NCBI RefSeq assembly: GCF_041381155.1
Contig: NC_091139.1
Coordinates: 7,006,383 to 7,070,382 of the forward strand
Source: Argopecten irradians
Lineage: Eukaryota > Mollusca > Bivalvia > Pectinida > Pectinidae
Length of the DNA: 64,000 nucleotides
Direction: 5' to 3'
The notes under the pieces are model-generated. The model was not told the DNA's origin. It saw only the letters and a program-made list of their open reading frames with translations, and made no database searches. This document shows positions 1 to 64,000 of this stretch, piece by piece; position 1 is the first letter of the stretch, and each line of letters starts with the position of its first letter. The translations under genes were made by a program, and so were the position numbers.

Positions 1-254
1 TCAACATCTGTTGTTATTGTTAAATGGTTCAATTTCAGAGATACTACTATCTATATCATCACCACAGTTCCACAGTTCGAAAATTAATGAAAACAAAAAA
101 AAAACAAAGATGCAAATTATCTAGGCAGCAAATGACTGTAAACATATTGTTTTTGCTATACTTATTATTTTAATTATAAAATTATTACCATAATTTTTTC
201 TCTGACCCGATAAAACGAGTGCCATAAGTACAGGTTTTTTTTCTGAGACGTTAG

Positions 255-692
255 TCACCGGGGCTAATCTTACAGACCGGGCCACGCTATTTACGCTCGT
301 GGAAACACTTCTTTTACTTAGAAAACTGTCGTCTGGGGGAGCGTATGTGATAAATATTTGCTCGGTGTTCAATTCATGGTCAAGAATCCAAATATGCAAG
401 TTGCCCACGGAACAGTCGAGTGTTTGGCTAATGGGTAGAAGCAAAATTGATGTTTTATTGTATTATACTTTGTCCTGTATTTCTCACACAATATAGACGA
501 GTATGTCATATCATGGTTTAAAAGTGTTATTTTTGTTATATATTCAAACAGATATATATATATGAACAAGAGACGGAGTAAAAACTGGATTCGGTTCATT
601 GAATTATCATAGATTTCAATGATTAGATGACTTTTCTTGTTGAATGTTACTGTTATAACTACATTTTCTAAATTACGCATGCGAAAACGCTA
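255..692 (-). repeat. Arm 1 of a large inverted repeat
   Basis: Read on the minus strand, this stretch closely matches 1870-2303 read on the plus strand over about 435 bases, with scattered substitutions and small gaps. The spacer between the arms is about 1.2 kb. Both arms can be translated into related peptides that share the motif TEQIFITYAPPDD and the motif VNSVAR, but I recognise no family. It could be two opposed copies of a dispersed repeat or a duplicated gene fragment. Confidence 0.75.
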
Positions 693-1466
693 CGGATTTG
701 TATAGCTGTACGCATATGGAACACTTATAAAATTAATAATACAAGGCAGTGGATATTAGTTTTTGAAATATAATTTCTTAAATCAAAAGTAATTTCCATG
801 ACAACATACATGTATATGTATATATACACGTGATATTTTATTTGTTTTATTGTTCGAATCTAGTTTATCTTTTCTTATGGAAACAGATCAAGTTCGTTTA
901 ATTTTGATATTCCCAAGAATTGGACTAGCAACATATGTCCCTATAAGAGAACCTTTTCCATTTTTAGGAACGAATCTGATCATGACGTTCCATCAAACTG
1001 AATACCACGTTCCGTTTGAACGAAACCGGTTCATCTGGTACTTCTCGTTTGAGGGTTCCAAGTTCTAAGACGCTTATCCGTCATCTTGAATAATGCATGC
1101 TTAGAATGTGATTGTTTCAAAACGTTTAAACGAGAATGTTTCCCAAAATGTTTATTTCGCTGTTCACAGATGAAGCGTTGAACTATTTTCAATTGGCTAT
1201 AAAATCAGAATAGGTTGGATTACAATTTGAAAACGTGACTTAATTTATTTTTTATACACTGCATTTCAATTCAAAACACGTGATAATCATATATGGTATA
1301 GTAAATCTTTGATCAGATGATTTGAAGATTGTCTTATACCTTATTGGATTATATACATACATTTATGAAAATGCATAAATTAAAAAAATAGTTTCTGCGA
1401 TATCAAACCAAGAAAAAATATACTTTAGAATCTACGTTATGTTATCAGCAAATTATTGCGCGCATA
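693..1466. other. Spacer of the inverted repeat, no gene seen
   Basis: AT-rich DNA between the inverted arms. One open frame at 850-1068 has no recognisable domain and looks like chance. Nothing else can be supported. Confidence 0.4.
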
Positions 1467-1795
1467 TGATCATTGACTGTCAGGGTAATATAAGGACGGC
1501 CTCCCATGAACATGCTGTGTGTTTTGGAAGGCTGTGGTATATTCGTGTTGTATCTTCTTGTATAGTGAAACTCTTGTCCTTTTTATAGTGATATAAGCTT
1601 TAGTATACATCAGAAGACATCATGCAACACACCCTACCGGTCACGTTAACCCGGTCGCTAAGAGCCTTAATCATACCTCGTGTCAGGCGGTGTCAAGGGA
1701 GACGTTTCGAAGAAGAAAATAAGTAGAAAAAAAAGTTAAGAACCTAACTTAAATTTAGTTGTTCGATCATGCGATAGGGGCAGCACGTACTATTC
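1467..1795 (-). repeat. SINE-like repeat, V-SINE/tRNA type, copy 1
   Basis: It shares several blocks in the same order with 52678-53165: the 'cagggtaatataaggacgg' tail region, the 'cttgtatagtgaaactcttg' block, the 'caccctaccggtcac' block and the terminal 'atcatgcgatagggg' block. Short repeats with this tail are common in mollusc genomes. The A and B boxes are too worn in this copy to name with confidence. Confidence 0.5.
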
Positions 1796-1869
1796 TACTG
1801 AAAACTGAAGAAATGATTTAGGAACTAAAATGTATCCGTTGTCTTGTATGTTGTTTACTATGCTGGTAA

Positions 1870-2303
1870 GCGTTTTCGCGTGCGTGATTTAGATAATATA
1901 GTTATAACAGTAACATTCAACAAGAAAAAGTCATCTAATCATTGAAATCTGCGATAATTTTATGAACAGAATCCGGTTTTAGCTATGTTTCTCGTTTAGA
2001 TATATATCTGTTTGAATATATAACAAAAATCATACTTTTCAATCATAATATGACAAACCCGCCTATACTGTGTTCGAAATACAGGACGAAGTATAATACA
2101 TTAAAACATAAATTTTGCTTCTACGCATTGGCCAAACACTGTTTCGTGGGCAACTTGTATATTTGGATTCTTGGCCGTGAGTTTAACACCGAGCAAATAT
2201 TTATCACGTACGCTCCCCCAGACGACATTTTTCTATGTAAAAAAAGCGTTTCCACGCGCGTAAATAGCGTAGCCCGGTTCGTACGATTAGCCCCGGTGTT
2301 AGT
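1870..2303 (+). repeat. Arm 2 of a large inverted repeat
   Basis: Opposed partner of 255-692. This arm holds an open frame from 2050 to 2358 whose central part matches the translation of arm 1. The match begins near 'cgttttcgcgtgcg' and ends near 'gattagccccggtg'. Flanking bases do not match, so the arms seem to be bounded units. Confidence 0.75.
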
Positions 2304-4121
2304 TATGAAAATATTTACAGAAAACAGTTCCGATACAGATAAGGAGCAGCAAAGATAACTGCAATGTAACTTGGGATCATGGGTGCTTGCTATGTAGTGA
2401 CAATGACACATTTTATTGAGAAATTTCTGTCTTTGCATATTGCTATCTAGAGTTATCTGTACTTGTATGTAGGTATCGATTCTCCTACGAGCAGTTGGCA
2501 TCTGTCACGACAAGTGAGAAACTCTTGGCTTAATGTATTTAGAACGCCAATGGGGAATTTGTTAGTATTACTCCCTTAATTGAAACCTATCAATTGAGTA
2601 ATTCAAAGTTGCAAATCCATTCTACAAAGTTGTAAGCTGTTCATCCTCCTCCATTGTAAGTATCAAATAAAATCTGTAGGATATTGGAGTATCCTTCCCT
2701 CCATGGTGTAGCCAAATAATGTTGTCAAAAGTATTAAAATAAAGTGAATACTTGTATCGAAGTTACCGGTCACTTGTTCCGTTGAGCTTTTCTATACTCA
2801 CCTTTGTTCCTTCTCACGATTACATTACATACTCGGTATAGTCTTACGACATAGGCTGTAACTGAATAAAGCCTACTGGAAAACTCCATCCCTGATAAAT
2901 TATCTGGATTTTTTTGGGGTTCTGAAATATTTCCAAATGGCGTCACCTTTTATTGGGTTTTATTAGTTTAACGTCCTATTACCAGTCAGGGTGAAGTTGG
3001 GACGTGTCAGGTTTGTTGGTGGAGGAAAGTGAGAGTATTCAGAATTCAGAAACTATGAAAAGGTGAATCGTTGTTATTAAGGAATGTTGGCATTAAGAAT
3101 AAATCTGCAAAATAAATTTGCCAAGCCCATTTAAGTTGATGAGGTCTGTTTAGTTCCATTAACTTTTTCTTGTTAGCTATTATGTAAAACTTCATCTTTT
3201 ATGAAACATCATCAGCTAGATATTATAATTATGCAAATAGTAGCCCTGGGCGATCTCCTAAAGTGGAAGTGCCGTATTGGTCAACTGTGCGTAAGGTGAC
3301 ATTTTCACCAACAACCCGAATAAGTGTATGATATGATCAGCTGGAAACATGGCACACATTGAGGACGCTGATGTTAAACATAGATAGGGATGGTCATTTG
3401 TTATATGAACGACCACATGTTTAGGAATTTTATTTTTCGTAATAATTCAATTTTGCCTTTCATAAAAAAAATATCCATTGCTTTGATTAAATAGTCTCAT
3501 GACGTCTACCTTTGTAACGTTACCTCCGATTGGCACGTTACAATATTGTAATTGTTTGAAAACATTACGAACTTTGTTATTCATTTTAATAATAAAACAT
3601 TGGATTTAATTGTAACTATTGACATAAACATTGTCAATGGTTTGAAAATCAGAAGACACTCCCATCAGTAGCATCTTGATTTTTATGAGAGCTCACTCTC
3701 ATTTTTTGTGTGATATTTAAAAAGTCCTAGTATATTCAATTCTAAAATATTGAAAACATGTATAGGTTTTTTTTCATTGATAACGTGTTGATACTATTGT
3801 TGATATAAATATCAGTTAATATTTACATTTTATTATACGGAACCACATCCGGTTAAGATACTGCGGTTTCTGGCATTTTTAAAACGTTTCGGTATATTGG
3901 TACATGTACGTGCATACCACTAGTTCATAATGACCAGTCCTTACAGATGATTGGTATTATTTATTCAATACTAAAACACAATACAAATATCTCGATTAAA
4001 ACAATAGTTTTTATCTAACGTTAGTTGCATGGACGAAATTGATTGCTTTTCTATTTCAATGTCACATAATGACTGTATTAAAATATCTTATTATATAACA
4101 TACATTTAACAAAATTACATT
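2304..4121. other. Intergenic, with a SINE-tail fragment near 2945-3040
   Basis: The stretch 'tttaacgtcctattaccag' followed by 'cagggtgaagttgggacg' near 2968-3000 matches the tail of the SINE-like repeats at 52.7, 56.4 and 61.7 kb. The rest is AT-rich and without a supported gene. Confidence 0.4.
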
Positions 4122-4466
4122 TTAGGATGCTCCACCGCTGACAAATGGTATTTTGTCTTTATCAAAAAACAGGAGCAGACGATTTAGTATTTTTCTTCAC
4201 TTACATAAAATTACTTACTTTACACCATTAAAATTGAGCTTGTAATTTTAAGTTTGAAATATAAAAAAAATAATTAATTGCATCCCGAAAAAGGTCCGTG
4301 GCACCATATCCTATATGGAATGAAGTACTGATTACGCATGCACCAAAAGCAAAACAAATTATTTTATATATTTTTTTGTATTAATTAGACATATATACGA
4401 TAAATACCAATTATTGTTCAAATGATGAATATCCTTTATGCCCTGTCGGCGGTGGAGCATCTTTAA
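4122..4466 (+). mobile_element. MITE family A, copy 1
   Basis: The ends are inverted: 'ggatgctccaccgctgaca' on the left and 'tgtcggcggtggagcatc' on the right, about 345 bp apart. The inside matches 40580-40943 over nearly its whole length, and 48695-48964 and 59288-59548 in the opposite orientation. No coding capacity is seen, so this is a non-autonomous DNA transposon. The autonomous partner is not in the window. Confidence 0.85.
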
Positions 4467-6784
4467 AGTTTATAAGCATTAGCGAATGTCAATAAAAAGG
4501 GAGAGGGATCAAACTTGATATATTTAAACAAGAATTGTAGCAACACTAATATAATCATAAACAATGGTTAAATCATCCTTGTAACGAGCATTTTCATTGG
4601 ATTAAAAATGTGTTTTATTATTTCATAATATAAAAGAAAAATGATGTCGTCTTAGATTTGCTGAAATAGCAGCGCAATATTTTCGAAAAAAAAGTCCTTT
4701 AAATGGAATAGAATTTCACCATATCGGATTATTGAAAAAAATAATAATCACCAGTTTCTGAAAAAAAGAGTTTATTATAATTTTTTTCTTGTATTCATGT
4801 TTCGTAATTTAGTAAGTACATTATCGTACATAATCTCGTTAATTTCTAATTAAGTGAAAGCCTGAAGATTTAAGATGAGTGAGGAGACTGGCATGTGACT
4901 ACTTAGGAAAAGATAATTGAAATATCGTGACATAAAATGTCTTGTTGGTCGTATGTTTTTATAATGAGGTCAACATTAAGATGATGTTGATATAATGGGC
5001 ATTGTTCTTGTGTTTTTTATGTTCGCCAAATATACAATGTACCAATACGAAGTGCTAATTAATATATGACAAAAGGTTGACAATTGTAAAACAGAACTAT
5101 ACCATTTATGAATATATATATACTTTTTTCTTTTATTGATTTCGATGTAGTATAATTGGGCGTTTTTCTTTATTTTTTTACTTAGTATGCACGCAAAATA
5201 TGCGGACATATAATGTGCTTATTGATATATGACATCAAATTGGCCTTATACAATAACAAAAAACTTAGAAATACAATATATAATGATTTATGAATATAAA
5301 TATGATATTTACCTTTTTTCCAATTAATTTAAATCTGAAGTTATAATGGACTTTTTGTTTTGTTTTTTCTATTGTCTAAAAGCTAATTGATACATGTAAG
5401 TAGGTTAACTCGAGAAAAAAAAAAAAAAAAAATCATCTGGGATTTTATAAGTGCTGTTTTTATTTAATTTATCAAAATAGAATTTATAAATGCAGTTGAC
5501 GTTTACCCCCACTCTGCATTATTTTTTTTATTCTTTAGCATCCTAAGTCTTATTTGTTTCCTTTCCACTCGAACGATTAATTAGGTCAAGTCAAGTTGTC
5601 TACTGTTGTGTTTTACATTAAGACAATAAAACCAGGAAAGGTAATCAGAAAAAAAGATGTTTCGTGTTTGTTTTAATGGTATTGACTGTATCATAATAAA
5701 AAAAATATGTTTAAGTAATAGAACTTATAAAACGGTAAATTCTATATTTGAACATGAAATCATCATTAAAATTCAAAACTTTTTTTTAAATGATGAGGAC
5801 ACGCATCACTTGTATAATGCAGATCACCAATAACACAATGATCTTACGGTGTGGGAAATCGATGAAGCGTAAAGAACATTGTGGGGTTTCGCGGTTTGTG
5901 TGGTAAACAGTGAGACCTCTGATAGAATTCATGAGTTTTGAGGCAGTGATAATTTGAGAACTTTCATTTGACCTGATTGTATCATTTAACTATTTTTTAC
6001 AGATTATACTTTTAACTGTTTGACATGTTGTTCTTTTTGTTTCATTTTTGGTACCATAAAGTAGTTTCTTTCAAAATTCTTGTTTTTAAGAAAAAAAGTT
6101 TTACAGATACATGGCTACAACCTGTATAAACTACATCAAATATTAAAAGTCTCAAGAGAAATGTAAAAATCTGAGGTGTCATCGTGTGTAACATTGTCTA
6201 GTTATGAGTGGGTTTTTTTAAAATTCATCGGCGTCATTTTGCTATATGTATATTGCTTTAAATCCAGATAAGGCTTCATCGAAGACTATTTGCTTGGTAT
6301 TATTGTAATCTTTTATACATGTACCTTTGTCATGCTGAATCTAGCAAAATGCATATCTATATAGCTATCGTTCAGAAATAGGAGAAGTCGTGCATAATAA
6401 AGTTTATAATGATAATGATGCAAAATTAACGTTTACCAAAACTTACAAACTACATGTTATTTTTACTTCTGAAACCATCACCACACACATGTATAGCCAT
6501 CAATTGTTACCCAAAGGAAAATGATTCAACGAGGTATTGGCAGAAAATGCTTCAGCTCTTAGATGGCCGTACATATCTTTTTATCAAATAAGATGCCAAT
6601 ATTCAGCATATACCAGATGACATAATAGAGAATGAGAGTGGAAAACGATATGATGATGCTGCATTCTTTCATGTTAACATATATCTATTCGTGCTTGGAC
6701 TATGCGACAATGATTCGAATAACAATCATCCGATTTAAAATATTTGATAGCTACCATGTAAACAAGGATAGTTTTTGCACGACA
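4467..6784. other. Intergenic AT-rich DNA with a weak duplication
   Basis: Between about 5020 and 5340 two diverged copies of a unit of roughly 190 bp can be followed by shared words such as 'atatatgacaaaagg'/'atatatgacatcaaa' and 'atttatgaatata'. No gene is supported. Confidence 0.35.
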
Positions 6785-7200
6785 AATAGTTATGAAACAT
6801 TCGTTGTTTTTTTTTTAAATTTTTTTTTCATTTTTTAGAGCATTTAAAGAGAATTGCTATATGAACATTAGTATAGTTTATATTCGTACACAGCAAATAG
6901 TTATGCAATATTCGACTTTATTTTGAAGAGCATTGAAAAAGAATTACTAAATGAATATTCGTATATCTTATACTCGTACACAACAAATAGTTATGCAATA
7001 TTCGATTATTTTCTGAAGAGATTTGAAAAAGAATTTCTATACGAATGTTTACTTTACGGACATTCGTATATCTTATAATCGTACACAACCAATAATTATG
7101 CAATATTCGACTGTTTTCTGAAGAGCATTGATAGAAATGTACATAAACATTCGTATATTTTATACTCGTTTTATCAATTTCGTATATTTTATACTCGTTT
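6785..7200. repeat. Diverged tandem repeat, unit about 100 bp
   Basis: About 3.5 units share the words 'agttatgcaatattcga', 'gaagagcattgaaaaag' and 'attcgtatatcttata' in a fixed order. The open frames reported here on both strands come from the repeat and are not genes. Confidence 0.7.
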
Positions 7201-8592
7201 TATCAATTTCACTAGATCTACTGATTATTTTGATTATTAAGTCCCATGGTTTTTACGGTCAATATCGACTACGCTTATGCATCAATTAGTTACATCAATG
7301 GTAAACAAACAATAAAACATCATTCACACAAAGCATTGGAAAATAAAGGAAAGTAATATTATCTATGATAAAACCACTGAAAGGTTCACTCACAAAGTTG
7401 AAGAAAGCGAAGTGTGTGACTTAGTATTCAACTAGAACTTTCGGCTAAATCGACTGTAAATGATGAAACCCTATGAAGCTAAAATTATAAAATGGTTTAG
7501 AATGTACTTGGAGGTTGCGAGGCAATATAGTACAAAGCAATTTGTTGTCCCAAAAACACGTTGCGTCCATTAAATTGTACAAAATAAATGGATGTATGGG
7601 AATGGTAGCCTATCAAGTGTCCCTTAATTAGTCGAATATCACGACTAGTTTCTTCACAAAAATAATTGATGGAAGCAGAAAGACGTATATCACAGATGCA
7701 GAGAAAATTATATGAAAATTTATGCTTCGTTTCAAAATTAATATTCAAAGTTAATTAATTTCTGTTAAACTACTTGAAGATATTAACTTTACTTTAAAGG
7801 AAAAAATAATTAAAAGTTAACGACTATGATAAATCATAGCAAAAGTTAACATAAACAACGGGAGTGGCTACGTTACATGACATCTCTCCCAATCATGCCT
7901 GACCGGACCGCCTCTAAACTATTCTTTAAAGCAGCGCTTACGTTCAAATCAAGAATACCATAAACTTAAAGATATTTTGGTAATTCAAAGGTCGTGGTAT
8001 GTGCACGGCCGACGCGATGTTTAATCCACAGTCCGGCGCCTCTATGTGTCAACTGTTCTAATACAGTGACACCTTGTCGTCACCTCTCGGAGATTATGCT
8101 ATCAGAGCCGCTAATAAAACAAAGGTTTCACCTGGTTAGTGCCTCTACCTGCCGTTACCTGTACCGAGGCCTGTACACTGTAAGGGATGTTTTAGTATGC
8201 TCGGCAGCTCGTTTGTATGCTGTGTATGGTGAAGACGTCAGCGATGCTGTCAAGTGGTGATAGATTGTCATCGAGTGGCTCTGACCTTAGAACAGAGAAC
8301 ATTAGAGACATGACCCACCTCCACCATTAGTCAAGTTCTCGGAGTACAGAGAAGAGAGATTCGTACAGTTATTGTAGATATTTACGTTGGACTGTGTAGC
8401 TTCAGTGTGTCATCAGTGTATAGCTTATACAGTTTACATATGTTCGTAGTGAAGGAATGTTGTCGTTACAGAAGTGTGTTCATAGAAATGAACGGATTTA
8501 TTAGGCCACATGGGAAAATACGCCAATAACCGTGAAGTATACCGCGTTCTGAACACAAGATGATAGTGGTTGTTTGTTGTATGTGACCCAAC
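7201..8592. other. 5' flank and probable 5' UTR of the EGF-TIR gene
   Basis: GC content rises from about 7860 towards the start codon at 8593, as expected for promoter-proximal and UTR sequence. No TATA box can be assigned with confidence. The short open frame at 7994-8260 shows no family features. Confidence 0.3.
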
Positions 8593-9748
8593 ATGGTCCT
8601 CCATTGGTCTTTGGATTGTACCTTATCATTTTACATCTCTACTTTGGTCGCGGGATTATTGACGCAATCCGTACTCTCGCAAAGTCATTTTGGTTCTCGT
8701 CCCCTTTGGGGATCAGGCAGGGGGCGACCACCAGGTAAAACCTGTCTCGATTACTGTCAGTTATTTTCAATATGTCACCACGGAAAATGTTTTCTTGATC
8801 AGTCTTCATGCGAAGTGATTTGCGCATGTGAGGAAGGATATACGGGGAAATGGTGTAAAGAGAAGGTGAGTACGACAGACAACAATACAGACGACAATAG
8901 TACAAAGGTCGATACTCCATGGATATCTCATTCACAAGCCGCACCATCTGGTCCAACAAAACGACCTCTCATGATATTAGGGACTTTCAGACCAAGAAAT
9001 GGCAACAGGAAAAGCCCGCCATTTATTTTCCCCATGAGCAAGCCCCCATCCATCACAAAAAACAATGAAGACGATTCCGATCATGAAAAAACCAAGCCAG
9101 CTGATAATGCCTCAAATAATGTTAAATCAAATACTGAACAGATGGTTTTACCTAATAGTACTACCATGACGGTCATACGTACCGAACTAGAAGATATGAA
9201 TAACTTAACGAGAGTCAGCATTGAATCCACCCCATCTGCATCACTAGAGATGGCTGACAAAGACACTGGCAATGTTACTAGTGAATCAGACAATTCAACC
9301 GTCCCTGCCTTATCCGGGGTACTGGATGACATAAAACTACCAGAACCTACACCAGAAGAATCCACTTCCCCATTAACTATGTGTGAAAGGTCGTGTCTTG
9401 TCGGTCAGTGTATTTTGAACGAAGGGGTTTACAAATGTGTTCAGGAGTCCACACCTTTCCATATGTCCACCATGGATAATTCCTCGACAAGAGGAGAATG
9501 CGGAAAAGGCTTTAAGTGTAAGCATGGGATCTGCGATCCTGAACAACGTCGTAAAGGCCGGATTAAGTGTCTGTGTGATAAAGGCTGGATCGGTACCCTG
9601 TGTGAACACGCATGTGAACTGGACTGTGGTAAACACGGAGAATGTGTCCATACTAACAGGAACAAAACCGCCATGATTTGTCAGTGTGATGCTGGGTTCG
9701 ATGGAGACAAGTGTCAGGACTTGATTGTCCTACCAGAATACACTAAAG
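8593..9748 (+). CDS. EGF-TIR receptor, coding exon 1 (signal peptide and EGF modules)
   Basis: Encodes residues 1-385 plus one base. The open frame runs on to 9864, but a donor AAAG|GTAATT at 9748/9749 leads in phase into exon 2; the extra 38 codons would otherwise give a secreted form. Visible motifs are CACEEGYTGKWC, CLCDKGWIGTLC and CQCDAGFDGDKC, the typical C-terminal half of EGF modules. Confidence 0.88.
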
Positions 9749-12700
9749 GTAATTACAATATATCAAAAATGTTGAAGGGACCTTTCCCTTTTTGGACATT
9801 TGGAAAATGTTTCAATCCTAAATATAAACATAGGAAAGTTGATTATATATCCTATGAGGCCTAGTGGTTATAAATGCATTACCAAAAGGTATATAAATAC
9901 AACATTCACAATGTATTGGTCAAGAACTTAAGAACTTAGTTATCATCTCAGAATTGTGGTCAATCTGAGTGTATCAATAAAGAATTTTTCTTTTCTTTTT
10001 TTCATTTAGCGATACTACATTTTCCATTTTCCTGTTAAGTTTCAATTCAATACCCTAAAACTGTTTCAAACAAAAGAAATTATCCTTTACCAAGTTGTTA
10101 ATTGTTATTTCTCTGTAGTTGACTAACGTGTTTCGTAAAAGATTGTACCTCCCGTAATATAAAAACAAAATCAACCATGATAGGCTAATTGGAAAACATT
10201 ATTAGTATTCTCACTTCCTTATTAAATAATATATATCTGGTATATTATAAACTCTTAGAAAGAAATAGTAAAACAATGAAAAGTTTTAATTACTGCTTAT
10301 TCTGAATATGTTAATTAGAATGAAAATGAATAAATTAAGATTCCATTGACCTGATTTCAAATTTCGGAGTGTGGTATAATTCATATCATTTTAGCATAAT
10401 AAGAGCGTGTATGAGAAACAGAAGGTATGACCAAAACATCGTAACAATATATATTTCACACGATTTGGAAGATAGTATATGATATAAAATAAACAGTTCA
10501 AAAAGTATAATAAAGACGCGAATTGATAACTATGGTTTATTTCAACAATTTGTTATGTACAATAATGTGCAATCAACGTCTCGGTTGGTTGCACACAACA
10601 CGACATCATATATCACTGAGTTCTTTGTTATACTCTGTCATGACTTCAGGACCACACCTCCAGCTAATCCGCATGAACTGCATAACTATACGGACAGCTT
10701 CAGCTACATCTATGCGACTAAAATTAAAGAAATAAATCACTAGATAATGTTAAGAACAAATAAATTCCCTTTCCTATGATTATGTTTTAATATAATTATA
10801 TTTTGCTATTTTTAAGTGTTTTGGATATCCAATTAATAATTTACGTTGTATGGATTGGTGAACACAATTGATGCACTATAGATATACAAAACACACTACC
10901 GCGTGGGGAACGACGATCAATCACAAATGATATAAAAATGTCACGGGTCACTCTATAAGACAGTAATATATACTTTTAGTAGATCAGATACGTCAGTTAT
11001 TCGCGTCCTGTCTCTATAACTTGACTGTTAACCCGTGTCTCTATATCGCCTTGTAAAGACTTGGGTATTTGGAAAATTTTCATCTTATCTTCTTATTGCT
11101 TATATTATCTCATCATGCAGCATAATTACTGTTTTATACCATCAAATATCTTATCCGTTCCTTTATATTGTATAATCAAGTATATTAACCTAGGTGTCCA
11201 TTCGGCGTTTAGTCGTTTCATCGGTAAAAACGTATTTACTGGCATAGATAGCCTGCCATTTCATACAAAATTGCTCGAACCCGTTCCCATTACTTGTCAA
11301 ATAGAGAAGATGTACAGTTAAGGTCGTATTATTTACTCTAATTGTTCTACTGTAACTGTTTATTGAAGTTCTTTACATATGTCTTAAAAATTCTTTTTTT
11401 TATTAAATTTGCAACTATTTTGGAGATCTCAAGCAAAGTAACATAAGACAGAGAATCGCTAAATACAGGGGGTCGTCGTGACAGTCTCGACTGTATACAC
11501 TTTCTGAATCGATCCTTTCTACAACTGTGTATGCTATGTTGACAACACATTGTAAATAGTTCAATTATTTCACCTGGATCTATTCAATTTTAAATTTAAA
11601 TTTTGCAAGACATTGTCTTAAATATAAAACACACGACACATACATAAATGCATACAAACACACAAAAAATTGCATATCTACCGTGATTTAAATCAGCTTG
11701 AAATTGTTTTTGTCTAAACTGCAACAAAACATTCAACTTTTCTTTTAGTTAAATTTGCATTTAATTGAACATAGGTTTAGTAAATAAATGCAATGGGAAA
11801 ATCTAAATATAAATTATATTTATTTTTCTAACATCGGTCAAAAGAATTAAATCAGCTTAAAATGGTTTGTATCACAAATAATATCACTGCAACAAAACAT
11901 TCAACATTTTTGTTAATAATATTTTGCATTGAATTGAAAATATATTAAGTTAATTAATTCAGTGAGAAATGTCTAAATATAAATGCTAATGTTATCTCTA
12001 TCATCGGTCAAAAGAATTAGCCTTTTATTATTACTTTTAAATGACACTGCACTTGTGCAGTTTGGAACCCTAATTTGAATTACATGTCCCTATACATTTT
12101 AATTACAGTGTAGCAAGCAATAAATACAGTATATATTTTAACTCTGTACGTGTTTCATTATGCAAAAGTAATATAATAGTTTACTGTTTCCTACTTTATG
12201 TTCGGTATATCACTGTATGTATATATAATTCACACGTGCGTGCCATATTCGCTGTGCACTGAGCTACCTTTAGCTGGAGGGCAAATTCTTCATATGGATA
12301 TACATATATATTTTGACTCACCTTCCAAGATTATCGCTTCTTAAAACAATCGTTTTTATGCTCTCCCCTATGCATAAGATTTTGAAAATTCAATTTTTTT
12401 ATCATATTACTTTGAGACATTTAATCTTAATCTGCACAACCTCTTTAAGAAATTAATCTGCCAAGGAATGGATGTACTCAAACTCACACAAATTAAACCA
12501 TGTAGTGAACTAGGGGATCTTTCCAGTGTCTTTCTTTAAAAATACATAATTCTATAAAGACTATAAAAGGCTGTATCATTATGATTTTTTAATGTTTAAA
12601 ACCATTCTGATCTAAATGAATTTATAAGTCACACAATATTTGGGATATTCTTCCAAAAATGAAGTCTGGTGACACTATAGAAGAAAGAAACATCATCATT

Positions 12701-15700
12701 AGATGTATTTTATTCTGTTTAAAGTTCTGATATAACCTAAAGTGTTCCAAGGTATTATTAATATATCCTAAAGTATTCTAAGTCATTATCTATCCTAAAC
12801 TAGTCCAAGGTATTACATATCCTAAAGTGTTCAAAGTATTTTTTAACCTTTTTTATATTTCTTTTATTTATGACATTATATTAAACATATGCAATAAAGA
12901 AAGTGTCATAAACATTCATTCACACCTTCACTCTTAATTTGCTAAAGTATTCTAAGCTATTATACATCTAAGTCATTTATTCTCAAGTAAGATATATCCT
13001 AAAGTATTCTATTCTAAAAAGTATTACATACCCTAAAGTGTTCCAAGGTATTATAATATATCTAAGTTTAGTTTATATTCTAACCTCTAAGTATTACATA
13101 CCTAATGTTCCAAGATATTATATATATATCCTAAAGTGTTCTAAGGTATTATACATCCTAAAGTATACTTTAGTATTATATACCCTTAAGCGTTCCAAGG
13201 TATTGCATATTATCAAGTGTTCCAAGTTATATACCCCAAATGTTACATTTTATAGCTCACGTTTTCTTTAAGCTTAGGAACAAATGAAATACTATAGGTC
13301 ATGAACTCAATATACAAATATTTCCCCACGTTAAGATTGTAGTTATTATTAATAAACATCCTCCTCTTAAACCTCACGTTTTCCCCAACTGTATATTATT
13401 TCCAGCGCTGTGAAGAAAAAATGAGGTTTCCATCTACGTTAATTAACGGTTAGACATTAGCTTAACATTAACACATTCTCCTAAAATTATTATTATTAGT
13501 TTTATTATACATTATTAACTTATCATTACTTACAGAAGTTGAAGATACAACAGTACATCTGTATGTCATTGGTATCACCATTGGCTTCGTCGTCGTCTTC
13601 ATTGTCATCTTCGTCCTCATCACTTACTGCATGTGGCGACGACGATTCGTCTTCATCATGAAAATTGTGCATTACTTCCAACACTATGAAGAAAATGGTA
13701 AGTGATGTGCTGAAATTCCAACCGCTGTTCGCTTTTTTAAACAAAATGGGATAAAATCGACAGTATAAACATTATTTTTTCATATATTGATATTTATATA
13801 CAAACAAAACATAGAACATTTTGGAATTAGGAAACAAGTATTGATATGACACTATACGAAGATAATACAATGTATGTTACGCTATATTTGGAGTGTTATG
13901 TAATATGTAGGCAAAGTATTCATTTCAGTTTGATCGCACAGAAAAAGAGCCCCCCTTTAGAAAGAAGACCCTCTATAGAAAGAAGACCCCCTATTTTTAA
14001 AAAAGGAAGAAAAGAAAGAAAGAAACATTTTTGATTACCATATTACTCTTCCCCTGATCTAAATGATTACCATATTACTCTTCCCCTGATCTAAATGAAA
14101 ATAATATGATGAAAATTTCGAATTAACATTATCGCTGCCTAGCCACATTGCTATATATCCCTCTGTTAATTTGTTAACTTTGTGTATTTTTGTGGTTTGC
14201 AGATGGACAAGTCTTCGACGCTTTTATTTCCTACAAATCTTCAAAAGAAGATGAACATTTTGTTCTTACGAAGCTTTATCCAAAGCTCGAAATGGAAATG
14301 GGATTTAAAGTGTGTATGCATTTCCGAGACTTTACACCTGGTGAAGGTACGTATTTTAAATAGATGATAACGTAAGTGGAATCACTAACTCTTAGTGCTC
14401 AGCTATCCTAGGGTTCTGACAGCATCAACATCTTAGTTTCTCCACAGTATTTCATGATATACACATTGCTCGTGGCTTTCATGATATACACATTGCTCGT
14501 GGCTGCTGTAGGATTTCACATAGAAGATATCTAATTAATATAAATTCACATAAACATCAAGAAAACTTAATATCAATTTCAGATCGATTTCAAGTTAATT
14601 TGCATGTTATGTACTTATTAATTTGATTATAACAATTAGATATGTGACCTAGAATAAAACCAACATTGGTGTATTCGGGGTTCAAAAACATTGTAATTCT
14701 ATTGTCTACAATATAAAATACAAATGTATATTAGTTTCATTTTTGTTTTATTCATTAATTAGAAATTTCATAACATATTTTTTTAGCCTTCAAAGATGTG
14801 CTTATGTTTATGTCTTAACTAATGCATTTTTATATTTTACAGCTATAGCAAACAACATCATCTCGGCCATCGAGAGGAGTCGACGTACGATTATGATTCT
14901 TTCTCCGAACTACATCAACAGTGAATGGTGCCGGATGGAATATCAAAAGGCACAACACGAAATGTTAAAGATGCGACACAAAATTATACCAATCGTTCTG
15001 GAGGATGTGTCAAAGTGCAAGACAATGGACAAAAACCTTAAGACCATTCTGAGCACAGTAACGTACATAGAATGGCCGGGTGAAGAGGATTCTAAAAAGC
15101 TAGAGAAATTTTGGAAGAAGATTGAATTGTCATTACCAAAGAAACGTTCCTGTGACCAGTCCTCGTCCAGTAGTGTGGAATCAACGTCGACTAGCTCTTC
15201 AACGACATCTATTGACATTGATGATCCCATCAAGAGTTCTGAAGATCCCGATTCTGACACCAAACTCACTACAATATCAGATTCTGTTAACGAGAAGATG
15301 GGTCCCCATGTTTCGAAGAAATCCTCGAAACATGGTATTGGAACAGGAATACCAAAAAGTGAGACGCGTTTGAAGAAAATGAAAGATGTTTTGAAGTTGA
15401 AAATTAATAATAACAACAACCGTATTTTGTGTCGCGAAATGTCTGTGGATTCAAACATATCAACACCAGCCTCTGCTACTACATCGCCTGGTTTCTTTGG
15501 TGGGAAGGACTCCACACCATTGCTGTCTAGAAAGTTATTGAACTGTAAACAGCTGAATAACTGTGGCGCTAAGTCATCTACGTGGTCACATCGCAACCAT
15601 AACAGGGGACGAAGAAACTCTCAGACACAGTCTCAATCCTTCACAGAGAGGGACTATAATCGTCCTGGTTTGGATGTAGTTCCACAAACACCCGATAGTG

Positions 15701-16377
15701 CGGTTCCTTGTGACAAGGATTTGCCAGACGTGTGCCGCACAGGCGGGTATTATAACATTGTGTGTGGTGAGAAGAATAGTGACTGTACAACAGTGAATAA
15801 TTTGGCGGGTATCCCACAATGCCCTACTTGTGTTTTCTCTCAGGACGATGTGGATGTTAATTCTGTCATAAACTCCAGTATCATTGGTCAGGAACAGGGA
15901 CCACCTGAAAATAATTTAGGAACGTCATCTCAAATGAATATTAGTTTTAATCAGGTACAGCCAATGTACTCGACAAGTGTGTATAATTACGACAGTAACG
16001 GCGAAAGTGTTGACGTCACAAACAATTCAGTGACAACAAATATGACTGCGGAATGTGTTACGTGCGCACTAAGCTGTGACGTAGACAACACATCCCAGGA
16101 TAGAGGTGCCCAGTTTACGTCGGATTTAAACCCGACTTTGGAAGAACGGAGAAACAACAATAACATAATCAATGAATCGGATATAAAGATTTCCAACATA
16201 CAACCAAACGAAAATCCATTACTTAACATTACCAATCTCCCGAACGGTAGTCGTTATATACCAAACTTTTATGTCAATAATGCATTCGTTGAGAACGAGG
16301 ACAATAGACTGCGCACACCAATTCCACCATTACGCATTAAAAAGTTAATGCGGCAAAATTCTCAAGAAAATTTATAA
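8593..16377 (+). CDS. EGF-like / transmembrane / TIR receptor, 998 residues, four coding exons
   Basis: Exons 8593-9748, 13536-13697, 14203-14346 and 14843-16377 join in frame (2997 nt); all three introns are phase 1. A signal peptide covers residues 1-30. Cysteine-rich EGF-like modules lie at 51-88, 303-337 and 341-374, with a degenerate one at 264-282 and a Ser/Thr-rich, N-glycosylation-rich linker at 89-263. The helix at about 394-417 is followed by an Arg stop-transfer. The TIR domain (443-584) has box 1 FDAFISY, the BB loop RDFTPGE with Pro485, SEWC with Glu520, and box 3 FW at 577-578. It is closest in feel to TLR TIRs. The 410-residue tail is Asn/Ser/Thr-rich and ends in a basic patch. 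An in-frame TGA nine bases upstream and a good Kozak context (A at -3, G at +4) fix the start. A plasma-membrane immune or developmental receptor signalling through TIR adaptors is inferred. The ligand is unknown. Confidence 0.9.
9749..13535 (+). other. Intron 1 of the EGF-TIR gene
   Basis: 3.8 kb of AT-rich DNA with no further exon visible. It holds a degenerate tandem repeat at 12735-13250 and ends in 'cattacttacag'. Confidence 0.7.
12735..13250. repeat. Degenerate short tandem repeat in intron 1
   Basis: Many imperfect copies of a unit of about 25-30 bp, recognisable as 'tatcctaaagtgttccaag', interrupted between about 12840 and 12940. The apparent open frame at 13038-13271 is a by-product of this repeat. 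Confidence 0.75.
13536..13697 (+). CDS. EGF-TIR receptor, coding exon 2 (transmembrane helix)
   Basis: 162 bases, phase 1 at both ends, residues 386-439. It encodes the whole membrane-spanning helix (LYVIGITIGFVVV and on) followed by MWRRR. Acceptor 'cttacag' and donor ATG|GTAAGT are both strong. On the opposite strand a 72-codon open frame is a shadow. Confidence 0.9.
14033..14097. repeat. Direct duplication of about 32 bp
   Basis: Two near-identical copies of a unit beginning 'gattaccatattactctt' lie back to back in intron 2 of the EGF-TIR gene. Confidence 0.9.
14203..14346 (+). CDS. EGF-TIR receptor, coding exon 3 (TIR box 1 to BB loop)
   Basis: 144 bases, phase 1 at both ends, residues 440-487. 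It carries box 1 (FDAFISYK), the helix A region and the BB loop up to RDFTPGE. Acceptor 'gtttgcag' and donor GAAG|GTACGT. The next exon resumes exactly where TLR family alignments continue. Confidence 0.92.
14452..14507. repeat. Direct duplication of about 27 bp
   Basis: Two adjacent copies of a unit starting 'tttcatgatatacacatt' in intron 3. Confidence 0.9.
14843..16377 (+). CDS. EGF-TIR receptor, coding exon 4 (rest of TIR and long tail)
   Basis: Acceptor 'atattttacag' at 14842. It encodes residues 488-998: AIANNIISAIERSRRTIMIL, SPNYINSEWC and the FWKK box 3, then about 410 residues of low-complexity tail without a second domain. The tail has Ser runs near 590-605, Asn runs, a YYNIV tyrosine motif and a C-terminal basic patch (PPLRIKKLMRQ). 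The open frame extends upstream to 14743, but that part is intron. Confidence 0.92.
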
Positions 16378-18714
16378 CATTTATGAATTCGTGCTCATTG
16401 TTGTATATTGACTTCACCGCTTTGTAACCTTACAAAGGCTTTGGACAAGTTTCACATATGTTTACATATGTTTATGAAAGTATAAAATTATACAATGTAT
16501 AATACATATATGCGTGCGTATCAAAAGATCTAACTCATGAAAATGTATATCCTAAGAAATGAATAGATATATACCTCATTTATGTTTGTTTATTTCAGGT
16601 ATCTCCCATTACCCAATGTGATCCTCTATTACCGGACTATGAAAACAACATTTGCTCATGCTTTAAATCGAATATCAGATTTCAGTCCCTTTTACCTTCT
16701 CATAACGAGTGCTATGTACAGTACCACCATTAGTAATATGCGAATAAGTTTGCAAAAGGTTTGGAAATAATACATTATTTTCCTTTAGAAAAATTGAAAA
16801 TTATGATTCTGTATATGATTTATTCTAAAGCATATATCTGCAGACTTGGTTCTGTGATGTCAAAGTAAGATTTGATATCATACATTTTTTCTCCTTTTTG
16901 TTTGTATAATCAAATGATTAAGTGCTATACAAAGGATACTATATAATGTTTGCCTTTATTTTTAAAAAAAAATATAATAATACTATTAAATGATGGTTTT
17001 TATAACCATTACTAAAAATATCAACCTTAACCGATATCTTTTTCTCAGGTGAATAAAACAGTGTATTGACCTCATCCAGGTTACTGTGTTTATTATGTCA
17101 AGTACGACCTTTTGGTATATTAATGTGATAGGGTGTTTACACATAGAAACGCAGCTACTGGTATTTTAGTATCACATCGGGCATCAATTTTATAATAATC
17201 ACATCGGAAATAACAAAAATATATTATACAATATTAAACCAGAAGTTTGTACAGTCCAAATTCATTTTCAATGTGTTATTTTTTTCTTTCTATAAACATT
17301 TGAGTTAAGCTCTTTCAGACATAGGGTATTTCAAATTGGAATTCCCAGTTAATCGTTAAATAACTAAAATTTGCTTGTAACGAGTATTTTCGTTGGCTTA
17401 AAAATTTACTTTATCAGCTCATAAAAAAAATATGGCGTCGCATATATATAATGTGGTTTATGTATTATCGTCAGTTAATCACCGTCTTGTCCTTATGTAA
17501 AGTGAAAGTAAAAACGCCTTTAGCGGAAGGAAAACATAAAAATATAAGAAGCGCTAACAATACAACAATGTCGACGCTAGGTTCAACATAACGTATTCAG
17601 TGCAGAATCTAGTATGACGATTATAATGCCGTTTACACATAAATGTCGCCGGCGAGGCCTGGACATGCTGTCGTCCGTGAAAAGGCATGGAGACATTAGA
17701 GTTGCTGACTCATGTTGTTTAAAGCTGTCGTTACGTAAAAAACGTGAGAGGCAAAACATTAAAATAATGGCGTGGAATTGCTTTGTTATGTTTGCTAACA
17801 TTCTGACGATTGTTTTTGTACAGGCCATGAAGTGCTAAATCAAATTATCTAATTATTCTATCATTTGTATCTTAGAAGGGATGAATATTTAAAACTTAAA
17901 ACATTGTTTTCCCATCCCATTTATTTATAAAGTAAATATATTCATGTTGTTGAATAATGAATAGATATTGTTTATACTATCTTAACCAACATAATCTTAG
18001 TCGAAATGAACCCTTTCAAACTTTCCTGCACACAAATAAGTAATTCGTTTTCCTTCACCTCATTTGAACACTTTTGAGATGAATTTAATGCCTGGGAGGT
18101 CATTGCCACATTGGAAGAATAATTCAAAGCAAAAAAACAAATCTTGTACGACCTTAAATGACATTGAATGGAAGTAAAACAGTAACACACCCATCCATTC
18201 TCCAGGCACGTAAGGATTACTTTTGATTTACCTGTATATTTGTTCTATCAACACTAATTTTAATGATCAGACTCAAAACAACAAACCACGCCTTATTTGA
18301 GTATTTGTTGGCATCTGTACATTTGTAATGTATTCAGGCGTCTTACTAATCGTACTGAATACTGATGTATGTGAGTGAGTGAATGCGCATCGCCTTAACA
18401 TTTTATCATACCTTGAAGTTAACTTGTGTATATACATGTATTACATATTGTTACTTTATATAATGAATTATAATAAAGTGTCTTCAAAACTGATTCATTG
18501 TTTAAAGCCATTCTTGGGTTTTTTAATTATGCCAATCAAACGAAATTTAATTTAAATCTGTCACAAGAAAGGGAACTTCAAGTGAGAGGCAGACAAACAT
18601 ATATATTTGATTACTATGACGTCATCCAAGACCTGTCACGTGACATATGTCCGAGCAGGTACCGTAATTAAAGTTGTACCGGTAAGAACTGTAATTATTT
18701 TTTATCAAGCCCAG
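16378..18714. other. 3' flank of the EGF-TIR gene, no gene seen
   Basis: Probable 3' UTR at first. An AATAAA lies near 17052 and another in the 'ataataaagtg' near 18472; which is used cannot be told. The open frames at 16582 and 17583-17838 have no recognisable features. Confidence 0.4.
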
Positions 18715-18912
18715 GTAAGATGTCATCATGGGATATTTATTCACGCTAGTGAAACAAATCAGGGCGACTATTTAGCAATACACAATACCCCATGCGTAGC
18801 ATTTGTCTGCCTGACTGCGTGGGGCTCGAAGGCATACTCGTTATACATAAATCAACTACAAAAACGGCATATATCAACCGAATCTGACATAGTTTTCAGT
18901 ACTTCTTTAAAA
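18715..18912 (+). CDS. Orphan exon-like open segment, possible OTU/tegument-like peptidase piece
   Basis: An open frame of 66 codons lies between an acceptor-like 'tcaagcccag' and a donor-like AAAA|GTATGC, both in phase 0. The peptide contains HASETNQGDY, then TPCVAF and a late ESDIVFS block. The order QGD, then a Cys six or seven residues on, then an aspartate-bearing strand recalls OTU-like or herpes-tegument-like cysteine peptidase modules found in animal genes and mobile elements. This is pattern memory only. No partner exon is seen on either side, so it may be a stray duplicate or chance. Confidence 0.25.
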
Positions 18913-19766
18913 GTATGCTTGTTATTCTGACACATATAAATATTAAACATTTATATATATGTTAATATCAAATTTGAAAAAAAAAATATTCTGAATTCAT
19001 CAAATATGCCTATTAGAACAAGATAGACTTTTTTACGTTTTTTTTTGTATTAATTTCCCACACAAGTGTCGACACTGGGTTTATTTTATGACGTCAAACA
19101 TTCTAAGCTTCCCTAATATAAAGGTTTTCCCTTTGGCGATTAAGATGAATCAGATAGAAAGAAATACAGCCTTAAACTGACCACAGCCAACATATGATAT
19201 TAATTCAACTAATTTATAACGTACATTTACTACTAGCCTCGTCACCTAACAATACTTTACCAACCCTGAGGGCATATAACTTTGTATAACCGCTCTTACC
19301 TGACATAAATCACGTACGCAAATGAAAAACTGGAGTAACACATAAAACAAGTCTTACTGTTCTTGTAAAAATAGTTACAAAATTTTTGGAAAAATAGTTA
19401 CAAAATTTTGGACCCCCCCCCCAGTGGTATTAGTATAGCTTAAAACGTTACAATTATATAAGTAGTTCATTAACTTATCATGTCCAGTGCTATGTAAAGT
19501 TAGTTTTGTATTTTTAAAACAATACTGAATTGTGAGTATTCTATTATGTATACTGATATTAATGGAATCAGTGGATTAATGAAAAATAAAACGTACACCT
19601 CAATGAAGTTTTACAACCAGCCACTAAATCTTTCTATATAAACTATTCTCTTTATGCAAACGTTGAATGTCAATTAAATAAGCTTTCGCGAATTTACCTT
19701 GATCGCGAAATTCGCGAAAATAAATCGCACACGCAAGAAAGTCGGTAAAGATTAAAGCGATCTCAT

Positions 19767-19854
19767 TCTGATTTATCAGAGTTATTTCCCTTCGTTTTAC
19801 TCCGGGAGTAATGACGGAGTAAATCGAAGGGAAGTACCTCTAATAGATCAGAAA
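19767..19854. repeat. Foldback repeat
   Basis: The arms 'ctgatttatcagagttatt' and its partner ending 'ctaatagatcag' enclose a second pairing of 'cccttcgttttactccg' with 'cggagtaaatcgaaggg', making a hairpin of about 88 bases. Just upstream, 19680-19730 has a 'tcgcgaatttaccttgatcg' block with its own inverted symmetry. Confidence 0.85.
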
Positions 19855-21307
19855 TGGAAATTTGTCAGTTTGCCATGCAAAATTTTCTGTTTGATTTATT
19901 TACGTGTATTTTATATTCATGGAATGCCATTAACATCTTGTGAACCATATACGACAAAAATCATTACATGTTTACGAAAATCTTAAATGTCATAAAAAAT
20001 GTTCGTGCTGTGCTTGAAGGGAAAACGTATTTTATTTTCTAATAGTATTTAAAATATGTAAACAGTAACTGCACATTTAGTTTGAATTGAAGTTGCGACG
20101 TATGGTGGTATTTGTTCTTGTTTTTAATTCTGGGGTTTATCAAAAGGTGATAAGGTGATATATTCTATTGTTCAAATAAATTATATAACTGTTTTTTAAC
20201 GACAGTATGACTCACAAATACAAATAATATTTACACACAAAGTGGCAGGTAACGATTGTTATATTAAGAAATACAATACATTGTATTCTATTTTAGGGAA
20301 ACGAAACATTAGGCTTATATCTGATATATAATGATATACATTTGTAATTATAAAAACAATGCTTTTAAAATGTTATAAGCATAGCTTATGTAAATGTATA
20401 TATATATATTTATGCATGAAGACACAATACATATAGATATGCAAATTAGGAGCCATTCATCAATGTTACTTTCGTGTTGAATAAACGTACCACCTGCATG
20501 AGGCTTCAACTTATTGAAACATATAGATGCTATTTGTCAGAACTGAACAGCAAAGGTGACTTTGAGTCAGTTGAAATTACGAAATTGTCTCAATTTAAAG
20601 GATTTTTGTGAATATTTATTTGATATGCTGCTAGACATATTTAATACAGTATATATTCTTTGAAATATTTTATGGAATTTTAATTGGAATTGCATTCTAA
20701 ACAATTCATAAGGCGTCGTCAAGAGTAATCATCATATTATGCATTTCAATGATCAATCGACTGGGCATTCAGATATAACAGTTAATTGTTCATTTATTCA
20801 AATCAGCTTCCCTTTAACAAGAAAAAGTGTCCATGCTGATACATTCCCGGTCTTCATGTAATCTAATTATATTTCACTTTGTAAAAAAACTTTATAGTCG
20901 AAAGGCGAGAATTTCGCTTGCTAAGTCTTTCACTGATACATTTTAACAATTCGACCAATTCGACGTTCATTTCAGAAGGTTTTAACTCAAGGTTATTCTG
21001 ACGTTGATGGGAGCGTTAACAAATATCAATACGTTTCCAATATATTACACGAATAACCGGTATTATCAGCGGTGTTGGTATATGGCATTTAATCACGTTT
21101 TATTCTTGTAGTTTATGGTAAGGTTTAAGACAAAATGCTTACAACGAAGGCCAAATCATCAATATATTTCGAAATGAAAATGGTCGGTATCCATGCTTGT
21201 TCACTCAAAACCTTCAGATACATTTATGTCTATATTGACCTCAACATTGTAAATTACAGTATATATCCTCAGAAATCCAATATGATTTTATGTGTGTTTA
21301 TGACGTA

Positions 21308-21520
21308 AAGAAGCGTTTTAGGCTCACATAGGAAAATATTTTTTCTGTAGAACGAAAATGTTTCATTTGGCGGCCGCAAAATAATTAAATGGCGGTCGCC
21401 ACTTAATTTATCTGTCGGCCGCCAAATAATCAAATGGCGGCCGCCATATAAAATACATCTTTCTCCCAGAAATTTGATTAAATTTATTTATTTTCTTATG
21501 TGAGTCTTATACGCTTCTGT
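21308..21520. mobile_element. Foldback MITE with a GC-rich core
   Basis: Outer arms 'agaagcgttttaggctcaca' and, inverted, 'tgtgagtcttatacgcttct' enclose four palindromic GC-rich blocks: ggcggccgc, tggcggtcgcca, cggccg and ggcggccgcc. The core is strikingly GC-rich inside AT-rich DNA. No coding capacity. Confidence 0.8.
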
Positions 21521-22384
21521 AACAATCAAATGCAATAAAAAATGCAAACACATCTTTTTACCAGGATAAATATGAAATCTGGATTTCACAAGAAATGGTT
21601 ACATTATACATTCGATCATTTTTGTATGAACCTACACGACCTGTATTCTACATACGCACATTTCCTATGTGTTATCCATATCACTAAAATTAAATTCATC
21701 TTTTGAACGATGTAATAATATACAAAATGTACATTAAAAGGTATGTCTAAACACTATAACACTATAACACGAACGATAAAGTATATTGTATTCATTGTAT
21801 TCGCATATTCATATAAAAGACTGTCGCTTGTAAAGGCTTTAAAGCTAAGTCTAAAAAAGAATGACTACGCATACGGTTTTCATTTAATACGGAGATAAAA
21901 ATAAAATAAAAGTTACTGTTAAAACATTAAAATATTGCCAGATATCGAATCTGGAAATCATAATCGCAATAGCAAAAGTTAAACATACGTTTAGCATAAT
22001 AAATAATGAATATATTATCAAGTGCTTTTATTTTGAAGCGATATTACATTTTAGAAAGTTGATCATGTGTTTAGCATATATTACAAACAACAAATAGATA
22101 ATATCCACGAAAAATAATAGTAAACAATTGATATATTGTCGAATGTTTAACTTTTTTTCGAAAAATTGATGATCAATGAATAATTTAAATATCATAAATA
22201 GTGACATAAAAATAGTTCATTCTTGAACTTAAGAAAAACACATGAGAGAAATATAACAAAGTCATGAAGGAACTGCAGTCATTAACAGCTGTGATTTCCA
22301 TTCAAATATTTTATAATGATAAGGAATTTCAGTTTCAAATATAAAATTTTCTATCAAAGTCAAAAAGAAGATCATCAACTGAAT

Positions 22385-32055
<9,671 letters not shown>

Positions 32056-33013
32056 GTCTGTTGTTCTGTTGCAGCTGCTGAATCGACTATGTATGATAAA
32101 GTGTACTGCCCCAACCTACGCACTGCTTCAACATATTCATACATACAACGAAAGAAAATAGTTCTGCATGCCGTGCCGCAATCGATTCTGTTTTGTCTTT
32201 AAGACGCAGTTAGATTTAATATAGCTTACATAGAAATAATTAGAATGCCATCTTTAAGAAAACCTCAGAAAGAAGTTCAACATTAAAGTAAATATTTTCT
32301 TGCACTAAACATTGGAATTCATTTGTCATTTGAAATTCATTAAGGAACGCTTGTTTGACCAGTTGCAACTTTACAAAAGCATACAAATCCTTTTTGACCT
32401 TGCCATGTAAATGGCGGTTGCGGTTGATGCATAGACACTTTTCATCAATTAAGTTATGTTCAAGTACATCTTAGAAGTGATGTATAGGCATACAAAAAAC
32501 ACTATTTTAATAGGCTCGAAAACCTTAAACCTTATGACTATATAGAAAAGCTACAACATACAAATATTTATTTGATTTCTTTTTCATATATTAAATAAAT
32601 TATATTGCGTGATAAATACCATAAAAGCGGAAATATTCGCGAAGTGGAATTTTTCGCTCCCTATTTTTAATGTAATTTCCGTAAATATACGCATACACCA
32701 AAATAACAACAAGTCGAAATCTTGATAACAAATACAAATGTACTAATACTATACATGTAGGTATATGCAAAGCGCGAAAATTACCACACCAGGAACGGTT
32801 TGAATCCTGCCTTAGCGAAAATATCCACACGCGAATAATATCCGTGTTTACAGTAACAGGAATCCGTTTTGATTGATTGAGATTGATAGTGCTGCTGAAA
32901 ATGCAGTAGAAATCATTTCAGGACGTCCATCTTCGACAAACTCCGATGTGGCCATCTGTACCATAAATAGGACCTTGTATTCCTATTTCGAGTGTTGTAT
33001 TATTACTGCGGAT
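32056..33013. other. 5' flank of beta-tubulin
   Basis: Contains the presumed promoter and 5' UTR of the minus-strand tubulin gene. The open frame 32873-33208 overlaps the foldback MITE below and is not taken as a gene. Confidence 0.35.
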
Positions 33014-33362
33014 GGTCTATACATCCTCGATATTCCTATTCCAGCGATTACTATCACTGTCGTTCAGTCCACATTTGGATTATATGACATCGGGAAACTG
33101 AAGAAATTTCAGGAGGAAAAACTGATCAATCACATGCCTACAGATTTTTTAATTTTAAAGATTCACAGAGAACGACACTTAACTTTAAAGCCATACGTTG
33201 TATCGTAATTTGCTTCTTTTGATATTCATGAAAGGACCAAACTACTGGTCTCATATGTTGTTACACACAGAACCTTCAGATTCGTTATGACATTATCCAG
33301 GGGTGGATATTACGACCATGATAGTAACCCCTGGAATACATGTATCGAGGATATGGTCTATT
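33014..33362 (+). mobile_element. Foldback MITE family B, copy 1
   Basis: The ends are inverted copies of one another over about 60 bases: left 'ctatacatcctcgatattcc' with 'ttactatcactgtcgtt', right the complement of 'ggtggatattacgaccatg' with 'atgtatcgaggatatgg'. The centre, with 'actgatcaatcacatgcc', matches 55330-55645 inverted. A plus-strand open frame crosses it but follows the repeat. Confidence 0.8.
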
Positions 33363-33642
33363 AAACGGAGGTAATATAGTTGTGACTAACTTTAGTTGGT
33401 AAATGATTGGTGGCAAGGGGTGACAGTTCTTCTTAGCAATACTTTGGAAGGGATACACTGGGAGGGAGTAAACTGAAAAGAGTGAAACTACCTAAACCAT
33501 ACAATTTACAATCAATACTATGAAAGTGTCTGATGGTCAAGAAAGTTTCAGCTGTGTTGACTGTGTAATGTGTATGATGTACCAAGACTGAGTATGGACA
33601 AAATAGTAATAGTTTCAGAACATGATATATATTTACCATAGA

Positions 33643-33648
<6 letters not shown>

Positions 33649-33679
<31 letters not shown>
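33649..33679. repeat. Poly(A) run
   Basis: About 29 adenines in a row, with no recognisable retrotransposon attached directly upstream. Confidence 0.95.
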
Positions 33680-33680
<1 letters not shown>

Positions 33681-34122
33681 CATGTATCAATAATACAACT
33701 GTATTACCAACAATACACAACCATCAGACTTAATTTAAATTTCTCTAGCATGAAATTTAATTCGGAATTCTCAAGCATAATATTTCAGTACATATATTTT
33801 ATTGTATTTTATTTCTATGTTACCATCATAAAAAACATTTGTTTTAAGCGACATTTGCTTATTAAAATCATACGCTATCAATATTTGACATTATGAACAA
33901 AAAAGGTTATAAAGAAAATCGTAAAAGACAAATGATATACCATCCAGGATATACTAGTTCGCATTCTCAGATCAAGCCTTCATACAGTGAAATAAATATG
34001 TCACATGAACGTTACAGAAACTTAAAACAAATGTTCAGCGTGCATTTGTAACAGACACATTTTTCACTTTCAACGTAAACAAAAATAGATGTATATATAG
34101 TAGATTTTTGACCTTCATTCAT

Positions 34123-34306
34123 TTAATAAAGTTGATACATGCGCTTTCTACCTTTGGAGACAAGGTTTTTGTTGTACTGACAACTAAATAATGATGTCAT
34201 CTTCCTAAAAACTGTCTCCATTAGTTCCGAGACGATGTTCACCGGCGCTTCTGAGCATTTTTGTTTGATAGCATCATGCATACAGTGTCGACTCCGCCCC
34301 ATAACG
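34123..34306 (-). CDS. Secreted protein exon 5
   Basis: Acceptor CGTTTTACAG; encodes SVMGRSRHCMHDAIKQKC and the final helix with Cys193, ending in a basic KGRKRMYQLY and TAA. Confidence 0.7.
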
Positions 34307-37300
34307 CTGTAAAACGAACAGGTAAAATTCGGCAGGTAAAACAACAAGGCATTGTCTTGGTAATTAGGCATTCTCATCGTGACTTCATTTGATCTTAATT
34401 AAGAAAATTCCATTTGCTTAATTGATATATTATTTTACAATTCAAATACTAGTATAGCCGTTTTGAAACAAAGATCAATGGTACTAGTTAATAGAATTAG
34501 AACATGCACTCATTTAGAATTAAAATAGTTCAATGGAAACGAAATAACGTTCTTAAAATGCTTTGTATATTTATTCATAGATGTCAGCGATTTATTCCTT
34601 ATATGGCATTATACTGATTGTTCAATATCTAATTAATGTGAATGAAAATCTCTACCTGATCAATTTAGCATGAAGACAAAGTACTAGCTTTATAGCATAT
34701 TTGAGATTCAACCATATGTAAATTTTGTAATTGTATCTTTGTGGTGTTTGGAATAACAAGGATTTGTTTGTGTTTCATGTATATCATTTCTAGAACATGA
34801 TATATACACTAAACTAAAACAGAAGCTAATGGAATCCATGAACCATAACAAAGAGTATAATGTGATATGTTCAGCAGAAAATGAATCCTTCAAAACTACA
34901 ATGCTAATTGTTATTATATTTGATACCAATATTATCTAGAAAAAAACTGCTTAATGATAAAGTAAAATCACCTGCAAAAGTTGTCTATCAACGTGTGCTT
35001 TGGGCCTAATAACATATCCGGGGATGTCAATATTTCTTGAATGTCGGAAATGTACTGTAAGTAGCATTCGGCCGTCAGGTTACGGATTTCCGGCAGTGAC
35101 CAGCAACTGTCCTGGGAAATGTAGGCTGATAGAATTGTCAAAAAAAAAACACAAAATGTTAACTTGTTTTTCAAAACATGCTGATGGAATGGTAAAAAAA
35201 CCAAAAGGTTAACTCTTTTCAAAACATGCTGATGGAATGGTAAAAAATACACAAAATGTTAGTTCTTTTCAAAACATACACTTTTTAAAAAAAAACATGC
35301 CGATGGAATGGAAAAAACACATAAACACAAACTGTTAACTCTTTTCAAAATGAACTGAGAATAGTAAGATTCCACATATTGAAAATCATATGTAAAAACC
35401 TTTGGGAATTATGACAGTGATCGAACGTTTCATAGATTATTGGCTTTTTGCGCATTCTAATCCTCACACTCATAGATACGCTTCAAATGAAATTACGCAA
35501 GCACTTGCATTAATTTTTTTTCTGTCTAATTTCAAATACAGATATCAGATATAGATATCGATTTTTATTCACAAAATGGATGCTAAGCAAATGAATAGTT
35601 TGAAAACGTTTCATAGCCGACATGATTTAATTAGGCACATCCTTCATGTTTTCAAATTGATGTCTGAATTTTTTTTACCATAGTTTACATTTTAATATTG
35701 TGTTTAAAACCTTCACATTTTGATATCATGATATAACCCATCTTATTAAGTTTTAGAGGGGATATGTTCTATAGAGACGCTTTATCTTTGATTATACATA
35801 GAATCTATTTTCATTTTTCGCGTCTCAAATTATCGATTTTCAACTAGGCTATGATTTCGCAGTCTTTACTCTTTTTTGTGCTTACCTTCAAGATCTCCGG
35901 CGCACATGAACTTCAGAGTGCCTTCAGTGGGAGCAATAGTCGATAGGTACACAATATTGGTAGAACAGCCTTCTAGCTTTGGCTCGAAACAGGATTCCAG
36001 TTGATGTTTGTACCTTAAGTAGAACGTAGTTGGTACAGTTATCGTCACTCCGTGCAAAATAATGACATTTTGCATTTAATGGCATAATGGTATGCTATTT
36101 GCATGTGTATAGTTTAAAATCAGACGTTCCATTTAGAACAGAACATCGCAAATTGTAAAATGGCCAATGCATTAACTTCGGAATAAGTATCAATAATCCT
36201 CCATCATATTTATCTATTTAAATATTACTAAAATATCTTACGCCATTAATCTAATCCCAATGATCTTGATCTTGATAAGATCCAAAAAATGTCAATGGTC
36301 TTACAGAATTTCCAACTGACAGTATTCTGACCTGATTCTATTAGCGGCCTTGAATTAATGACCTTATGACCCTAGCCTAATGACACAGACTTTTTTTATG
36401 TTCTCAACGACTTTATTTTTTTTGTTTTAATTTTAATGACATAAACTTGAAATAGGCTGAACGACCCAGATGCCGTCCACTACAAAGGAATCAACATTAT
36501 TAAGGAAAGGAAATTAAAATAAAATCATTTTCCATTTCTCTTTTTATGTTTTAAAAGACACACGCACTCAGATGACAAGCAAGGATAAATACAAACAATC
36601 TATGCCTCGGGACAAACGTTTAAATGGCTAAGTTCTGATATATTCCCTGCAGCGTCAAAGGTCCAAGCGTTAACGTTTCACTGTCTAGTGCGGTAATTGT
36701 CTTCATTATTTATCTTATGAATGTGACAGAATGCTTTTCTTTCCCGTTCTAGTCACCAAAACGTTATTTGTTATCCCCCTATCTATCATACCCAAAGTAA
36801 ATAACCTTTAATGTCAATAAAACAGATTTAACCGCAAATTTGTGCCATTCAAAACTAAGTATACTTACATTTGTTTTCTTATGTATAATATAACCATATG
36901 TTTACCAGAGTTTCATCATAATCTTTTAGCATCTATCATTTATTGGTGATAACATTCAAATATAAGATAAAGACTTTTGTAACTAAACGTTATTATAATT
37001 ACTTTAAAAGCTGACAAAGAAAAATAAAACGCAAGCTTTTTATATCTAAGATAAAAAAAAGATACAGTTTCATATTTTAAAAATTTATATATCCAGAAAT
37101 ATTGTCATCCACTTTCTTAACCGGGGTATCACAGATATCATTTTTGAAATATAATCAGCCATTTAAATCTTTTACTTACAATATATGCATTTAGCTAAAG
37201 TAGTCAGCTTGATATGAATAAATAATTCTTGAGAAAAGTTACATTTTCTCTCTTTTTTCGAAGCATACTATACGGCTGAGAACTGTAGAAAATGCACAAA

Positions 37301-38141
37301 CCTGCACATCTGGAGAGCTTCTGCTTTGGGGGGAATGGCTGACACTCCTTCTGATGTGTTGTCCGTAACATTGTAGGCAAACTTCCATGTACAGAGATTC
37401 AGACCCAACAGATCACATCCATGGACGTGACTCCCTAAGGTAATGTTCATTAGATAACTAAATTATTAATTTGTCCATTGTCACATACTGGGTGTCCCAA
37501 AAATATGTCCAGAGTTTGACGCTTTATAAAAAAATGTTTCGATAGACGGAGGAATTTGATCGACATACCATTAGAAAAGTTGTGATCTGCTCTGTATAAC
37601 GATATATAACAACCCGAAAATATCTTTTTAGTTTATTATTGCAATAGTTATTACCTGTCAATGTCGGGACGTGTTTTTGAGACACCCTGTACCTACAAGT
37701 TCAATACAGTTTACCTGAAAGATATGTTTGTTGCAAAGTTTTGGCTACTTCGCTATCATTTGGCACAGTAAAAAACCAGCTATGTGAAAAATCCATCTAA
37801 AATTTCCACATTGGCTGTAAAATCATTATGAAACTTTGCATATCTATCTTGTTATACTATGGATTAAGGATTGCTATGTAGTCACAGATTTGCAACAAAG
37901 AGACAATTATTGTGATTGTACTACTGAACGTCTCCGTAAAAAAGGAACAAGGTTTGGAAATTTGAAGTACCATGTTTTTGCAATATTTATTATAATTTAA
38001 GTGGAATAAAAGATTTCCAATATCCAAAGCTTATTCCATATTGATTATTCCTTTACAGTTTACATTATTTTGGGAGCAAAATATAATTATCAAATGATAC
38101 TTACAAGATCCTAGCAGAACTATCAAGAGAGTTGGATTCAT
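34123..38141 (-). CDS. Secreted cysteine-rich protein, 211 residues, five exons, family unknown
   Basis: Minus-strand exons 38141-38105, 37434-37302, 36013-35886, 35125-34972 and 34306-34123 join in phase (1, 2, 1, 2) to 636 nt. Residues 1-18 (MNPTLLIVLLGSWSHVHG) form a signal peptide. The mature part has 12 cysteines at 19, 27, 56, 65, 73, 94, 107, 120, 150, 159, 168 and 193, and N-glycosylation sequons at 34, 38 and 115. The pattern of a Cys pair, long helical spacer and CRYKHQLESC-like triplet, seen twice, suggests two related disulfide-bonded helical domains, loosely like nematode DUF19-type secreted proteins; I do not claim that family. No transmembrane segment follows. The last exon could instead splice on at a weak AAAG|GTAGAA near 34150, so the C-terminus is the least certain part. 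AATAAA motifs at 33798-33813 on the minus strand suit a 3' end. Confidence 0.75.
34972..35125 (-). CDS. Secreted protein exon 4
   Basis: Acceptor TTCTATCAG; encodes AYISQDSCWSLPEIRNLTAE and on to IDNFC, donor GCAG|GTGATT. An acceptor closer to the Cys (TTTCCCAG) was tested and leads out of frame. Confidence 0.75.
35143..35350. repeat. Diverged tandem repeat beside exon 4
   Basis: Four irregular copies of a unit of about 45-65 bp with 'aaaacatgctgatggaatgg' and 'cacaaaatgttaactc', in intron 3 directly upstream of the exon 4 acceptor. Confidence 0.85.
35886..36013 (-). CDS. Secreted protein exon 3
   Basis: Acceptor TTCTACTTAAG; encodes RYKHQLESCFEPKLEGC and FMCAGDLE, donor GAAG|GTAAGC. Confidence 0.78.
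36014..37301 (-). other. Intron 2 of the secreted-protein gene
   Basis: 1.3 kb of AT-rich sequence. I see no gene or named repeat in it. Confidence 0.5.
37302..37434 (-). CDS. Secreted protein exon 2
   Basis: Acceptor TTACCTTAG; encodes WSHVHGCDLLGLNLCTWKF, two sequons and ALQMC, donor GCAG|GTTTGT, phase 2. Confidence 0.75.
37486..37691. mobile_element. Mariner-like MITE
   Basis: 206 bp flanked by TA. The ends 'ctgggtgtcccaaaaatat' and, inverted, 'cagggtgtctcaaaaacac' are the kind typical of Tc1/mariner-derived MITEs. It lies in intron 1 of the secreted-protein gene. No transposase. Confidence 0.85.
38105..38141 (-). CDS. Secreted protein exon 1 (signal peptide start)
   Basis: Encodes MNPTLLIVLLGS and one base, donor TCTT|GTAAGT. 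The ATG is the first one in this exon frame and gives a hydrophobic core straight away. Confidence 0.72.
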
Positions 38142-38304
38142 CTGGATACAAATGGAACTAGCCTCACCGACGAAGAAGATACAATTTCACTAATAAATGG
38201 TGATATCTTACTTACAATATGCTTCAATCAAGTGAAACGTCTCTCTAATCGGCTGTTATTTACATATAATAATAATATTTCTAAGAGTGATGATAACCTA
38301 TGAG

Positions 38305-38547
38305 TTAGTTCAAGGTAAGGGTTATTTTTTCACCAGTTACATGATGGAAAAAGTGAAAATGCTTGTCTCGGATATGGTGGTAATGTGTCGGTAACCTGTT
38401 GACCATACCGAACATGGACCTACGGTCGGACCTGACGCCCATTCGTCCAGTACAGTGTAGGAATATCTTTTGTCCAATTGGCTTGGGAAGATTATTAATG
38501 GGAACTTTCGAGTCTATGCTGTTATGCTGAATATTGATATTTTTCAT
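38305..38547 (-). CDS. Possible small protein or exon, 80 codons
   Basis: The minus-strand open frame starts MKNINIQHNSIDSKVPINNL and contains the striking, His/Arg-rich stretch RLPTHYHHIRDKHFHFFHHV. The region is more GC-rich than its surroundings, as coding DNA here tends to be. I do not recognise the protein. It lies just upstream of the secreted-protein gene on the same strand but its frame ends before it. It could be a separate single-exon gene, an exon of a gene I cannot complete, or chance. Confidence 0.25.
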   Translation of the reverse strand: MKNINIQHNSIDSKVPINNLPKPIGQKIFLHCTGRMGVRSDRRSMFGMVNRLPTHYHHIRDKHFHFFHHVTGEKITLTLN

Positions 38548-38979
38548 AATTTTGAGAACTATGAAACGATTTTTGCATTAAACTGAAAATTGTAATATGT
38601 TCTATCGTTAGGGAGAGGTTAAGCAATGAAAAGTCTGATTTGATCATTGAATTGTTATTGAAAATAATATCAATATATCAGTACAAATCACCACAACCAC
38701 AAACATAGTATTATTAATATAAAATCTATTTGTAAATATTTTTTTCTAAACGTTCATACAAGAACAAAACAGTTTATTTAACATCCAATGTATACTTCTT
38801 TCAGATTTGCCACACTGGTGTGCATATTTTTTGTGGAAATGGACAAAAAATGCATTTTTCAAGTTTAAAATTCGTTAGAAGAGCTGAAGATTGGCATGTC
38901 CACGAATGTAATATATAGCCTTAATCCGTATTGACACATTCATTTTCAGATTATCGTCACCTTTAACCTATTTGTAATG
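38548..38979. other. Intergenic, nothing seen
   Basis: AT-rich stretch without supported features. Confidence 0.5.
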
Positions 38980-38993
38980 GACATTGCATATTT

Positions 38994-39712
38994 TTTTATT
39001 TATTTATTTATTATTCATTTTCAAAAGTTTTGTACATACAAATACAATACAACATATATGAATGATGTATGTTGGAGTTAATTAAGTTAATACAAAAGTA
39101 GTCATGCATACTCATAATATACATCAATCAATGGACAACACATTTACACTAACAAACTCACTGATAATTTATAGAGGATAAGTTCTCAAACATTGATATT
39201 TTAAGGTAATATACATTATTAAGTATCAGAGAGATGCAGGACACACATACATACATACAAGGTACCTCTGTCAAACCTAGGTCAAATATTTATTTTACAA
39301 GTTTTTATTAGTTTTTGTGTATGTTTTTAATGTTTTAAAAATTTAAAATTGGAGCCAAAGTTGTATTTCTGTTAAGACCTGTCGTTTATTTTTTATGTTA
39401 CTATTGGTTATTAAAATTTTATGAGCCTTTCAGTTCAAATTTGATGTGGTTTTTTAAAACAATTAGGTAAAGATCTGCTTCAAGACATTTACAGTTATAA
39501 ATATATTGTTTTATTAAAAGTAAGATTAAGTTGTTTCTAAATTAAAATGTGAATGTTTTTGTTAACTTTCTTGCCAAATAAAATTCTTGTTTACTGAATC
39601 TAAGTCCTAGATTTTTTGTAATAATTGCTATTCTCAGTTGTTCTATCAGATTTGATGTTTTATCACAGTCACATAGTATGTGTGTTATGGTTTCTGGAGA
39701 AGTTCTACAAAA
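38994..39712 (-). mobile_element. 5'-truncated LINE with target-site duplication
   Basis: The 14-base sequence 'gacattgcatattt' flanks the element on both sides (38980-38993 and 39713-39726). Read on the minus strand it starts inside a LINE reverse-transcriptase C-terminal region (peptide CRTSPETITHILCDCDKT), continues with a 3' UTR and ends in an (AATA)n tail at 39020-38994. It is a dead-on-arrival insertion, much shorter than a full LINE. Confidence 0.88.
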
Positions 39713-39726
39713 GACATTGCATATTT

Positions 39727-40579
39727 GAATAAGTTGTTAAACAAGGGATTACTTTGAGAACAACACAAAATAGCGCATTTTACCTTCTTAGAAACATTAT
39801 CTTGAGGTTACGTAACAGAAACTTTACCCTTTTTAATTCCTAATAGTCATGGTCCTGGCGAAGGGAAACATCCCAATGACTAGGAGATTGAAAGGAACAA
39901 AGACAGTGTATTTAAAATTAGGGCCGGTGGACATGAATATAAAACTGTAATGAAATAAATATAATTTTACTGTCGCAATCATGCCTAAGTAAAGAGAAAT
40001 CTAAATAAGTCAATTCAGTTGTTGAGTTAAAACAGTAACACATCAACAATTAGAAAATTTGAAAGGACATACATTGTTCAACGGGATTGACGCACATGAA
40101 TCAAAACGTTTTGGTTTTGTTAATATCAGAAAACGATGAATTGCGACTGGGAGAAGTTCAGATATAATTCTGATAAATCATAAAAAACAGTTATAACACT
40201 TGCAGATATGTATAAAATTGACAAATTTATTATTTGAATCATCAAAAACCTCATTCAAAAAAGAGAAGTATAAAAAAATACAAGGACATAATGAATATTA
40301 ATAAGTTAAATATTCATACCTATAATCCTGCATTTGACCTTTTGTGAAGGAGTTAAATAATTTCACGTTACTACAAAAAGTACATGTACCTTGTTATAAA
40401 CTATGGAGATTATCGAAAATTAATTGTTGGAAAAGCACGGGGCATTGCCAGTAAAAGTGACATTTAAAATCTAGAAAATAGGGAGTTAATTGGCGAATCT
40501 TCAGATGTCAACCGAATCATCTTGGTACCACACGTGACTTTGCATTTTGTATTGTGTATGCTACGACATTTGTTACATC
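39727..40579. other. Intergenic, nothing seen
   Basis: AT-rich DNA without supported genes or named repeats. Confidence 0.5.
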
Positions 40580-40943
40580 TTAAAGATGCTCCACCGCTGA
40601 CAAATGGTATTTTTTCACTATAAAAAACATGAGCAAACGATTTAGTATTTTTCTTCAGTTACAAAAGTTACTTACTTTACACCATTACCACCAATGAAAA
40701 GTTTGAGCTTCTAATTTTACTTTAAGTTAAAAATATAACGATATAATTAATTGCATCCCAAAAAAATTCCGTGTCACTATATCCTATATGGAATGAAATA
40801 CTGATAGCGCATGCACCAAAGGCAAAATACATTTTGTTTATAATATTTGTGTTAATTAGACATATATATATACGATTGAACACCAATTATTGTTCAAATG
40901 ATTAATGTCATGTATGCTCTGTCGGCGGTGGAGCATCTTTAAA
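40580..40943 (+). mobile_element. MITE family A, copy 2
   Basis: Ends 'gatgctccaccgctgaca' and 'tgtcggcggtggagcatc' with the same interior as 4122-4466 and in the same orientation. This is the best-preserved pair in the window. Confidence 0.88.
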
Positions 40944-42550
40944 TATAGGTAAACGTGCATTTGCGAGCATGAGTGGCTATATACTACCTGGCGATCAGTC
41001 AATCCCTCCACCAAATAAATGGACCTCTCACATACTCATAACATTTGATGACCATTGGTTAGCTGATTTGTTATTGGACATCATTTTGCTAATAGTGGGA
41101 ATGTTTCGTACTAAACCATTTAACGTTCTAAACCACTTGTTTGATTATCTTCCAACAAATCATTATTGAAAGCCCCAATGTGTGATTTTAAAGAAAGTGC
41201 GTGAATTCAAGCACCATCATACAAAATGACTAATATGTTTTCACTTTTCATATTCTATATTTCCCCCAATACATGTATGTATTTTGCAAATATTTTTTCA
41301 TAGTGATAAAACTTCATTTCAAAATGAAATCATATCCGACAAATTGCACTTTGGTGTCATCTACCATGCATGGCAGTATTTAGTGATCATTCCATCGACT
41401 ATCAAAAATGTAGAAAATAATACGTTAATAAGTCCGTTATAAGACAAATCGTCTAGCAATGCACTTAACACATTTCAGAAAATAGAAGGGGCACTTATTG
41501 GGACTAAATGCTAAACCTTTCATAATTTTAAAGTGTGCAAAAGTATTCAAATAATTTGCAAATGAAATTAAATAAAGAAACTATGTGGTGATTGCTTTCA
41601 GGTCTGACCCTTTATAAGGTTTTTTTTCAATGTATATGAATCTAAAGCCTGTCAAAGGGGGAATGCTTTAGGGACAGGAGCGAATATTAGGATGAATACT
41701 GTTTATGATTTGGTTTAACATATAAATCTCACAGATATCCTCAAATCTCCATAAGAGAATCACGACTTATCTACTGTTGTAACTATTACAAATATAATCA
41801 CACATTATCTATACACAAAAGTGCTTTGCTTCAGCGTTCATCAATTTTATTCAACATCAATCTATTTTCACTTGCAATGAAACAACAGCAGCAAACATCA
41901 TGTATTTGATCGGACATTTCACTAGCACCATACTTTGAATATGACAAGTACATTTTGAAATTACTACAAATAGAAAATTTTATTTGAAATTACAAAAAGG
42001 TACTGCGAATAGAAACTTAAATTAAACCTTTCATTCAACATTTTATGTACACTATCAACAAAATTGATTACATCATGAATTCCATCCACATGCAAGCAAA
42101 CCAACTACCATCATAAAACAGATATTATTCGAAAATTACACTTGACACAAAATTAACTGCCACCACAATGTCAATGATATCTTTTCATTTATCAACTGCA
42201 ATATTCCATATTCATTGATTGCAAAATTCTATATTGATTGTTCTACATATGTACAAGACACATTTCATCTGACACCTTTCAAACTTGATATTATTTCAAC
42301 TGACAGAACACCTTTCATTTGAAATATTTCATATATACACCTCTAGTTGTTGCATCTGTATTACACATTTCATCTGGCACTTAGACATAACTCATTCACC
42401 CTTGAAATTCCATAATGAACTATTCCGGCCTTTGTATAAGTAGAGTCCAAATTGTATCCAGGGGTGACTGAGCCAAATACAACATACTAACATATCCAAT
42501 TGCAGATTTACTCCTTGCTTGCTTTTCATTTACATTCTAGTCATAACATA
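40944..42550. other. 3' flank of TCEANC2
   Basis: Minus-strand AATAAA motifs at 41978-41983 and 41846-41851 would suit a 3' end. An open frame at 40969-41169 shows no recognisable features. Confidence 0.4.
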
Positions 42551-42739
42551 TCATCTTTTATACGTTTGTATGAGATTTTCAACAGACATTTCACCACTTA
42601 ACACTTGAGTTCTGATATCTTCCTGGTGTTTCAGAGTGAACACAATGTTTCGTATTGTCCGTCGATAGTTGTTGTTTACCAGACGTTTAAAGTAATGGAA
42701 TGTTTCACGTTCGATAACTTCTGGTAGCGTACTGTCCTC
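42551..42739 (-). CDS. TCEANC2: TCEANC2 exon 5
   Basis: Acceptor TTTTCAATTCAG; encodes EDSTLPEVIERETFHYFKRL through ENLIQTYKR and TGA. Most of the TFIIS central-like segment is here. Confidence 0.95.
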   Translation of the reverse strand, partial: EDSTLPEVIERETFHYFKRLVNNNYRRTIRNIVFTLKHQEDIRTQVLSGEMSVENLIQTYKR

Positions 42740-45700
42740 CTGAATTGAAAAAAAAACCATGAATATTAATTCAAACATATCTAGAGTATATAAAACATAT
42801 CAAACTACCTGGCAGAATTGTAATAAACATCATATCCCAAGGAAAATTTTAAAAGGGTAATCATATAATCTCAACAAGAGGCCCATGGGCCTTAACGGTC
42901 ACCTGAGTTCAGATACAGAATGAAACAAAGACATGCATATAAACACTATATATTTGCCCATCAGGCCCTTGAAGTCAGTCAGTGATTTTATAAATTTGAC
43001 TTTTTAATCTATGAAGATTATTTGGTTCCATTATATCTGTGAATTCAGAAGAAAGATTTTTGAAATGTTATCCATTTTGACCCCTTTTGGCCCCACCCCT
43101 CTGGCCACTGGGGGTCGGCCAGGACCAATATTGATATGATGTTAAAATGCTATCTCAGGCTAATAACTGTAACCCAGATTGACTAATTTCCTATGAAAAC
43201 TAAGCAAATAATGTTCCTAAATGTGTTTTTCCTATATAAACTATAGTAAATTTGACCCCTTCCCCAGGGGAAAATCTGAGGTCCCCGGGCCATGAAATTC
43301 ACAATTTTTTGTAAAGGGCCTTAAGACCTTCCAATCTATTAAGAGTATCTGGTTCCATCAAATCTGTGAATTCAAAAAGAAGATTTTTGAAATAACCATT
43401 TTGACCCCTTTTGGCTCCGCCCCTCTGGCCCCAGGGGGTCGGCTACGGCAAATATGGATATGATGTTAAAATGCTATTTCAGGCTAATAATTCTAACCCA
43501 GTTTGACTAATTTCCTATGAAAAATAGGCAAATAATGTTCATAAATGTGTTTTTCCTATATAAACTAAAGTAAACTTGACCCCCTCCCCAGGGGGAAACA
43601 TGAGACCCCAGGGTCATATAATTCACAATTTTTGTAAAGGACTTTAAGACCTTTCCATCTATGTAGAGTATTTGATTCTACCAGTTCCAGAATTTCAGAA
43701 GAATATTTTTGAAGTTTTAGCCTATTTATCCCATTTTGACCCCGCCCCTAAGGCCCCTGGGGATAAGTCATGGAAAATTTGTTAATAAGATTCAATGGCC
43801 ATCACATAGGGATAATTCTGACTACAATTGACTAATTTCCTATTACAAATGAGTTAACAACAAGAGGCCCAGAGGGCCTGTATCGCTCACCTGGTTTTTT
43901 GTTAGTAATTATCACAAGACTCTGACAATAAGAAAAATAAGCAAAATTGACTCCCAAAGTTTAATTTGAATCACAACCATACAATGATGCTATTGATACC
44001 ATACAAATATGCTATCCAATACATAGGTTCAGAGACAAAGTAATTCATATGAAAATAGTAGCCTAATTGACCTTTTTGACCTCGCATCTATTGCCGTTTA
44101 AGGCCCCGGGGGTCAGCCCTATCATTTGTACAATTTCAAATCCCAACCCTATAAGGATGCTACCATTGCATTATGAGTGCTCTTCCATTCTTAGTTGCAG
44201 AGAAGTCGTTTATATGGAAATAGCCAAATTGACCCCTTTTGACCCCACCCTTCAGGCCCCGGGGGGTCAGCCCTATCATTTGCAAAATTTTGAATCCAAA
44301 CCCTATAAGGATGTAACCATTGCATTATGAGCGCAATCCCATGTTAAGTTGCAGAGAAAAAGTCATTTATATGGAAATTGACCACTTTTGACCCTGCCCC
44401 TCAGGCCCCCGGGGGTCAGCCCTATCATTTGCTCAATTTGGAATCCCCAGCCTACAAGGATGCTACCATTGCATTATGGGTGCTATACCATGCTTAGTTA
44501 GAGAAGAAGTCATTTATATGGAAATAGCCAAAATGACCCCTTTTGACCCTGCCCCTCAGGCCCCCGGGGGGTCAGCCCTATCATTTTCACAATTTTGAAT
44601 CCCCACACTATAAGGATGCTACCATTGCATTATGGGTGCTATACCATGCTTAGTTTCAGAGAAGAAGTCATTTATATGGAAATAGCCAAATTGACCCCTT
44701 TTGACCCCGTCCCTCAGAGCCCCCGGGGGGTCAGCTCCATCATTTGTACAATTTGGAATCCCCACACTATAAGGATGCTACCATTGCATAATAGGTGCTA
44801 CATGTATACCATGCTTAGTTGCAGAGAAGAAGTCATTTATATGAAAATAGCCAAATTAACCCCTTTTGACCCCGCCCCTCAGGCCCCCGGGGGGGTCAGC
44901 CCTATCATTTGCACAATTTGGAATCCCCACCCTATAAGGATGCTACCATTGCATTATGGGTGCTATACCATGCTTAGTTTCAGAGAAGAAGTCATTTATA
45001 TGGAAATAGCCAAATTGGCCCCTTTTGACCCCGCCCCTCAGGCCCCCGGGGGGTCAGCCCTATCATTTGCACAATTTTGAATCCCCACCCTATAAGGATG
45101 CTACCATTGCATTATGGGTGCTATCCCATGCTTAGTTTCAGAGAAGAAGTCGTTTATATGGAAATAGCCAAATTGACCCCATTTGACCCCGCCCCTCAGG
45201 CCCCCGGGGGGTCAGCCCCATCATTTGTACAATTTTGAATCCCCACCCTATAAGGATGCTACCATTGCATTATGGGTGCTATCCCATACTTGGTTTCAGA
45301 GAAGAAGTCGTTTATATGGAAATAGCCAAATTGACCCCTTTTGGCCCCGCCCCTCAGGCCCCCGGGGGGTCAGCCCCATCATTTGTACAATTTTCAGTTA
45401 GTAGCCCATAAGGATGCTACCAGTCAAATTTTGTTGAAATCCGACCAGCGGTTATGGAGAAGAAGTCGATTGTTGACGGATGCTGGACGACGGACGCTGC
45501 GGTATCCCATAAGCTCACCTTGGTCCTTTGGACCAGGTGAGCTAATAATGCTCAAAAATGTGTTTTTCCCTATATAAACTATAGTAAACTTAACCCCCTC
45601 CCCAGGGGGAAACCTGAGACCCAAGGGTCATATAATTCACAATTTTCATGAAACACCTTAAGACCTGTCCATCTATGAGGAGTATTTGATTCTACCATTT

Positions 45701-48581
45701 CCAGTATTTAAGAAGAAGATTTTTAAAGTTTTAGCTTATTTGCCCCTTTTGGGCTCACCCCTCTGCCCAGAGGGGGTTGACCAGGTCCAATGTAGATATG
45801 ATATTAAAATGTTATCTCAGGCTAATAATTCTAAACATGTTTGATTCATTTCCTATGAAAATTGAGCAAAAAATGATCATAAATGTGTTTTCCCTATATA
45901 AACTATAGTAAACTATAGTAAACGTGAGACCCTAGGGTCATATAATTCACAATTTTTGTAAAGGACCTCAAGACCTTTCCATCTATGAAGAGTATGTGAT
46001 TCTACCATTTCCAGAATTTCAGAAGAAGATTTTTGAAGTTATAGCCTATTTGACCAATTTTGACCCTGCCCCTAAGGCCCCTGGGGGTCAGTCATGGAAA
46101 ATTGGTTAATATAATTCAATGGCAATCTCATACTGATAATTCTGACAATATTTGATTCATTTCCTATTACAAATAATCAAATAATACTCAAAAATGTGTT
46201 TTTCCAATATAAACTATAGTAAACTTAACCCCCTCCCCAGGGGGAAACCTGAGACCCCAGGGTCATATAATTCACAATTTTTGTAAAAGACCTTAGGACC
46301 TTTCTATCTATGAAGAGTATTTAATTCCATCACATCTGTGAGTGGAGAAGAAGATTTTTGAAATTTTAGCCAATTTTACCCATTTTGGCCCCTCCCATAG
46401 CTCCCTGGGGTTAGGGGATCATATACATGTAATTCACAATTTTGATTGGCCTTATGCCTTAGAAGTTTTGTGCAAAATTTCCTTGCTTCAGCATTTTTGG
46501 AGAAGAAGTCGAAAATGTAAATTGTTTATGGACATACAACGGACGACGACGGACAAAAGGTGATTAAAATAGGTCACTTGAGACTTCGTCTCAGGTGACC
46601 TAAAAATAGAAAATTATAGACAATAATTGTGTGAATTGCATGATCACTTTTACTATTCAAATCAAATAACAGCAAGAAATCAGAAATTGCAGTTATTTTT
46701 TTTTTTTAAATAATTTATAATTTGTTTTGGCCCTTCAGATTTGTAAGGAATGATTTGAATTTTTCCAAATCCAAGGGTCAACTGAATGATCTGTTCGACC
46801 ATTCAGACTTTCTCATTTTTCTTTTCCCCTTGTAGATATTATCAGGTAATAGTTATATTATATTTTACCTTTACTCCAAGAGACTCTGACAATAATCTTT
46901 GGCCAGAGGACCGCAGTCTTTCTGTTTTAGCATCACACTTCACCTCAATCTGTTGGCGGTCCTGAAATTCCTGTAACAGACGATGTGAGAATGATATTCA
47001 AACAAAGAAATGTACAAGTATATATCTAATATGTACAAGTATTACATGTACCTTGTACATTTTTACATGTAACTCATTCAAGATAATTACAAGAAAATAA
47101 TTATGACATATAGATGTAACATGTAAGCTATAAATGTGGCAAATTTATTCTAATAGCATAGTAAGAAGTATTCTGTAGACTGTGATCAAATGGTAAACAT
47201 GTGCTTAATTGGAAATTAAATTGTATGCTGTGTATGTAATATCTGAATTCTTGTGAGAATGAAACACGAAGGATAATTGTTCACTTTGCAAAGCTACAAT
47301 CACTAATAGAAGGGAGACAACTGTTATAACAAGCTCACCTCAAAATGACTTTTCCATTTGATATACACTTTTCTGGCTTCTTTCCTGACATTGCTGTCTT
47401 CATGTTGTCTAAGCTTATTGACATCTTTACCTACAAATTCAGCATTTTTATAACCAAATTAACATGAAAGATAAACAGAATTACAGATTTAATTTATTGT
47501 AGTTATATATAGCTATAGATCAATTTGCTTTTTGTTCAATAAAACAGTGAATGATTCGAGCAAAAAGTCTTAGTACCGATTTTGGTGTCCTTCATTACAT
47601 TACGAGGTGGTATTTTCTTGCCGAGTTCCTGTAGACATTCCACCATTTCATCTGGTGTTGTGCTACTCAGGCGTAACTTTGCTTGGAGTCTTCTGATCTC
47701 CTCGATTACCACGACCCCCTAAAATAGTAAAATATATATCAGTATCGCACATCTGTACATTTACGTACCTTGAACATATATGTTAAAACAATATTTATTT
47801 TCAGCGGTAAAGGATTAAATTAATTTTAACTTTGCTTGGAGTCGTCTGATCTCCTCGATTACCACGACCCCCTAAAATAGTAAAATATATATCAGTATCG
47901 TACATCTGTACATTTATGTACCTTGAACATATATTTTCTATCAGCGGTAAAGAATTAAATTAATTTGACTTTCCCCTAAAAATCATCTTTGAATTTGCAG
48001 TACATGTATAAGCAACGGCAATTTATAGTAGAGTTAAGTGTAAGCTAACCTTAACACATAGTGCAATAATTGATGACTGATCTCATGTTGATTGATGAAC
48101 TCGGGGTTTTTATTTAGGGACATGGTATGAAAATATATATAGCATATTTTGTTGGTTTTCTATCAATGTGAATCTAAATCAGTATCATGGATAGACATTC
48201 AATCCGTGGCGACATTCAACCCTTGGTATTTAGTTTTTTTCCGGATATCCTAATACAATAATGAAACATAGGGCCATGTATAGTTTCTATATGACAAAAT
48301 AGCCAGAAATACATATAAATTATATGTATTTCTGGCTATTTTTTCATAGGCCTATAGAAACTATACATGGCCCTGTGAATGAAATTTTGCCCGTTTTGCA
48401 GTTTCGTAAGACGAAGAGCCCGATGCTTTTTAATCGTTCTCTAAAACTTAGTTCATTTACTGAAGAGCAAAACAGTGAATACCTTCAATGATTCAATTGT
48501 ACTCTGTTTGTAATACTTCTTCGGCGCCTTCTTTACGATGGTTTGGGATTCTCTGGGTTTTCGTATTACAAACTTGTCCAT
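42551..48581 (-). CDS. TCEANC2: TCEANC2-like protein, 207 residues, five exons
   Basis: Transcription elongation factor A N-terminal and central domain-containing protein 2. Minus-strand exons 48581-48483, 47718-47577, 47430-47339, 46970-46869 and 42739-42551 sum to 624 nt and close in phase (0, 1, 0, 0). It begins MDKFVIRKPRE, as vertebrate TCEANC2 begins MDKFVVRTPR. The TFIIS N-domain (LW domain), about 35-112, carries VVVIEEIRRLQ, GKDVNKLRQHEDSNVRKEAR and KWKSHFE. The C-terminal half, 146-207, has VIERETFHYFKRL and NYRRTIRNIVFTLKHQEDIR, matching the TFIIS central-like domain; there is no zinc ribbon. Total length is within one residue or so of the human protein as I recall it. The domain in relatives binds transcription-elongation partners through helical-bundle contacts; this protein's own role is poorly defined. 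The last intron (4.1 kb) is filled by nested repeats. Confidence 0.95.
43858..45545 (+). mobile_element. Inner tandem-repeat element nested in the outer one
   Basis: Starts 'caacaagaggcccagagggc' with the palindrome aggcccagagggcct and 'cgctcacctggt', and ends with the hairpin 'agctcacct..ggtcc ttt ggacc aggtgagct' and AA. It interrupts one 322-bp unit of the outer element between 'atgagttaa' and 'taatgctc'. Right end CTAA followed by T, with a hairpin seven bases before it, is Helitron-like, but the left end does not start with TC, so a Helentron-type or other family is possible. Confidence 0.75.
44080..45420 (+). repeat. 158-bp tandem array, about 8.5 units
   Basis: The word 'ctcaggccc' and close variants recur at about 44251, 44401, 44556, 44714, 44879, 45038, 45196 and 45354, a period of about 158 bp. 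Each unit has 'cctataaggatgctaccatt' and 'gtcatttatatggaaatag'. The long open frames seen here (for example 44595-45080) come from the repeat, not from a gene. Confidence 0.92.
46869..46970 (-). CDS. TCEANC2: TCEANC2 exon 4
   Basis: Acceptor CTGTTACAG; encodes EFQDRQQIEVKCDAKTERLR through LLSESLGVK, donor AAAG|GTAAAA; phase 0 at both ends. It corresponds to the linker between the two TFIIS-like domains. Confidence 0.93.
47339..47430 (-). CDS. TCEANC2: TCEANC2 exon 3
   Basis: Encodes GKDVNKLRQHEDSNVRKEAR and VYIKWKSHFE, the heart of the TFIIS N-domain with its conserved Trp. Donor GAG|GTGAGC. Confidence 0.95.
47577..47718 (-). CDS. TCEANC2: TCEANC2 exon 2
   Basis: Acceptor CTATTTTAG; encodes GVVVIEEIRRLQAKLRLSST and on through ELGKKIPPRNVMKDTKI, donor ATCG|GTACTA, phase 1. 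Its first 43 bases are duplicated upstream (see the next entry). Confidence 0.94.
47675..47966. repeat. Tandem duplication copying the start of TCEANC2 exon 2
   Basis: Two copies of a unit of about 150 bp (from 47675 and from 47828). Each contains the exon 2 acceptor and about the first 43 coding bases plus upstream intron. The outer copy (pseudo-exon, about 47829-47871) keeps acceptor and coding start but has no donor: the frame soon runs into a stop, so it should not be a usable exon. Confidence 0.9.
48271..48373. repeat. Palindrome in TCEANC2 intron 1
   Basis: Arms of about 50 bases, from 'gggccatgtatagtttctat' inwards to 'agccagaaatacatata', meet at 'aatt'. A few bases in the right arm are extra. 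Confidence 0.92.
48483..48581 (-). CDS. TCEANC2: TCEANC2 exon 1 (residues 1-33)
   Basis: Begins MDKFVIRKPRESQTIVKKAP and ends STIESLK, donor AAG|GTATTC, phase 0. The ATG context (A at -3, G at +4) is good and the N-terminus matches the vertebrate protein. Confidence 0.95.
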
Positions 48582-48694
48582 TTTGTTCGCTTTGTTTATC
48601 CGGAAGTGTGCAATCAGTATGCATAGGTGCGTTCGATTAAAACTTTTGACGTATTATGAATTGTCTCCCTTTGAACATATATACACAAATAAAT

Positions 48695-48964
48695 TTAAAG
48701 TTGTTCCGACGCTGACACAGCATAAATGATATTCATCATTTGAACAATTATTGGTGTTTAATCGTGTTATGTATGTCTAAACAACACAAAAAATAATATA
48801 AAATAATTTATTTTGCTTTTGGTGCATGCGCAATCAGTGCTTCATTCCATATTATAAGATATAGCGACACGGATTTTTTTCGGGATGCAATTAATTAGTT
48901 TTTGTAATTTTTACTTGATAATGAACAAAATATCATTTGTCAGCGGTGGAGCTAGCATCTTTAA
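48695..48964 (-). mobile_element. MITE family A, copy 3, in the TCEANC2 promoter region
   Basis: Inverted relative to 4122-4466: it runs from 'cgctgacacagcataaatga' through 'gcatgcgcaatcagtgctt' to 'gtcagcggtggagctagcat'. It begins only 114 bases upstream of the TCEANC2 start codon, so it may contribute UTR or promoter sequence. Confidence 0.8.
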
Positions 48965-49020
48965 TTTATTTCACATCAAATCCATTATTAAATCCAACAA
49001 TTTCTTCGTTAATTTTCTGC

Positions 49021-49365
49021 TTAAAGTGAACAGTCGGGCAAGGATGGCTAAAGTCGGTAAAAATGGTGTGAATGTATCCAGTATAATTTCTTATGAAATG
49101 GAAAAATAAAATCTCTCGTCAAAATCTGTCAGCGCACGAGGAAATTGATTTAAAGTTTGGGAATTCTAAAACGTCCTCCCGGCTCACTATGTCCGTGGTT
49201 ACATTTCCACGCAGCCTCGCTTTCAATGCTTTCAACTTTTATTTACTTTAATGGTCAGAACTGGGAAACTAAGCAGAACTTGACCGTCGTATTAATATGT
49301 GAGAACTTTTGGAAGGCCAATGAACGCATTTAGACTGGTTTTCTTTGCCCGACTATTCACTTTAA
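49021..49365. mobile_element. MITE with TTAA ends
   Basis: Ends 'ttaaagtgaacagtcgggca' and, inverted, 'ttaaagtgaatagtcgggca' bracket 345 bp without coding capacity. TTAA at both borders fits piggyBac-type insertion but could simply belong to the repeat. Confidence 0.85.
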
Positions 49366-49552
49366 CCTCATAGTGATCTTGGCGTTGTATATTAAAAATG
49401 CAATTCAAGTTTGACGTAAGCATGTTTTATACAGGATCCTGGGGCATTAAAAACTAAAATGAACATTTTTTGATAACATATTAAAGGCCCACTATCTTTC
49501 CGAAACGGCTTCGATAATTTTGTAGAGTCGCAAAAGTTAATAACTTACCGTT

Positions 49553-50003
49553 CAGAATAACTCATATTTTATGGGAGTGTAAAGAAGTACAAAATCTTTT
49601 AGATTGTTTCACAGCTCTACTTAATGTTTTATTCATTCCTTTTGGTTTCAATAAACAAACTTTTATTTTTGGTCTACATTCCTCCAACTCCATTTCCTTC
49701 AAAGCTGACAATGAAATTCTGCTTGTTATAAAACAGTATATTTATAGAATGAGATGTCTCCATAAGTCTCTCAGTACTAATGGTCTTGTCAATTTTTTAA
49801 AAGATTATTATAATACTCAGAAATATATAGCTTACAGCCAAGGAGGAAGAGCAAAAATTAAATTTGAGAAAGACTGGAAAAAATGGGGAAAATAGCTATT
49901 TATAGCCTTTTATTCGTACACCTCACCCTGAAATATTCGCAATATGATTATCATACCATTACCATCTCTCTGTCTACCCCTCCCCTTTATCTATCCTTCT
50001 CTT

Positions 50004-50088
<85 letters not shown>

Positions 50089-50248
50089 CCTTTCTCTTTG
50101 TTTTTCTTTTCTGTTTTTTTTTGTTTTTCGTCTCTCTCTGTGTATATTTGATAGTATAAGGTGTATGTGTGTGTATGTGAAGAATGAAAGTGTTTTCGTT
50201 TGTCATGTCAAATGTGTTATAAAATTTGAAAAAATAAAAAATTACAAA
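49553..50248 (+). mobile_element. 5'-truncated LINE with 14-bp target-site duplication
   Basis: The repeat 'aataacttaccgtt' at 49539-49552 and 50249-50262 brackets 696 bp. The insertion opens inside a reverse-transcriptase C-terminal region (RITHILWECKEVQNLL, then CLHKSLSTNGLVNFLKDYY and KFEKDWKKWGK), stops at 49893-49895, and has a 3' UTR with a CT microsatellite and an A-rich end. The peptide motif THILxxC is shared with the LINE at 39 kb, so a related family is likely. Confidence 0.9.
49997..50098. repeat. (CT)n microsatellite
   Basis: About 100 bases of nearly pure CT inside the LINE 3' UTR. The Ser/Leu-rich and Arg/Glu-rich open frames here are artefacts of it. Confidence 0.97.
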
Positions 50249-50757
50249 AATAACTTACCGTTAATACTACATGTATCATCACCTTCTGGACAATTTGATC
50301 AAAATAAATAAAATGTTAATTTTCATAACGCGGGTCGTCTTATGTCCCCCCTTCGTCATAAATACCTTTATGTTTTGCTCTGGAAAGGTAGTGGGCCTTT
50401 AATGTTATGATTGATGATGTCTATTACACCAAAGATGGTTTATTTAAATATCTCTGATTACAAATATTTGTAAACATTAAACATTTGCTGATGATAAAGT
50501 ATTCATAGAAAAGTGTTTTTTCCCAAAATGCTTACTTTTAATTAGTTTATGATATCATTTTGTCACCGTTGCGGCCCACCGTAAACGCCTGCGTGACATT
50601 TTTCAAGCTCTTTTTTCCAGCAATTAACATTCCTGTTGATAAACTGGACGGTTTGAGGAGAAACAGATGGTAGTTAACGCTTTCAATATCATTATATATG
50701 TATTTTGTGAATTATTTTTGTTTCATAGTAATTAACATTGAAAGTGACAGAAAGCAT

Positions 50758-51152
50758 TAAAAGGCCCACTACCTTTCCGAAACGGCTTCTAATTTTTAAA
50801 ATGGGAATGTAAAACGAGATCGATAATTTTTTTCGAGTCGCAAAAGTTATTAACTTACCGTCAAAACTTCACGTATCGTCACCTCCTGAACAATTTGATT
50901 AAAAATAAATAAAATATTAATTTTCATAACGCGGGTCGTCTTATGTTTCCCGCCGTCGTCCTAAATACCGCGCGGTAGTTGACTATCACTGCTCCAGACG
51001 GCAAAACAGCGAAATGACTCTCCACTGTTATCATATATTACGGAGGAAATCTTGCATAAATTTGGTGTTGTAAGCTCATCTTAGGCCATCGGTATATATT
51101 TACTGATGTTATTAATGTTTTTATAAGAAACCTTTATGTTTTACTCCGAAAA
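50758..51152 (+). mobile_element. DNA element family C, copy 2
   Basis: Starts 'ttaaaaggcccactaccttt' and follows copy 1 through 'ttttcataacgcgggtcgtc'. It then carries extra sequence absent from copy 1 before the shared end 'acctttatgttttactccg'. The right terminus is worn. Confidence 0.7.
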
Positions 51153-52677
51153 GTGTCAATTTTATGCATTGAATGAGACATTTAGCATTATTTCCAAATA
51201 TGCATTGGTATCCGAAATATTTATTCACTCTCCTTTCTTTATGTAATCTATTTGGTTTGGTTGTTGCTAGCTATACATGTATCATATTACAGTCATTAGA
51301 ACCGAAACGGGAATTTCTTTCTTAAGACACATCTGATCCATGATTAAACTCAGTAACCTTTCAAAGATTCTGAATTGTGAAAGGTCAATTAAGTTGTTTA
51401 CCCAATTATTCGGTCTGGTCTTATCCAAAACAGCATTGATAGTAGTATAGTTTGCTGAAATGTACAAAAAATGTGCATATCATAAACTACGTATGCAAAT
51501 CTTGAAAATATCAATTGAGGCGCGTTTACAAAGAAACTCGGAACAAAGAACCTAAAAAAATATTCGGATAACGTTGAATACGACATAAAATTTCTGAAAT
51601 CATTCATTGTTGCGTTTGTGTAAATTGACAAGGCGAACACCGACCACCGTAAGGCCTCTGTCAAAATATCGTTTCGTGGCACGAATGGCTAACACATGCT
51701 CAGAAAGGTTTGCAAATAAAATGAGAAAAATAAATGACTCGTAAAAACAATGAAACTACGATCAAGACGAATTAAAAAAAGTATAGTTATCATAACGACT
51801 TTTGTAATCTGGTAAAAAAATGAAAATGAAATATTTTCTGGGATGAAATCTATAATAATTATACAATGGAACAACGTTAATCTGTAAGACTCTACATTCC
51901 CAGTATCTTGATCAACAAGTCATTGAGACAGTCTTATTAGCGACATTTATACCCTTGTCGGAAAAATATTGTACAAAGTTAACCCAGAGCATTATGATCA
52001 ATTCCTAGTTTCTAGATCAACAAGTCATTTAAACATTGTCTTTTTACCGGCATCCAAACTCATGTCGGAAGGCCAATGCAAACAAAATCGAAATATTTCT
52101 TCCAGTCGATCTCTAAATATTTTATCATACCTGAGAAAGGAATGACTACAAGTCTTAAGGTGATTTTTCTGTCTCATTTATAGTAATTCTATTTCTGTTC
52201 TGTTAATATGATGAATTACGAAGAATTTTTGTTTTTATAAATGAAATGAAATTGAACCATATCAGCCGAGTATCAGACGTGGGCAATGAATTGTGCTCTA
52301 TGTCGTGTTTTGCAAGATGTGCAAAATGAGAACTTCGAATTAACTTGTCCAATACAGGATATAAGCAACTTATAATTAGGAGAAATTCTATCTTTTTTAC
52401 CGAATTGATCTGACGAATGGATTTCTACGAAAAAAAAAAACTAAAAGAAACCTGAGTTTGCCTTGATTCAAGCTGCGTACCATTCGAGACGTGTTCTGGG
52501 ATATCAGCACAAGTGAGAGCTCCGTTATAATTTTATAATTAACAAGCCTTCATATATATAAATAATGACAAGCATTGAAAAGGATATTGATTTCCCATCC
52601 GACCAAAGATAACATCGCTATAGTAATACTATAGTGATCACACGTAAGCCTAAAAATTAAAATTTATCTCTTTGTGT
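51153..52677. other. Intergenic, no supported gene
   Basis: Minus-strand open frames at 51282-51467 and 51398-51682 overlap each other. A splice acceptor-like site lies between them, but I recognise no protein and do not call a gene. The phrase 'gatcaacaagtcatt' occurs twice (51911, 52016), hinting at a weak duplication. Confidence 0.3.
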
Positions 52678-53165
52678 TTGATCGTTTGATAAAATTAACG
52701 TCCTATTAACAACCAGGGTCATGTAAGGACGGTCTCCCATGTATGCGACGCGTTGCGTGTATGAAGCGGATCATATTGTGTCTTCTTGCATAGTGGAACT
52801 CTTGCCCTTTTTATAGTGCTATATCACTGAAACATGTCGCCGAAGACACCAAGCAACACCCCATCCAGTCACAATATACTGAAAATGGGCGAACCAGTCG
52901 TCCCACTCTCTTAAAGCTAAGAGCTAAGCAGGAGAAGAAACTACCACTTTTGGTGTGTCCCGACCAGGGGATAGAACTCAGAGTCTTACTCACAGAAGCG
53001 AACGCTCAACAGAAGGCTAAAAGTGAGGTGGTGTCAGGGGAGACGTAAGGAAGAAGAAAGTAAGTCAGGAAGAAAGAAAAGATAATATCATGAATTTAGT
53101 CGCCTTTTACGATCATGCAATAGGGAGAGCGGGTAAAACGCTAACACGCTACCTGCACGACAAAA
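52678..53165 (-). repeat. SINE-like repeat, copy 2 (longest)
   Basis: Plus-strand landmarks are 'aacgtcctattaacaaccag', 'ggtctcccatgtatg' and the end block 'cgatcatgcaatagggag'. On the minus strand 'gagttctatcccctgg' resembles a tRNA B box preceded by 'gcgttcgcttctgtgag', fitting a tRNA-derived head with the 'aacgtcc' part as tail. The open frame at 52811-52993 lies inside it. Confidence 0.65.
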
Positions 53166-53261
53166 CATTATCTACATTCCTGCTTTTAAATCCGTAATGG
53201 TCTTAAGATAGAAAATAATTAGTTTTTTAATATTTCATATGGGTGCCGTTATATTTAAAAA

Positions 53262-53371
53262 AATCCACATTAATAACTTTTGCCACACTACAAAATTATC
53301 AATCTCGTTTCACCTTGATTTCCCATTTTAAAAATCAAACGCCGTTTCGGAAAAAGGTAGTGGGCTTTTAA
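53262..53371 (-). mobile_element. DNA element family C, copy 3 (fragment)
   Basis: Inverted end of the family: read on the minus strand it runs from 'aaaagcccactacc' through 'ccgaaacggcg' to 'aaaagttattaatg'. The other end is missing. Confidence 0.75.
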
Positions 53372-55329
53372 CTTGAAATTCTCCTGTTAACAGAGACAAA
53401 GTTGTAGTGAAGAAAATACCTAAATTAAAATACATATGCATTTATATCAAAATGCAAAAATGGTAGCTTCCTAAAACATAACAGAATGTATACAAGGTAT
53501 AAAACTAAAATTGTGAAAACACATCCATATAAATTAAAGGAATATTCATGAAACTGGGTCCTGGTGTGAACTTACAAATGTAACGCGTGGTAGGAAGGCC
53601 GAACACCTCCAAATTGTAAAACTCGCCTATCTACTATTTTTTGTTCTGAAACGGGAGATGATCGATTGCTATATGTGTCTCGTATTTCATCACAGAACAT
53701 TCAAGAAGTGAAAAAAATGTATTTTATTCCCGAAATCACACGAGAAAATAGGAGGGTGTCGATGCATTAACAATTCAAAGCCAAGAAATAAAAATAATAC
53801 TTTAAGAAGGCAAACCAAAATAGCTTTAGCTAAGGGGATGATTAATAGATTGCAGAAACACTTCCACGATGGACACATGCATTGCAAAAGTGTTGAAGAC
53901 AATTACAAAGGAAAAGTACTAACAATACAAGTTCGAATCCTCTCGACATTAACTCATTACTTCGGCTAACTAATAGAAAACGTTCCCTAAAGGAATTCAG
54001 CGACTCGGCTCAATTAAGATGCCAGGTTCGCTCGCAGTGACTGCAATTTATAACGAGGGCGCAATATATCATCCAAAAGTGAGATCAAATACGTATGCAT
54101 CGACTTCTTATTAGAACAAATCGATTTCCGACGGCAATATTGTAAGAACAAATAAACATCAAGTATGTGTTATGAGCATTATCCAAGTTGATGACAGACC
54201 TTTATCCTCATTTGTGAGTCGTTTTCTTTCCTGGAAATCTATTCAGCGTTTTACCATCAACGTATTGTTTGAAGTAAAGTGTCCCATTATCAACGTTAAA
54301 TGATCGACTTGCATGTTAGATTGTGGTAAATTATATAAACGAATGGTATACATGCTATCACTGTTTCAATGAGCAAATAGGTATTAGTAAGGTCTATTTG
54401 TTTTATCGACACTTAACTGATGAAACATAATGAAGCGATGAAAGAGTACCCATAGTAGAATCATATTATAATATCCCTTTCAAAATCTTTGCGTCAGCAC
54501 TACATTTCCTCTTTCAATGCTTTCCTCGTTCATAGGTTGAACGTCCACCATTACTTAATTAATTGTTATCGAAGTTGTCTTATCATAAAACGGAAAATGT
54601 TACTACGTTCCCGGAAGGATATGAACTTTTGACGATAATGTACAATGTCCCTATTCTTTTTGGGATTTAAATCTTAAGTTTTGTATCTATAGAATATAAT
54701 GTATATATCGTATAAAAATAGATGTGAGTTTTTGTGTCGGCAAATAGTATTTTTATCGAGAATTCATTTCAGATGACACTTCATAAACGAATCATTGTCG
54801 AGCTAAATCAAAACTTAAAAAATATATTTTATGAATCATCATATGAAATAAAAAAAAATAATGTAAGAATCGTTTCATCGTATAACTACAAGAGCCTACA
54901 TTCTGCAGGATTTTAATACTACAATCTATTGAATAATAATGACAAAGCTTTCTCAAATCATTCCACGTATCCGGTATTGGACGTCAACACCGACATAGAA
55001 TCAATCCATCACAGACAAAGAAAAATAACTGTTAAAAACAAATTCTTATTTAGAACACGTTACCATACTTAAACGATTTCAGGGGTTTCACTCCCACGCT
55101 AGGGAAACATTCTATCATCTGACTCTTAACACTGCTTAAACTCAATAAATTGAAAACGTTTATCGATATATGAAAAGAAGAAAAAATTGTTATTTTTTAT
55201 TTGAAATGTCATGTTTTAGATTGTTTTTGCTTTCGTTATGGCGACGTACGAATTCTAAAGAACGTGTTTAAATAACCAGCTTAAACATGAGGGGTACTAT
55301 CCCTGCTATTTACCGTTGTACCATGCTGC
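53372..55329. other. Intergenic, nothing seen
   Basis: Short open frames only (53690-53902, 54734-54916), none with a recognisable feature. Confidence 0.5.
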
Positions 55330-55645
55330 TCACATCCCGATATTCCAGGGGTTACTATCACTGTCGTTATATCCACCCTTGGAATATTTCATAGCAAAAC
55401 TGAATTAAAAGCCTCTGTGTTCGACATCAAATTGGACAGGTAGTTTGGTCCTTAAAACAATCGAATAGCGATATACTGTACATGGCTTTGAAGTTGGGCG
55501 TCGCTCTCTACATAATCTTCAAAGAAAGACTCTGTAGGCATGTGATTAGTCAGTTGTTTTCTCCTCAACTGCCTTCATTTATACTCAGACATATGGGTAG
55601 ATATGACGACAGCGATAGCTACCCCTGATATATTGAGGATGTATT
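55330..55645 (-). mobile_element. Foldback MITE family B, copy 2
   Basis: Left end 'cccgatattccaggggttac' and 'tatcactgtcgttatatcc'; right end, inverted, 'tacatcctcaatatatcagg' and 'gctatcgctgtcgtcatat'. The middle carries 'ggcatgtgattagtcagtt', the inverse of the family B copy at 33014-33362. Confidence 0.8.
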
Positions 55646-56371
55646 GCTCAATATAGATATTAAATCAAACTCCCATGTCTACAGTATATTGTTTTGGGTA
55701 AACACTCAATATCTACGAATATGACACTGTAGAATTATTTCAGTTTATTTCGTCCAATGTAAGTGTACATCTCTCAAAACTTGTGTCCATAGTATGTTAC
55801 ATAAAACTTAAGAAACTTCCAGTTCCATCAGCTCCGCTTACTTTCATTGAAGAACACGAAGCTCAACTGATAAAATAACCTTTAGGTTCATTAACCCATT
55901 GTTCGCGTGCCTCTTTCTACGTGTTCGATAACGTATCAATGATAGTGGTACTTTACCTGTCGTAAATTGTAATGAATTATACGATATTGTTCCCCCGATT
56001 GTTTTTGAAAAAAGTAAGACGCCCGTAGGACGAGAATGGGATGCTACAAATCAAACCAATTTGGATCAGAAGTAGTTAACTAAATCTTAACATTGTGTCA
56101 GCAAAACTTCTCTGATAATCGAAGGCTACTGTTGGCCCAATCTACAATTATATCCAGTGGAAATTTGATGTTGTCACACTGATCAAGAAGCTGCTGTACA
56201 GTGATACCGTATATAGTGGATAATTCCCTACAGAATTATAGTGTAGTGGTTGACTCATAATTAATACTGACACCAGCTATCGGCATCGCATCACTTTATT
56301 GGGTTCTTCACTCAATTATGTTGTTTTTGAAGTCCTGCGTCTCCAAATCCAATTTTAGGAAAATATTTAGG
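55646..56371. other. Intergenic, nothing seen
   Basis: No gene or named repeat supported. Confidence 0.5.
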
Positions 56372-56519
56372 TTGAATTGATCATTTAACGTCCTATTGAC
56401 AGTCAAGGAAAACATCGATCAATGGTCAGCACCTGGCAACTGACCCACATAGGATTCGAATTCGCGACCCAGAAGTGGAGGACTTGTGGTAATAAGTTGA
56501 GATGTCTTTACCACTCTAT
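56372..56519 (-). repeat. tRNA-derived SINE, copy 3 (short type)
   Basis: Minus strand: 'agagtggtaaagacatctc' resembles an A box and 'gcgaattcgaatcctat' a B box, spaced as in a tRNA. The tail on the plus strand is 'tttaacgtcctattgacag'. It resembles 61745-61891. Confidence 0.7.
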
Positions 56520-56559
56520 ATTGAGGCTTTGGTGGTAGATCTACCACCAAAGCCTCAAT
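56520..56559. repeat. Perfect 40-bp palindrome
   Basis: 'attgaggctttggtggtaga' is followed directly by its exact reverse complement, with no spacer. It abuts the head of the SINE at 56372-56519. Confidence 0.99.
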
Positions 56560-57177
56560 GGAAGGAAAGACAACACTGATTACAGATATAGACTGTACAA
56601 TGTAAAAACATAATCATACAGGCTCAGAAATCAGCATTGACTTTTCATTATCGTTGTTGATTCTATTAGGTTCATTACTGAAATGTTCAATTTTTAAGAT
56701 TGGCGCACTGCAACAGCTATTAAGCTTTATTTAGGCGATCAAACATTGCAACATGTACGCTTTGTATATGACTAAATGGTGAAGAATATGAAACAAGGAT
56801 TTATATCATTGAATAATTAAAATCACTTTTGCATTATTTTTTTCTCTGGAAAGTAACATAATCGTATCATAAACATACATCATCTAGAGGTATCATCAGA
56901 CCACACATTCAAGGTTTTGTTTGTATAAACTTGACTTGAATAAAAACTGTTGACGGCTAACGGAAAACTTACCAACAAAGATGCTCTAGAAGATATTGAT
57001 AAAAACTGCTAGAAAGTTTTACGGTCGATATAAGGTCATCGAGAAATGGTATTTTCTTTGCGATGTACGGTCAGAAATGAGTGTTGCTTTTGCTTTGTAG
57101 TGCAATGTCTCCGGCCGATCCTAATTTGAGATTTTAACTTTGGACGAGTTTGACCTAGAATTGTACGCTATAGGAAT

Positions 57178-58470
57178 TTGCTGAGAAGGACAGTTCTGTT
57201 CTTCGAGCAGATTGTTTTTATTAGAGATCTATTCTTTGTTTACACTTCACCTTTGTTTTATCGATTTTTAGTTACGATTACTGCTTTCTTCCTCTGTCGC
57301 TATTCCGCCATTCCTCCTGTTATTCCTAATCGTGGCGACTGGTCTAGTTATACGTCGTGTAGAAAATAGGCTAATAAACATTAATTTATAAAAACACAAG
57401 TTAATTGAATCCTGAAAGTTACAGAACTATTCTGCTGACATTCCTCTACAGTTGAAGTAGCGACAGACTACTTCGAACCTATCTTTATGACGTTTGTTGA
57501 TACCAACTACATCCTGTTTCCGTTTCAGCATAGCTTTTGTACAGGCAAAAGTCGGTGGATCGAAGTCATCGATTATATATCTAGGAGTCATGAAGAAGGA
57601 TGTTAAACTCTCATCCTCATTAAGGCAATGTTAACCTGGTGTTCGCTAGGTCTAGAATATATCTCTCTGTAACGGAATTATCGTCGTCGTCTTGACAGAG
57701 ACTGTTAATCTTGAAATCAAATGTAAAAGTAATGAATAGTTTTCTTTGTATTGTCCTTTCAAATCAACGTCCGGTCCTATATACTATAAATGTTGTTTTG
57801 AAATCTACGTTACAATCCCTGCTATAGTGTTATTTACAAATCAGTTTAAGTTATTGAGTTCTCATGATGAATGTATGTTTTCGTTTCTTGTCTACTGCGC
57901 GTGTTGTTGGTCAGGCACCATTCGAGGTTAACAAGCTAGGGAGCGGTCAGTTGCCGTTCACTAATTACGGTATAAATCTAATCATGCTGACGTCACAAGG
58001 AGCACTGACCACGGGTTATAAATTACATCTTATAAAACATTTCTTTACAAACATCGAGGCCTTCGGATACAATGCGTCTAAATGTTTAGCAAAGTTAGGC
58101 ACTAATAATTGAACTACAGTGTCCGCTTTGATAACTTTGACCTCCCTTTTCTCTGGATTACGTGATCATTACTATCCGTCTGAAAGAACCATTTGGATGT
58201 CATACCGTCAAGTCTTGGTTATAGATTGGTGCGCAGGCTACTGCTAGGGAGAGATATGATGTGGTGTGGGAATATGTTACGTGTTACATCAATCAGTTTG
58301 AAGGATTGCAAGACAAGAACGCGTTCCTGATTAATTAGAAGGCTCTACTGCAAATCCTAAACCAAGGATTTAATGATCATAGTTTTAAACTGATAACTTT
58401 TACCAGGAAGCTGGTGGAAGCTGATATTGCCGAGTGGGCAGAATATGATAGGGGGCAGTATATGGAATAT
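57178..58470 (+). pseudogene. Possible decayed coding region
   Basis: Several protein-like pieces follow one another on the plus strand without a continuous frame: LFFVYTSPLFYRFLVTITA near 57.2 kb, STARVVGQAPFEVNKLG at about 57.9 kb and DIAEWAEYDRGQYMEYRNL near 58.45 kb. They are more protein-like in composition than random AT-rich DNA, and the hydrophobic parts could be membrane segments. A chemoreceptor-like membrane protein is only a guess. It could also be chance. Confidence 0.2.
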
Positions 58471-59287
58471 AGAAACCTGTAGAAACTTAACTGAGTTATC
58501 CGTCTAATTTGTCGTTATAGTTAGACCGGTTTGTTGTAAATTATTACTTCAACATTTGTGACTGAATAGGTAAAATTGGGATATTCTAACTGTAGGTCGG
58601 TCGTTTTTCTCTGTTCACCACCCCCTGTAAGCCTGGCACACCATGGAATGACACTCACTTTATAGACGCTCGCATCTTTAGCGGCTTTTGCGTGAGTTGG
58701 ATATGATATCAAACCGACACTCCTTTGACATTCTTACTCGGTACAAAACTCTTAATATAATACTAATCGACAGGAGACAGGTGCGAGAAATAACGATTTG
58801 ATACCTAAATAGAAAGAAAGTGATATCACAGACAGACTATCGCCTACAATGATTGAATAGTAATACGTAACGCATGGACACAAGACTCATCAAATAGTAT
58901 CCAAAACGGAAGTACAGTTTGTCGTTGATATCTATATCCTAATGAAAAACAAGCGAAGAAATGGTAATTAATTAACTTTTATTATGTTTTGATGACGATC
59001 GTTATTCTCCTGCGACATGTTATGTGCTACGCGGACAGTTTAGATGAAACATGAAACGATCCTCTCTAAATATCCACCATATATACGCCTCTGAGCCATG
59101 AAAGGATTTAATGAGAATAGTTTCGGGTAAAAATTTGAGCGCCGGTTCAATATACAACGGATGTAGCAAGGCAAGTACTACAAAGAGATATGTGCGAATT
59201 GCAGTACAACGCATTCAAAAGTTTAGAAAACTGCTCTCAGAAAAACGGCACAATATAAATAAAAGCTATTGGACAGTAGTATCCTTA
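58471..59287. other. Intergenic, nothing seen
   Basis: Short unrecognised open frames only. Confidence 0.5.
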
Positions 59288-59548
59288 TAAAAGATGCTCC
59301 ACCACCGACAGAGCATAAACGATACTCATCATTTGAACAATAATTGTTGTTTAATCGTGTATATATACATGTCTGATTAGCACATTTAATAATATAAAAT
59401 GATTATTTTGCTTTTGGTGTATGCGCTATCAGTAGTTTGATTATTTTTAATATTTTCATCTTGAAGCAGAATTAGAAGCTCAACTTTTTCAATGGTGGCA
59501 AAACGTTGCAAAGGCAATAACTGTTTATACTGAAGAAAAACACTAATA
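59288..59548 (-). mobile_element. MITE family A, copy 4, one end missing
   Basis: Starts 'aaaagatgctccaccaccga' and 'cagagcataaacgatactc', and continues through 'gaagctcaactttttcaat' to 'actgaagaaaaacacta'. The far terminal repeat is absent, so this is a partial copy. Confidence 0.78.
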
Positions 59549-61744
59549 TGTACTAACCTGGTTTTTATTGAGAGTGCATACAAAATTATATAGCACACAA
59601 AATTCAATTTAATTTGATTTAAACTTATTCTATCGTAGCATGTAATATACAATGGGATTGAGCACAACTTTTCTAACTTATATGGAGCCTTGACAATGTA
59701 TTTCAAAGTTTATAAAATTGAGACTTACATGTTCAGCTCAACCTCAATTCACAAAAGTCTCATCAAAGAATGTAAGAAGAACGGTCCATTTTTCCTTGAG
59801 TTCAGTTCGATATTACAGAAGACAGTTCAACTATACTTGTAAAATTAGCATGAACAGGAACCTAAACTAAAGCGTTCGAGAAAAATGCGCTGATAAACGG
59901 TAACGTTATCGTTGACTATGATGAATGAGTGATAAGACTGTCTTAAAAGCTTTTCGAGGTATATTCTATCGTCCATATTTTATCAATACTGAATTATGGT
60001 TTATTGAAACCTTCGTATCTATTTTTATAAGCTCTCTTTGGGATTTTCAAAACCAAGTCATAAAGGACAAAAAAGCGATGACGTGAAATACACAGGCAAT
60101 GTACTTCTTAGAGCTATCAATGTTTCATTCAATTTATGTGATATTTACAGCTCGGTTCTGCAATATGCCATACACGAATATTTAAATAGATTGAGTGGTG
60201 TTAAAAGGATGTAAAAAGACTTTGTCCTGCTTTACCTTTTCCTCAATATATCACGAAATTTTAGTTTTCGATATTACGGTTTTTCTGATGATGTACAGAG
60301 TTGTCGTGCACTGTATAAATAAGACTTAATCAAATGGTTGTATTTAAATTACATGTCCATGTGTATAAAAATAAAATCTGACAATTACCTAACTTGTCCA
60401 TCTATGAATCATTCAAATTCTACCATAACGACACACCATCGTATGGTACACCTACGAGTTTTTCAGATGTAGTAAGTGAAATTGCACCTGTATAGATGTT
60501 TACATAAATAATTATTATTGATTTATAATTATCATTATGACGATGTTGATACACGATCAGTGAGTAATTTTGATGTGTGACATTTCGATGACTAGAGCGA
60601 TATCTAAAATCTTCATTAGAATAATTACCATTCTCCAATTTCTTGAAACAACGTTTTCTTTCTCATTATGTAAACCTACGTGAACCTTTTTGACTTAAAA
60701 GTTATGTGTGCCTTACTGGTGAAAAATTTTAACATGCAACATTTTTTTCTTCAGTAACCTTTTGAAAACAATCCGATTTGATGAATTAAGCTATGCAAAT
60801 CATTAGACATACGGATATTTATGATAGGATGCGATAAACACTGAATTGAACTGTTGAACTATAAGTCTTGCTGTTTTTGAATGCTTTTTCTTCTGTTGGC
60901 ATTGCGAGCGATCTGTACGGAATTAAACCCCGATTTGACTATATTTAGCACAAAGCCAAAACGTTGATCAAAACCAACTGCACAGCTTCTGATATTTGAA
61001 TGGTTTCCATTGATACCAGATTTATTGGTACATAATGACTTTTTTGCTGAATGCAATGGATTCTCCATTGATATATACCCCTCTATTGTTACTACAAACA
61101 CTTCGAACATTATTTAGGTCACAAAACGATAAATTGTGATCAGTTTCAAGAATTACTTCTCTCGACATTGTGGGTGATGTAGTTTTGCAGCTTAAACCAA
61201 TATATCTATCACAATTTTTTTAACGTTTAAGTAAATCTTAACATGACCATTTATAAAGCTATGGGGAATCTTAGTGAATGCTTAATATTTAGACTTTTAA
61301 GATTAAGTTGTTAAGTCTAGTTATCTTTTTTGTACAAAAAATGTGGAAACACGTACAGGATCTAAAATCTTTCATCAAATTTTATTAAAAAAAAGCAAAA
61401 GGATTTGGCATGAGGCAAAGCCTATTTTAGCCATCTACAAAAGAGTCTGGTATGGTATAATTTTAGGCTCAAATAATGAATGCCTCTATAACACTATAAA
61501 CCGACCTTTTCGCGATGCGATTGAAAGTCGCAATTTACAGGTGAAATACTCTATTTTGTGTAGTTTGATAATTTTACTGGATTTACATAATTTAAATGCA
61601 TTATATAGTCCATTTTTAATATTCAAATGCATGTACTAGTATGATGTATATTCTCGTTTGTCCCCATGCACGAACTTTTATCTATTTTATGACATCACCG
61701 CAATAAAGCATATTGGTGATTTCATCCAACAATACACTCATCCG
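59549..61744. other. Intergenic, no supported gene
   Basis: Open frames at 59386-59706, 60420-60638, 60859-61110 and 61343-61639 have no family features that I can name. Confidence 0.45.
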
Positions 61745-61891
61745 ATAGCATAGCGTCCTATTAACAGCCATGGTCATGTAAATACGTGTCAAGTCCCAGG
61801 ATGAAAACCACCGACCAGCGGTCAGAAAATGGCAGCTGCCCCACATGGGATTCGCACTCGCGACCTAGAGGTAGAGAACTTGTTGTAATAT
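61745..61891 (-). repeat. tRNA-derived SINE, copy 4 (short type)
   Basis: Plus-strand tail 'gcgtcctattaacagccat' and 'gtcatgtaaatacgtg', with 'gggattcgcactcgcgacc' as the complement of the B box, parallel to 56372-56519. It abuts the next element. Confidence 0.7.
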
Positions 61892-62390
61892 GTTATAAGA
61901 CTCTTTCATATGTGGATATGAAGGAAAGTGATTTTCTACCCGAGGGTCACAAAATGCAGTAAAACCCGAGGCTTGCCGAGGGTTTTGCAACATTTTGTGA
62001 TCCCAAGGGTAGAATATCCCTATCCTTCATATCCACTTATGAAAGAGTATTTTTCTTTCATACCTCGACGTTTTGTTGCAATTTTACTACTATAATATTC
62101 CGCCATTTTGAAATAAATTCGAAAAAATCCACGGCTGAAAGTCAATTATATTTTACATGATATTTTCAATAATAAACATTCTGTTGTTTGCATCTTTTAT
62201 AACTCGAAAAACCAGTCAAGTTTGTATAAAAAAAATCTTTAAAAATTTACCGAAGAAATAAAAAATTTTGTTGACGCCGTGACGGCACGAGGTTTTATTG
62301 CATGGTAGCCATGCAATACACCTCAGGCGGCATGAGTGTATTGCCCTAGACCAGCCAGTATTACACCAGTAGGTATGAAAGAATAAGACA
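61892..62390 (+). mobile_element. Foldback-type repeat family F, copy 2
   Basis: Opens with an inverted pair: 'ctctttcatatgtggatatg' to 'gtagaatatccctatccttc' around a 'gaggcttgccgagggtttt' loop (about 61900-62052). It goes on through 'tccgccattttgaaataaat' to 'ttgccctagaccagccagta' and ends in 'ggtatgaaagaataag'. It is the fuller relative of 23998-24322. Confidence 0.82.
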
Positions 62391-64000
62391 TATTAACCAC
62401 TTTGGCTAAGGTGACACATCTTTATATTTAGAAATAGTACGTATTACTAACCATGCATTACACATCTTACAGACAAGTTTACTATCAATAACCTAAATCT
62501 TTTGTAATATTTTGTTAAGATGACTTCATTATAATGTGTTCTCTTTCAGATATATAATGTCGTTACATATTCACATATGAAACTTCCACCTTGCTGATAC
62601 TTTATTTCTAGTATCGATTGCTAATGATGCAATAACATGCTGACCGTAATCAGTTTCTTGTTTGACATTCATTCTTCGGGCCTTTGTTTCCCTAATACAC
62701 TGATGTATCTCTTATTGGACTCCAGTGTGTGATGCTCCCTACTGATTATCCAGTTTCAACAGATGTATGAGCTGTATGATCGATAATGATAAGTCATATA
62801 TATATATAACGTGCATAATTAGAAGGGGTTACTTTGAAGTTATCAAAGTAAACAGACTGGCGAGTGCGCTGCCCTAGGTAGCCTTCTTAATAAAAGCCTT
62901 GGCACAAATTATAGAAGACCAGCTGGAACATAAAACGGGATATGTCGGTCAGACTTGTAACAGATTGCACTTTGATTAAATATTCCCATCTAGTATCAAC
63001 AAAGTAGTGTAATCATGACGATAAGATAAAGAGTTTTTAATTTGTAGATAGATTGTATATCAAAAGCATATCAAATTTTGAGATTAAAAGAAATTATTCA
63101 TCATGAAGATTTAAGATTATGGCATTTTTTATCTTTGAAATATAATGTGTTTTTGCTTTGTTTCATTTTTATTTGTTATTATTTTTTTTCTTAATTTTTT
63201 TTTCGTTGACACAGTTTAATATCCATTTGCTATTCTGCTATCCATATGACTATTAAGTCTGTATATTGCAGAGTAAGCTCACTTACGGGTGAGTATCGAT
63301 TGTTACGTTATTATTTTATGAGCGAAATTTCACGTCGTGAAAAAGGTAAAAGTTAGAGTGCAAAATTAGAATAATCTATCTAAATAGGGAAATTGGTGAA
63401 CAAATATATGTACCTGGCCTACTATACCTTTCGGCCGGGTACGAATTGGTTCCTATGTGTCGTAGTGGAGCACTGCCTCCGAAAATCACTCGGGCACAGT
63501 TTTCTATACTTTTTTTGTAGGTTTCCGATTATTTTATGCGTATACATGCATATACATATTATTTTTCTCCAAAACAAACATAACTACCATTCTTTATTTC
63601 TACCGTACTACTCACAAGACGTCAAATTTACAATTTGTAGTCTTGCCGTATAAATTCCCTTAAGAAAGACCTTCATATGTATTATCTTAAAAAAAATAAT
63701 GCCTCGATGAGAATTTGATATTTTATGTGGTTCAGTTTTAATGCCGAGTAGGTAAGCGATATCAAACAAGTACAATATAATGCAAACAGACGTTTTATAA
63801 TGGTTTGTATAATCATTACTTTGCTCCACATGCAGTGATAGGCACCAATTGTAGCTCTAAAGACGACATCATTTTCTGTCTAAAAGTCTTTTGAGCTACA
63901 ATATTGCAGCTATCATCTTCCCAACTATCACCATCACTACACTCCCATCATTTCAATGTTAAAAAGATAGAAAAATATCATTTTAAAAAAGGAATGTTCT
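62391..64000. other. Intergenic to the window end, nothing seen
   Basis: AT-rich; open frames at 63393-63653 and 63608-63829 overlap on opposite strands and carry no recognisable features. Confidence 0.45.

Follow-up and report, generated by a model that had tools for sequence, protein, structure and literature searches.

A four-exon gene on the forward strand of the window (the whole 64,000-nucleotide stretch of Argopecten irradians DNA analysed here) probably encodes a molluscan EGF-TIR protein, a type I membrane receptor predicted from its sequence to signal in a TLR-like manner via MyD88 and NF-kB. TIR receptors of animals are conventionally divided by ectodomain into those with LRRs (TLRs) and those with Ig domains (IL-1R). 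Were EGF-ectodomain proteins a third, conserved kind, animals without antibodies would have more ways of wiring recognition to NF-kB. The class itself is not new. An "EGF-TIR" category is named in a figure legend of the 2015 oyster (Crassostrea gigas) inventory (PMC4346834), and the 2022 Aplysia californica inventory has two "EGF-TIR" genes (LOC101855416 and LOC101856027), filed under adaptors (PMC9334734). The likeness to these genes lies in the presence of EGF-like and TIR domains together in one mollusc protein, and it is drawn from the category listings in both papers. The window gene is thus a further member of a known, little-studied class, as the sequence-only reading had allowed in cautioning that it might belong to a described one. 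Its view of the gene as a candidate for an under-described sensing system is fair as regards function; no functional study of EGF-TIR proteins was found in the literature searched.

Gene model

All exons lie on the + strand. Exon 1 (8593..9748) contains the ATG, a leader (approximately residues 1–29, judged by eye), the EGF ectodomain and a Ser/Thr/Asn-rich spacer, and its frame is open from 8587, directly after a stop codon. Intron 1 (9749..13535), domain-free in the fragments scanned, is followed by exon 2 (13536..13697), with the transmembrane helix and the conserved juxtamembrane motif MKIVHYFQ, exon 3 (14203..14346), which runs from TIR box 1 to the BB loop, and exon 4 (14843..16377), with the remainder of the TIR domain and a cytoplasmic tail. 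The in-phase joins and 998 residues claimed by the sequence-only reading are borne out: the spliced translation has that length and no internal stops, and the introns are GT-AG, all three in phase 1. According to each exon's own base composition, open frames of such length would arise by chance with probabilities of about 4e-15 for exon 4 and 1.5e-10 for exon 1. The predicted gene is confirmed as a four-exon model, which is backed by homology besides splice signals, because three paralogues share the exon plan and the positions of the two introns around the first TIR exon.

Paralogues

The three paralogues (A, B and C) are located elsewhere in the host genome, with 51–58% identity in the TIR exon. 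All follow one plan: EGF exons upstream, which start with an ATG and a hydrophobic leader (by inspection), then a transmembrane exon and a TIR divided between exons. The two introns on either side of the first TIR exon interrupt identical codons in the same phase in all four genes, and this exon has 144, 144, 141, and 144 nt in the window gene, A, B, and C, respectively. The transmembrane exon has 162 nt both in the window gene and in the model of paralogue A, and an exon of similar length precedes the TIR elsewhere. Chance fusion of two adjacent genes was rejected, since the same EGF/transmembrane/split-TIR order occurs at three other loci. The architecture, an EGF ectodomain and a single-pass TIR protein in which neither LRRs nor Ig domains were found, is thus present in four genes of this genome. 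The exon maps of these paralogues supply defined constructs and splice junctions for testing a sensor against a decoy or a developmental receptor.

In paralogue A, three leader-plus-EGF exons (C6:41.898-41.907 Mb) precede one TM-TIR cassette, and these exons possibly encode alternative ectodomains. A broader proposal, that EGF-TIRs form a separate receptor class in which exchangeable phase-1 EGF exons are joined alternatively to a single TM-TIR cassette, is doubtful, with perhaps an appreciable chance of being correct; if it is true, one signalling end would serve several sensing ends. No acceptors were detected before leader-EGF exons 2 and 3 of A, in a scan that also missed three expected acceptors in B and C. 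The paralogue models were made in this analysis, and the acceptor before the transmembrane exon, which lies in poorly conserved sequence, was chosen to fit. In paralogue B the donor at the transmembrane-exon side is weak (GTCGGT), phase-1 donors after the EGF exons match at just 6 of 9 positions, and the second EGF exon also holds an 8-of-9 phase-0 donor.

Ectodomain

Three EGF-like modules had been claimed, and the C-x-C-x-x-G-[YFW]-x-G-x-x-C signature indeed occurs in full at three places in the protein; a looser signature finds the same three places only (window positions 1–14000, both strands). Visual inspection shows modules corresponding to module 1 (residues 51–88, 8743..8856, +) at loci L030 and L043. 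Modules 2 and 3 (residues 303–337 and 341–374) form one EGF-pair unit (9499..9714, +). Assignment to the EGF-like domain (IPR000742) is made through these cysteine signatures, and no EGF model reaches the Pfam cut-off in the window protein (the nearest is EGF_Teneurin, 21.1 vs 24.3 bits). Among the three paralogue EGF exons scanned, the one at L043 passes (EGF_DL_JAG, 47.4 vs 27). A half EGF-like module (Cys264–282, 9382..9438, +, by cysteine positions) is an addition to the three modules first noted.

The EGF-pair unit aligns with eight paralogue units, showing 17 invariant columns, and within this genome was found at EGF-TIR loci only. Its predicted structure (pLDDT 77, pTM 0.50) has weak Foldseek matches to tandem-EGF structures, including Notch, Delta and SCARF1 (for the latter, TMq 0.53, E 0.018). 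SCARF/Draper-type receptors are likewise single-pass with a tandem EGF ectodomain, but are not known to carry a TIR.

EGF modules commonly mediate protein–protein contact, and the Toll pathway has both developmental and immune roles in animals. These matches, as well as the scores of paralogue EGF units with Delta/Jagged and teneurin EGF models, would suit a developmental or adhesion receptor that employs a TIR domain, rather than an immune sensor; nothing stands directly against this reading, which we nevertheless consider quite improbable. Alternatively, the protein might be a signalling subunit paired with a separate recognition protein. The few modules in the window ectodomain fit such a role, as does the precedent of Hydra, whose TM-TIR proteins appear, according to the portion of the report consulted, to act with LRR membrane proteins (PMC8260672). 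The EGF unit is, however, kept and repeated in the paralogues, which suggests a recognition or adhesion role of its own and makes pairing with a separate recognition protein decidedly unlikely.

As for other ectodomain types, the proposal of an EGF ectodomain free of LRR or Ig domains holds: Pfam matches neither in the protein. An overlooked intron-1 exon coding for LRR or Ig domains had been named beforehand as an observation that would overturn the proposal. None turned up in the 10 longest of the 21 fragments of 35 aa or more that are open on the + strand of this intron, the single sub-threshold match being a zinc-ribbon (E 0.11). This candidate was rejected on those 10 fragments, a scan that could have missed a very small exon. 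Within the same scope, neither the LRR ectodomain that defines a Toll-like receptor nor the Ig ectodomain of the IL-1 receptor family was found. The protein does not resemble a cytosolic TIR adaptor either, having a transmembrane segment and, among its Pfam matches, no Death, ARM or SAM domain.

TIR domain and tail

The signal peptide, single helix and BB-loop Pro485 of the sequence-only reading all reappear, the leader by eye, the helix by hydropathy (residues ~394–414, ~13559–13621) and the proline at residue 485. So does its well-conserved TIR domain (IPR000157, required of the EGF-TIR class), which spans residues 444–596 with a Pfam E of 7.6e-30 and extends to ~15168 in exon 4, including the box 3 FW. 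The closest solved TIR structures are those of TLR1, 6, 15, 2, and 10 (best 6e-27), with weaker matches to IL1RAP (3e-19), SIGIRR (2e-16), and MyD88 (6e-6). The TIR following the single predicted helix is thereby classed as TLR-type. The protein shares with the IL-1 receptor family and Ig-TIRs a non-LRR ectodomain and a TIR spread over several exons; it differs in having no Ig domain and a TIR closer to TLR1 than to IL1RAP.

The tail (15169..16374, +), delimited by the open frame and alignment to paralogues, has ~400 residues after the TIR, close to the ~410 first proposed. By alignment it is much longer than in the paralogues, and its GC content is 0.41 vs 0.29–0.31 in introns 1 and 2. SIGIRR dampens IL-1 receptor signalling, and its presence among the TIR matches, together with the unusually long, divergent tail, could indicate an inhibitory or decoy receptor that sits at the surface, binds partners and dampens TLR signalling. 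We regard this as unlikely, given that the BB-loop proline and boxes 1–3 are all intact and the TIR is closer to TLR1/2/6 than to SIGIRR.

An effector enzyme with SARM1-like NAD cleavage is highly improbable. The glutamate following the SEWC motif is present (E520), at the position of the catalytic Glu in SARM1; the domain is, however, TLR-type, this Glu is shared by human TLR1 in the alignment, and TLRs are not known to act as NADases. SEF replaces SEWC in 3 of the 4 TIRs of the family, so signalling may differ within it.

Proposed mechanism

For the preferred reading, a TLR-like signalling receptor, the EGF pair and a glycosylated stalk would do the binding, with a protein of the host, a molecule on a cell surface or a processed ligand as the partner, and ligand-driven dimerisation would bring two TIRs together. 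MyD88 would then be recruited through the BB loop and NF-kB activated, as by oyster TLRs, while the long tail may add regulation peculiar to the window paralogue. According to the part of the oyster study consulted, its TLRs switch on an NF-kB reporter in HEK293 cells via MyD88, and none of the PAMPs tested stimulated them (PMC3788107).

Origin of the TIR domain and constraint

The genome has 90 TIR matches. Loci L001–L028 cover 22 of these whole and two partly, six further matches were read (L029–L032, L044), and the remainder lie outside the census. Most of the 22 whole matches lie in open frames with LRRs, and the EGF signature occurs in none of the frames read there. A regular expression for LRRs finds none at L022 and one at L024, the LRR-like segments there being recognised by eye.

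A tree was built from 29 TIRs: 21 of 22 non-redundant stretches from loci L001–L028 (one shorter than 125 aa was dropped), three solved TLR TIRs, a partial Ig-TIR, and the four EGF-TIRs. The latter form one group (support 100/99), which joins short TLRs from the same genome (81/84), in a tree without MyD88 or SARM rows and with a long-branch warning for TLR L023 beside the EGF-TIRs. Short bivalve TLRs share the TIR type and the TM-TIR order, the nearest loci outside the family in this genome reaching 40% identity. The TLR loci read are mostly one open frame across LRR and TIR, whereas the TM-TIR region of EGF-TIRs is split by introns, and TLRs have an LRR ectodomain, of which none was found in the EGF-TIR protein. 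Tentatively, the TIR may derive from a short TLR in which EGF exons took the place of the LRR ectodomain.

The Ig-TIR candidate L032 likewise has a BB-loop intron. As proof of kinship this was set aside because the L032 intron, located by eye, interrupts the glycine codon of the PG motif, and the EGF-TIR intron sits two codons further downstream.

At the sequence level, the stretch from the transmembrane side to the TIR shows constraint, with nonsynonymous differences per site of 0.12–0.26 vs synonymous ones of 0.69–1.08, the synonymous values being saturated and those above 1 an artefact of the count.

Structure of the EGF-TIR gene

The EGF-TIR gene at window positions 8593..16377 (plus strand) has four exons (8593-9748, 13536-13697, 14203-14346, and 14843-16377) separated by three GT-AG introns, all in phase 1. 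Translation of the joined exons gives 998 residues without interruption, which agrees with the in-phase joins and protein length proposed in the sequence-only reading. The domain plan of that reading (leader, three EGF-like modules, one helix, TIR domain with Pro485, and long tail) is also recovered from sequence features: an N-terminal hydrophobic leader, judged by eye; EGF-like signatures at residues 51-88, 303-337, and 341-374, with a half module at Cys264-282; 9 N-glycosylation sequons; one strong TM segment (~394-414); TIR boxes 1 (FDAFISY, at 444), 2 (DFTPGE, containing Pro485), and 3 (FW, at 577); and a C-terminal tail of ~400 residues. According to Pfam, the TIR domain is matched at 7.6e-30, and all EGF models score below their curated cut-offs on this protein.

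Chance is no explanation for the open frames, whose chance probabilities at the exons' own base composition are ~4e-15 (exon 4) and ~1.5e-10 (exon 1). The coding parts have GC of 0.40-0.44, versus 0.29-0.31 for introns 1 and 2. Exon 1 has its reading frame open from 8587, with a stop upstream and a start codon shortly after. As for an LRR or Ig exon missed within intron 1, which the sequence-only reading had named as counting against its model, none was found among the 10 of 21 open plus-strand fragments of at least 35 aa scanned with Pfam, where the sole match was a zinc-ribbon (E 0.11). A loose EGF signature applied to both strands of window 1-14000 hit only the three places in exon 1, and no second EGF exon was seen upstream of the TM exon in this interval. 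The structure is shown by sequence together with homology.

Two repeats also lie ahead of the gene. A 90-base tandem repeat (~2.4 copies) occupies 6830-7046, and 256-691 and 1869-2298 form an imperfect inverted repeat, possibly a mobile element, made of four blocks at 77-93% complementarity with ~1.2-1.7 kb between its arms.

Paralogues in the host genome

A search of the host genome (845.8 Mb, 1508 contigs) with the window protein, in which 46 of 140 candidates were scored, yields three loci with TIR-exon identity of 51-58%, namely paralogues A (C6:41.893 Mb), B (C15:27.697 Mb), and C (C15:26.099 Mb). Outside these loci and the window, identity among the scored matches is at most 39%, and those read are TLRs. 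With the TM-TIR part of paralogue C as query and all 97 candidates scored, the same four EGF-TIR loci rank on top, and identity elsewhere does not exceed 40%. EGF exons lie upstream in all 3 paralogues.

In our models of the window gene, A, B, and C, the TM exon measures 162, 162, 150, and 168 nt, respectively, and the first TIR exon 144, 144, 141, and 144 nt. All four genes begin the second TIR exon at an identical BB-loop codon and share the codon positions of both junctions flanking the first TIR exon, and all TM-exon and TIR-exon junctions are in phase 1; the junction before the TM exon lies in poorly conserved sequence, where the acceptor was picked to fit. The juxtamembrane motif MKIVHYFQ is invariant in the four genes. 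From this motif to the TIR end, nonsynonymous difference per site is 0.12-0.26 and synonymous difference 0.69-1.08; saturation of the synonymous values precludes quoting a ratio. Both the tree and the per-site differences place the window gene as the outlier of the family. In the alignment its tail is several times the length of those in A, B, and C, and it alone carries SEWC where they have SEF.

EGF ectodomain

The last two EGF modules of the window protein make one unit. By pattern, this paired unit occurs 4 times in the EGF exon of A, and 2 times each in B and C, the last with further single modules. An alignment of nine units, including that of the window, has 17 invariant columns, all but one Cys or Gly. 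Pfam reports EGF_DL_JAG above the cut-off for the EGF exon of C (2e-12), EGF_TEN slightly below it for A (4.6e-17), and only EGF_Teneurin, below it, for B (7e-4). The window unit, modelled with AlphaFold2, scores a mean pLDDT of 77 and a pTM of 0.50. Foldseek returns nothing at E <=0.001 for this model; the best matches, at E 0.002, are to EGF tandems of Notch and Delta, and the top TM-score among the 50 matches listed is that of SCARF1 (0.53, E 0.018).

The EGF exon of A as a genome query (all 26 candidates scored) gives nine matches, each of them either at one of the three paralogue loci or a short way upstream of A; the window EGF exon fell below threshold, so this search is insensitive to diverged units. 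Two of the nine are further EGF exons upstream of A on its strand, at C6:41905342-41906538 and C6:41901152-41902093. Their arrays are followed by phase-1 donors agreeing with consensus at 9/9 and 8/9 positions, respectively, and that of A's own exon (C6:41898017-41899525) by one at 7/9, with weaker candidates present too. By inspection, each of the three starts with ATG and a hydrophobic leader. The stretch (C6:41898017-41906538) precedes one TM-TIR cassette, and no TM or TIR appears between its EGF exons among the matches listed in the window-protein and paralogue C searches (46/140 and 97/97 candidates scored). These exons may be alternative first exons to the cassette, or they may be secreted EGF-only genes.

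TIR type

The closest solved structures to the window TIR are TLR1 (6e-27), then TLR6, TLR15, TLR2, and TLR10; IL1RAP (3e-19) and SIGIRR rank after the TLRs, and MyD88 gives 6e-6. For the TIR of A, the same TLRs come first (2e-21), followed by IL1RAP (3e-15). A tree of 29 TIR domains, from which MyD88 and SARM rows were left out, unites the four EGF-TIRs in one group (support 100/99), which falls with the TLR loci L021, L022, L024, and L023 and the Ig-TIR candidate L032 (81/84); the program's long-branch warning includes L023 with the EGF-TIRs. L032 (C16:12513076-12520710) has an Ig-like segment recognized by eye, and its BB-loop intron, in contrast to that of the EGF-TIRs, sits two codons further upstream.

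Relation to described receptors

TIR proteins of bivalves were reportedly surveyed by Gerdol and colleagues in 2017. The sequence-only reading had cautioned that the receptor may fall in a described class, and this caution was justified: a figure legend of PMC4346834 names an "EGF-TIR" category for oyster, and PMC9334734 lists two such Aplysia genes (LOC101855416 and LOC101856027). The window gene is a real receptor gene belonging to a known kind, for no member of which functional work was found in the accessible portions of the open-licence literature (subscription papers fell outside the scope). For this gene, a part in sensing, in signalling, or in immunity is putative. Its product would activate NF-kB via MyD88, as proposed here because oyster TLRs do so in HEK293 cells according to PMC3788107. 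The same paper reports that none of the PAMPs tested stimulated those TLRs, which cautions that ligands may act indirectly.

Other loci and window features

In the host genome, scoring 150 of 241 candidates gave at least 150 matches to C1q. Locus L044 (C14:29837792-29842592), with two Pfam TIR matches within one open frame and LRR-like segments by eye, is a candidate twin-TIR TLR, a structure with earlier reports from bivalves only, according to PMC6836662. Both observations are consistent with a bivalve genome. At C11:29.18-29.37 Mb, 17 TIR matches are clustered, several within open frames >800 aa. Within the window, the minus strand carries exons of a tubulin gene, beta-type by eye (22388-23296 and 26870-27238; Pfam Tubulin_C 1.9e-45, Tubulin 4.7e-36), and 44104-45422 is a tandem array (period 158 bases, 8.4 copies) with one frame open over 177 aa and a sub-threshold Pfam match only.
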